A DNA stretch of 46,365 nt from an uncultured Candidatus Actinomarina sp. (lineage in GTDB: Bacteria > Actinomycetota > Acidimicrobiia > Actinomarinales > Actinomarinaceae), in contig CACGVI010000007.1 in the NCBI GenBank assembly GCA_902576605.1, forward strand, positions 1-46,365, written 5' to 3'. This document shows, one piece after another, positions 1 through 46,365 of the stretch (its first letter is position 1; the number at the start of each line of letters is the position of its first letter). The translations under genes and the position numbers were made by a program. Under the pieces are notes generated by a model, which was not told the origin of the DNA, did not search any database, and saw only the letters and a program-made list of their open reading frames with translations.

Positions 1-124
1 ATAAAATTTATGTATAAAAGTTCGCGAAAAAAACTATCAAAATAATCTTGTCAAAGTATCAAAAATACAGTATTTTTATATAACTATAAGAAATGAAGTC
101 GCAAGACCGAATAGAAGATAGTAA

Positions 125-162
125 GAAAATCCCGGAAGGTCGCAAGATCAATCGGGATTTTC
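125..162 (+). terminator. Stem-loop, probable intrinsic terminator or 3' end of a structured RNA
   Basis: Perfect 10-bp inverted repeat GAAAATCCCG (125-134) / CGGGATTTTC (153-162) with nested GGTC-GCAA-GATC hairpin, followed by T-rich sequence. Confidence 0.55.
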
Positions 163-332
163 ACTTTTTATGACTTTTTTGTTAAAAATAGCAAAAAGAC
201 TCCCTGTGGCTGTAAATTTTTGTTTTATCGTCTTCAAAAGTGGCTCAAAGTACGAAAGGAAGTCTTATTTCTTATTTTAATATTCTTTAGTTATTCTTTT
301 AAAAATTACAAAAAATTCAATATAATTAAGTC

Positions 333-2702
333 ATGAAAAAGTCAATAAATATAGGCGTTATCCTATTTTTATTACTTCAGGCATGTTCTAGTTCAGAAAA
401 TACTGAAAATCAGGCAACTGTTGAGCCGATTTCAGAAGATACTCCGATTAATGAACCATCTGAGCAGAACAACCCTCCACCTCCAGGAGAAAATAACCCA
501 CCTCCACCTCCAGGAGAAAATAACCCACCTCCACCTCCAGGAGGAAACGATATTGATAGAGCTTTACAGATTCTTGAGGATGCAAATGATGACATCCTAG
601 ATTGTATAAATAGAGAACTTCCTGAAGATATATTTCAAAGAATTGTCAATGATCTTAACCCAGACAATTATGAGGCAGGAATAATTATTGCTTGTTTTGA
701 AGACCCCGGAAGTTCAAACAATATAGCCCAACCACTTCCAGATGAAAAAAATAAGAGTGAGAATCAAGGCTCAACATCACAACAAAGCGAACAACCAACG
801 GAGCCAGAAGGCTATCAAGGAAATTCCTGGTATAGCTTAACCGTTTACGAATACACCACAAGCTATAGTCCTGCAACCTCAAACAACAACACAGGATTCG
901 GTTTAGATGAGTCGGGTGATATATTACTTTCTGGCTATGGATTTAATAACTCCGGTGGTTCTACAAAACTTAATCATCCAGTTTCTATATCAGCAAACTA
1001 TGGCAAGCTCGCCGTCACAGATAGATTTAACAACAGAGTGTTAATTTGGAACTCTATACCGAGCGCAAATACTGCACCGGATTTAGTATTAGGTCAGCCT
1101 AACTTTACAAGCCATAATTCAGGTTCTGGTTTAAACAATTTAGATTTTCCCGGACAGGTGGTTATCACTCCTGACGGTAAAGTATTGATTGCAGATTCAG
1201 ATAATAATAGAGTTCTTGTGTGGACATCTTTTCCAACCACATCAGGACAACCAGCGGACTATGCATTGCCAATTACAAGCTATGTAAATTTTGGAGATTC
1301 ATGGCCATGGGGTGTTTGGTCAGATGGAACTAAAGTTATAGTTACTGCAACAGTTGCAAAATCAGTATTATTTTGGGATACATTTCCGGGACCAAGTACT
1401 TCTCCTGATGTTGTTTTGACGTCTTCTCAAGTTGGTACACCAAGATCAATTACATCTGATGGAAACTATGTAATGCTTGGGGATGAAAATGCTAATGGTC
1501 CCTGCATTGGTCAAAATGGTACAAGATCTACACATGTCTGGACTTCGTGGCCAACGTCCTCAAGGGATCCCGATGCATGTATCGATAATTGGTTAGCAAG
1601 TGCAATTTACGACTCAAAGATTTATGGTATTGCAGCAGGTGGTGAGACTCTTTACTTTTACGATGAACTCTACACAACAACAGAAGAATTAAAAGCTAAA
1701 GTTAAATTAGCTAATCCAGGTAAGGGGCATCGCTGGGCTGGAGGAGATGATGGTGGAGCAACTGTTGCTGATGGAAAATTATTTATTGCAGAGTATAACG
1801 GTAATAGAATATCGGTATTCGATAACCTCCCAAGCTCTCCAGCAGACAATCCAGACTGGGCATTGTTAGCAGACGAACCAACAGATTATCCATTATTAGA
1901 TGAATTTATTATTCAGAATCCAATTATTGATTCAAATGGAAAAATGTTGTTTGTCTCATCTGACTTTGATCGATCATTGTCTATATGGAAACAATTACCT
2001 GGTAGTTCAGCTGCAACCCCAGATATTGTTATGAGAAGGTTTGATCAAGCTCCGTGGGACATGGTTGTTGTTGGTAACGAAGTATATTTAGCAGGTGGTA
2101 ACAGTGTATTTGGCTGGAAAGATATTGAACAAACTATAAATAGTGGTAATTTTAGTTTTGATATTAACGCAAAAACAATAGGCAATGTTACTTTTCAAGG
2201 AGTTCGTGGAGTTGCATACAATGGAACTTTCTTTGCAGTTGCAGACGCTGGTTCTGATACAATTTACATTTGGGATGGTGTTCCAAACAGTTCAGACAGT
2301 CCAGTCTATTCTCTTTCAGGTCTAACAAACCTAGGCCGTATTGACATGAATGAAACTCACCTTGCAATCGGTTGTTACCCAGGAGGCTCTGGTTTCAAGG
2401 TTTTAGAACTATCAACGCTTGCCTCACCCGAATATAAAAATGTTCCCGGTCAAGACTGCCCTTCGGAAGTAAGTTTTAACAGCAAAGGGTTTTTTATCCC
2501 AGGAAAAGACAAAATTATTGGTTGGAATTCTGTTGAAGATGCTTTAGCTGGCAATGCTCCAACAATGAGTTTTGGTGGTAGAACAGATAAATCTAACATG
2601 GGAACTAAAATGGCTGCTGGAATTGGATGGGATGGATTTCATTTTTGGGTTGGGGAATATAAATTTTCTAATAGATTACTTGGCTTCGCTCCTTCAAAAT
2701 GA
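333..2702 (+). CDS. Lipoprotein with Pro-rich linker and NHL-type beta-propeller repeats
   Basis: Lipobox FLLLQAC; PPPPGENN repeats; repeated LGQPNFTS...GKVLIADSDNNRVLVW motifs. Confidence 0.8.
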   Translation: MKKSINIGVILFLLLQACSSSENTENQATVEPISEDTPINEPSEQNNPPPPGENNPPPPPGENNPPPPPGGNDIDRALQILEDANDDILDCINRELPEDIFQRIVNDLNPDNYEAGIIIACFEDPGSSNNIAQPLPDEKNKSENQGSTSQQSEQPTEPEGYQGNSWYSLTVYEYTTSYSPATSNNNTGFGLDESGDILLSGYGFNNSGGSTKLNHPVSISANYGKLAVTDRFNNRVLIWNSIPSANTAPDLVLGQPNFTSHNSGSGLNNLDFPGQVVITPDGKVLIADSDNNRVLVWTSFPTTSGQPADYALPITSYVNFGDSWPWGVWSDGTKVIVTATVAKSVLFWDTFPGPSTSPDVVLTSSQVGTPRSITSDGNYVMLGDENANGPCIGQNGTRSTHVWTSWPTSSRDPDACIDNWLASAIYDSKIYGIAAGGETLYFYDELYTTTEELKAKVKLANPGKGHRWAGGDDGGATVADGKLFIAEYNGNRISVFDNLPSSPADNPDWALLADEPTDYPLLDEFIIQNPIIDSNGKMLFVSSDFDRSLSIWKQLPGSSAATPDIVMRRFDQAPWDMVVVGNEVYLAGGNSVFGWKDIEQTINSGNFSFDINAKTIGNVTFQGVRGVAYNGTFFAVADAGSDTIYIWDGVPNSSDSPVYSLSGLTNLGRIDMNETHLAIGCYPGGSGFKVLELSTLASPEYKNVPGQDCPSEVSFNSKGFFIPGKDKIIGWNSVEDALAGNAPTMSFGGRTDKSNMGTKMAAGIGWDGFHFWVGEYKFSNRLLGFAPSK
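468..545 (+). repeat. 27-bp tandem repeat encoding NNPPPPPGE
   Basis: Units gaaaataacccacctccacctccagga at 489-515 and 516-542 plus a partial upstream copy. Confidence 0.8.
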
Positions 2703-3982
2703 TTATAAATAATTCACACACGAAAACTTTATTACTTGTACTAACTTTTTTTATCTTTTCATGTGGAGGCGATTCAGGTAATAATGCTGATGATTCTGCT
2801 CAAATAGATATTGCGGACGAAGCCCAAGACGAACCATTGTCTAATTCAAATAATGAAACTAATTCAAATAATAAAACTAAAGAAGAGAAGGATGATCAAT
2901 CTAATAAAAACAGGGCAAATATAGATGAAGTTCTCAAAGATTTTCCTCAAGGAGCACTCTCGTTTTTACCAGATAATGAAAAGGAATGTATAGCAGAAAT
3001 TTCAAGTACAGAATCTCTTAAGAGTATGGAAAAAAGCTTAATGGAGGAAGGAGCAATTCTTCAAGAGCATATGGATTATTTCACATCATGTAATCTTCCT
3101 GGACCACCTGGAATAGGAATAAAAGAAGAAAATTCTTCTAATGATACTGAAAGTGTCCAAGACACTTACTATGCCACTTCCTTTGCAAGCGTTGAAAACA
3201 TAAGATCTTTGGACGAAGATGGCGTCAGTCCTCATTTAGAAAAAGTTGATGACAAGACTCTCAGATTATTTTACAGCAGCATTGAGGTAAAAGGGATAGC
3301 AGTATCATTATGTGATTATGAGCTTAAGTGTGAACTACAAGGAGCTCTTCAGAGGATGTCAGACCTAACAATAATCGAGACACTAGACGGAGTGAGAAGA
3401 GGCTACTATGTTTCATTAAATCCTCAAACCCAACAGAAAGATATTTTTACTGCTGTTTTTTCAGAAGATGGATTGAGTTATAGCAATGAAACACCGCTTG
3501 GGTTTCCTGTAGATCAGAACGAAATTGCCTGGGGAGTACCAGATGCTGTATTAATGCCAAATGGTTTAGTAAGAGTTTACTGGGTGTATACAGAAGACAA
3601 GACTTCTGATGAAAAACTTGTAAGTGCAACATCTAAAACTACCAAGGGTGTTGAGTTTGTTATGGATCCTGGGTATAGGTTAGAAAATGGCTATGTAGAT
3701 TTTGAAGTAATAAGAGCTGTTGAGGGAGACTGGAAAGCTCTAATGTCATACACTCCTCACTATATGCCCGAAATACCTCAGAGTTTATTTTATGCAACAT
3801 CTAAAGACGGGTTAAAGTGGGATTTAATCGAGGAAAGAATAACCCCTAAAGGGTTTTCTTACTTCGACCCTACAGCTATTCAAATTGATGACAAAAACTT
3901 TTTAGTCGTAGGTTCAGCTGCTCCTAATACCTTAGGAGATAGAGAACATATATTGTTTACCGCTGAGTTAGTACTGCCATGA
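2699..3982 (+). CDS. Lipoprotein, beta-propeller (glycosidase-like fold) paralog 1
   Basis: Lipobox FIFSCGG; ATGA overlap with upstream gene; extensive similarity to next ORF. Confidence 0.7.
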   Translation: MIINNSHTKTLLLVLTFFIFSCGGDSGNNADDSAQIDIADEAQDEPLSNSNNETNSNNKTKEEKDDQSNKNRANIDEVLKDFPQGALSFLPDNEKECIAEISSTESLKSMEKSLMEEGAILQEHMDYFTSCNLPGPPGIGIKEENSSNDTESVQDTYYATSFASVENIRSLDEDGVSPHLEKVDDKTLRLFYSSIEVKGIAVSLCDYELKCELQGALQRMSDLTIIETLDGVRRGYYVSLNPQTQQKDIFTAVFSEDGLSYSNETPLGFPVDQNEIAWGVPDAVLMPNGLVRVYWVYTEDKTSDEKLVSATSKTTKGVEFVMDPGYRLENGYVDFEVIRAVEGDWKALMSYTPHYMPEIPQSLFYATSKDGLKWDLIEERITPKGFSYFDPTAIQIDDKNFLVVGSAAPNTLGDREHILFTAELVLP

Positions 3983-4986
3983 AAGAAAAAAAGTTTTTTT
4001 TAATTTTTTTAATATTAACCTTTGGCATGTGTGGTAGTAGCTCCACTATAGAATTAAATGAACCTGTAGAAGAAGATATAGAAACTGATTTGAACAATTT
4101 AGATGCAACTGAAAAAGCGGAAGAAACCGTTCAAACTGACACAAATGATAAATCTGATTCAGTAAGTAAGGAAAGTCCAGTTATAACGATTGAAAACATA
4201 AAACCTATAGATCATTACGGTACAAGTTCGCATATAGAAATAGTAGATGAATCTACTTTAAGACTTTTTTACAATGATTTTGGCGGTGTTGTGGTTTTTC
4301 TTTGTAGTTATGATTTTGTTTGCGAAACACAGGGAACCATTCGATTTATTACAGACCTTACTTTAATTGAAACTCTAGATGGTGAAAGAAGGGGTTATTT
4401 TGTGGAAATGAACCCAAATACAATGGAAAGTGGTATTTATACTGCAATTTTTTCTGAAGATGGACTCTCATATACAGAGAAAACACCTTTAGGCATTACA
4501 GCTAAAGAAGATGAAGTAGCTTGGGGTGTTCCTGATTCAGTAGTTATGCCAAATGGTTTGGTAAGAATTTATTGGGTATATACAGAGGATAATTTCTCAC
4601 CTGAGAAAATTGCAAGTGCAACGTCAAAAACAACAAAAGGGATTGAGTTTACACTTGACCCGGGATACAGGATTGATGATGGCTATGTAGACTTCGAAGT
4701 TTTAAAAGCGGAAGAAGGAGACTGGAGAGCTGTAATGTCATACACACCACACTACCTTCCCGACATACCCCAAAGTATATTTTACGCAACCTCAAGAGAC
4801 GGCTTAGATTGGGAATTTAATAAAAAGAGAATAACTGAAAAAGATTTTAGTTATTTAGATCCAACAGGAGTACCACTTGACAACGGAACATATTTACTGG
4901 TTATGAGTGGGGCAACAAATCAAATGGCTGATCCAATGAAAAATCCTAATTATCAATTATTTACAGCACAATTAATTCTTCCATAG
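3979..4986 (+). CDS. Lipoprotein, beta-propeller (glycosidase-like fold) paralog 2
   Basis: Lipobox-like LTFGMCG; shares VMPNGLVR.YWVYTED...SATSKTTKG.EF...DPGYR with previous ORF; ATGA overlap. Confidence 0.7.
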   Translation: MKEKKFFLIFLILTFGMCGSSSTIELNEPVEEDIETDLNNLDATEKAEETVQTDTNDKSDSVSKESPVITIENIKPIDHYGTSSHIEIVDESTLRLFYNDFGGVVVFLCSYDFVCETQGTIRFITDLTLIETLDGERRGYFVEMNPNTMESGIYTAIFSEDGLSYTEKTPLGITAKEDEVAWGVPDSVVMPNGLVRIYWVYTEDNFSPEKIASATSKTTKGIEFTLDPGYRIDDGYVDFEVLKAEEGDWRAVMSYTPHYLPDIPQSIFYATSRDGLDWEFNKKRITEKDFSYLDPTGVPLDNGTYLLVMSGATNQMADPMKNPNYQLFTAQLILP

Positions 4987-5030
4987 AACATATCAAAATA
5001 AATAATCATTTTATCATTTATAATTAACCC

Positions 5031-5798
5031 ATGAATATTGGCGCACATATACCCTCGAAAAACGCAGTAGAGGAAATAAAATTAAGAAAGGGAGATACTT
5101 TTCAAATATTTATTTCTAGTCCTCAAATGTGGAAAAGCCCAAAACCCCGTGAAGATGTTGATGTTTTACAAGGGTATGATGGCCCAATTTATGTTCATGC
5201 ACCATATTTAATTAATGTTGCAACGCCAAACAATAAAGTTAGACATCCAAGTAGAAAATTACTTAAAGATACATGCAAAGTTGCCGCAAGTTTTGGTGCT
5301 AAAGGAGTTATCGTCCATGGTGGGTCAGTTGGCGAAGGTGGTGATATTGGTGTTGGCTATGACAATTGGAGAAAAGCTATAGAACATGTAGAAGATACAG
5401 GAATGAGGGTGTTAGTGGAAAATACTGCTGGTGGAAAAAACTCAGTTGCTAGATATATGGATTCTATTGAGAGACTCTGGGAAGTTATTGGCCATTTAAA
5501 TGTTGGACTTTGTTTAGATACTTGTCACACCTGGGCCGGAGGCATTCCAACAGAGAAAGCAGTCAAGGGATTTAAAAAGCTTGTTAAAAAAATTGATCTT
5601 GTACATTTTAATGATTCTAAAGATGGTTTTGAGAGCTCAAGAGATCGTCATGAGAATTTAGGTAAAGGGCAGATTCCTAAATCTGAACTTGAATATGTTA
5701 TTAAAAATTGCAAAACTGATATTGTTGTTGAAACACCTGGAGGACTTGAAGCGCAAAAGAAAGATATAGCGTGGATTAAACGTCGTTTAAAGAAATGA
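5031..5798 (+). CDS. nfo: Endonuclease IV (AP endonuclease)
   Basis: MNIGAHIP..., VHGGS, VLVENTAGG, GLCLDTCHTWAGG, DLVHFNDSK, RHENLGKG motifs. Confidence 0.93.
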   Translation: MNIGAHIPSKNAVEEIKLRKGDTFQIFISSPQMWKSPKPREDVDVLQGYDGPIYVHAPYLINVATPNNKVRHPSRKLLKDTCKVAASFGAKGVIVHGGSVGEGGDIGVGYDNWRKAIEHVEDTGMRVLVENTAGGKNSVARYMDSIERLWEVIGHLNVGLCLDTCHTWAGGIPTEKAVKGFKKLVKKIDLVHFNDSKDGFESSRDRHENLGKGQIPKSELEYVIKNCKTDIVVETPGGLEAQKKDIAWIKRRLKK

Positions 5799-7063
5799 AT
5801 TATTTACCATCTAACCTTGAATTTAGCGATGGAGTCGCTTTTATCAGAGAGACTTCACTTCTTGATGTTGCCAAAAAGTACGGCACTCCCCTGTACGTCT
5901 ATGACTGGGAAAATTTGCGAGATAATATTGATTACTTTACTAATGCATTTGGTGAAGAAACATATTTTCGATATGCAGCAAAAGCTTTTATTTGCAAAGC
6001 CTTAGTCAAAGAACTAGATGACAAAGGTTGGGGAGTAGATGTAGTTTCAGGTGGAGAAATGGCAACAGTCCAAGCTGTCACTGGAACATTAGAAAACTCT
6101 TTATTTAATGGAACTTTTAAGCATAAAGAGGAGATCGAGTTCTTTATGCAACATAACGGAGGCCATATCTCCGTAGATAATCGTTACGAGATTCCAATGT
6201 TAGAAGAGGTTGCCGCAAAATTAGATAGAAAACAACCAGTCATTATGCGCATAAATTTAGATGTTGGAGCAGAGACCCATCCAATGGTGTTGACTTCAGG
6301 ATACGACCAACAGTTTGGTATCTCTATTGGCTTTGCTGAAGAGGCATTGCAGCAAATCTATAACTCAAAACATTTACTGTTTTCTGGGGTCCATGTACAT
6401 ATTGGAAGTCAGATTAAAGATCCAGATCGGTACAAAAAAGCAATGAGCGAGTGTGCAGATTTTCTTAATGCTCATCCAGCAAGTGTGGAGAGAGAGATAG
6501 TCTTTGATGCTGGTGGTGGATTCTTTTCACCTTACGCAGGTGATGAAGTAGATCATGAATTAAAAGTCTATGCTGATGCCATTCATGAAGGCATTAAAGA
6601 ACACTGGAATGGATCTTATAAAGTCATGATTGAACCTGGAAGAGCATTGGTAAATAATCCAGGAGTTATTTTATATACCGCTGGTGCCATTAAAGATGAT
6701 CGAGGTGAAAAACCATATATTTTGGTTGATGGTGGCATGTCTGATAACCCAAGACCTGCACTCTATGGAAGTGAACACAAGCTTTTTAACATCTCTGGTG
6801 GAAAAGCTGGAGAAGATGTAGTGCATGCAGTTTCTGGTAGACACTGTGAAAGTGGAGATTTATTAGTAAAAGATGCCATGTTGCCTAGCGATACTGTATC
6901 TGGAGATATATTAATGTCCACTTCTACTGGTGCGTATACCTTTGCTATGGCAAGTAACTATAACCGAGTACCTAAATCTGGAGTTGTTGCAGTTACAAGT
7001 GCTGGGGTAGTTGAGTTAGTAAATAGACAAAGCTTTCAAGATACGTTTATCAATGATTTATAA
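5795..7063 (+). CDS. lysA: Diaminopimelate decarboxylase
   Basis: YAAKAF PLP-Lys motif, HVHIGSQI, DAGGGF, EPGRALV, GRHCESGDLL; overlaps nfo. Confidence 0.92.
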   Translation: MNYLPSNLEFSDGVAFIRETSLLDVAKKYGTPLYVYDWENLRDNIDYFTNAFGEETYFRYAAKAFICKALVKELDDKGWGVDVVSGGEMATVQAVTGTLENSLFNGTFKHKEEIEFFMQHNGGHISVDNRYEIPMLEEVAAKLDRKQPVIMRINLDVGAETHPMVLTSGYDQQFGISIGFAEEALQQIYNSKHLLFSGVHVHIGSQIKDPDRYKKAMSECADFLNAHPASVEREIVFDAGGGFFSPYAGDEVDHELKVYADAIHEGIKEHWNGSYKVMIEPGRALVNNPGVILYTAGAIKDDRGEKPYILVDGGMSDNPRPALYGSEHKLFNISGGKAGEDVVHAVSGRHCESGDLLVKDAMLPSDTVSGDILMSTSTGAYTFAMASNYNRVPKSGVVAVTSAGVVELVNRQSFQDTFINDL

Positions 7064-7065
7064 CT

Positions 7066-7136
7066 GAGCGCTTTCCTTACAAGGAAGAAGTCACAGGTTC
7101 AAATCCTGTAGTGCCCACAAGGGTTTTTCAGAAATC
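7066..7136 (+). pseudogene. 3' fragment of tRNA-Val(TAC), att-like repeat copy 1
   Basis: Anticodon arm CTTTC-CTTACAA-GGAAG, T-arm ACAGG-TTCAAAT-CCTGT, acceptor 3' strand AGTGCCCA; no recognisable acceptor 5' strand or D-arm upstream. Confidence 0.8.
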
Positions 7137-7140
7137 TACC
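7071..7140 (+). repeat. 70-bp direct repeat copy 1 (partner 9375-9444)
   Basis: 67/70 identical by eye, offset 2304 bp. Confidence 0.9.
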
Positions 7141-7225
7141 CTACAAAAAACTAATCTGACCCACATTTGACCCACTTTAATTAAAAAATAGTTACAACTC
7201 TATTGAGGAGTTATAGAATAAATAT

Positions 7226-9226
7226 ATGTCAAGTGCTGATGAACTAAATAAGTGGAAAAAACTACTTGATGAAGGCACTATTTCAGAAGATGAATTTAAC
7301 AAACAAAAAGAAAATATACTATCTGGGCAATCCATAAAACCAGTAAACAACAATATTTTTTATTTTTTAATAGGAAGTATTGTATTAATCAGCTTATTTA
7401 TCATCTTTCAAAATGAAGATACACAAAGTGTCACTGTTGAAACACCAGAAATTACTGAAGCCATAGAAGAACCACTAGAAGAACTTTCAGCTGATTCATC
7501 TCTTGTAGTTGATTCTATTGAAGAAATTTCAATGGCTACGGTTTTAGTTGAAGCAGAAGGAACTTTTACTACTTTTGACGAAGAGTTCAATATAGTTGAC
7601 GTTGAAGTAGGAGGATGGGGTTCGGGGTTTCTCATAAGTTCAAATGGATATATAGTTACGAACAATCACGTAGTGGCAGGTGCTTCAATTGTTAAAGTGT
7701 ATTTTGCAGAAGATGATAAGTCAATAAATGCTGAAGTAGTAGCTCAGTCAGAATGTTCAGATCTAGCTTTATTAAAAATCGATAGAGATGAAATGTTATA
7801 TTTTGATTGGGCTAAAGGAACACCTAATGTTGGTGATGAAATTTATGCAGCAGGCTATCCATTAGGGAACCCAGAATTTACTCTGCTTGATGGAATTGTT
7901 ACAAAAAAGGAAGCTGATGGAGACACACCTTGGTCTTCAATTGAGAGTACATTTGAACATAACGCCGAAATTAAAACTGGTAACTCAGGTGGGCCTGTTG
8001 TTGGAAAATCAGATTTTAAAGTTTATGGCGTTAATTATGCAACAGATTCTGCGAACCAAGAGTTTGCAATAAATAATGATATCGCCTCAAGAATTATTAA
8101 TTCTATGATTGCTGGTAAAAACAACTCTGGATATGGAATAAATGGCGAACAAATCGAAGGAATAGGATTACTTCTTAGTTCAGTAAATTTAGGAAGTCCT
8201 TTAGATAAAGCAGGAGTTTTGGGTGGCGATGTAATAGTCACTCTTGATGGGATTGATCTTACGGTTGAACCAACCTTAAAAACTTATTGTGATATATTAG
8301 CAACTAAAACAAGTGTTGGACAAGTTTCAATTGAGATAGTTAGACTTCAAGATTTAAATATATATTCTGGAGTTTTGAACTCAGGAACAGAAATTACATC
8401 TACAAGTTTATCAGCAGTAGATCCAGGTCCAACAGTTGGAAATACAAATACCACACAAGCGCCAAACACTACTACTCAAGCTACTACAACTACTACTACA
8501 ACAACAACTACTACTGTTTATGTAGATAATGTTGCTCCTTCATTTAATAAAAGTTTGTCTGGTAACAATATTAATCAAACAACAATTACTTTAAGTTGGT
8601 CAGCTAATGACAATGTTGGTATTGATTATTATGTTTTGAGAGAGGGTTCTTATGAAATTTACAGAGGTCAAAATACTTCAAAAACAGTAGAAGGACTAAA
8701 TAGTGGTTCTTATTACACATTTTCAGTAGATGCATATGACACAAGTGGTAATAAAACAACATCATCATTTAGCTTTTATACTTTAGCAACTACTACTACC
8801 ACAACCACAACCACAACTACAACTACAACTACAACAATTCCTATATTCGATCCTTATTTTATACCGGCTGATGGGGGTAATGATGGTGGTCCAACTTTTA
8901 ATTATTGTGATGAAAATTACAACGTATCTTGGTTCATTGGAATGGATAATTCTGCCTCGACCATTGATGCGTATTTTAAAATTGATTATAGATCGCAATA
9001 TCCTACCTACAGTAATTGGATTATTCTTGCAGATAATGTTTTGGTACCAGCAGGACAAATTAGGTACGTAAACTCTCCAGTATTTAGTAATATTTGGTAC
9101 CCCAATGAAAATGAAGTTGACACCCAGATGTGGAATGTAAGAATTTATTGGAGTCAAACACCATCAAATTATTCAGAACCAAGAGGTGCTTATATGAGAC
9201 ACGCTAACTGTAGACCGTGGGGATAA
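7226..9226 (+). CDS. Trypsin-like/HtrA-type serine protease: SHOCT-like N-terminus, TM, protease, PDZ, Thr-rich linkers, FN3 domain, unknown C-terminal domain
   Basis: LLDEGTISEDEFNKQKENIL; triad motifs VTNNHVV, SDLALLKID, GNSGGPVV; PDZ GSPLDKAGVLGGDVIVTLDG; FN3-like LSWSANDNVGIDYYVL; two poly-Thr linkers. Confidence 0.88.
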   Translation: MSSADELNKWKKLLDEGTISEDEFNKQKENILSGQSIKPVNNNIFYFLIGSIVLISLFIIFQNEDTQSVTVETPEITEAIEEPLEELSADSSLVVDSIEEISMATVLVEAEGTFTTFDEEFNIVDVEVGGWGSGFLISSNGYIVTNNHVVAGASIVKVYFAEDDKSINAEVVAQSECSDLALLKIDRDEMLYFDWAKGTPNVGDEIYAAGYPLGNPEFTLLDGIVTKKEADGDTPWSSIESTFEHNAEIKTGNSGGPVVGKSDFKVYGVNYATDSANQEFAINNDIASRIINSMIAGKNNSGYGINGEQIEGIGLLLSSVNLGSPLDKAGVLGGDVIVTLDGIDLTVEPTLKTYCDILATKTSVGQVSIEIVRLQDLNIYSGVLNSGTEITSTSLSAVDPGPTVGNTNTTQAPNTTTQATTTTTTTTTTTVYVDNVAPSFNKSLSGNNINQTTITLSWSANDNVGIDYYVLREGSYEIYRGQNTSKTVEGLNSGSYYTFSVDAYDTSGNKTTSSFSFYTLATTTTTTTTTTTTTTTTIPIFDPYFIPADGGNDGGPTFNYCDENYNVSWFIGMDNSASTIDAYFKIDYRSQYPTYSNWIILADNVLVPAGQIRYVNSPVFSNIWYPNENEVDTQMWNVRIYWSQTPSNYSEPRGAYMRHANCRPWG

Positions 9227-9279
9227 GTTTACAACAAGCGACCCACAATTGACCCACATTTGAGTCAAAAATGAGAGGT

Positions 9280-9301
9280 ACAGTCTGAAATCCTGTAGTG
9301 C
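9280..9301 (+). pseudogene. Short T-arm/acceptor remnant resembling the flanking tRNA-Val fragments
   Basis: acag.ct.aaatcctgtagtgc: 19/22 match, including an exact 14-nt AAATCCTGTAGTGC block. Confidence 0.5.
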
Positions 9302-9374
9302 TTCCTGATACAAGACTTATATTTATTGATGTTTTAATGTGATACTTTCTGATATCCTCTAGTATTTAATCGTT

Positions 9375-9444
9375 CTTCCCTTACAAGGAAGAAGTCACAG
9401 GTTCAAATCCTGTAGCGCCCACAAGGGTTTTTCAGAAATCAACC
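9375..9444 (+). pseudogene. 3' fragment of tRNA-Val(TAC), att-like direct repeat copy 2
   Basis: CTTCC-CTTACAA-GGAAG anticodon arm, ACAGG-TTCAAAT-CCTGT T-arm, AGCGCCCA acceptor strand; no 5' half upstream. Confidence 0.85.
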
Positions 9445-9574
9445 TGTTAAAAATACTAAAAACCCCACAAAAACACGAAATAAATTAATAAGAATATATG
9501 ATATGCCCATTTGCTGACTAAAAAGTTGCTTTGACACTGCCAAAACTCCCAAAAGTCGACAAAGTTAGTTAAAT

Positions 9575-9964
9575 TTAATTAAAAAATGACCCCTCTGGAT
9601 AATTTTTTAAAACATATCTAGTTATATAAACCAATACAATCTCAACTGCAAAAAAGAATACCGTTACTGGATGAAACCCATCAAATGCAAAGCTAATAAC
9701 TCTTGCAACCATAACAAACATTACTGAGAAATAAAGTACCCTAATCCAGAAGTCATCTTTTGTTCTAAACCAGAGAATAGGTATGCTTCCAGCTAGTAAC
9801 CAAAATCCTCCCAAATCAGCTTTTAACTGATTTAATGCATAGTTTTCACCAATTGTTATTTGTAGAAAATCAAAAAATGGTTCTTTGAAAAAAAGAAGCA
9901 TTATAAACAAAGGTAAAAAAAACGCAGATACACCTATTAACTGAAATCGTATAAATAATTTCAT
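9575..9964 (-). CDS. Small multi-TM membrane protein
   Basis: 129 aa, several hydrophobic segments. Confidence 0.6.
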   Translation of the reverse strand: MKLFIRFQLIGVSAFFLPLFIMLLFFKEPFFDFLQITIGENYALNQLKADLGGFWLLAGSIPILWFRTKDDFWIRVLYFSVMFVMVARVISFAFDGFHPVTVFFFAVEIVLVYITRYVLKNYPEGSFFN

Positions 9965-9969
9965 ACTTT

Positions 9970-10323
9970 CTACTCGTTTGTTAAATCAATATCCATGCCG
10001 GCTAAATTGATCTCAAGCAATTTTCCAGATTCCCTTTCTTCTGATGTTTTTCCAGTTTTCTCTAGCATTTTTGCATCAAACTCTGCAGTTCCCGCATCCA
10101 CATCATAACTCTCCATCCATGCATCTCTTGATTCCTTTGAGGGGAATAAATTTACTCCTATGTAATAGATTCCATCTTCCTGTTCTTGGCGAGCCCAGTA
10201 GTACTTTACTCCTGTAGCATCTGTAAATTCTTTTGAATATTCAGTCCAAACTTCTTTTTGCGCTTGAAATGTTTCCTCGTCATGGCTTTCAAATTTTGAA
10301 AGCATAATTGTCATTTGTTCCAT
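9970..10323 (-). CDS. Conserved hypothetical, possibly dimeric alpha/beta-barrel type
   Basis: 117-aa ORF with AGGAGG-like RBS complement (acctcct) just upstream of its start; fold guess weak. Confidence 0.5.
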   Translation of the reverse strand: MEQMTIMLSKFESHDEETFQAQKEVWTEYSKEFTDATGVKYYWARQEQEDGIYYIGVNLFPSKESRDAWMESYDVDAGTAEFDAKMLEKTGKTSEERESGKLLEINLAGMDIDLTNE

Positions 10324-10437
10324 TTTTACCTCCTAAGATTTAAATATACTAAAAATGAATAGAAGCTGTTTAGAGATTTGTTAAACATTTATTAAATATT
10401 TTTTTTCAAAAACAAATAGATTAACTCAAAAAAATGA

Positions 10438-10503
10438 AAATTTAAATCTACAAAAGCTGTTGATTAAGACTATTAAATTCGATGATTTGTAGAATTTAAA
10501 TTT
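10438..10503. promoter_or_regulatory. Long inverted repeat in the leader of the 10537 ORF
   Basis: AAATTTAAATCTACAAA (10438-10454) versus TTTGTAGAATTTAAATTT (10486-10503), complementary except for one inserted base. Confidence 0.55.
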
Positions 10504-10536
10504 CTCATAAAATCGTATAATTGTTTTAATAAAAAT

Positions 10537-10944
10537 ATGAACGTAAAGACATTAAATATTAAAATTGATGAATTTGTATCTTACACAATGAACTTCTTGA
10601 ACAATATTCAAGTTTTTCATTGGCAGACACAATCATATGCCGAACACGAAGCGTTAGGTGAGTATTATGAAAGTCTTACAGACTTAAATGATAAGTTAGT
10701 TGAGTCATGGCAGGGCAATCAAAATACAAGACTCAAATTTAGTGAAGGCCCTTATTCTTTACAAAATTATTTCTCTAAAGAAGAGACCAAAAATAAAATC
10801 AATGAATTCAAAAATCAAGTGACACAGTTATCTGGATTTGTATCAGAACTAAATGAATCAAACTCCTTTGATGACATAGAAAATATTCTCGAAGAGATTT
10901 CTGAAGTTAACAGCAGAACATTGTACCTGCTAAGCTTGAGCTAA
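10537..10944 (+). CDS. Hypothetical alpha-helical protein, DUF5856-like (phage-associated type)
   Basis: MNFLNNIQVFHWQTQSYAEHEALGEYYESLTDLNDKLVESWQG resembles small proteins recalled from marine phage genomes. Confidence 0.6.
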   Translation: MNVKTLNIKIDEFVSYTMNFLNNIQVFHWQTQSYAEHEALGEYYESLTDLNDKLVESWQGNQNTRLKFSEGPYSLQNYFSKEETKNKINEFKNQVTQLSGFVSELNESNSFDDIENILEEISEVNSRTLYLLSLS

Positions 10945-11120
10945 TGTTTAAGAAACTAGCTGAAATAGAGAAAAGACTTTTTTCTGCACCTTATCGATGG
11001 CTTGTAAAAAAAGGGTTAGTAACAATATTAAAAACATCAAAAAAAATTTACAGGACAGCAGAAGACTTTTATGAGAGTAGATACGACGGACCATTTGACG
11101 AAAGTCCTAATATTTCTTAA
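10944..11120 (+). CDS. 58-aa small protein, paralog of the 11272 ORF (not in the ORF track)
   Basis: MFKKLAEIEKRLFSAPYRWLVKKGLVTILKTSKKIYRTAEDFYESRYDGPFDESPNIS; TAATG overlap with upstream CDS; shares EIE.LF.APY..L..KG. Confidence 0.65.
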   Translation: MFKKLAEIEKRLFSAPYRWLVKKGLVTILKTSKKIYRTAEDFYESRYDGPFDESPNIS

Positions 11121-11271
11121 ACAACTATAAAAATTAAAAAAACTTTTATATTTATGAACAGCTATTTTATATAGGTATTTATTGAGATTATCAACAATAA
11201 AAGAGTTTTTAACTTAAATTTAACATTCAAAATTACCACTAAATTCTAAATTACGTTATTTTTATTATTCA

Positions 11272-11457
11272 ATGAAAGAAAAAATATATAAATTTTTAGA
11301 AATCGAAGACAAATTATTTCGAGCTCCTTACAATTTTCTCAAAGAAAAAGGGATAATTGATAAGGTTAAAGAAATTAAGACTAGATTTGTTGAAATTTAT
11401 GCAAAGGACGAAGAGATTCCATATGGTGGAAATCAAATGTTCTTTGGTGACGACTAA
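11272..11457 (+). CDS. 61-aa small protein, paralog of the 10944 ORF
   Basis: FLEIEDKLFRAPYNFLKEKGIIDKV aligns with LAEIEKRLFSAPYRWLVKKGLVTIL. Confidence 0.6.
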   Translation: MKEKIYKFLEIEDKLFRAPYNFLKEKGIIDKVKEIKTRFVEIYAKDEEIPYGGNQMFFGDD

Positions 11458-11469
11458 AGAATTCAGTAA

Positions 11470-12471
11470 CTATTTTTTTGGTGTAGTTTTTCCGTTAGAC
11501 TCATAAATTTCTGAATACCAACAGCCTGGAGCTACCATATTTGACTCATCATAGAAATTAGTATTTCCACTCCAAGACTCATATGAAGCCATAATTTGAT
11601 TCACGGAATTTTGAATTGAATCTTTTACACTTGGGTGGAGATAATTAGTAGGGCAAAAATTATTAAAATCCTGTTGTTGGTTGCCTACCCTTACATATTT
11701 TCCAATTGAAATTTCAGTTCGACCAAATACACTGCCACCCTCACCATCTTCATAGTTGCCCACATACCCTATGACATCTCCAGCTTTAACCTGCATTCCG
11801 CTGTAAATCTCTTCTCCATTTACTGTAAGAGGATTTTGGCAAACTGCTCTACTCGTCCTATCACAACTTAGGCTCACCACATGATCTATAACTACCGCCC
11901 AGTCACTGTTTCTTGCCGGCTTTATCATCAACTCCCAATCATCTTGAACGTAGCTTGATGTAGGTTGGAATTGGAAAAAGTCAATTACACCATTAATAGG
12001 AATATAAACAAGTGTATCTCTGGGAACTTTGTATTCAAAAGTTGGATTATCATATGCGCCGGGGGTTCCTGCTGAGTGGACTCTTCCAAATTCATCAAAG
12101 AATACTAATTGTAATTCTGACTTAAACTCAAAATCACCGGAAACACCTGTAGTAGGTTCGTATGGTCCCCAATTTGTAATTAAAAGATTATATAAAAAAG
12201 GAGGGTCATCATTAGCTAGTGATCCTCCACTTCCTTGATTTACTTGGTCAAAACCTTGACATTGCTCATTATCAGGATTATCTTCGCAAAATTTTGCCGG
12301 GTCTACATTTACATTAACTTTAAAAGTAGTAGTTGTAGATTCTTGTTGAGTAGTAGTTGTAGATTCTTGTTGAGTAGTAGTTGTAGATTCTTGTTGAGTA
12401 GTAGTTGGCGTACTGCTAGTACCCCCACAAACAATGAAGGTTAAGGCAAAAATTAGCGTTTTCCCCTTCAT
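11470..12471 (-). CDS. Secreted/lipoprotein with QQESTTTT repeats and a degenerate M23-like region
   Basis: MKGKTLIFALTFIVCGG signal; (QQESTTTT)n; VKAGDVIGYVGN. Confidence 0.65.
   Translation of the reverse strand: MKGKTLIFALTFIVCGGTSSTPTTTQQESTTTTQQESTTTTQQESTTTTFKVNVNVDPAKFCEDNPDNEQCQGFDQVNQGSGGSLANDDPPFLYNLLITNWGPYEPTTGVSGDFEFKSELQLVFFDEFGRVHSAGTPGAYDNPTFEYKVPRDTLVYIPINGVIDFFQFQPTSSYVQDDWELMIKPARNSDWAVVIDHVVSLSCDRTSRAVCQNPLTVNGEEIYSGMQVKAGDVIGYVGNYEDGEGGSVFGRTEISIGKYVRVGNQQQDFNNFCPTNYLHPSVKDSIQNSVNQIMASYESWSGNTNFYDESNMVAPGCWYSEIYESNGKTTPKK
12326..12407 (-). repeat. 24-bp tandem repeat, about 3.4 copies
   Basis: gtagtagttgtagattcttgttga at 12326, 12350, 12374, partial 12398. Confidence 0.9.
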
Positions 12472-12528
12472 ATTTACAACCTAATGAAATTTTTTTAATA
12501 ATTCAATCAAATTTTAAAAAAGGACAAT

Positions 12529-13365
12529 TTATAGGTTTTTATGGACACAATACGGACAGTACTCATTAATCTTAAAATCTGGAGAAGTCTTCTCCTCTGC
12601 TGATAGAGGCTCTCTACATATATAGCAGTAAATGTACTCTGTTTCATTGAGCTCAGTGTCTAACGCAACACGCTCATCAAATACAAAACAGTCACCATTC
12701 CAGTATTTTCCACCAGTTTCTTTGAAATAATCAAGCACTCCACCTTCAAGTTGTTTCACATCAGAAAATCCTGCTTTAAGCATAACTGCAGATGCTTTCT
12801 CACATCTAATTCCTCCTGTGCAGTACATAACAATTTGTTTATCTTTGTACTCTTCTGGTAGTTGTTCTATCGCATCCGGAAAATCTCTAAATGTATCAAG
12901 TTGAAGGTCAACAGCATTTTCAAACAGACCCACACGAGTCTCATATTCATTACGAGTATCTAAGATAATAACATCATCGTTGTTTTCGTACATCGAATAT
13001 AGTTCTTCAGGAGTAACATAACCTCCCGTTAGTTCTCTTGGATTAATATCATCTCTTCCTAATGAGATGATTTCTTTCTTTGGACGAACTTTCATTCTTC
13101 TAAAAGGTTGAGTCTCACTATATGTTTTCTTTAGAGGAATATCTAAAAATCTTTTATCTTGTTCCATAAAATGCAGATATTCTTTAATAGATTCTTCACT
13201 GCCAGCAAGAGAAAAGTTAATACCGTTTGGACTTAAATACACTGATCCTTTTAACTCAAGGTCATCGCAAACTGATTGAAACTCAGGAACCAAAACTTCA
13301 ACATCATATAATGGTTCAAATTTATATCCTGCAATATTAAGCACATCTAAATTATTCACAGACAT
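12529..13365 (-). CDS. trhO: Rhodanese-domain tRNA uridine hydroxylase TrhO/YceA family
   Basis: GSVYLSPNGIN, RPKKEII, LDTRNEYE, YCTGGIRCEKAS, C-terminal Cys pairs. Confidence 0.88.
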   Translation of the reverse strand: MSVNNLDVLNIAGYKFEPLYDVEVLVPEFQSVCDDLELKGSVYLSPNGINFSLAGSEESIKEYLHFMEQDKRFLDIPLKKTYSETQPFRRMKVRPKKEIISLGRDDINPRELTGGYVTPEELYSMYENNDDVIILDTRNEYETRVGLFENAVDLQLDTFRDFPDAIEQLPEEYKDKQIVMYCTGGIRCEKASAVMLKAGFSDVKQLEGGVLDYFKETGGKYWNGDCFVFDERVALDTELNETEYIYCYICREPLSAEEKTSPDFKINEYCPYCVHKNL

Positions 13366-13382
13366 ATTGTAAATCCTAATTC

Positions 13383-14372
13383 TTAGTTTACGAGACCTCT
13401 TTTTTGAAAAAATTCTACAGTATCGTTTATTGTTTCATCCACAGGTCTTGGTTTGTGATCAAGTATTTCTTTTGCAAGATTGCTTGGAATAAGCTTATTT
13501 TGAACTTTTACGGTATGAATTGAATCAAGAGTAGCACTTCTTGGTTTATTGAAAAAAAGTGCCTGTAAATAAGATGAAGGAAGAGATACATAAACAAAGA
13601 AAAAAGGGAGCGTACCTTTTATTAATTGTTTATTTAATTTTTTAGACATTATTTCACCGATTCCAACAAAATCTATATAATTTCCTCCAACAATATAATT
13701 TTGTTTTGACTCACCTTTTTCAATACAGTTTATTGCCGTGGCACAGAGGTCACGAACATCAACATAGTCATAACCAATGTTTACTGTATAAGATCTTTTT
13801 CCATTAGCAATATTTATTAACTCTTGACCAAACAAGCTAGGTTTAAAATCATTTGGTCCGAATATTCCAGAAGGATGAATAATTGAGGCATTAAGACCTT
13901 TTTCACAATAATCATAAACAATTCTCTGCGCATCAGCTTTTGATAAATCGTATGGAACAGCATTGGGATCTGTCACAAGGGGCCTGTCTTCTAAAAGTGC
14001 TTGATCCAATGGCTCTCTCACAAATGCATCTACAGAAGAAAAATGTATTAATTTTTTTACTCCATATCTTAAAGATAATTCACAGACATTTTTTGTTCCC
14101 GTAACATTCACGGATTGAATTATGTCTTTATCCTTACGCACCAAGCTAATTAGTGCAGCTGTATGAAACACAACATCTACATCCTTAAATGCTCTATCAA
14201 TTGATTCAATATCTGTAATGTTTCCTTTGATTAGTTCTACATCGAACCCTTCAAATGCTCTATGATCTCGATCGAAATCTATACATCTAACTTTAAAATC
14301 TCGCTTTGTTAGCTCTCTTACTAAATTTGCCCCGACATGACCCGAACCCCCTGTTATTAATGCGATGTTCAT
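13383..14372 (-). CDS. NAD-dependent epimerase/dehydratase (extended SDR)
   Basis: ITGGSGHVGANL; HFSSVDAF; YDLSKADAQ. Confidence 0.85.
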   Translation of the reverse strand: MNIALITGGSGHVGANLVRELTKRDFKVRCIDFDRDHRAFEGFDVELIKGNITDIESIDRAFKDVDVVFHTAALISLVRKDKDIIQSVNVTGTKNVCELSLRYGVKKLIHFSSVDAFVREPLDQALLEDRPLVTDPNAVPYDLSKADAQRIVYDYCEKGLNASIIHPSGIFGPNDFKPSLFGQELINIANGKRSYTVNIGYDYVDVRDLCATAINCIEKGESKQNYIVGGNYIDFVGIGEIMSKKLNKQLIKGTLPFFFVYVSLPSSYLQALFFNKPRSATLDSIHTVKVQNKLIPSNLAKEILDHKPRPVDETINDTVEFFQKRGLVN

Positions 14373-14380
14373 ACAATTAA

Positions 14381-15340
14381 TTAAATTTTTAAACCAATAT
14401 ATTTTTTTAAAAAATCGCCAATTTGATTAAATGCCTGTATTGTTTCAGGAATTCTTACATCAATGTGAAACACATGGTACATACCTTCCCATTCGTAGTA
14501 TTCATGTTCACACCCATCCAGTTCTAATTTGTCCCTTAATCTTGTAGAGTCTGAAAGCAAGCATTCTTCAGTGCCTACTTGAATCATAATTGGTGGGCAG
14601 TTCTCATAATTACCAACATATGGAACAACATAGGGATTGTTTTCATCCATATCCTCATCATTAAGATAAAAATTATAAAGCTTATCACCACTGTCCCATA
14701 TTTTTTTAAACATTGGACCCAGCAGTACATCTCTTTCTGCCATTTCATATGTATAAGTATCACCCGATCCATTTGGGTCAGTCCAAGGTGACAAGAGAGC
14801 TAAACAAGAGGGCAATGGCTTATTTGTTTCTTTAAGCTTCAATAGTGTAATGAGTGCTAAATGACCTCCAGCAGAGTCACCAGCAATAGCAATTTGTTCA
14901 GGTGAATAACCTAAATCATTAATTAAAAATTCATAACAACTGATTCCATCATCTAATTGTGCTGGAAACTTATTCTCAGGACCTAATCTATAATCTGGTA
15001 CATATACTGTTGTTTTTGTAATGTCTGCAAGATAACTAACTAGCGAATAATGAGATTCTGGGCTTCCTAATGCATAGCCTCCACCATGAAAGTAAAGAAG
15101 TATTCTTTCAGGGTTTGAATTAGGAGTCGAGACTTTAAATGTTCTTATGTCGCCAAAATAAATTTCTTCTTTAATTGTATCTTTGATTTTAGGGTTAATT
15201 GTTCCAGCAAGATTATTAAACCATCGAGCAAAACCTAATCTGCCACTTGTCATTTCATTTGGTGTCCTATAAAGAAAACCAAAAAAAGAAGCTATTTTTT
15301 TATATGTTTTAATACTCTTTTGTGCTTCTTTGCTAATCAT
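14381..15340 (-). CDS. Alpha/beta hydrolase, HSL-type esterase/lipase
   Basis: YFHGGGYALGSPESH and AGDSAGGHLA motifs. Confidence 0.9.
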   Translation of the reverse strand: MISKEAQKSIKTYKKIASFFGFLYRTPNEMTSGRLGFARWFNNLAGTINPKIKDTIKEEIYFGDIRTFKVSTPNSNPERILLYFHGGGYALGSPESHYSLVSYLADITKTTVYVPDYRLGPENKFPAQLDDGISCYEFLINDLGYSPEQIAIAGDSAGGHLALITLLKLKETNKPLPSCLALLSPWTDPNGSGDTYTYEMAERDVLLGPMFKKIWDSGDKLYNFYLNDEDMDENNPYVVPYVGNYENCPPIMIQVGTEECLLSDSTRLRDKLELDGCEHEYYEWEGMYHVFHIDVRIPETIQAFNQIGDFLKKYIGLKI

Positions 15341-15428
15341 TTTCTTTAAAGTTAATCGCTCTATCTTTAAGCTTAATTTTTTAAAGCAACATATTCAAAA
15401 ATATAATCTTTATATTTGTGTTATTTGC

Positions 15429-16394
15429 TTAATTAGACATTCTCTCAGTTATAAAAGAAATAACTTTTTGAGAGTCAACGCCTATACAAATGTTTACTTT
15501 TCTTCTATTTTCCCAAGGTTTTAAACGCTCCCCAAGACCTTCTTCATTATCTGAAATTCCCATTCCCATCCAAGTTTTTCCCCTACTAATACCCTCAGTT
15601 TCTACTTTTATTGGATAACACAGGGTTTCAAAATATTCTGGATGAACTAAATAAGTTATAGCTGATGAATCATGAATGGGCATTCCATTTTCTTGAAAAA
15701 AATCTTTTAAGAAATTGAAATAGAAAGGATTGATTTTTCCTATGTGTTTAGATTTATCATTATTAAATGAACTTAGTGTGATAACCTGTTCCTCATTCAT
15801 AAAAACATTATTGGTTACATCAAGACCAACCATAGTTATTTCACACTGAGCAGAAAATACAACATCAGCAGCTTCAGGATCATTGAGTATATTTGCTTCT
15901 GCTGTTGGAGTTGCATTGCCTGGAGATTGAGCATTGCCACCCATTAAAACTATCTCTTTTATCTTTGAGTCTATACCTTCGTGAATAGTCAGTAGACTTG
16001 CTATATTAGTTAACGGCCCAACAGGAACAAGAGTTATTTCGTTCGGATTATTCTCAATAATTTCTTTCAAAAAAGTAACAGCATCAATATCTAAGGGTTT
16101 TGTTACAGGTGAAGACAAAGCAGCATTACCTTGGCCATTATCTCCGTGAACAAAGGAAGCTGCACCTCTAAAAATTCCATTTAAAGGAACTTTTGCTCCC
16201 TCTACTACTGGTACATCTGTTCTTTGTGCTATTTCTAAGAGCCGAAGAGCATTCTCAGTGCATGTTGTGGTAACAGCATTGCCAAAAACTGTTGTTAAGC
16301 CAAGCACCTCTAGTTCAGGAGAGTTAAGTGCGACAAAAATAGCTAGTGAGTCATCTACTCCTGGATCTGTATCAATTATTATTTTTTTGACCAA
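15429..16394 (-). CDS. Inosine-uridine-type nucleoside hydrolase
   Basis: IIIDTDPGVDDSLAI, VPVGPLTNIA, MGGNA. Confidence 0.92.
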   Translation of the reverse strand: MVKKIIIDTDPGVDDSLAIFVALNSPELEVLGLTTVFGNAVTTTCTENALRLLEIAQRTDVPVVEGAKVPLNGIFRGAASFVHGDNGQGNAALSSPVTKPLDIDAVTFLKEIIENNPNEITLVPVGPLTNIASLLTIHEGIDSKIKEIVLMGGNAQSPGNATPTAEANILNDPEAADVVFSAQCEITMVGLDVTNNVFMNEEQVITLSSFNNDKSKHIGKINPFYFNFLKDFFQENGMPIHDSSAITYLVHPEYFETLCYPIKVETEGISRGKTWMGMGISDNEEGLGERLKPWENRRKVNICIGVDSQKVISFITERMSN

Positions 16395-16447
16395 TTTTTT
16401 CCTTTTATTCGCCCATCTTAAATGGATGATTTAAACTTTGTTTATAT

Positions 16448-17440
16448 ATGTCACAAAAAAAATTCATTATAGATGCAGATACAGGATCTGACGATGCAGT
16501 AGCTATTTTAATGGCATTAAGAGACCCAACAGTCGAGGTTTTAGGAATAACACTTGTATCTGGCAATGTTCCACTCCAACAAGGAATTTTAAATACTTTG
16601 TACACTGCAGAATTATGTGAGGTACCAGTTAATGTTTATGCTGGAGCCGACAGACCCTTAACTCGGAATTATATAGAAGAATATACGCTTAAAGATTTCT
16701 CAGAACGTGTACGAACACTTTCACCAGATTCAGTCAGCGGACAGTGCGTTCACGGTGTTGATGGAATGGGAGATATCGGGATTAAGCCAGATAATGAACA
16801 ATATGAAGAACAGGGTGCGGTAGATTATTTAATTAAGTCTTTTTCGGAATCTCCAAACGAAATAACTTTAGTTACCCTCGGGCCACTTACAAATATAGCA
16901 AACGCAATTAATGAAGACCCAACTATTGTAAATAAAATTGAGCATTGTTACATAATGGGAGGCACTTCCGATGGAACAGGAAATGTTTCTGCGGCTGCGG
17001 AATATAACATATGGGTTGATCCTGAGGCAGCAAAAATAGTCTTTGATTCTCGACTAGACATCACTATGGTTGGTTGGGATAATTCATTCAAATATGCAAT
17101 GTTGAAAGAAAAAGAAATTAACGATCTTAAATCTTTAAATACAAAATATGCTGATTTCTGTGTAGACATTCAAAAAACCTTAACAGAACTTACCCATGAA
17201 ACTTATGGATTTTATGGTTTTGATTTACCTGATCCCATCACAATGGCTATTGCATTAGATAATTCAATTATTTTAGAGTCACAACAACTCCATGTACTTG
17301 TTGACACAAGAGATGGAATAACAAGAGGTCAAACTATTGTGGATTATTTTAATGCTGAGAAGGGCAAACAAAACGTGAGGGTTGTTACAAAATCAGATAA
17401 CGAGGGTTTTTTAAACTTGTTGACTTCTTTAGTAAAGTAA
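16448..17440 (+). CDS. Inosine-uridine-type nucleoside hydrolase
   Basis: FIIDADTGSDDAVAI, LVTLGPLTNIA, YIMGGTS. Confidence 0.92.
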   Translation: MSQKKFIIDADTGSDDAVAILMALRDPTVEVLGITLVSGNVPLQQGILNTLYTAELCEVPVNVYAGADRPLTRNYIEEYTLKDFSERVRTLSPDSVSGQCVHGVDGMGDIGIKPDNEQYEEQGAVDYLIKSFSESPNEITLVTLGPLTNIANAINEDPTIVNKIEHCYIMGGTSDGTGNVSAAAEYNIWVDPEAAKIVFDSRLDITMVGWDNSFKYAMLKEKEINDLKSLNTKYADFCVDIQKTLTELTHETYGFYGFDLPDPITMAIALDNSIILESQQLHVLVDTRDGITRGQTIVDYFNAEKGKQNVRVVTKSDNEGFLNLLTSLVK

Positions 17441-18111
17441 TGATTGTACAAATTTATACACTCCAATCTGTGGAGGAAGCTTTAGAAGTGGAATCTGTAG
17501 GTGTTCATAATATTGGACTAGCACCAGCATCAATAGGACTTCCAGGTGAAATATCATATGAAACAGCGAAGTCTATCTGTGATGAAGTTCAAAATTCAAA
17601 AACAGTAGCACTTTCAGTCTCCAACAATATAGAAGAAATCATAGAGATGGTCATGTTTGTAAAACCTGATATTCTTCACTTATGCGGTGAGCCTGGTGAG
17701 CTGAATGCTTCAAGAGTAAAAATACTGAGAGATCGCCTACAAAGTACTGATAAGGGAATTCCTATTATGCAAGCTATTTCAGTGGAAGATATGAGTGCAG
17801 TGGAATTTGCAAAAGAATATGAGGATGTCTCAGATTACTTTATTCTTGATACTTCTACCTCTCTAGTTCAGGGGGTTGGCGCTAGTGGCAAAGTACATGA
17901 CTGGAATGTTTCAAAAGCAATCGTTGATTCCGTAAAAATACCAGTTATTTTGGCTGGAGGACTATCTCCAGAAAATGTAAGAGATGCAATAGAAAAAGTC
18001 AAGCCATGGGGTGTTGACTCGCTAACTCATACAAATAAAATTTTAGATAATGGAGATTTTGTTAAAGACATAACAAAAGTGAGAAAATTTTTCAAAAATG
18101 CAACGGGATAA
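17440..18111 (+). CDS. TrpF-like (phosphoribosylanthranilate isomerase fold) protein with altered active site
   Basis: (beta/alpha)8 pattern, DILHLCGEPGE, FILDTS...GVGASGKVHDWNVSK, PVILAGGLSPENV; N-terminal KxCG-type Cys absent (VQIYTLQ). Confidence 0.75.
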   Translation: MIVQIYTLQSVEEALEVESVGVHNIGLAPASIGLPGEISYETAKSICDEVQNSKTVALSVSNNIEEIIEMVMFVKPDILHLCGEPGELNASRVKILRDRLQSTDKGIPIMQAISVEDMSAVEFAKEYEDVSDYFILDTSTSLVQGVGASGKVHDWNVSKAIVDSVKIPVILAGGLSPENVRDAIEKVKPWGVDSLTHTNKILDNGDFVKDITKVRKFFKNATG

Positions 18112-19048
18112 TGTAACAAAAAAAGTCAATATTTTAGGCGATGCCAATGTTGATATGATTCTAAATTTATCAGACAAACAAAATCTCGGGGAGCCAAGTT
18201 TATTTTCAGGTGGATCGTCGGCCAATGTGGCATCTGGATTATCTAAACTCGGTATCGACGTTTCTTTTTTTGGTTCACTTGGTAAGGATATCTATGGAAA
18301 ACATGTAGTAGACGAGATGAAAGCAGATGGTATTGATATCAGTAATTTAGCGTTATTAGATAATTACAATACAGCAATGGTTATTGGTGTTGTTGAAGAA
18401 AGCAGTGAGAGACATTTTTTTCTTTGGCCACCTATTAATGGTGCTCACAATCAGTACACCTTAGACGATAAATCTAGAAAAGATCTATTAGATTGTGACT
18501 GGCTTCATGTATCGGGAATTAGTCTGCGTTTTAGTCCTGTAAAAGAGACAATGCTTGAAGCAATGAGGATATGTAATGAAAAGAGCAAAATAGTATCATT
18601 TGATCTTAACTTAAGGTCCGAACTTTGGGGATTAAGTGAAAGTTTTAAGGAAACTGTTCTAGAAGCGGTTTCTTACTCATCTATTGTATTTGGAAATTTG
18701 CATGAAGAATTTTTATTAATATATGATGGAAACAAGGACACTCTGGATAAACACATTTCTGAGAAACAAACGTTTATTTGTCGAGATGGTCACAACGGAG
18801 CATTAGGAATTACAAATAAGGACAAAGTTATATCAAATGCTATTCCAATTTCCCCTATAGATTCAGTTGGTGCCGGGGATGCTTTCAATACTGGTTTTAT
18901 ATATGCATCATGTTGTGGAAAAGATATTGAAGAATCTTTAGATATTGGAAATCAGGTAGCTGCTTTTAAGCTGTTAGGGTCAGGGGCTAGACACTTACCA
19001 ACAAAAGAATTACTTGATGACTTTAATAAGAAATACCAAATCAACTAA
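18098..19048 (+). CDS. PfkB/ribokinase-family sugar or nucleoside kinase
   Basis: GGSSANVASGLSKLG, SVGAGDAFNTGF. Confidence 0.9.
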   Translation: MQRDNVTKKVNILGDANVDMILNLSDKQNLGEPSLFSGGSSANVASGLSKLGIDVSFFGSLGKDIYGKHVVDEMKADGIDISNLALLDNYNTAMVIGVVEESSERHFFLWPPINGAHNQYTLDDKSRKDLLDCDWLHVSGISLRFSPVKETMLEAMRICNEKSKIVSFDLNLRSELWGLSESFKETVLEAVSYSSIVFGNLHEEFLLIYDGNKDTLDKHISEKQTFICRDGHNGALGITNKDKVISNAIPISPIDSVGAGDAFNTGFIYASCCGKDIEESLDIGNQVAAFKLLGSGARHLPTKELLDDFNKKYQIN

Positions 19049-19058
19049 TATATTTAAT

Positions 19059-19631
19059 ATGAAAAAGTCAAAAACTTTACTAATAATTTTCTTAATCTCT
19101 TTAATTGTGAGTTGTGCAGATGCAGAAGAGGCCCCTGTGGAGGTTTACTACGGTGATGTAACTAATGAGCAAATGTTTATAAATATTAAAAATAATGATT
19201 TAAATGAAGTAAAGAGATTTGTTGAAATCAATAGAAAATATCTCAATATTAAAGATGAAAATGGATATACACCATTGATGCTATCTGCTTTATACAACCA
19301 ACCTGAAACAGCTCGATTTTTATTAGAAAACCCGGACACACGAATTAACTTTAAAGAAAATTACAATGCTACTGCCTTATGCGTTGCATCAATATGGGGA
19401 AATACTGATGTCAGTGAAATATTGATTGAGTATGGAGCCGATCCATCAACCCCTTGCTTTAACCCAGCTGCACCAATTGAAAATGCATGCAGGGCAAATC
19501 TAAGTGATGAAATCTTATCTCAATATAAGGAGATAGCTGAGTTTTATGATATTGAATATGATGAAGGCAAAATTCAAGAAGGTCGAAATAAATGCCTAGA
19601 TTTCTTCAAGCAACAAAGATTAAACAGCTAA
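19059..19631 (+). CDS. Ankyrin-repeat lipoprotein (start moved from ORF start 19014)
   Basis: MKKSKTLLIIFLISLIVSCAD lipobox; NGYTPLMLSALYNQPETARFLLE ankyrin repeats. Confidence 0.8.
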   Translation: MKKSKTLLIIFLISLIVSCADAEEAPVEVYYGDVTNEQMFINIKNNDLNEVKRFVEINRKYLNIKDENGYTPLMLSALYNQPETARFLLENPDTRINFKENYNATALCVASIWGNTDVSEILIEYGADPSTPCFNPAAPIENACRANLSDEILSQYKEIAEFYDIEYDEGKIQEGRNKCLDFFKQQRLNS

Positions 19632-19651
19632 TAATTCAATAAATATATCAC

Positions 19652-20929
19652 ATGGGAAAAAACATATATTTGCTTTGGTTTGGTCAAACCGTTTCTTGGA
19701 CTGGTTCTGCTATGTCTTTTTTTGCAATAGGGGTTTGGATTTTCGAAACAACTGGAAAAGCTAGCGCACTTTCAACAATTTTATTTATCGTAGCAATTGT
19801 TGGAGTGATAACTGGTCCCTTTGGCGGGGTGCTTTCAGATAGATTTCCAAGAAAAAAACTCATAATTGTTTTCGATTTGATAATTGCTCTATTGATGTGT
19901 GTTATTGGATATTTAGCCATAAACGATATGTTGACATTAACTCTACTAATTCCATTTGCTCTTGCATTTGGAATTTTTGAAATTGCTCATTGGACTACTT
20001 GGAGTGCTTTCTTAGGTGACGTTGTAAAAAAGAATGAAGTAACTAAGGTTTCAGCATTATTTGAAAGTGCAGAGGCAATATCAGTTCTTATTGGACCTAT
20101 TGGTGGAGCATTTATTTATTCTTTCTTTGGATTGACCGGAGTAATATTTGTTGATGTAATTACATGTTTGTTTGGTATAGCAACAATTACTCTGTTCAAA
20201 AGTAAAAAAGTAGAGACAAAAAGCAAGATTAATGTTAAAAATATTTATTTTGATTTAATTGAGGCTTATAACTGGCTTAGGAAACAAAAAGGTCTTCTTA
20301 CGCTGGTTCTTATTTTGTCTATCTGTAATTTTCTTTGGGGATTTTATCAAGTTCTACTTCCCCCGATGGTTCTTAGCTTTACTGATGCAACTGGTCTTGG
20401 ACTTGTCGAATCTAGTCTTGGGTTAGCTTTTCTTTTTGGTTCAATCATTTCTTTACGCTTATCTGACTGGCTTCAAGGAAATTTAAAAGTAGCAATTTAT
20501 TGTGGTCTCCTTGGCGGATTAAGTCTGGTGGTGGGATCTATAAGACCAAGCATTTTCCTTCTATGTGTCCACGGTGTAATAGGGGGCATTAGTGGAACAA
20601 TGCAATACACTGTGTCTTCCGGGGCATGGTTAGCTATAACGACTGAAGATATTAGGGGAAGAGCTTTAGCACTAAGAGGAACAATTGCTCAAATGTTAAG
20701 ACCACTTGGTGTAGTTATTGCTGGTCCATTTGGAGATTATTTAGAATTTTCTTATTATCCCGAAAATGTTGACACCCTCTCTCCTCTTGTGGGAACAGGT
20801 CCTGGAAGGGGATATGCATTTTTATTCTTTTTAGTTGGTGTGGTGTATGTTGGCGTATGGATTTTAAATTTAAATAACAAAAACTTGAAAAATCTCTCAA
20901 GACAAGTTAAAGATATAACAAATCATTAG
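19652..20929 (+). CDS. MFS transporter (MFS_3-like)
   Basis: 12-TM pattern, GPFGGVLSDRFPRKK loop motif. Confidence 0.88.
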   Translation: MGKNIYLLWFGQTVSWTGSAMSFFAIGVWIFETTGKASALSTILFIVAIVGVITGPFGGVLSDRFPRKKLIIVFDLIIALLMCVIGYLAINDMLTLTLLIPFALAFGIFEIAHWTTWSAFLGDVVKKNEVTKVSALFESAEAISVLIGPIGGAFIYSFFGLTGVIFVDVITCLFGIATITLFKSKKVETKSKINVKNIYFDLIEAYNWLRKQKGLLTLVLILSICNFLWGFYQVLLPPMVLSFTDATGLGLVESSLGLAFLFGSIISLRLSDWLQGNLKVAIYCGLLGGLSLVVGSIRPSIFLLCVHGVIGGISGTMQYTVSSGAWLAITTEDIRGRALALRGTIAQMLRPLGVVIAGPFGDYLEFSYYPENVDTLSPLVGTGPGRGYAFLFFLVGVVYVGVWILNLNNKNLKNLSRQVKDITNH

Positions 20930-20938
20930 CATTAAGGC

Positions 20939-21604
20939 ATGAACCAAATCGTTAAAACCGAGAATCATCCCAACAAAAAAAGAAATATACTTGGACCTAT
21001 AGGAAGATTTCTTTTAAAACTTGTTAACTGGGACATAGTTGGCAACCTTCCTGATAAAAAAAGAATAATTATTGCATCTGCACCACACTCTTCAACCTTT
21101 GATTCAATTTATGCATACATAGTCTGCTTAGCTACTGATTTAAAGTTTTATTTTTTAGGTTCCGTTTCCATGTTTACGCGAATAGTTTTACCTCTTCCTT
21201 TTAAGAAGAATCCTGACAAGCTTGGAATACCACATCCACTTGGAAGGATTCAAAACAAAATACTTCTTGAATTTGGAGGAATCCCTGTTTGGAGAGCAAA
21301 ATCCACAGGGGTAACTCAACAAGTTATTGATCAACTTAAATCAAAAGATAAATTTATTTTGTATCTTACAGTTGAGGGTGAAATGAAAACTAATCAGACT
21401 ATTAAAACTGGATTCCACTACATAGGCAAGGCACTCGATGCTGTAGTTGTCCCCACTAAAATAGATTATAAAAATAGACGTTTTGAGTTAATGGATGAGC
21501 TAAAGCTAACAGACTCTGTTGATACAGATAAGGATGCACTAATGGAAAGATATCACTTGGTCCAAGGTAGAAATAAAATTTTTCTTAAGCCTAATTCAGA
21601 ATAA
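20939..21604 (+). CDS. PlsC-like acyltransferase family protein
   Basis: HSSTFD (HX4D), later GEM/GFHYIG region. Confidence 0.75.
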   Translation: MNQIVKTENHPNKKRNILGPIGRFLLKLVNWDIVGNLPDKKRIIIASAPHSSTFDSIYAYIVCLATDLKFYFLGSVSMFTRIVLPLPFKKNPDKLGIPHPLGRIQNKILLEFGGIPVWRAKSTGVTQQVIDQLKSKDKFILYLTVEGEMKTNQTIKTGFHYIGKALDAVVVPTKIDYKNRRFELMDELKLTDSVDTDKDALMERYHLVQGRNKIFLKPNSE

Positions 21605-21605
21605 G

Positions 21606-21743
21606 ATGTTAGTTATAGTTGCGACAATAATTGGATCAATAACATTACTCTATCTATTTCCTAATATGACAATCCTATTTTCTATAATTGTCTTTGCATA
21701 TGCCGTAAGATGGCTCCTATTCAACAATAAGTATTACGAATGA
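21606..21743 (+). CDS. 45-aa predicted membrane protein (not in ORF track)
   Basis: MLVIVATIIGSITLLYLFPNMTILFSIIVFAYAVRWLLFNNKYYE, starts right after the acyltransferase stop. Confidence 0.45.
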   Translation: MLVIVATIIGSITLLYLFPNMTILFSIIVFAYAVRWLLFNNKYYE

Positions 21744-21751
21744 AATAAAAT

Positions 21752-21973
21752 TTAACGAAATTTATCAAAAAACCCTTTTCGCCAGGCATATCCAATCACA
21801 ACTGTGAGTAAAATTCCTGCAAAAAAAGGTGGTATTCGGGATAGCAATAAAACAAATGCTATAAGAACTAAGGCATAATCCACATATGTCCAAAATTTAC
21901 TAGTCATTTTTGGAATTAAATTGAAGTATCTAAGAATTGAAACTGCAATAATTCCAGTTAATAAATAATACAT
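21752..21973 (-). CDS. Small membrane protein
   Basis: 73 aa, three hydrophobic segments. Confidence 0.5.
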   Translation of the reverse strand: MYYLLTGIIAVSILRYFNLIPKMTSKFWTYVDYALVLIAFVLLLSRIPPFFAGILLTVVIGYAWRKGFFDKFR

Positions 21974-22010
21974 TTCTTTAATTATAGGTATTAATAAACT
22001 AAATTAAACA

Positions 22011-22850
22011 ATGTCAAAAACTGCAATCATTACCGGTGCAAATAAAGGAATAGGCTTAGCTGTTGCTAAGAATTTAATTTCTAAAAATTATCAAGTTATT
22101 TTAGCTTGTAGAGATATTACGAAAGGAAAAATGGCTCAAGAGTTTCTTGGCAGCAATACAAAATTTTTAGAATTAGATTTATCAAGACCCTCAAGTATCT
22201 CACAATTTGTAAAGCAGATTAATTCGGACTACTCGGAGATAGATGTTTTGTACAACAATGCTGGATTAATTTATAGAGATTTTGAATTAACTGAGGAAGG
22301 TTATGAGTCAATGCTTAGCGTAAATTATTTTGGTGCATACAGGCTAGCTTTAATGTTGTTAGAAAATTTACACCGAAGATCTGGAAGGATTGTTCAAGTT
22401 ACAAGTCTTGCAATGTACTTGGCAAGAACATTTAACTTAGACGGATTACATTCTATGGAATCATTTTCTCCAAGCAATAGATATAATTTCACAAATCTTT
22501 TTAGATCAATGTTTGCACTTGAGCTTGAAAACAAGCTTAAAAAAACATCTATTTCTGTTGCGGCTGCTCATCCAGGGTTCACAAAATCTAGAAAATCTAG
22601 ACCATACGAGGTAAATAAAATAAAAAAGTCTTTTTATACTTATTTTTCCACAAATATAAAAACTGGTATTGCACCAATTATCAGAGCAATTGAAGATGAA
22701 AATGTTACAGCAGAACTTGTCTATGCTCCAAAAATATTAGGCGTTTATGGGAGACCATCACTCATGAGATACAATAAACTAGTTTACAATCAAGAATTAA
22801 GAGATAAACTTTGGTCCTACACAGCAAACGAGCTTAATTTAGATATATGA
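22011..22850 (+). CDS. Short-chain dehydrogenase/reductase-like protein
   Basis: TGANKGIGLAVA, NNAG; the YxxxK position reads YNFTN. Confidence 0.85.
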   Translation: MSKTAIITGANKGIGLAVAKNLISKNYQVILACRDITKGKMAQEFLGSNTKFLELDLSRPSSISQFVKQINSDYSEIDVLYNNAGLIYRDFELTEEGYESMLSVNYFGAYRLALMLLENLHRRSGRIVQVTSLAMYLARTFNLDGLHSMESFSPSNRYNFTNLFRSMFALELENKLKKTSISVAAAHPGFTKSRKSRPYEVNKIKKSFYTYFSTNIKTGIAPIIRAIEDENVTAELVYAPKILGVYGRPSLMRYNKLVYNQELRDKLWSYTANELNLDI

Positions 22851-23152
22851 TAATAATTCAAACCACAATAGATGAAGACAAGAAAGCTAAAGATTTAATT
22901 AATTTACTTCTTGAAACAAATAAGATTGCATGTGGAACTTTTAATAAAATTCAATCTTCCTACATATGGAAAGAAGAATTAATAGAAGAGTCTGAACTAG
23001 AGATATGTTTGTATACTAGGGAATCACTAATGCATGAAGTTGTAGATATCGTAAAGCAAAGACACACATATGACCTTCCAAAAATCATTGTTATAGAGCC
23101 GGTTTACACTCTACCTGAATATGAAGAATGGGTTAAAAATAGTACTACTTAA
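22847..23152 (+). CDS. cutA: CutA1 family divalent ion tolerance protein
   Basis: IACGTFNKIQSSYIWKEELIEESE...ICLYT...RHTYDLPKIIVIEP. Confidence 0.9.
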   Translation: MIIIQTTIDEDKKAKDLINLLLETNKIACGTFNKIQSSYIWKEELIEESELEICLYTRESLMHEVVDIVKQRHTYDLPKIIVIEPVYTLPEYEEWVKNSTT

Positions 23153-23627
23153 GGGATTCAAGATATCCAAATATCGAATAGTGATCTAAATTAATTTCCC
23201 GTACATTATGTTTATCTAAAGCTGCAACAATTTGTGCCCTATGTTCTGTGGCGTGAAAAATCATCATAGATAATATAACTGAAGCCTTTTGCGACCTCAT
23301 TCCTTTTGAGGTCTCATATGTAACCTCTCTATCCTCTTTATAAGCTTGCTCAATTAAACCATTATCAATTCCATCAAGTGCAGAAAGTAAATTGTCAATT
23401 AAATCTGGGCTATCTATATCAAATTTAAATTTTGAAAATGGTTTTTCTTCTAATCTTTGACCATACAGATATGAAGCAGCAACGATATGAACCATTATTG
23501 TTTTAACTGTCCATTCTTTATCAATTACATAGTAATCAAGTACGTCTGGATCTAGCTTTTTAACTTCTTTAAAAATCTCTTGATTAGCCCAAGCCATATG
23601 CTTTGCTAAAAGTTCAACAGATATCAT
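23145..23627 (-). CDS. DinB-like metal-binding four-helix protein
   Basis: HMAWANQEIF, MVHIVAASYLYG, FHATEHRAQI His motifs. Confidence 0.8.
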   Translation of the reverse strand: MISVELLAKHMAWANQEIFKEVKKLDPDVLDYYVIDKEWTVKTIMVHIVAASYLYGQRLEEKPFSKFKFDIDSPDLIDNLLSALDGIDNGLIEQAYKEDREVTYETSKGMRSQKASVILSMMIFHATEHRAQIVAALDKHNVREINLDHYSIFGYLESLK

Positions 23628-23920
23628 CTGTCCTCCAATTTATTAATTCTCTCTTCGATTGCAGCTAGTCTTTCTTTAATTATGTCTATATCGTCTTGAT
23701 TTTGTGCACTTCTAATATATCTCTCATTTTGCCAGCGTATACCCCACCTTGATAGAGAGATTGACACTACAGCAACAGGTAAAAGGAACAATCCTTCACT
23801 AAAAGATCCTGTTAAAGAAATTAACAAAAACAAACCACCAAACAATGTATACATAAAATACATAATCCACTTTTCCATTGTTCGTGTAAACTTACGTTCT
23901 TTGCTGGCTTGTGTATCCAT
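23624..23920 (-). CDS. Small two-TM protein with C-terminal coiled coil
   Basis: Two TM segments; IKERLAAIEERINKLEDR. Confidence 0.6.
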   Translation of the reverse strand: MDTQASKERKFTRTMEKWIMYFMYTLFGGLFLLISLTGSFSEGLFLLPVAVVSISLSRWGIRWQNERYIRSAQNQDDIDIIKERLAAIEERINKLEDR

Positions 23921-23954
23921 ATTATTATTCTAACTTTTCATTTAAACTGGGTAT

Positions 23955-24362
23955 ATGAAAATAATTGTTATCTGTACTGGGAATACCTGTAGATCACAAA
24001 TTGCCGAGGGCCTTTTAAAAGCAAAGTATCCAAATTTTGATATTTACTCGGCTGGAACAAAACCTGAAAAAATAGTAAACCCATTTGCAGTTAAGGCTAT
24101 GGCTGAAGAAGGTTATGATATAAGTACTCAATATCCAAAACTTGTAAGTGACTTTATTGAAGAACCTTTTGACTATGTCCTTACTGTATGCGATTCTGCC
24201 AATGAATTGTGTCCAGTATTTCCAAATGGAAAAAACAGATTGCACAATGCATTTGTTGATCCAAGCAGGTCTTCGTATGATTCAGAGGACCATGCCTTAG
24301 AAGTTTACAGAGACACTGTTAAACAAATTTCTAATTGGATTGACCGTTTAAATTTTATTTAA
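23955..24362 (+). CDS. arsC: Arsenate reductase (thioredoxin-type)/LMW-PTP family
   Basis: CTGNTCRSQIAEGLL, TVCDSANELCPVFP. Confidence 0.82.
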   Translation: MKIIVICTGNTCRSQIAEGLLKAKYPNFDIYSAGTKPEKIVNPFAVKAMAEEGYDISTQYPKLVSDFIEEPFDYVLTVCDSANELCPVFPNGKNRLHNAFVDPSRSSYDSEDHALEVYRDTVKQISNWIDRLNFI

Positions 24363-25313
24363 TTTTTCTGTTCTCTGGAAGTTAAAAAAACTAATAGTCG
24401 CAACAGCACACAATAAATGCCAAACCATATGTGCTTGAAGTAATGAGTCTGGATTACACCAAGGATGATTTGGCATTCCAATTTCACGTATCCAAAAAGC
24501 ACTGTAGAAAGAAATATATCCAAGAAAAGCCCAAGGACTGTAAGTTCTTTGAACATTAGAGTTTATATTTGGAATGAAGACAGGAATTAAATTAAGAAAT
24601 GATTTCCAGCTATCTTCAATATTAATTATTAAATTAACAACATCTATTCCAAACAATTGCATAACAACCAAAACAGTTACCGTTGCTACAGTTCTTCCAA
24701 AGAGATTAGGAAGTTTAACTAATATCTCTGTTGAAATCCACAAACCAATACTTAGTTCAAATAAATCAACACCTATGCCGAGCCCAGAGTCCAAAAACCA
24801 ATAACTGTAAGCGTAGTAAGAAAGCAACACAGAATAACAAATAAAAAATGTTCTATTTGATAAGTTTTTAAGAATTTTCAAATTGTACATCCACAAAATT
24901 AAAATGTAAGAAATCATTGATACATTATCTAACCAAGCTCCAAATGAAGTGTGTGTTCCGTGCATTGCCATAGAGCCTGGACCAAGAAATGTAGATGCAG
25001 ATGCATAAAGTAAAGCTATTTTGAATGACCCAAACAAAGGATTTCTATTATTTGTCGCATCTTGTGTTATTTTGTAAAACATAAATAAACCTGCGGCTAC
25101 GAACCCCAAATTTCCTAATGTGTTTACAGGTTCTCTAAAAAAACCTCCACTTACCCTTTCGCACCATCTAGAAATTTCTCCGATAGCTTGTTCATTTGCT
25201 GCTGATGGCCCCCATCCATTTGAGCCAAAAATAATAAAAAGTAAAGACGTGAAAATTACTGAATATATTGCAAAAGCAAAGTAGTTTTGAGAAAATTTAT
25301 TTTTTTGCTGCAT
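24348..25313 (-). CDS. Alkaline ceramidase-like (CREST superfamily) membrane protein
   Basis: GPGSMAMHGTHTSFGAWLDNVSM; AHMVWHLLCA. Confidence 0.75.
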   Translation of the reverse strand: MQQKNKFSQNYFAFAIYSVIFTSLLFIIFGSNGWGPSAANEQAIGEISRWCERVSGGFFREPVNTLGNLGFVAAGLFMFYKITQDATNNRNPLFGSFKIALLYASASTFLGPGSMAMHGTHTSFGAWLDNVSMISYILILWMYNLKILKNLSNRTFFICYSVLLSYYAYSYWFLDSGLGIGVDLFELSIGLWISTEILVKLPNLFGRTVATVTVLVVMQLFGIDVVNLIINIEDSWKSFLNLIPVFIPNINSNVQRTYSPWAFLGYISFYSAFWIREIGMPNHPWCNPDSLLQAHMVWHLLCAVATISFFNFQRTEKLNKI

Positions 25314-26463
25314 TTAGTGCAGATTCCATATCTTCAATAAGGTCTTCAATATTTTCTAATCCAACCGAGATTCTAATCAAGTCAATAGGAGCACTAGCTT
25401 CTGTGTCTTGAGCCTTATCATGGGTCATCAAGTAGGGAAGTTCAATCAGTGACTCCACTCCACCAAGACTGACTGCTAGTTTGTATAAATTTAGAGATTG
25501 CCAAAATATTTTTTGATTTAAGTGTTCTTCTAAATAAAAACTCAACATTCCACCGAAATAATCCATTTGTTTTAATGCAATTTCATGATTTTCAAAACTA
25601 CTTAACCCTGGATATCTAATTTCTTTTATATGTTCAGAGCTATCTAAATACTCTGCTAATTTGTGTGCATTTTCAGAGTGGAGTTTTATTCTTGGTCCAA
25701 GTGTATAAAGACCTCTCTGTACTAAGTATGCATCAAAAGGAGACATGATTGCTCCACCTTGTCTTTGGTAAAGCATTAAGGTTTCATGTAGTTCAAGATC
25801 TTTACACAAAACAGCTCCTCCAAGTGTATCGCTATGCCCTCCAATATATTTGGTAGTAGAGTGCATAATAATATCTACACCATGTTCAAAAGGTCTTGTA
25901 ATAAAGGGTGTTGAAAACGTACTATCAGCAACTAATAAAGCATCAAATTGATGCACTATGTCAGAAATCTTTTGCAAATCATATAATTTCATTGATGGAT
26001 TTGATGGTGACTCTATCCAAACAAGTTTAGTTTTTTTATTTAGCAAACTACTTAAAGCAGCATGGTCATCAAAATCACAAAAGTTTACCTCTACTCCACG
26101 TTCTCTAATAATTCTTGAAAAGTAATTTGTTGTTCCGCCGTAAACATCTTTTGTTATTACAACATTGTCACCTTGTTTAGCTAGTTCGGCAATTATACTT
26201 ACAGCAGACATACCTGACGCCATTGCAAAAGCATGTTGATTTTCATAGTCTTCAATACCCTCAAGTGATGCCAAGGTTCTTTCCAACAACTCTCTAGTAG
26301 GATTATTGATTCTTCCATAAAAATAATCAGACTCACCAGGCACACTATTTTTATATGTTGTTGAGAGATGAAGAGGAGGCATTACATCCCCACTAATTGG
26401 TTCAAAACGTTTATTAGTATGAAGGGCTTTGGTGTTCATTCCATACTTTTTAGATTTCCCCAT
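25297..26463 (-). CDS. Cystathionine gamma-synthase/lyase family PLP enzyme
   Basis: YFYGRINNPTRE, AMASGMSAVS, VADSTFSTP, HSTTKYIGGHSD. Confidence 0.93.
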   Translation of the reverse strand: MGKSKKYGMNTKALHTNKRFEPISGDVMPPLHLSTTYKNSVPGESDYFYGRINNPTRELLERTLASLEGIEDYENQHAFAMASGMSAVSIIAELAKQGDNVVITKDVYGGTTNYFSRIIRERGVEVNFCDFDDHAALSSLLNKKTKLVWIESPSNPSMKLYDLQKISDIVHQFDALLVADSTFSTPFITRPFEHGVDIIMHSTTKYIGGHSDTLGGAVLCKDLELHETLMLYQRQGGAIMSPFDAYLVQRGLYTLGPRIKLHSENAHKLAEYLDSSEHIKEIRYPGLSSFENHEIALKQMDYFGGMLSFYLEEHLNQKIFWQSLNLYKLAVSLGGVESLIELPYLMTHDKAQDTEASAPIDLIRISVGLENIEDLIEDMESALNAAKK

Positions 26464-26522
26464 ATATCGAGTTTAAATCATTTGGCTATACATTGGTTAA
26501 ATAATTTTGCTAATTTAGCTTT

Positions 26523-26945
26523 ATGATTAAAAAAATTTACATAGCTGGTCCACTTTTTAATAAACATGAGCAAACGTATCTTGAGGAAATTGCAAAAGAA
26601 CTAGAGGGAAATGGTTACGACTGTTTTTTGCCTCATAGAGACCAAACAGGAATAGACGAATCTGAACTTGAGGGAACTGATATGTCTCAAGAAACAAAAG
26701 ATAGAATTTTTAGGAATGATCTTAATGCATTAGATGCTGCAGATTTGACTGTTGCTCTTTTAACAGGACAGGATATAGACTCAGGGACTTCAGCAGAAAT
26801 TGGTCATACTTATGCAAAGCAAAAGCCAGTAATTGCTATTAACGCATACGAGAGAAGGTATAGAAATTTGTTTGTAGAAGGCATGTTGACTGTAACTGTA
26901 AATGATATAAGTGAAATAATTCCTGAAATTGAAAAACTAGGCTGA
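26523..26945 (+). CDS. Nucleoside 2-deoxyribosyltransferase family
   Basis: IYIAGPLFNKHEQ, DSGTSAEIGHTYA. Confidence 0.88.
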   Translation: MIKKIYIAGPLFNKHEQTYLEEIAKELEGNGYDCFLPHRDQTGIDESELEGTDMSQETKDRIFRNDLNALDAADLTVALLTGQDIDSGTSAEIGHTYAKQKPVIAINAYERRYRNLFVEGMLTVTVNDISEIIPEIEKLG

Positions 26946-28181
26946 AACTAAGAGATTTTTAAACCCTCTAATTCCAAAAGCTCCAGTTCTTGATGGTTCT
27001 TCTATTAAGTTAAACTGTTTTTCAAGTATATGGCTGAAAGAAACCCCCAGTTCTAATTTTGCTAAATGAGTACCTATGCAAAAATGGATACCTCCTCCCC
27101 AGCTACTATGATCCTTTATTTCACGCTTAAAGTTTATTTGATCAGGATTTTCAAATACTCTAGGATCTCTATTCGCTGAGCCAAGAAGTATTGCAACTTT
27201 TGAGCCTTTACTAATATTATGTCCACCAACAACTACATCTTCCAATGCATACCTTTGGAAAAATTGTAAAGGGCTATCATATCTAATTAATTCTTCTACA
27301 ACATCATTAATATCTTCGGTTTCATTTTTGATTTCTTCAAATGATTGATTGAGTGTTAGTAACGCATGAAGTCCATTTCCAAGAGTGTTAACTGTTGCTT
27401 CATGTCCAGCATTAAGAAGCAAAATAACTGTACATATGATTTGATCATCAGTGAGATAATTATTGTCTTCAGAAACTTGTGACAACCTAGTAATCATGTC
27501 ATCTTCTGGTTGTTTTCTTCGTTTATCGAGTAAATCTTGTGTGTACTCAATAAACTGCTTCGCTGCTTCTTCAGCATTATTAGCATTTTCTTCTGTAACC
27601 TCAAAGTCATACATTTTGACAATTTTATGTGACCAATCTAAAAATTTTAAATGATCACTCTCGGGCACACCTAAAAGCTTTCCAATAATACTTACCGAAT
27701 ATGGTTGGGCATAATCCTTTAACATATCAAATTCTGTGCCTTTATTTTTTTCAAACAACTCGTTTGATTTACCTTTCATATAGGGAACTAGTTGTTGAAC
27801 TGATCTAGGTAAAAACGCTTTTGCTACTAAACCACGAAGCTCTTTATGAAGTTGTCCCTCAAGATTTAATAATGAAAACTCTTCAGATTTCCAGAAATTG
27901 TCATATGTTGCATATTTATCAGATCTTTTGTATCCAACAAAAGTTAATGGGATATCGGTAGCTTTCAATTCTTCTTCAAAACCTTCAATATGATTAAAAG
28001 TTGTACCGAATGTCTTAGTGGATTGAATAGCCCTTACATCTTCATACCGTGTAAAAAAATACAAACCATTTATCTCATCCCAAAAAACAGGAGTTTCTTC
28101 TCTAAACTCTCCCATTTTTTTATATGGATTTTTTATAAAGTCAAAATCTTCTGTTGGTAGATGCAAATTTGGAATATTCAT
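26937..28181 (-). CDS. Cytochrome P450
   Basis: AGHEAT I-helix, EELIRYD (ExxR), WGGGIHFCIGTHLAKLE heme motif. Confidence 0.95.
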   Translation of the reverse strand: MNIPNLHLPTEDFDFIKNPYKKMGEFREETPVFWDEINGLYFFTRYEDVRAIQSTKTFGTTFNHIEGFEEELKATDIPLTFVGYKRSDKYATYDNFWKSEEFSLLNLEGQLHKELRGLVAKAFLPRSVQQLVPYMKGKSNELFEKNKGTEFDMLKDYAQPYSVSIIGKLLGVPESDHLKFLDWSHKIVKMYDFEVTEENANNAEEAAKQFIEYTQDLLDKRRKQPEDDMITRLSQVSEDNNYLTDDQIICTVILLLNAGHEATVNTLGNGLHALLTLNQSFEEIKNETEDINDVVEELIRYDSPLQFFQRYALEDVVVGGHNISKGSKVAILLGSANRDPRVFENPDQINFKREIKDHSSWGGGIHFCIGTHLAKLELGVSFSHILEKQFNLIEEPSRTGAFGIRGFKNLLVSA

Positions 28182-28290
28182 AAAATAATTATATTGACTT
28201 AGTTTATGAGTTGAAACCTAATTCGTAACAATATGAAAAATAAATGGTGAAACGCCTCTATCTATGGTGTAATACATTTATAATTAACTT

Positions 28291-28325
28291 CAATGTTTAA
28301 AAGGTAACCATTGTAAAAAAACCTT
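28291..28325 (+). promoter_or_regulatory. Candidate H-type pseudoknot riboswitch, preQ1-I-like, upstream of ecfA1
   Basis: P1 CAATG/CATTG (28291-95/28309-13), P2 AAGGT/ACCTT (28301-05/28321-25), loop AAC, A-rich L3 TAAAAAA; competing AAAACCT/AGGTTTT hairpin (28318-24/28339-45) covers the SD. Confidence 0.55.
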
Positions 28326-28345
28326 ATTAAAAAAAAAGAGGTTTT

Positions 28346-29176
28346 GTGTCTGTAATAAAAATAGAAAATCTTACTGTCCAGTATCTAGGTGAAGAAACAA
28401 ATGCATTGGATGGGGTCTCTCTTGAAATTCAAAAAGGAGAGTTTGTTGCTTTGTTAGGCGCACATGGTGCTGGTAAAACAACATTATGTCTTTCATTAAA
28501 TGGCATAGTGCCAAACATGATTAATGCTGATATGTATGGAGCAATAGAAGTATTGGGTGAAGTACCTCCAAAGATCCCTGTAAGGAAACTTGCAACTAAA
28601 GTCGGCAGTATTTTTGACAATCCAGAGTTTCAAATGAGTCAGTTAACAGTTTTTGAAGAAGTGGCTTTAGGACTCCAAAATTTAGGAGTGGAAAAAACTA
28701 CAATAGAAAAAAACATATCAGAATCACTAAAACTTGTTGGCCTAGAAGGGTTTGAGGAAAGGTCTCCATTTGAAATTTCTGGAGGACAACAACAAAGGCT
28801 AGCAATGGCTTCCGCTTTAGCAATGAAGCCAGAAATTTTAATCCTAGATGAACCAACATCTAATCTCGATCCAATTGGAAAAGAAGAAGTATTCTCCGTT
28901 ACAAGAAGCTTAAATCAAGAAGAAGGATTAACAGTAATAATTGCTGAACACGAAGTAGAAGTTATTGCAGAATTTGCTGACACTTTAGTCCTCCTAGACG
29001 AGGGAAGGGTTAACGAAGTAGGAACTCCGCAGGATATATTTCCAAGATTTGTCGATCACCAAGAAGATATTGGCGTAAGGGTTCCACAAGTGACAGATCT
29101 AGCTTCAAGAAAAACCAAAAATTTTAGTTCAATTCCTGTTACCTTAGATGAGTCAGTTGAGATGTATAAAAAATGA
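28346..29176 (+). CDS. ECF transporter ATPase A1 (GTG start)
   Basis: Walker A GAHGAGKTTL, ISGGQQQRLAMA, LILDEPTSNLDP. Confidence 0.9.
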   Translation: MSVIKIENLTVQYLGEETNALDGVSLEIQKGEFVALLGAHGAGKTTLCLSLNGIVPNMINADMYGAIEVLGEVPPKIPVRKLATKVGSIFDNPEFQMSQLTVFEEVALGLQNLGVEKTTIEKNISESLKLVGLEGFEERSPFEISGGQQQRLAMASALAMKPEILILDEPTSNLDPIGKEEVFSVTRSLNQEEGLTVIIAEHEVEVIAEFADTLVLLDEGRVNEVGTPQDIFPRFVDHQEDIGVRVPQVTDLASRKTKNFSSIPVTLDESVEMYKK

Positions 29177-29976
29177 CAAAAATTAAAGTATCTAACTTGC
29201 AACATAAATATCCAAATGGCGTAGTTGCCGTAAGCAATGTAAATGTTGAAATTGAACAAGGCGAACAAGTATCTGTTGTAGGACAAAATGGTTCTGGAAA
29301 AACCACATTAGTTAAACATTGGAACGGCTTATTAAAACCTACTAAGGGAAATGTTTTTGTTGGAGAACTAGATACTCTAGATCATTCTGTAAACACTCTT
29401 GCAAGAAAAGTAGGTTATGTATTTCAAAATCCAAACCATCAAATTTTTGCGGCTTCTGTAAGAGACGAGCTAGAGTTTGGTTTAATCAATATTGGATTAG
29501 ACGAGGAGGAAGTAAGCAACAGGACTAACCGTATTGCTGAAGAATTTGGACTAGTTGATTATTTAGAGACAAATCCATACAGGTTAGGATTTTCATTAAG
29601 AAAAACGGTTGGAATGGCATCAATAATTGCAATGGAGCCAGACGTTGTTGTTCTTGATGAACCAACAACGGGTCAAGATTATCTTGGAATAAAAGCAATT
29701 AGAACTGCAATAAAAAAATTAAAAGAACAAGGTAAAACAGTAATAGTGGTTTCTCATGACATGCCACTTGTTGCAGAAGATACAGACAGAGTTTTAGTAA
29801 TGTGTGACACAGAATTAATTTTTGATGGAACACCATCCAGGCTTTTTGCAAGTAAGGAGATACTATCCAAAACAAATCTTCTACCACCGCAAATTACTAG
29901 TTTTACACAAAAAGTTGGTTTAAATATTGAAGGCGAAAGTGTGCTATCTGTTGAAGAAGCGGAGAAAGCCCTCTAA
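29173..29976 (+). CDS. ECF transporter ATPase A2 with degenerate signature motif
   Basis: Walker A GQNGSGKTTL, VVLDEPTTGQD; signature position reads LGFSLRKTVGMA. Confidence 0.88.
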   Translation: MTKIKVSNLQHKYPNGVVAVSNVNVEIEQGEQVSVVGQNGSGKTTLVKHWNGLLKPTKGNVFVGELDTLDHSVNTLARKVGYVFQNPNHQIFAASVRDELEFGLINIGLDEEEVSNRTNRIAEEFGLVDYLETNPYRLGFSLRKTVGMASIIAMEPDVVVLDEPTTGQDYLGIKAIRTAIKKLKEQGKTVIVVSHDMPLVAEDTDRVLVMCDTELIFDGTPSRLFASKEILSKTNLLPPQITSFTQKVGLNIEGESVLSVEEAEKAL

Positions 29977-30061
29977 CCACCACTTATAATGAGTTACAAC
30001 ATATTTTCTAAATTTTAATAAAATAACCTGCACGCCATATATTTTGTTAATAGAATAAAAA

Positions 30062-30099
30062 TAACAATGTTCATTGGGCTCATTGTTAAAAAACCCAAT
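30062..30099 (+). promoter_or_regulatory. Candidate second H-type pseudoknot upstream of the ECF S component
   Basis: P1 TAACAATG/CATTGTTA (30062-69/30081-88), P2 ATTGGG/CCCAAT (30073-78/30094-99), A-rich L3. Confidence 0.55.
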
Positions 30100-30103
30100 C
30101 AAC

Positions 30104-30124
30104 GCTAATAATTAATTTATTAGC
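30104..30124 (+). promoter_or_regulatory. Perfect 8-bp hairpin between pseudoknot and RBS
   Basis: GCTAATAA-TTAAT-TTATTAGC. Confidence 0.6.
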
Positions 30125-30153
30125 ATTGTAATTTCTTTCGAGGGGGAGATTAG

Positions 30154-30846
30154 ATGAACGAACAAGCCACTCAAGGCGAAAAACTAAGTAGCTCTACTGG
30201 CGGTGGAGTTCCTTTAACATATGTTATTGCATTAGTACCTGTTGCTTCTGTTTTGAATGTTATTGGTGGAACTGTCGCTGGAGCTTTGAAGCTACCTATC
30301 TTCTTGGACATGATTGGAACAGCAGTTGTTGCTATGACAATTGGTCCTTGGTGGGGAGCATTAGTTGGAGTGATCACAAACCTAACAATGGGCTTTTTAA
30401 CAGGTCCAGTTTCAATTCCATTCGCAGCATGCAACGTAGTTGGTGCTTTGGTATGGGGTTATGGAACAAGATGGGGCTTTGCTAATGATAAACTAAGATT
30501 CTTTGGTTTGTCTGTAGCATCAGCAGTCTTTGTATCACTAATGGCAGCACCAATTGTTATATTTGTTTTTGGTGGAGCCACAGGACATGCTTCAGATGTT
30601 TTAACAGCTGGATTATTAGCAGCTGGAAATGACATGTGGGCAGCAGTGTTTTCAAGTAACATTATTGTTTCTTCAGCTGATAAAATTCTTTCGTCATTCT
30701 TGGCGTTAGCAATTATTGGAGCATTACCTACAAACTTGCAGGTAACAGGTCCAATAATGAAAGCTGAAAATATGGGCACAGCAGTCTTAATAACAGCAGG
30801 TACAGTAGTAGGTGTAATTCTTACTGTTGTATCAATGAACTTGTAG
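30154..30846 (+). CDS. ECF transporter S (substrate-binding) component, specificity unknown
   Basis: Multi-TM; FLDMIGTAVVAMTIGPWWGALVGVITNL; strong RBS gaggggga; between ECF ATPases and EcfT. Confidence 0.78.
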   Translation: MNEQATQGEKLSSSTGGGVPLTYVIALVPVASVLNVIGGTVAGALKLPIFLDMIGTAVVAMTIGPWWGALVGVITNLTMGFLTGPVSIPFAACNVVGALVWGYGTRWGFANDKLRFFGLSVASAVFVSLMAAPIVIFVFGGATGHASDVLTAGLLAAGNDMWAAVFSSNIIVSSADKILSSFLALAIIGALPTNLQVTGPIMKAENMGTAVLITAGTVVGVILTVVSMNL

Positions 30847-30859
30847 ATAGGAGGATAGT

Positions 30860-31048
30860 ATGAGAGAAGTAACATCAAAAGATGGTCTTGGTGTTGGTAT
30901 TATCGGCCTAGGTGTAATGTATGCAATTTATCCATGGGCATCTTCTGAAATGGCAGGAGACGCAGCCTTTGGTATGTTGTCAGGGTTATGCTTAGTTGCA
31001 AGTTTACTTACAGTACTCTGTGGGTTAGCTGTCCTAAGAGCAAAATAA
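30860..31048 (+). CDS. 62-aa two-TM protein in ECF operon
   Basis: AGGAGG RBS, two hydrophobic segments, tight operon spacing. Confidence 0.65.
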   Translation: MREVTSKDGLGVGIIGLGVMYAIYPWASSEMAGDAAFGMLSGLCLVASLLTVLCGLAVLRAK

Positions 31049-31060
31049 GTCCAAAAGTAA

Positions 31061-31804
31061 ATGGAAGCTGTTCAGAAAATTGAACAAGTTAAACATTTAC
31101 CTATAAAATTTGGAGAAGTCGCCCGGTACGTAATAGTGCCGGGCGATCCCAATAGGGTCCCTGTTATAGCTGAGTCTCTTGAAAATGTAATCAACCAGGG
31201 ACAAAATAGAGAATTTAATGCATATAAAGGTACGTATAAGGGTATTGACGTATCTGTTGTATCAACTGGAATTGGGTGTCCATCTACAGCAATTGCTGTA
31301 GAAGAGTTATCTCACATTGGTGCTGAAGTATTTATTAGGATTGGGACGTCTGGATCTGTTGATAAATCAGCAAAAAAAGGAGATATTTTTATTGCTACAG
31401 CAGCTGTTAGAGATGATGGAACATCAAAGCAGTACATACCAATTGAATTTCCAGCAATAGCATCACACAATGTTGTTAGCAGTTTAATTAAAGCTTCAAA
31501 AGATTTAAATATTGATTCAAAAGTCGGAATATGTCAATCAAAAGACTCTTTTTTTGGAGAAACAGAACCAGACAGAATGCCTGTCGCTCCATACTTAGAT
31601 TTCAAATGGAAGTCGTGGCAAGAAGGGGGCGTTGGTGCTTCTGAAATGGAAGCTGCAACCTTATTCACTTTATCACAAATTAAAAGAATAGAAGCCGGAG
31701 CAATTTTAGCAATAGAAACATCAGATAAAGAAACGATAAAGAAGATGACAGAAATAGTTTTAGAGAGTATAACTTATATTGAAGGGGAAAGAAATGTCAG
31801 CTAA
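31061..31804 (+). CDS. Uridine phosphorylase-like (NP-I family) nucleoside phosphorylase 1
   Basis: YVIVPGDPNRVP, STGIGCPSTAIAVEEL, RIGTSGS, SEMEAATLF. Confidence 0.9.
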   Translation: MEAVQKIEQVKHLPIKFGEVARYVIVPGDPNRVPVIAESLENVINQGQNREFNAYKGTYKGIDVSVVSTGIGCPSTAIAVEELSHIGAEVFIRIGTSGSVDKSAKKGDIFIATAAVRDDGTSKQYIPIEFPAIASHNVVSSLIKASKDLNIDSKVGICQSKDSFFGETEPDRMPVAPYLDFKWKSWQEGGVGASEMEAATLFTLSQIKRIEAGAILAIETSDKETIKKMTEIVLESITYIEGERNVS

Positions 31805-32585
31805 TGAAGAAAAAACAAAATCAGGATTACTAGACGTAGACCTTCAATATCATGTCCAACTAAAAACTGGAGATGTATCAGACTTTGTAATATTACCCGG
31901 TGATCCAGGAAGGGTCGAATTTATAGCTGAGCACTTTGACTCGGCAACACTAGTAGCAGATAATAGAGAATACAAAACTATGACCGGTGTTTATAAGGGT
32001 CGCTCTGTTTCTGTAACATCAACCGGAATTGGATGTCCATCAACTGCGATCGCTGTAGAAGAATTAGCAAACGTAGGTGCAAAAACATTTGTGAGACTTG
32101 GAACTTCAGGAGCTATGCAAGAATACACGCGAGTAGGAGATAAAGTTATAGCAACAGGTGCTGTCAGATATGAAGGTACATCAGTGCAATACATGCCTAT
32201 AGAATTTCCGGCAGTGGCTTCGCATGATATGGTTTCCGCGTTAATTCAATCAGCAAATGAAGCCGAATTAAATCACCATATAGGGATTGTGCAGTCAAAA
32301 GATTCATTCTACGGACAACACAATCCGGAAGGAATGCCTATCGCCTCAGAATTGCTTCAAAAATGGGACGCATGGGTTAAAGGAGGAGTTCTCTGCTCAG
32401 AAATGGAAGCTGCAACATTATTTGTAGTCGGCTCTTATAGAAAATTAAGGACAGGAGCAGTTCTTTTAGTTGCTGGAGACCAAGCCAAACAAGAATCTTT
32501 AACGAAAGAAGAATACAAAGCAAATATGACAGAATCAATTAATATGATACTTGAATCAAGTTTACAAATTGAGGAAGGTTCATAA
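31794..32585 (+). CDS. Uridine phosphorylase-like (NP-I family) nucleoside phosphorylase 2 (start moved from 31779)
   Basis: FVILPGDPGRVE, STGIGCPSTAIAVEEL, RLGTSGA, SEMEAATLF; GGGGA RBS before ATG at 31794. Confidence 0.9.
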   Translation: MSANEEKTKSGLLDVDLQYHVQLKTGDVSDFVILPGDPGRVEFIAEHFDSATLVADNREYKTMTGVYKGRSVSVTSTGIGCPSTAIAVEELANVGAKTFVRLGTSGAMQEYTRVGDKVIATGAVRYEGTSVQYMPIEFPAVASHDMVSALIQSANEAELNHHIGIVQSKDSFYGQHNPEGMPIASELLQKWDAWVKGGVLCSEMEAATLFVVGSYRKLRTGAVLLVAGDQAKQESLTKEEYKANMTESINMILESSLQIEEGS

Positions 32586-33484
32586 TGGCAAGAGTACCAG
32601 TTGGAGCATACGTTCCAGGCGATTCTTTCTTTCACAGAGCTCATCCGTTTGTAAAGTTTTACTGGGTTGGCTCATTTGTAATATTTTGTTTTTTTAACAA
32701 AAATCCCTATGTGAATTATTCGCTAACTTTAATTGGTTTAGTATTCGTTGTTCTTACAAAAACTTTTCCAAGTTATGTAAGAGCTATGGTTATTTTCTTT
32801 CCTGCGGCATTTGCAATGATATTTCTTCAATCGATTGTCCCTCCAGCAGTATTCGATAATCCAGAACTATTAGCAGAACTTGGCCCCTTTTCTTTGTACA
32901 CTGAGTCAATTATTTATGGGATGCTTTTTAGTAGTCGCATTTTATGCATATGTACATGGTCTATATTAATGTTGATGACTTTACATCCTGGAGAATTGTC
33001 TTCAGCGTTACAAAAAGCTCGTGTACCCTATACAGTAAATTTCATGATAACAACAACTTTGCAACTAATCCCTATTCTTCAAAGAGAATTTGGAATTATT
33101 TTATCTGCACAAAAATCAAGAGCAATGGAAGCTCAAGGATTTAAAGCTTTGTTACCATCAATAATTCCAGTTTTTGCTGGAGCAATCGATAGGGTCTCTC
33201 AACTATCTATGAGTCTAGAAACGAGAGCTTTCGGCGCTAACAAAGAAAGAACACTATTGAGGTATAAAGAATTTACGACAAAAGAAACAGTATTGTCAAT
33301 TCTTTCTCTAGCACCAATTGTTCTTGTATTTTATGGAAGGGCAAACTTTAATGCATTTGTGCCATTGGAAGGGTTTTCATTATCTCCTTTTGCTGGTTCT
33401 TTCATTGTAATTTTTTGTGGTACAGCATTTTTATCTATAATTTTCGGTGCAACTTTTGCCATAAGGCTTCTTGGTAAGAAGTAG
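32585..33484 (+). CDS. ecfT: ECF transporter transmembrane protein EcfT
   Basis: Multi-TM; AQKSRAMEAQG and SLETRAFGA coupling motifs. Confidence 0.88.
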   Translation: MARVPVGAYVPGDSFFHRAHPFVKFYWVGSFVIFCFFNKNPYVNYSLTLIGLVFVVLTKTFPSYVRAMVIFFPAAFAMIFLQSIVPPAVFDNPELLAELGPFSLYTESIIYGMLFSSRILCICTWSILMLMTLHPGELSSALQKARVPYTVNFMITTTLQLIPILQREFGIILSAQKSRAMEAQGFKALLPSIIPVFAGAIDRVSQLSMSLETRAFGANKERTLLRYKEFTTKETVLSILSLAPIVLVFYGRANFNAFVPLEGFSLSPFAGSFIVIFCGTAFLSIIFGATFAIRLLGKK

Positions 33485-33492
33485 TAAACTAA

Positions 33493-34770
33493 TTGACTCA
33501 AACAAGCTCTGAATATATAAAAGAAAACTTTGTCTTTAATTACACAATGTTTATTTTAGATAGCATTGGTTTTGGCTCTGCTTTTGCATTACTTATACCA
33601 TTGAGCTACACACCTGACGTAGCCTTTGAAATATCAGGAGCATGGTTTGCTGCTCCATCTGTAATAATAATATTTTATTTCTTAAATATTTTTGGACAAT
33701 TTATTTCTTCATCAAATAGAAAAAAAGAAGAAGATTCGAAGCTTGATGTAATTAAATGGGGAATTCTAGAAAGATTAGGATTCGTACTTATTTATTTAAC
33801 TTTAAATTATTTTCTAGATTCTTCACTAATACTTGCATTTTTTCTTATTACTTATGGAATTTTTGTATATAGTTCTGGAGCAATTCTCCCTGCTTACTTT
33901 GATTTAGTTTCTAGAGTACTTTATAAACATAGGGCAATATTTTTTGCAGCAAACCTCACTACAGGATCATTAGCCGGTTTTTTAGTATCTAGATATGTTG
34001 ATTTTAGAATTCAAGAAAAAGGCTTGGTTGAGGGCTTTTCAGACGGTTTGTTAGTAGTAATTGCTATAACTTCATTATCATTAATTCCTTTAATTTTAAT
34101 TAAAGAGCCAAAAGGAATTGCTCAAAAAAAGAAGAAATTAAATGTATTAATAATTAAAAACAAATTAAACGATTGGTATGAAATATATAAAAATAGTAAA
34201 GATGTAAGAGCTATTGCATTATCAAATATTGTTAGTGTAGTTCCTGAATCTATTACTCCATTTTTTACAATATGGCTAATTAGTTATTACCAATTAGATT
34301 CAGCAAAAATTGGGATATGGGTTACCTTACTGTTAATAAGTCAAAGTATAGGAAGTTTTATAGTTCCAATTCTCGCCTCAAGACTAGGATTCAAAACTAC
34401 ATATATTTGCGGATTATTTTTTCATTTTATAGCCAGCATGCTGTTTATATTGAATCCTTTGACATTCCAAAATCTAATATTTATTTTTGCAGGATTGGGT
34501 TCCGGAACATTTGTAACATCGCAAAGCAATATTTCAGTAGAGATTGGAAAAGTTGGAGATGCGGGTAACACAAATGCAATGTTGACTGCGTTTAGATTAC
34601 CAGGCCTTATTTTAGGTCCATTTATATTTGCATATTTTGTGAATTTAGGAAATATAACTTCTTTCTTATTTGTATCTTTAGGATCATCACTACTTGGTAT
34701 TTCTATAATGCGATATAAAATGAAAAATAAAATATTTCCGCAAGTTAGATTCTGGAGTAAAGACTCTTAA
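33493..34770 (+). CDS. MFS-type transporter (TTG start)
   Basis: About 12 TM segments; follows ecfT. Confidence 0.75.
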   Translation: MTQTSSEYIKENFVFNYTMFILDSIGFGSAFALLIPLSYTPDVAFEISGAWFAAPSVIIIFYFLNIFGQFISSSNRKKEEDSKLDVIKWGILERLGFVLIYLTLNYFLDSSLILAFFLITYGIFVYSSGAILPAYFDLVSRVLYKHRAIFFAANLTTGSLAGFLVSRYVDFRIQEKGLVEGFSDGLLVVIAITSLSLIPLILIKEPKGIAQKKKKLNVLIIKNKLNDWYEIYKNSKDVRAIALSNIVSVVPESITPFFTIWLISYYQLDSAKIGIWVTLLLISQSIGSFIVPILASRLGFKTTYICGLFFHFIASMLFILNPLTFQNLIFIFAGLGSGTFVTSQSNISVEIGKVGDAGNTNAMLTAFRLPGLILGPFIFAYFVNLGNITSFLFVSLGSSLLGISIMRYKMKNKIFPQVRFWSKDS

Positions 34771-35039
34771 TTTCTCCCTTTGTATAAAAAAGCAAGACCA
34801 GCAATTAGAAGAATTACAGAAAGATATAAATAAACACCGAATACCGACCCAACTGCTGCAATCGTAACTAACCCAAACCCTGTTCTCTGATCATTGTTGT
34901 AAGAGGGTAAGTAATAAAAAATTTTGTTTAAGATGTGATTTTTATCTTTTATCCTTTTTTCATCTATCCAAAATACAATAAAAATAATCACAAATGTTGC
35001 CAACAAAATGAGCTGTTCTCTTAAGGGTAAAACAACCAT
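34767..35039 (-). CDS. Small membrane protein
   Basis: 90 aa, hydrophobic segments. Confidence 0.5.
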   Translation of the reverse strand: MVVLPLREQLILLATFVIIFIVFWIDEKRIKDKNHILNKIFYYLPSYNNDQRTGFGLVTIAAVGSVFGVYLYLSVILLIAGLAFLYKGRN

Positions 35040-35914
35040 TATATTGAATATGAAGACTGGGTGCCAGGTCTAGTCACAGAATCAGAAGCTTTTTCAACAC
35101 CAATTTTTATTGCCTCTTTAGTTGTATATCCTGATGCTATTCCGTATGAAAAGGCACCAACAAAAGCATCTCCGGCACCTGTAGTATCAATGGCATTAAC
35201 TTCTGGAGCTTTAATCTTTATCACAGAACCTTCTTTATTGACATAGGCAGCTCCTTCTTCACCGAGTGTAACAATTAAATTTGATTCAATAGAATTAGAG
35301 TACTTAATTAAATTTGAATCATCAAATGCATTTAATCCTGAAATAGTTTCGAATTCTACCTCATTTGGGATAAACCAATCTGTAGAGTCTAAAAGAATTT
35401 GTGATGGGATTTTTGCCGGTGCTGGATTTAAAATTGTTGTAATGCTGTTGGCCTTGGCATACTGAAAAACTTTTTCAGTTACTTCAAGTGGAATTTCAAA
35501 TTGTCCAATTATGACCTCTAAATCTTCTATTTTTTTTATAGCTTCTATTGCATCATCACCATTAATTAAATCATTTGCACCAGACACAACAATAATCCTG
35601 TTTTGCCCTGAGCCATCAACCCATATTGGAGCAACCCCACTTGATCCAGGCACTCTTTGAATAAAGTCAACATTAACGCCGCTTTTTTTATAATTATCTA
35701 TAGTCATATCTGCATACACATCATCACCTAAGCAGGTTATCATATATGTTTCAGCGCCCATAAGCCCTGCCATAACGGCTTGATTTGCTCCCTTCCCGCC
35801 AAAACCCATTTTGTATTCATTTCCAAAAACAGTTTCGCCGTCAGATGGGATACTATTTACATAAGCAATTTGATCAATATTAGAGCTACCAACGATACAG
35901 ATTTTTGAAGCCAT
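35039..35914 (-). CDS. PfkB/ribokinase family kinase (start moved from 36031)
   Basis: MASKICIVGSSNIDQIAYV, GFGGKGANQAV, DTTGAGDAFVGAF. Confidence 0.9.
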   Translation of the reverse strand: MASKICIVGSSNIDQIAYVNSIPSDGETVFGNEYKMGFGGKGANQAVMAGLMGAETYMITCLGDDVYADMTIDNYKKSGVNVDFIQRVPGSSGVAPIWVDGSGQNRIIVVSGANDLINGDDAIEAIKKIEDLEVIIGQFEIPLEVTEKVFQYAKANSITTILNPAPAKIPSQILLDSTDWFIPNEVEFETISGLNAFDDSNLIKYSNSIESNLIVTLGEEGAAYVNKEGSVIKIKAPEVNAIDTTGAGDAFVGAFSYGIASGYTTKEAIKIGVEKASDSVTRPGTQSSYSI

Positions 35915-35963
35915 GCAAGAATTATAAAAATATTTTATTGTTTTATCTACTATGATTTGATTT

Positions 35964-36944
35964 ATGGGTATTAATTGGGAGTCAAAAGTTTTGAGCTCGG
36001 TAGGGAATGTTATTGACAATGCACAACACATATCAGTGAGCGAAAAACATATAGAAACAGTTGCTGATTGGTTAGCATATGAAGAGTTTGGATTTCCTAA
36101 AAATAATCAAACAAATAAAAATCCGGAAAATTTTATTCGAACAACAATGCTTATTAATACTTTAAACTTTGCGTTTACTGATTTTGACACTTCAATTAAG
36201 TATGCAATAGAGCGAGATGGCCATGTACTTTCAGACAGTGAAGCCATGTTTGCCCAAGTACATGAAGCAATAGATTCTGGAATTAACCTGCTTAATGGTG
36301 AAGTACTAGAAAAATTAACAATTGAAGAACTAGAAAAAATTTTCGAAGGAAATATTGAAATGCCAATGTTAAAAGAAAGAGTAGAAATATTAAATGCTGT
36401 AGGAACAAAACTTGTAGATAGCTATGAAGGGGATTGGTTAAACTTTATAAAAAGTTGCCCACGAAAACTTTATTCAAATGGTGAGGGGTTAATTGAAAGA
36501 TTAGTTTTAGAGTTTCCAAGATTCAATGATTCTTCGATTTATTTAGATAAAGAGGTAAATTTTTACAAATTAGCACAACTAGCATTCTGGGGTATTCATG
36601 GTGAACTTGCTCACTCAAATTACTTTAGAATTGAAGACATGGAATCTATGACAGCATTTGCAGACTATATTGTACCGGTTGCCCTTATTGTCATGAAAAT
36701 AACTCAATATTCAGAAGAGTTAGAAGAAAAAATTATGAATGGAAAAATGATAGAAAGAAACTCAACTGAAGAAATTGAGATACGTGCAGCTACAATATAT
36801 GCAACAGCAAAACTTACTGAGAGTGTGAACAGAAGAAGAAAAGATATCCAAAGTTTAATAATACCCCAACTTGATTACAGACTTTGGAAGCATTACCATG
36901 CAACACATTTTCCTCATCATTTAACCTACACAACAATGTATTAA
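35964..36944 (+). CDS. Queuosine salvage glycosylase, Qng1/DUF2419 family
   Basis: MPMLKERVEILNAVG, LVLEFPRFNDSSIY, VNFYKLAQLAFWGIHG, MTAFADYIVPVAL, EIEIRAATIYA, LDYRLWKHYHATHFPHHLT. Confidence 0.82.
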   Translation: MGINWESKVLSSVGNVIDNAQHISVSEKHIETVADWLAYEEFGFPKNNQTNKNPENFIRTTMLINTLNFAFTDFDTSIKYAIERDGHVLSDSEAMFAQVHEAIDSGINLLNGEVLEKLTIEELEKIFEGNIEMPMLKERVEILNAVGTKLVDSYEGDWLNFIKSCPRKLYSNGEGLIERLVLEFPRFNDSSIYLDKEVNFYKLAQLAFWGIHGELAHSNYFRIEDMESMTAFADYIVPVALIVMKITQYSEELEEKIMNGKMIERNSTEEIEIRAATIYATAKLTESVNRRRKDIQSLIIPQLDYRLWKHYHATHFPHHLTYTTMY

Positions 36945-36945
36945 T

Positions 36946-37914
36946 ATGACAAAAAGAAAATTTTTTATAGATACCGATACTGCTTCTGATGATGCAGTTG
37001 CATTACTTATGGCTTTAGAGACACCAGACGTTGAAGTATTAGGTGTGAGTATCGTTTCAGGAAATATGCCTGTAGAACAAGGAAGCATCAATGCTCGATA
37101 CACCATTGAGCTATGCAAAAAAGATACACCTGTATATGTGGGCTACGACAAACCAATGATAAAAAAAAGAGAACATGCAGACTGGTTCCACGGTCCTGAT
37201 GGAATGGGTAATATGAATTATCCTGAACCAAAGTCTACAGCAAATAAATCTGACTATAAAGAAGTGTTAAATACATTAATCAACCAATACCCAAATGAAA
37301 TTACATTAGTTACCCTAGGTCCCTTAACAAATCTGGGACAATTTGTCTTGGAGTATCCCGAGTCGTATCAAAAAATAAAAGATATATATATTATGGGAGG
37401 TGCCTCTACTACAGTTGGAAATGTTACCCCAGCTGCCGAATACAATATTTGGTGTGACCCTGAAGCAGCTGAAATTGTTTTTAAATCTGGTCACCCTGAT
37501 ATCACAATGATTGGCTGGGAGCTTTGCAGAGGTGGGGCAAACTTGACAGAGGGTGAGATGGATTATGTATATAGTTTTGAGACTGCCAAAGGTGACTTTG
37601 CAATTGACTGTAACAAACATGCTTTAGATTCAAGCCAAAATTGGCTTGGTGATCCTGGTCTAGGTTTACCTGACCCAGTTGCAATGGCAGTTGCGTTAAA
37701 CGAAAAGGTTGTCGTTAAAGCAAGTAGACATCATGTAAAAATTGTATTAGATGGACCAGCGCGTGGAATGACAATAGTTGATGAACTAAATGTAGGTGAA
37801 AGCGAACCTCATATAGATGAAAATTGGTCGCATACCACAAAAAATATAAATGTTATTTGGGAAATCGACAACAAGGAGTGGAAAGAAACGCTATATCAAA
37901 CTTTAAAAAACTAG
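36946..37914 (+). CDS. Inosine-uridine-type nucleoside hydrolase
   Basis: FFIDTDTASDDAVAL, LVTLGPLTNLG, YIMGGAS; starts 1 nt after the Qng1-like stop. Confidence 0.92.
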   Translation: MTKRKFFIDTDTASDDAVALLMALETPDVEVLGVSIVSGNMPVEQGSINARYTIELCKKDTPVYVGYDKPMIKKREHADWFHGPDGMGNMNYPEPKSTANKSDYKEVLNTLINQYPNEITLVTLGPLTNLGQFVLEYPESYQKIKDIYIMGGASTTVGNVTPAAEYNIWCDPEAAEIVFKSGHPDITMIGWELCRGGANLTEGEMDYVYSFETAKGDFAIDCNKHALDSSQNWLGDPGLGLPDPVAMAVALNEKVVVKASRHHVKIVLDGPARGMTIVDELNVGESEPHIDENWSHTTKNINVIWEIDNKEWKETLYQTLKN

Positions 37915-38513
37915 TCTTCATCCCAGGTCTCTTTTAAGTATCCTTTTCTTCCACTTGCCTCGGCATACATTTGGTAACGCATACTCTGTTTTTTATAGAA
38001 ATCTTGATGATATTCTTCAGCAATATAAAATGCTGGAGCATCAGTAATTGCAGTTACAATTGGCTTGCCAAATTTTCCAGAATTTTCTAACTCAGCTTTT
38101 GATTCCTCAGCTAGTTTTTTTTGGCTTTCTCCAACTGTAAATATCTCTGTTCTGTATTGAGTTCCAACATCGGCAAATTGATAATTTAATGCTGTAGGGT
38201 CAATATTTCTCCAAAAAACTTCTAATAACTCTTCATAACTAACTATTTCAGGATCATAAAGTACTTCAACAACTTCTGCGTGACCTGTTGTTCCAGTAGT
38301 TACTTCTTCATATGTTGGATTTTCTACGGTCCCGCCCATATACCCTGATGTTGCCTCAATAACACCATCCAAGTCTTCGAAAGGTGGCTCCATGCACCAA
38401 AAACAGCCTCCTGCAAAATAGGCTTTTTCATAACCTTCAGTCATATTTGTCTCCACTGTAGAAATAGAACATGATATTAATACTAATAACAAGGAGATTT
38501 TTAAATAACTCAT
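37911..38513 (-). CDS. msrA: Peptide methionine sulfoxide reductase A, lipoprotein-like signal
   Basis: AGGCFWCMEPPFEDLDGV, GTTGHAEVVEV; N-term LLLVLISCS lipobox-like. Confidence 0.93.
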   Translation of the reverse strand: MSYLKISLLLVLISCSISTVETNMTEGYEKAYFAGGCFWCMEPPFEDLDGVIEATSGYMGGTVENPTYEEVTTGTTGHAEVVEVLYDPEIVSYEELLEVFWRNIDPTALNYQFADVGTQYRTEIFTVGESQKKLAEESKAELENSGKFGKPIVTAITDAPAFYIAEEYHQDFYKKQSMRYQMYAEASGRKGYLKETWDED

Positions 38514-38626
38514 AAAATAATGTTATTGCTTAAATATCTAAAACCTAAATTAAAAAATAGTTTTAAAAATTTAAGTTAGATATATAATTAAATTAATCCT
38601 TCGACCTGAAAGGCGGAGAGAGGAAT

Positions 38627-39490
38627 ATGAAAATAACAGTACCTAAAATTTTAGATTTAAAATCTGAACGTCAAATAACAATGATGACAGCTTATGACTT
38701 TCCTACATCAAAGGCTGTTTCAGAAGCCCAAATAGACATAATACTCGTAGGTGATTCATTGGCCCAAGTTGTTTTAGGCCACAATGATACCCTGTCTGTA
38801 ACTATGGATGAAATGCTACATCATGTACGAGCTGTAACCCGCGCAAAACCAAACTGTCTAGTAGTAGCAGACATGCCTTACATGAGCTATCACAATACAA
38901 AAGAAGAAGCAGTCAAAAATGCCGCAAGGTTTATTCAAGAAGGGAAAGCGGACGCAGTCAAGCTTGAAGGTGGCTTTAAAAGAAGAGATATTATAGAGGC
39001 AATAATTAGTGCAGAAATACCAGTAATGGGCCATCTAGGCCTAACTCCCCAATCAAAAAACATGATGGGTGGATATAAAGTTCAAGGTAAAACATTAGAG
39101 TTGGCAACAGAACTGTTAGAAGAGGCAATACTATTAGAAACTCTGGGGTGTTTTTCAATGGTTCTTGAAGGAGTCCCCTCAGTTGTTGCAGAAGTACTTA
39201 CAGAAAAAGTATCTATACCAACAATAGGCATAGGCGCTGGAGTTAATGTTGATGGACAGGTTTTAGTCTTCCATGATCTTATAGGGATGAAGTCTAAAGA
39301 ATATATTGATGCAAAGTTTGTGAAAAGATATTCAAATCAGCATGAACAAGTTGTAAAAGCTTTAGAAAATTTTAAAAATGAAGTAGAAAATAAAAAATTT
39401 CCAACTGAACACCATTCATATGAAGCTGGCAAAATCACTGAAAATAATCTCAAAGAGTGGAAAAAAGAAATTAAAAAAATTCTGTCATAG
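38627..39490 (+). CDS. panB: 3-methyl-2-oxobutanoate hydroxymethyltransferase
   Basis: MMTAYDFPTSKA, LVGDSLAQVVLGH, VMGHLGLTPQS, IGIGAG. Confidence 0.95.
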   Translation: MKITVPKILDLKSERQITMMTAYDFPTSKAVSEAQIDIILVGDSLAQVVLGHNDTLSVTMDEMLHHVRAVTRAKPNCLVVADMPYMSYHNTKEEAVKNAARFIQEGKADAVKLEGGFKRRDIIEAIISAEIPVMGHLGLTPQSKNMMGGYKVQGKTLELATELLEEAILLETLGCFSMVLEGVPSVVAEVLTEKVSIPTIGIGAGVNVDGQVLVFHDLIGMKSKEYIDAKFVKRYSNQHEQVVKALENFKNEVENKKFPTEHHSYEAGKITENNLKEWKKEIKKILS

Positions 39491-39514
39491 TACATATCTA
39501 GTATTAAATTAATA

Positions 39515-39550
39515 GGTACCTGCTTCGAAAGAAGCCACGTATAAGTGTCC
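39515..39550 (+). promoter_or_regulatory. Hairpin leader of the rpsF operon
   Basis: GCTTC-GAAA-GAAGC (39522-39535) with possible outer GGTAC/GTGTCC pairing, just before rpsF RBS. Confidence 0.5.
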
Positions 39551-39561
39551 ATAGGAGAAAA

Positions 39562-39849
39562 ATGAATAAATATGACTTAGTCTCAATAGTGAGGCCAACT
39601 GCAGACGATACAGTTGTCGAATCAATACACAAAGCAATAACAGATGTTATTTTAAGTGGTAGTGGTAATGTTATAGAACAAGGCGTCTGGAAAAAAAGAA
39701 AACTTGCCTACGAGATAGATACTTTCAAAGAAGGCATCTATACAATCACAACTTTTGAAAGCTCTTCAGAAGTTCCTGCAGAACTGGATAGAGTGCTAAA
39801 AATATCTGATGATGTCATTAGACACAAAGTCTTAAAGATGGAAAGCTAG
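39562..39849 (+). CDS. rpsF: 30S ribosomal protein S6
   Basis: Sequence and gene order rpsF-ssb-rpsR-rplI-dnaB. Confidence 0.93.
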   Translation: MNKYDLVSIVRPTADDTVVESIHKAITDVILSGSGNVIEQGVWKKRKLAYEIDTFKEGIYTITTFESSSEVPAELDRVLKISDDVIRHKVLKMES

Positions 39850-39861
39850 AGGTAGATAAAA

Positions 39862-40287
39862 ATGGTAGATAATACGGTAACAATAATTGGAAATTTAACT
39901 GCTGATCCGGAAATCAGAGTGACTGATAGTGGTGCAACATTGGCTGAAATAAGGATTGCACAAAATAAAAATAAAAGAAATGCTGATGGATCTTGGGAAC
40001 CTGGAGATCCAATGTTTTTTCAAGGAACTGTTTGGAATGATATGGCAGAAAATGCTGCAGCATCACTTCAAAAAGGGATGAGAGTAATTGTTGTAGGTAA
40101 ATTGAACTACAGATCTTGGGAAACACAAGATGGACAAAATAGGTCGGTAGTTGATATTTCAATTGACGAAATTGCACCAAGCTTAAGATGGGCCAAAGCA
40201 AGTGTCGAAAGGGCATCTGGTGGAATGCCTTCAAGTCAAGAGCCTGTAGCTAGAGAAAATTATGAAGAAGACGAAGCACCGTTTTAA
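39862..40287 (+). CDS. ssb: Single-stranded DNA-binding protein
   Basis: TIIGNLTADPEIRVT OB fold; acidic tail ending EDEAPF. Confidence 0.93.
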   Translation: MVDNTVTIIGNLTADPEIRVTDSGATLAEIRIAQNKNKRNADGSWEPGDPMFFQGTVWNDMAENAAASLQKGMRVIVVGKLNYRSWETQDGQNRSVVDISIDEIAPSLRWAKASVERASGGMPSSQEPVARENYEEDEAPF

Positions 40288-40299
40288 GGAGTTGTAAAT

Positions 40300-40581
40300 A
40301 TGGCAAATACAAAAAGAAATACTGGTAGAAGGTCTTCAAAATACGAAACTCCTAAACCAAGAAGAATAACTAAAAAACAGATTGAAAATGCAACATACAA
40401 AGATGTAAAACTCTTAGAAAAGTTTATTTCTGATCGTGGAAAAATTAGATCAAGCTTAATTACTGGCATTACAAAACAGGAACAAGCAAAGGTAGCCAGA
40501 TTAATAAAAGTTGCAAGAGAGTTAGCACTTCTACCTTATGTAACAACAAGTTCATACAAGCAAAGTTACAACAGAAGATGA
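40300..40581 (+). CDS. rpsR: 30S ribosomal protein S18
   Basis: [47 protein letters not shown]. Confidence 0.95.
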
Positions 40582-41030
40582 AGTTAATCCTTAACTCAGA
40601 TGTTCAGTCATTAGGAAAAAAAGGTGATATTGTTGATGTTGCAAAAGGCTATGCAAGAAACTATCTCTTGCCTAAAAAATTAGCAATAATTGCAACAGCA
40701 AATAATTTAGAGTTTGCCAAAAAGCTTCAAGAGAAAAGACAAGAACAAGCTCAAATAAATTCTGAGCTCGCAGATTCAATCAAGACAGCACTCGCTGATG
40801 CACATATAGTTATTTCCCAAAATTCTACCGATGAAGGAACTTTATACGCTGCGATTAGTAACGAGCAGATAACTGAAGCAGTTGAGACATTTTCAGGCTT
40901 TAAACTTAAAGAAGAACAAATTAATGTTGAGAATCAGGTAAAAGAAATCGGCTTACACACTGTAAGAGTAGTTTTAGGACCTGATGCAAGCTTCGACATT
41001 ACATTAGATATCGTTCCAGATACGAAATAA
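40578..41030 (+). CDS. rplI: 50S ribosomal protein L9
   Basis: [36 protein letters not shown]. Confidence 0.95.
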
Positions 41031-42388
41031 TGGCTGGTCCTGAGGCACTTTCATCCAGAGGCAACCAATCTTTAGGTAAAGTGCCTCCACACAGTTTAGA
41101 AGCAGAAGAGGCTCTTTTGGGCAGTGCATTGCTCTCAAGAGAAGCAGTAACAAGGCTCATGGAAGAGGTAAAGCCAACAGATTTTTATAGTCCTTCTAAT
41201 CAAAGTGTTTATGAAGCAATGAAAGGACTGTTTGATACAGGTAATCCGATTGACACTGTAACTGTCTCAGAACATATTTTTAAAGATACAAAAAACTCAT
41301 CTGTAAACGCCTCCTATATAGCAAGACTTATTGAGAATGTTCCTAGTTCTGCAAATTTTGAGAGATACATAGAGATTGTTTTAGAACACTCACACAGGAG
41401 AAAACTCCTAAAAGCTAGTGGTAGAATTGAGTTATTAGCCATGGCTATGGATAAAGAAATTCATAGTGTTTTGGATGAAGCAGAACAAACAATTTTTACT
41501 GCTTCTGATGATGCAATTGGTGATGGTCTAGTCGGAGTAAATGATGTTCTAGAATCGGCAATAGAGAGAATTGAAGAAATTGAAAATAGAGGGACTGGGC
41601 TATCAGGACTCCCAACCTATTTTTCAGATTTAGATTATTATCTCTCAGGGTTACAAGAAGGAAATTTAGCAGTTCTTGCTTCTAGGCCAAGTATGGGTAA
41701 ATCATCTTTGGCTTTAAATATTGCAACTAATGCAGCAAAAGATGGAAAGATAGCTGCATTTTTCTCCCTTGAAATGACAAAAGAAGAGTTGGTTCAAAGA
41801 GTTTTGTTTTCTGAAGCAAAAGTTACTTCTGGAGATGCTAGAAAAGGACAATTGGGACCAGAAAAATGGTCAAGAGTTGTTGAAGCAGCTTCAAAAGTCA
41901 ACAACCTACCACTGTATTTTGATGACGCACCAGTTATTACAGTTACAGATATACGCGCAAAATCAAGAAGACTAAAGTCTTCTAAGGGTCTAGACCTTAT
42001 ACTTGTTGACTATCTACAACTAATGCAAAGTTCTTCTGGCGATAATAGACAGCAAGAAATCGCTGAAATAAGTAGAAACTTAAAAAACTTAGCTAGAGAA
42101 TTAAAAGTTCCAATATTTGCACTTTCACAGCTAAACAGAGCAGCAGAGGCTAGGGAAGATAAAAGACCACGTTTAGGTGACTTAAGAGAATCTGGAGCAA
42201 TTGAGCAGGATGCTGACATAGTTATGATGCTTTACAGAGACGATTATTACAATCCAGGTACCGAAACTCCAGGTGTTGCAGAAGTAAATATTGTCAAAAA
42301 CAGATCTGGACAAACTGGAAAAGTAGATCTTTTCTTTAGTAAAGAATTTACACAATTTAGTAATTATTCGAAACAAGACCAACAATAA
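41030..42388 (+). CDS. dnaB: Replicative DNA helicase
   Basis: PPHSLEAEEALLGS, ASRPSMGKSSLALN Walker A, SLEM, VDYLQLM, SQLNRAAE; no intein evident. Confidence 0.95.
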   Translation: MAGPEALSSRGNQSLGKVPPHSLEAEEALLGSALLSREAVTRLMEEVKPTDFYSPSNQSVYEAMKGLFDTGNPIDTVTVSEHIFKDTKNSSVNASYIARLIENVPSSANFERYIEIVLEHSHRRKLLKASGRIELLAMAMDKEIHSVLDEAEQTIFTASDDAIGDGLVGVNDVLESAIERIEEIENRGTGLSGLPTYFSDLDYYLSGLQEGNLAVLASRPSMGKSSLALNIATNAAKDGKIAAFFSLEMTKEELVQRVLFSEAKVTSGDARKGQLGPEKWSRVVEAASKVNNLPLYFDDAPVITVTDIRAKSRRLKSSKGLDLILVDYLQLMQSSSGDNRQQEIAEISRNLKNLARELKVPIFALSQLNRAAEAREDKRPRLGDLRESGAIEQDADIVMMLYRDDYYNPGTETPGVAEVNIVKNRSGQTGKVDLFFSKEFTQFSNYSKQDQQ

Positions 42389-42390
42389 GT

Positions 42391-43239
42391 TTGAATAAAA
42401 AACTCAGGGCTTATTTCCTTATTAGCTTATTAGCAATTTGCTGGGGCTCTATTCCTTTAATAATTAGAACATCTGACATCAGTTCTTTGTCCCTAGTAGG
42501 TATAAGAACTTTTCTAGGTACTATATTTTTGTTAATCTTCGTTCTCTGGAAAAGGCAAATTACAAAAGATTTACTTTATTCTGGAATTTTCCTGGGTCCA
42601 TTATTGGCAATACATTGGTCAACGATGTTCAAATCTATAGAGTTGAATACTGTAGCGATAGGTATAGGCTTAGTATTTTCTTATCCTATATTTATTTTGA
42701 TAATTGAATTACTTCGTAGAAAAAATATTAAAAAATTTCAAGTAATACTTATCTTTACCGGTTTCTTTGGTTTATACCTCCTTTTAGATTTTTCTACAAT
42801 CTCATCTGTTGTAGGAGTAGTTTATGGATTAGTAAGTGCATTTTCTTTGGCAATTTTAATAATTTATGGATCTTCAAAGTCGCTTAAATTTGGGGGGCTT
42901 AATGTCGCATTTGTTCAAGTATTATTTGCTGCAATAATCTTGTCTCCATTTACGTACGAAGGATTTTCTTGGATGATAGATAATTTACTAGTTAGCGTTT
43001 TCCTTGGATTTTTCCTTACTGGGATTGGATTAACTACTTATTGGTATGTAATTAAATTTATACCACCCGTGTCTATTGGAACAATAACCTATCTTGAACC
43101 AGTAACAGGAGTAATTATTGGCGCAATGATTTTGAATGAATCATTAAGAATATCTCAGTATATTGGTTTTGCTATTGTTTTATTTATTGGAATTATTCAA
43201 GTTATTATGGATACTAAGAATCAAGTTCAATCATTTTGA
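42391..43239 (+). CDS. EamA/DMT-family transporter (TTG start)
   Basis: About 10 TM; WGSIPLIIR and YLEPVTGVIIGAMILNE motifs. Confidence 0.88.
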   Translation: MNKKLRAYFLISLLAICWGSIPLIIRTSDISSLSLVGIRTFLGTIFLLIFVLWKRQITKDLLYSGIFLGPLLAIHWSTMFKSIELNTVAIGIGLVFSYPIFILIIELLRRKNIKKFQVILIFTGFFGLYLLLDFSTISSVVGVVYGLVSAFSLAILIIYGSSKSLKFGGLNVAFVQVLFAAIILSPFTYEGFSWMIDNLLVSVFLGFFLTGIGLTTYWYVIKFIPPVSIGTITYLEPVTGVIIGAMILNESLRISQYIGFAIVLFIGIIQVIMDTKNQVQSF

Positions 43240-43618
43240 AATTAGAGTTATCTAAAAATGAACTAAGCTCAAATTTTAGACCCGTAATTTTTAAATAATT
43301 TTTTAGATATTCAGATTGGACAAAGATTGGAAAAGAAATTTTTCTAAAACTTTCCCGATTTAAATGGGCGATAATTTTATTATTCTCTAGTTCTTTTAAT
43401 GCACTCGATACTTTTTCAAAATTTATTACAACTTCATTTTTTTTGAGAAATTCAAGCACTTTTAAGGTAAAAGGGTTTTTTTCCTTAATTTCATACTTTG
43501 AAATTAAGGAGTATTCTGCTTCTAGGCTAACTAAATTTTCTTGATTTAATGACAAAAATTTTCCATCATTTTTAACCGATAAATTATTGTCCTCTAATAA
43601 TAAAAAATTATATTCCAT
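43214..43618 (-). CDS. Hypothetical protein
   Basis: 134-aa ORF; no recognised motif. Confidence 0.45.
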   Translation of the reverse strand: MEYNFLLLEDNNLSVKNDGKFLSLNQENLVSLEAEYSLISKYEIKEKNPFTLKVLEFLKKNEVVINFEKVSSALKELENNKIIAHLNRESFRKISFPIFVQSEYLKNYLKITGLKFELSSFLDNSNFKMIELDS

Positions 43619-43759
43619 ATTTTGAACATTAATTGATTAATAAAATTAGAACTATTGCAATATTCGATATATTGAGTTACAAAAGCTTGATAAGTCTGAA
43701 CTAAATAATATCTCAAAAAAATTCACAAAGAGAGCGAAAGTTCATAATATGGTTTTATA

Positions 43760-44428
43760 TTGAAAACTTATGGTGTAATTCTTGCAGCAGGTGATAGCAC
43801 TCGCTTTGGTGCGGAAGTAAATAAACTTTTTTATAAAGTAAATGGCAAAGAGCTTGTCCTGTATCCTGTTGAAACTTTTTTGAAAAATATTGATATTGAT
43901 GAAGTAATTTTAGTTTCCTCTGATACAAACAAATCAAAACTAGAAAATCTTTTAGCTGATCATCAAAGTGTTTCAATTATTCTTGGTGGAGATTCAAGAC
44001 AAGATAGTGAATATTTTGCACTTCAACATTTACAAAATAAAGCCACAGACAATTGTTTAATTGTGATCCATGATGCTGCACGATCTTTTGTATCTTCAAA
44101 GCTTTTAACAAATTTGGTTAACGCAGCAAAAGAACATGGATCCGCAGCTCCTTATTTAGACAACAGTAAATTTTACGATAAAGAAAATGATGAAATTGTT
44201 AGAAATAGAAAAATAGTAGATATTCAGACACCTCAAGTTTATAAATTTAAAGAATTGTTTGATTGTTATTCATTCCTATCAAAAAATAATGTTACTGGCA
44301 TGGTTGATACAACAGAAAGCATGTTCAAGTTTAACAAATACGAAACCCACGTAATTAGAGGTGAAAATAGTAACTTAAAAATAACTTACAAAAGTGATTT
44401 AGAAATTATTGAGAAAGCCTTTAATTAA
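43760..44428 (+). CDS. IspD/TarI-like cytidylyltransferase (TTG start)
   Basis: LAAGDSTRFG..NKLFYKVNGK, VIHDAARSFV, GENSNLKITYKSDL. Confidence 0.85.
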   Translation: MKTYGVILAAGDSTRFGAEVNKLFYKVNGKELVLYPVETFLKNIDIDEVILVSSDTNKSKLENLLADHQSVSIILGGDSRQDSEYFALQHLQNKATDNCLIVIHDAARSFVSSKLLTNLVNAAKEHGSAAPYLDNSKFYDKENDEIVRNRKIVDIQTPQVYKFKELFDCYSFLSKNNVTGMVDTTESMFKFNKYETHVIRGENSNLKITYKSDLEIIEKAFN

Positions 44429-44429
44429 A

Positions 44430-45659
44430 ATGAATCAACTAGATAAATTTAAAACTTTTATTGAGGATCGCAGTGAAAACATAAAAGTAGGGCTTGTTGG
44501 AGCAGGTCAAATGGGACAAGGGATTGTTGCCCAGATATCAAAAATGTACGGGGTAGATCTCGTGTGTATTATTGATAGAAATCAAAAACAACTAGAGATT
44601 GCTTCTGATCGATATAAAAAACACAAAAAAAATCAGATTTTGTCCTCTGATAGTATTGCAGCTTTAGACAATATTGAACTTGATATTGTTATTGAAGCAA
44701 CAGGAACGCCTGCTGCAGGGGCTATTGTTGCTAAAAATGTTTTAAATCGAGGTATTAATTTAATTTTATTAAATGTGGAAACTGAGGCAACTATCGGCTT
44801 AGCTTTAAGAAAGGAGGCAGAAAAAAATAATGCCATAGTTACAGTTGCTGATGGCGATGAACCCGTAGCTGCCCTTGACTTATATAACTTTGCTAAAGAA
44901 CTTTCGTTTGAAGTTATATCAATTGGAAAAGGTAAAAATAACCCATTTAATACATTTGCTACTCCCAGTTCATTAACAAAAGAAGCATCTTTAAAACAAA
45001 TGAATTCAAAAATGTTAACAAGTTTTGTTGATGGTACTAAAACAATGGTTGAGATGACTGCACTTGCCAATTTTCTCGATTTCAATATAGATATTGATGG
45101 CATGCATGGAATAGAGGCAACATATGAAAATATAAATCAGTACTACATACCAAAAAAAGATGGCGGCTTATTGGATGAATCACAAGTTGTTGATTTCGCT
45201 TTTGGAATTGCTCCAGGTGTTTTTGCTGTAATTTATTCTGAGGATGATTATGTAAATTATGAAATGGAGTATTTAAAAATGGGTAAAGGCCCATATTGGA
45301 CTTTAGCCAGGCCTTACCATTTAACAAGTCTTGAAATACCTAGGACAATAAGACATATTATGCTAGAAAAATATTCCAAGTTAAGTGCACAATCTTGGAA
45401 TGTTGAAGTTGTAGCTTATGCTAAACAAGACATTGAACCGGGCACAAACCTTGGTTCTATTGGAGGAGATTATATATATGGAAAGGCACAGAAAGTATCA
45501 TCATCAAAGGGCCTTCTACCAATTGGCATTGCAGAAGACAATATCGCCACTAAAGCAATAGCAAAAGGAAACCCAATAGCAATAGGAGAAGTGAATGCAC
45601 AAGATAATCAACTATGTGAATATTGGAACTATCAAAATCAAATATTAGATAGTGATTAA
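44430..45659 (+). CDS. NAD(P)-dependent oxidoreductase with C-terminal SAF domain, COG4091-like (start moved from 44409)
   Basis: VGLVGAGQMGQGIVAQ Rossmann; ADGDEPVAALDLYNFA; C-term QDIEPGTNLGSIGGDYIYG SAF-like. Confidence 0.82.
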   Translation: MNQLDKFKTFIEDRSENIKVGLVGAGQMGQGIVAQISKMYGVDLVCIIDRNQKQLEIASDRYKKHKKNQILSSDSIAALDNIELDIVIEATGTPAAGAIVAKNVLNRGINLILLNVETEATIGLALRKEAEKNNAIVTVADGDEPVAALDLYNFAKELSFEVISIGKGKNNPFNTFATPSSLTKEASLKQMNSKMLTSFVDGTKTMVEMTALANFLDFNIDIDGMHGIEATYENINQYYIPKKDGGLLDESQVVDFAFGIAPGVFAVIYSEDDYVNYEMEYLKMGKGPYWTLARPYHLTSLEIPRTIRHIMLEKYSKLSAQSWNVEVVAYAKQDIEPGTNLGSIGGDYIYGKAQKVSSSKGLLPIGIAEDNIATKAIAKGNPIAIGEVNAQDNQLCEYWNYQNQILDSD

Positions 45660-45683
45660 TTTCACAAAGAGTTATTATGAAAC

Positions 45684-46217
45684 TTGATACTGATGAAAAA
45701 TAACAAACAAAGAACTGGAGCACAGGAACTCGATTTTGAGCTAGTTGACCTCTACAAATCAGAAAGAAACAAATCTTCCACCTTAGCTCTTCATTTTGAT
45801 ACTGAAGAAACAAATCAATTTTGTGATTTCACTGAAGTTGTTTTAGAAATAATATCAAAGAGCGGCATTAAGCATGGCTCTGTAACACTTTTTACACCTC
45901 ACACAACTACTGCGGTAGTTATAAATGAATCCGAAACAGGATACATCAATGACTTTAAGAAAAAAATCGAAGAACTTGTACCATCCGACTCTTACTACGA
46001 GCATGATGATTGGGATCTAAGAACAGAAAATATGCAAGAGGATGAAAATGTTAATGGTAGGTCACATGTGAGAGGCACAATAATCGGCTCTACTGGTGTC
46101 ACTTTACCAATAATTAATTCTGAATTAATCATTGGTAGGTGGCAAAGACTATTCTTTGTTGAGTTAGACTGCGCTCGCTCTAGAAGACTTTTTGTTCAAA
46201 CACAAGATTTTAATTAA
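45684..46217 (+). CDS. YjbQ/UPF0047 family protein
   Basis: SVTLFTPHTTTAVVINE, NGRSHVRGTIIGST, GRWQRLFFVELDCAR. Confidence 0.88.
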   Translation: MILMKNNKQRTGAQELDFELVDLYKSERNKSSTLALHFDTEETNQFCDFTEVVLEIISKSGIKHGSVTLFTPHTTTAVVINESETGYINDFKKKIEELVPSDSYYEHDDWDLRTENMQEDENVNGRSHVRGTIIGSTGVTLPIINSELIIGRWQRLFFVELDCARSRRLFVQTQDFN

Positions 46218-46365
46218 CCCTTAACTTCTAAAAAATAATCAGGTTCCTCATCTATTTTCCACTTGATATTACATCCCATGCTTGGATATTGTGGAGATAT
46301 AGTTTCATTAGAATTTAGATAAGCATCAACTGCTTGAGCTAAACTTTCCCCAGTTACTGGTTTAT
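46214..46365 (-). CDS. Thioredoxin/redoxin-family protein, C-terminal part (truncated by window edge)
   Basis: Reverse-strand translation ...KPVTGESLAQAVDAYLNSNETISPQYPSMGCNIKWKIDEEPDYFLEVKG*. Confidence 0.7.
   Translation of the reverse strand, partial: KPVTGESLAQAVDAYLNSNETISPQYPSMGCNIKWKIDEEPDYFLEVKG

Follow-up and report, generated by a model that had tools for sequence, protein, structure and literature searches.

Gene content of the locus

The window, i.e., the whole 46,365-nt stretch of DNA analysed, is placed in Candidatus Actinomarina by its matches. It carries an ECF transporter operon in the order EcfA1, EcfA2, EcfS (CD3073-like), two uridine-phosphorylase-like proteins (UP1 and UP2), EcfT and an MFS protein (Table 1). 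The substrate-binding component EcfS also scores 26.4 bits against PF12822, under the cut-off, and is the most conserved operon protein when the window is compared with the homologous loci L037–L042 (85–100% identity; EcfA1, UP1 and EcfT reach 71–99%). The operon is present in 6 of 42 Actinomarina genomes, and a seventh copy (L040) sits in a MAG labelled Euryarchaeota, which is probably mis-binned.

Compared across Actinomarina, the surrounding locus reads CGS-NDT-P450-UP2-PfkB-Qng1-(nucleoside hydrolase)-msrA-panB, although not every species has all of these genes; UP2 is the gene around which the ECF set has been inserted into this salvage locus. A reading of the window from sequence alone (hereafter the sequence-only reading) had placed a queuosine salvage gene near the operon, and a Qng1-type gene is indeed found there. 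A second nucleoside-catabolism cluster, consisting of two inosine-uridine hydrolases, a PRAI-like protein and a PfkB kinase, lies at 15429–19048 of the window.

Table 1. Features of the ECF operon and its leaders (window coordinates unless a relative is named).
Feature	Position	Strand	Basis or remark
Pseudoknot copy A	28291..28325	+	EcfA1 leader
Copy A P1	28291-28295 CAATG / 28309-28313 CATTG	+	sequence
Copy A UU, L1 start	28296-28297	+	
Copy A P2	28301-28305 AAGGT / 28321-28325 ACCTT	+	sequence
Copy A AAC	28306-28308	+	C28308 = candidate specificity base
Copy A A-rich L3 TAAAAAA	28314-28320	+	sequence
AAAACCT (anti-SD)	28318..28324	+	overlaps P2 3' strand; alternative partner of 28339-28345 (AGGTTTT)
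AGAGG Shine-Dalgarno plus TTTT	28337..28345	+	5' of, and adjoining, GTG start at 28346
EcfA1, ECF transporter ATPase	28346..29176	+	TIGR04520/ABC_tran
EcfA2, ECF transporter ATPase	29173..29976	+	TIGR04521
Pseudoknot copy B	30065..30099	+	EcfS leader, same ECF operon
Copy B P1	30065-30069/30081-30085	+	same as copy A
Copy B P2	30073-30078 ATTGGG / 30094-30099 CCCAAT	+	differs from copy A, yet complementary
Copy B specificity position	U30080	+	
AT-rich hairpin	30100..30128	+	between copy B and SD; predicted fold
Local hairpin over EcfS Shine-Dalgarno	30129..30152	+	predicted fold; likewise predicted in L037, L038
EcfS, substrate-binding component, CD3073 family	30154..30846	+	NF045596 114.7 bits (<180-bit cut-off)
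UP1, uridine-phosphorylase-like	31061..31804	+	PF01048; TIGR01718 248.6 bits (<280.3 cut-off)
UP2, uridine-phosphorylase-like	31779..32585	+	TIGR01718 295.7 bits, over cut-off
EcfT (CbiQ-like)	32585..33484	+	PF02361
Qng1-type queuosine salvage gene	35964..36944	+	PF10343 4.8e-54, synteny; outside operon, same salvage locus
QPTR gene	L115 8001-8720		between msrA and panB, Qng1 salvage locus

Two pseudoknots in the operon leaders

The sequence-only reading had proposed an H-type pseudoknot in the EcfA1 leader, and we find it at exactly the positions claimed (copy A). That reading covered copy A alone: it missed a second copy ahead of EcfS (copy B), the tandem arrays of some relatives and a C-to-U change at the candidate specificity base.

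Because a loose pseudoknot search of this AT-rich window returns about 114 overlapping candidates per strand, a lone pseudoknot is weak evidence, and the reality of the element rests on recurrence and comparison rather than on such a search. A pattern of shared features, TGTT N8-13 CAYYGTWAAAAAA, matches twice in the window and never in 100 dinucleotide shuffles, a descriptive result since the pattern was written after both copies were seen; its second match, 30068–30093, lies in the EcfS leader. A covariance model (R1), trained on 14 copies that all come from one genus and are in several cases closely related, scores copy A at 55.2 bits (E 5e-10) and copy B at 45.5 bits (E 1.1e-7), both copies being themselves in the training set.

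Neither copy A nor copy B has a listed intrinsic terminator on the plus strand, and P1 is followed by an A-run, not a U-run. At the position matching the AT-rich hairpin downstream of copy B, L038 has a hairpin of different sequence. A sigma-70 promoter scan gave fewer sites than shuffled sequence, so promoter boxes seen by eye near the elements were dropped.

Distribution among relatives

The pseudoknot occurs in both the EcfA1 and EcfS leaders of L037, L038 and L042, and also in the EcfS leader of L040, whose contig begins too late to include an EcfA1 leader. Ahead of EcfS it is repeated in tandem, with four units in L042 and three in L040 at a spacing of 33–35 nt. In the middle units of the L042 array (4856–4924) the hairpin loop contains a GGCC palindrome, by which neighbouring units could kiss. 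The sister pair L039 and L041 (91–95% identical in the compared proteins) keeps the operon and lacks the element, which is most simply explained by one loss, and since the operon lives on without it, the element is dispensable.

Across the 42 Actinomarina genomes, R1 matches at E<1e-5 are confined to the ECF operon, and the rest of the genus gives no further match below E 1e-3. The best three matches off the operon (L057–L059, E 1e-3 to 2e-2) fall within coding sequence and were rejected. The model found nothing strong in a class sample of 396 genomes or a phylum sample of 399, and the element was not found with the distant EcfS homologs L083–L089.

Evidence for a selected structure

The sequence-only reading would have been contradicted by a lack of conservation or covariation of P1 and P2 in related genomes; what we observe is covariation in P1 and maintained complementarity in P2. 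Specifically, the closing G-C pair of P1 (pair 5) is invariant across all distinct copies, while pairs 2 and 3 exchange A-U for G-C between copies. The sequence of P2 varies but stays complementary in 9 of 13 scored copies, in the forms AAGGT/ACCTT, ATTGGG/CCCAAT, GAAAAGGT/ACCTTTTC and TTAGGT/ACCTGA. The summed native P2 energy is −39.7 kcal/mol, compared with −23.3 kcal/mol (sd 4.8) when tails are swapped between copies and −6.2 kcal/mol (sd 3.8) when loops are shuffled; the native value was reached in 0 of 2000 trials of either control, counts that are strong but not independent, as the copies are related. In the energy scan, a stable P2 is absent from three middle array units and from the last units of L042 and L040. 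The UU that opens L1 is invariant, and L3 consists of one or two T followed by an A-run in all copies, with a T preceding the 3' side of P2 in the three middle array units. Twelve of the 14 copies, copy A among them, have C before the 3' strand of P1; copy B and its L037 ortholog have U.

Comparison of the copies thus makes it close to certain that this is a conserved pseudoknot under selection. Chance complementarity in AT-rich leaders could draw on the abundance of loose pseudoknots in the window, but it is barely credible in view of the shuffle result, the two pairing controls and the genus-wide exclusivity of the element to the operon, and we regard it as refuted by recurrence.

We also considered a DNA operator, in which the inverted repeats CAATG/CATTG and ACGGTG/CACCGT would bind a transcription factor and the arrays would be clustered operators. 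The repeats themselves and the regular tandem spacing in L042 and L040 are what one would expect of it. However, the spacer between the P1 arms is not fixed but varies from 10 to 15 nt, for which an operator is poorly suited; the A-tract is strand-asymmetric, always on the 3' side; and complementarity of P2 across the arm is selected. This makes an operator very improbable.

Relation to preQ1-I riboswitches

The class I preQ1 riboswitch contacts its ligand through a G-C pocket floor, U6, a cytosine specificity base and an L3 adenine, and the specificity cytosine precedes the 3' strand of P1, as UC in type I and as AC in types II and III (PMC11625349). All four features are present in copy A; in copy B the specificity base is U. 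Like preQ1-I of types I–III, the element is an H-type pseudoknot of about 35 nt in the leader of transporter genes; P1 is closed by a G-C pair, L1 opens with the UU of types I and III, L3 is A-rich and, in most copies, C precedes the 3' strand of P1. Half of the Actinomarina copies have the AC of types II and III, and others have UC or CC. In B. subtilis preQ1-I mutants, a C-to-U change can redirect the pocket to adenine-like ligands. The same change in the C. antarcticus riboswitch weakens preQ1 binding (PMC8752633).

The differences are also clear. In the Rfam search that the sequence-only reading had suggested, RF00522 reached at most 11.9 bits (L042 4922–4961) and 10.7 bits (L040 184–224) against a gathering score of 39, the alignment in each relative being in register with the final unit of its array, and gave no match to the window copies, short scans included. 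These scores correspond to a single-family E of about 1e-3 after division by 4227 families, a value that does not yet take into account that several leaders were tried. No Rfam family was found at either gathering or relaxed thresholds, including the preQ1-II and preQ1-III models. At 11.9 of 39 bits the element falls outside RF00522, so of the earlier preQ1-I-like assignment the H-type fold and the conserved contact positions stand, while formal family membership does not. Canonical preQ1-I elements elsewhere in Actinomarina were rejected as well: candidates in 11 of 42 genomes have E 0.026–0.08, chance alone predicting about 4 at E 0.1, and all are far below the cut-off.

Further departures are the specificity C replaced by U in two Actinomarina copies, a setting without a canonical queuosine biosynthesis operon, and the tandem arrays of the relatives, preQ1-I being among the classes listed as not found in tandem (PMC9481103). 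Tandem riboswitches for the same ligand are known for glycine, c-di-GMP-I and glutamine (PMC9481103), which likewise have repeated units ahead of one gene; the Actinomarina arrays differ from these in fold and in the units themselves, of which there are up to four, each pseudoknot-like and about 33 nt long, though some have a weak P2. Our verdict is that the element is a preQ1-I-like variant, not an established member of preQ1-I.

A protein-binding or purely structural pseudoknot, tuning translation or mRNA stability with no small-molecule ligand, would fit the structural evidence equally well, and arrays of three or four hairpins with weak P2 in the middle units could be protein sites. The concentration of conservation at the preQ1-I pocket positions would then be a coincidence, however, and no known RNA-binding regulator is found among the operon genes, so that we consider this explanation rather unlikely.

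Predicted switching

An ON-type translational switch, as first suggested for copy A, is supported by folding for the EcfA1 leader and not for the EcfS leader. The proposed ability of the P2 3' strand to pair with the Shine-Dalgarno (SD) sequence instead is borne out by their complementarity, some of which is expected because the 5' strand of P2 is itself SD-like, and by the minimum free energy fold of the EcfA1 leader without the pseudoknot, where AAAACCT pairs with AGGTTTT and hides the SD (on average 3.92 pairs between the two). The energy models used cannot score the pseudoknot itself; when it is imposed, each of the four EcfA1 leaders shows a higher mean openness of the SD G residues (0.02 to 0.48, 0.32 to 0.47, 0.55 to 0.98 and 0.14 to 0.42), although in L042 competition comes mostly from the L2/P1 3' segment, not from the P2 3' strand. 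SD masking in the EcfA1 leader is a prediction of the folding model. In the EcfS leaders of the window, L037 and L038 the openness of the SD is unchanged by the pseudoknot, as a local hairpin covers it either way, and the ON logic is thus supported for the EcfA1 leader only.

The mechanism we propose is that a purine-like small molecule would dock between P1 and P2, pairing with the base before the 3' strand of P1, and would thereby stabilise the pseudoknot. This would, in the EcfA1 leader, trap the anti-SD strand on the 3' side of P2 and free the SD for translation; without ligand the same strand would cover the SD. This differs from translational-OFF preQ1-I, where the SD lies in P2. It is conceivable, though a speculative step, that the element represents a new class of ON switch working by anti-SD trapping, preQ1-I-derived or convergent, in which the C of one leader and the U of the other may let a single operon respond to both a guanine-like and an adenine-like compound with one fold, and which forms arrays of three to four units in some species.

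Gene context and the ligand

The two phosphorylase-like proteins deviate at positions that we take to be base-recognition residues: in UP1 the Q of the GQ motif, present in uridine phosphorylases such as 3qpb, is replaced by E, whereas UP2 is without the R of the ERMP motif that comes after GQ, both changes being conserved in L037–L042. These substitutions hint at nucleosides other than uridine as substrates.

Qng1 is present in all six operon-bearing genomes and in 25 of 42 overall. TGT and QueA occur in 39 of 42, and as nearly all genomes carry both, correlating the operon with either is uninformative. A gene for QPTR, the YhhQ-family transporter known to import Q precursors, is found in six operon-less genomes (G003, G004, G009, G016, G021 and G029), five of which also have Qng1 within the same locus, at a distance of a few kb. 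QPTR and the ECF operon never occur together, but two sets of 6 among 42 would fail to overlap by chance in about 37% of cases.

A preQ1-I element is found in C. difficile over queK-qrtT-queL, which combines an ECF S component with a nucleoside-cleaving enzyme (PMC11477304). The Actinomarina arrangement is similar in placing a preQ1-I-like element over an ECF S component and putative nucleoside-cleaving enzymes, but differs in having a whole ECF module, uridine-phosphorylase-like enzymes, a CD3073-type S component and an RNA that Rfam does not recognise. An equation of CD3073 with QrtT was not supported, since C. difficile qrtT belongs to the CD1682-84 operon (PMC11477304), and family models do not identify the Actinomarina EcfS as QueT or QrtT.

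The C. difficile parallel, the conserved contact positions, the frequency of TGT and QueA, the constant company of Qng1 and the placement of QPTR in the genomes without the operon would all suit a true but divergent preQ1-I riboswitch that senses preQ1 or queuine over a Q-precursor importer. We regard this as possible but doubtful, given the low RF00522 score, the U at the specificity base of copy B, the chance level of the QPTR disjointness, a locus full of ordinary nucleoside enzymes and the family of EcfS. Taken together, the gene context, with its uridine-phosphorylase-like enzymes, a ribokinase-like gene, Qng1 and the QPTR of other species, suggests a nucleoside or deazapurine as the putative ligand; this could be queuosine, or else a different purine nucleoside or the base of one.

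Interpretation and significance

At the level of sequence, the pseudoknot, its conservation, its presence in two leaders and its arrays are established. We consider it very probable that the small pseudoknot is a genuine gene-control element similar to the known preQ1 sensor, and likely that it is a ligand-binding, preQ1-I-like switch; ligand binding, the class of ligand and the ON direction in the cell are what we infer. On balance, and with modest confidence, we favour the full reading in which the element is a cis-acting, ligand-responsive H-type pseudoknot of preQ1-I-like form in two leaders of a single ECF operon for nucleoside or deazapurine uptake.

If true, this would place a preQ1-I-like pseudoknot in a streamlined marine lineage of Actinomycetota, on an operon of unassigned substrate. 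Tandem arrays, a C-to-U specificity change and anti-SD (ON) logic are not described for preQ1-I in the literature cited here. The identity of the ligand would point directly to the substrate of the CD3073-type ECF transporter and of the phosphorylases encoded with it.

Follow-up and report, generated by a model that had tools for sequence, protein, structure and literature searches.

Gene content of the locus

Analysis of the window, by which we mean the whole stretch of 46,365 nt, showed an ECF transporter operon in the order ecfA1, ecfA2, S component, a 62-aa small protein, two uridine-phosphorylase-like proteins and EcfT, followed by an MFS protein (Table 1). Downstream of the MFS gene lie an oppositely oriented ribokinase-like gene, a Qng1-like gene and then a RihC-like nucleoside hydrolase gene. 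The upstream uridine-phosphorylase-like gene (31061–31804) is confined to loci with ECF genes. The downstream one (31779–32585) is retained at the locus even in genomes without ECF genes, where it is the single gene of its kind, alongside the ribokinase-like gene and Qng1. The upstream protein has FGETEP and its neighbour YGQHNP, a change that presumably sits close to the Gln with which uridine phosphorylases bind the base. Comparison of the S component with solved QueT and QrtT produced no match, the closest being weak folate-type S components, and none was found in the viral contigs searched for it.

Table 1. Features of the operon and its leaders in window coordinates. R1 is the covariance model described in the text.
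Feature	Position	Strand	Details
Copy 1 pseudoknot	28291..28325	+	In ecfA1 leader; R1 54.2 bits
Copy 1 P1	28291-28295 / 28309-28313		
Copy 1 P2	28301-28304 / 28322-28325		AAGG / CCTT
Copy 1 L2	28305-28308		TAAC; specificity position C28308
Copy 1 L3	28314-28321		
Anti-SD hairpin, ecfA1 leader (predicted)	28318..28345	+	AAAACCUU (28318-28325) with SD region (28337-28345); RNA folding
ecfA1, ECF transporter ATPase	28346..29176	+	TIGR04520 223 bits, below cut-off; PF00005
ecfA2, ECF transporter ATPase	29173..29976	+	TIGR04521 234 bits, below cut-off; PF00005
Copy 2 pseudoknot	30063..30099	+	In S-component leader; R1 42.9 bits
Copy 2 P1	30065-30069 / 30081-30085		CAATG / CATTG; 7 bp (30063-30069 / 30081-30087) if AACAATG/CATTGTT is counted
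Copy 2 P2	30073-30078 / 30094-30099		ATTGGG / CCCAAT
Copy 2 loops			L2 CU (2 nt); specificity position U30080; L3 UUAAAAAA
Hairpin between copy 2 and SD	30100..30128	+	G001: same place, unrelated sequence
Local SD hairpin	30129..30152	+	Pairs GGGGGAG SD with UAAUUUCUUU; similar SD hairpin in G001
ECF S component (substrate binding), CD3073-like	30154..30846	+	NF045596 114.7 bits, cut-off 180; PF12822 weak
62-aa small protein	30860..31048	+	No family match
Uridine-phosphorylase-like protein	31061..31804	+	PF01048; TIGR01718 below cut-off
Uridine phosphorylase family protein	31779..32585	+	TIGR01718 above cut-off
EcfT, CbiQ-like transmembrane component	32585..33484	+	PF02361
PfkB/ribokinase-like kinase	35039..36031	-	PF00294; TIGR02152 288 bits, below 299.65-bit cut-off
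Qng1-like queuosine nucleotide N-glycosylase	35964..36944	+	PF10343 Q_salvage 184 bits

Two leader pseudoknots with covarying helices

The initial annotation had described two pseudoknots in one operon, with a different base before the P1 3′ strand in each, and had argued that such a two-copy design would hardly arise by chance. They lie in the leaders of ecfA1 (copy 1) and the S component (copy 2), and both are of the H-type. Re-reading of the sequence confirmed the coordinates and pairings of both copies, as well as the U in copy 2 where copy 1 has C. A descriptor requiring a 5-bp P1 ending in G-C, UU after P1, an A-rich L3 and a P2 of at least 4 bp matched copy 1 and copy 2 only, on both strands of the window, whereas dinucleotide-shuffled windows gave a mean of 0.04 matches each. 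Together with covariation and a location restricted to the operon, this bears out the argument against chance.

Covariation was assessed in an alignment of nine canonical units. Across P1 and P2, 91.4% of cells were paired, with 11 double-change cells. Double changes in P1 were from A-U to G-C at two pairs; in P2, one pair occurred as A-U, U-G and U-A, and another changed from A-U to G-C. None of 500 shuffles equalled the real alignment in percentage paired, in double-change cells or in score, though the test is optimistic, as the sequences are related and the alignment is small. Paired fractions dropped to 6–57% when the registers were slid. Both helices covary, in agreement with the covarying P2 and conserved architecture proposed earlier. 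Between the window and the near-identical genome G064, copy 2 differed at 2 of 38 positions, one being a pair-preserving A-U to G-U change, and its flank at 8 of 86; over this short distance, the pseudoknot is at most mildly better kept than its flank.

A TATAAT occurs at 28279–28284, 6 nt upstream of copy 1, so that the transcript might start at the P1 5′ strand. In a related genome, G061, TATAAT abuts P1, and the same start site would not fit there. A sigma-70 scan called no promoter upstream of copy 1.

Distribution among relatives

A covariance model, R1, was built from 13 pseudoknot units. Among 42 Ca. Actinomarina genomes, it gave 11 matches at 41–54 bits, in four genomes, and every one of these lay in the ecfA1 or S-component leader of the ECF operon, which is the enrichment before ECF and nucleoside salvage genes that the initial annotation had anticipated. 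As R1 was built from the same units, their scores are high by construction, and the informative part is that no comparable matches occurred elsewhere. A twelfth match (24.6 bits), at noise level, was coding; the weaker matches in G030 and G060 (24–25 bits), within or overlapping coding sequence, were rejected, and a pattern match at L104 was also coding. R1 scans of 345 genomes of the class and 397 of the phylum yielded nothing additional above 25.1 bits, the phylum scan giving three matches at 24–25 bits. Rfam gave no relevant match at gathering score over the window, or at E ≤ 10 around the leaders. The PreQ1 model itself, RF00522, found nothing in the window region even at E ≤ 10, and its best unit score was 11.9 bits (G061 unit 4). 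The elements escape Rfam's model.

Upstream sequences were read at six homologous loci (L007–L012). The motif precedes both ecfA1 and the S component in G064 (L007), G001 (L008) and G061 (L012). In MED870 (L010), the contig begins near the S gene, and three tandem units precede the S component (L010:117–225); G061 has four in the same position (L012:5822–5962). Units after the first (2–4 in G061, 2–3 in MED870) keep P1 and the pocket residues, with P2 weak or changed. At L009 and L011, the orthologous operon is present and the motif is absent. The G001 operon is on a 4-kb contig (C23) with a coverage of 0.65, and a different contig of that assembly holds a Qng1 locus with no ECF genes; this operon may therefore come from another strain.

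Two viral contigs have in common a conserved intergenic segment of about 650 nt (L099:3340–4010 and L100:1480–2170, both on the minus strand), for which no Rfam match was found. The segment, which may be a large unannotated phage RNA, holds UGAUGUUUCGGUAAGGUAACCAUCGUAAAAAAACCUU, the same pseudoknot, at 31 bits with R1 and without comparable gene context.

Predicted control of SD accessibility

In the ecfA1 leader, RNA folding predicted a hairpin between the P2 3′ strand and the SD region (Table 1). Since this hairpin uses the P2 3′ strand, P2 would be excluded when it forms. Locking the aptamer raised the unpaired probability of the window SD from 0.21 in the free leader to 0.87. The direction was the same in all four ecfA1 leaders (0.21 to 0.87, 0.28 to 0.80, 0.66 to 0.82 and 0.29 to 0.51), though blocking bases can only cut competing pairs, and the shift is a prediction, not proof. 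The P2 3′ strand is able to pair with the SD in all four (CCUU or CCUG type). Folding thus predicts ligand-ON control in the ecfA1 leader, the opposite of known preQ1 switches, which are described as OFF switches.

Locking had no predicted effect on the S-component SD of the window (0.33/0.34), G064 (0.34/0.34) or G001 (0.38/0.38); the SD of these leaders sits in its own hairpin. For the last unit of G061, the unpaired probability of the SD increased from 0.39 to 0.86. Between copy 2 and the SD, bases 30100–30111 pair with 30117–30128, as a perfect 12 bp in G064 and with one C·A mismatch in the window. The 8-bp hairpin noted earlier at 30104–30124 is real. The CATTGT at 30124–30129, which had been put forward as a competitor for P1, fits better as the 3′ strand of the longer hairpin. 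It is not in G001 or other leaders, and the alternative pairing is kept only in the near-identical relative.

The putative ligand pocket and the U variant

The ligand of class I preQ1 riboswitches pairs with a C that precedes the P1 3′ strand and is strictly conserved; the L1 U and L3 A contact the ligand above a G-C floor (PMC11625349). All 13 units have the P1 floor G-C, the L1 U and the last L3 A, and an L3 of 8–9 nt with 6–8 A. Eleven of the 13 have the specificity C, and the P2 ceiling G-C likewise occurs in 11. Copy 1 has the cytosine expected of preQ1-I; copy 2 of the window and of G064 do not, and these are the only units with U, each with a 2-nt L2 (CU and AU, respectively). The S-component leaders of the other informative relatives retain C. 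Three of the four G061 units and one MED870 unit combine a 2-nt L2 with C, so a short L2 by itself need not abolish binding.

A difference in ligand preference between the copies had been suggested from this position. The substitution itself stands; the altered preference is less secure, as U is limited to the window and its near-identical relative and accompanies a shortened L2. With U rare and the 2-nt L2 alongside it, copy 2 may just as well have lost ligand control as gained a new ligand. It would then either recognise a different ligand, one resembling adenine, or persist as a structural remnant independent of ligand.

Queuosine physiology of the genus

TGT was found in 39 of the 42 genus genomes, QueA also in 39, and QueF in three. 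For QueC, the 42 genomes gave only partial matches, none above 42 bits and each confined to a short N-terminal part of a mostly longer protein; we read these proteins as other ATP pyrophosphatases. With TGT and QueA present, no QueC and mostly no QueF, the genus must import a queuosine precursor (preQ1 or related). QPTR (PF02592) was detected in six genomes, all of them lacking the ECF operon; five have it about 3 kb or less from Qng1 (neighbourhoods L079–L083). Mutual exclusion of ECF and QPTR is suggestive only, as six and six of 42 genomes would show no overlap with a probability of about 0.37 by chance. The pseudoknots lie in leaders of an ECF operon that adjoins Qng1, in a genus that is presumed to import a Q precursor; the probable role of this operon is uptake of a queuosine precursor or nucleoside that feeds tRNA modification.

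Interpretation and alternatives

We lean, with some reserve, towards the reading that the leaders carry H-type pseudoknot aptamers working like class I preQ1 riboswitches, in a divergent form. We treat the pseudoknots as preQ1-I-like, short of proven membership in the class. This reading draws on the retained pocket residues, the need to import a Q precursor, the adjoining Qng1 and the parallel in C. difficile described below, together with covariation, the restriction of R1 matches to the operon and the rise in SD accessibility in all four ecfA1 leaders. From the identity of the residues, a guanine-like queuosine precursor, most likely preQ1, would be sandwiched by the two helices, with the C before the P1 3′ strand as its pairing partner and with the L1 U and the final A of L3 holding it in place. 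In the ecfA1 leader, as folding suggests, P2 formation would sequester the CCUU anti-SD strand and free the SD, and ligand would thereby turn translation of the transporter operon ON. In the window S-component leader, covariation shows that the pseudoknot has been kept despite the U specificity base and the 2-nt L2.

Several results count against a preQ1-I-like reading. RF00522 does not match, and the predicted ON control is opposite in sense to the described switches. The P2 3′ strand (CCUU or CCCAAU) is not an SD sequence, as it would be in the translational type, and can pair with the SD in ecfA1 leaders. The S-component SD of three leaders is unchanged on locking, the motif is absent from two orthologous operons, and the phage pseudoknot has no comparable gene context. 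The S component falls close to CD3073 proteins and away from QrtT/QueT, and its operon also resembles ordinary nucleoside salvage, with uridine phosphorylases, a ribokinase and a RihC-like hydrolase.

The nucleoside phosphorylases and the hydrolase, as well as the failure of RF00522, would also fit a lineage-specific riboswitch that arrived at the same fold independently and senses another nucleobase or nucleoside (guanine, adenine, a pyrimidine nucleoside or queuine), and the U of copy 2 would be expected for an adenine-like ligand. Against this, most units retain the preQ1-I pocket residues and the genus needs an imported Q precursor, and we consider it somewhat unlikely. It seems to us unlikely that the elements form a separate lineage-specific type, one that shares the preQ1-I fold, uses the anti-SD strand of P2 for ligand-ON control, can be arranged in tandem and has two copies in one operon tuned by C and U to two nucleobases. 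The leaders could instead hold ligand-independent cis-elements, acting in mRNA stability, ribosome standby or protein binding and sharing only the H-type fold with an A-rich L3. H-type pseudoknots with the same base motif recur in unrelated RNAs (PMC11625349), and the phage copy, the lack of predicted switching at the S-component SD of three leaders and the two operons without the motif point the same way. However, a bare structure needs none of the conserved unpaired L1 U, C before P1′ or last L3 A, and the tandem repetition at two related loci also argues against this explanation, which we regard as improbable. Fortuitous complementarity might be suspected given short helices and an AT-rich genome, but the 0.04 matches expected, the covariation and the exclusive location leave it scarcely credible, and the conservation data already refute it.

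Comparison with known systems

If the preQ1-I-like reading is right, preQ1-type sensing would reach into Ca. Actinomarina, a marine actinobacterial genus with reduced genomes. Among the papers found, a Red Sea metatranscriptome study is the only one to mention riboswitches together with Actinomarina. As in preQ1-I types II and III (T. tengcongensis, E. coli), the elements are H-type pseudoknots of about 35 nt with P1 closed by G-C, an L1 starting with U, an A-rich L3 ending in the pocket A, and a P2 starting with G-C. Copy 1 has the type III hallmarks of UU after P1 and AC before P1′, and its L2, UAAC, matches the Tte L2. Taken together, the Actinomarina L1 and P2 5′ strand are longer than in preQ1-I, and the P2 3′ strand is CCUU (anti-SD), in contrast to AAGG (SD) in type III. 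The departures from preQ1-I are thus the anti-SD P2 strand, the tandem arrays and the U variant. The first would make this possibly the first ligand-ON preQ1-I-like member, and the U of copy 2, as a natural specificity-base variant, would offer a test case for ligand change in a small aptamer. PreQ1-I has already been reported from Actinomycetota (PMC11625349), and the phylum itself is not new.

In C. difficile, a preQ1-I riboswitch lies upstream of queK-qrtT-queL, which includes genes for a queuosine hydrolase and for the S component of an ECF transporter (PMC11477304). In both systems, a preQ1-type pseudoknot heads an operon for salvage that includes such an S component. Unlike in C. difficile, the S component is CD3073-like and not QrtT, uridine phosphorylases replace QueK/QueL, and one operon has two leaders. 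PreQ1-I is listed among the classes never found in tandem (PMC9481103). The Actinomarina leaders resemble tandem same-class riboswitches (glycine, c-di-GMP-I and others) in their repeated aptamers per leader, four in G061 and three in MED870. They differ in class, being preQ1-I-like, and in the weak or different P2 of the later units, and may be the first tandem preQ1-I-like arrays.
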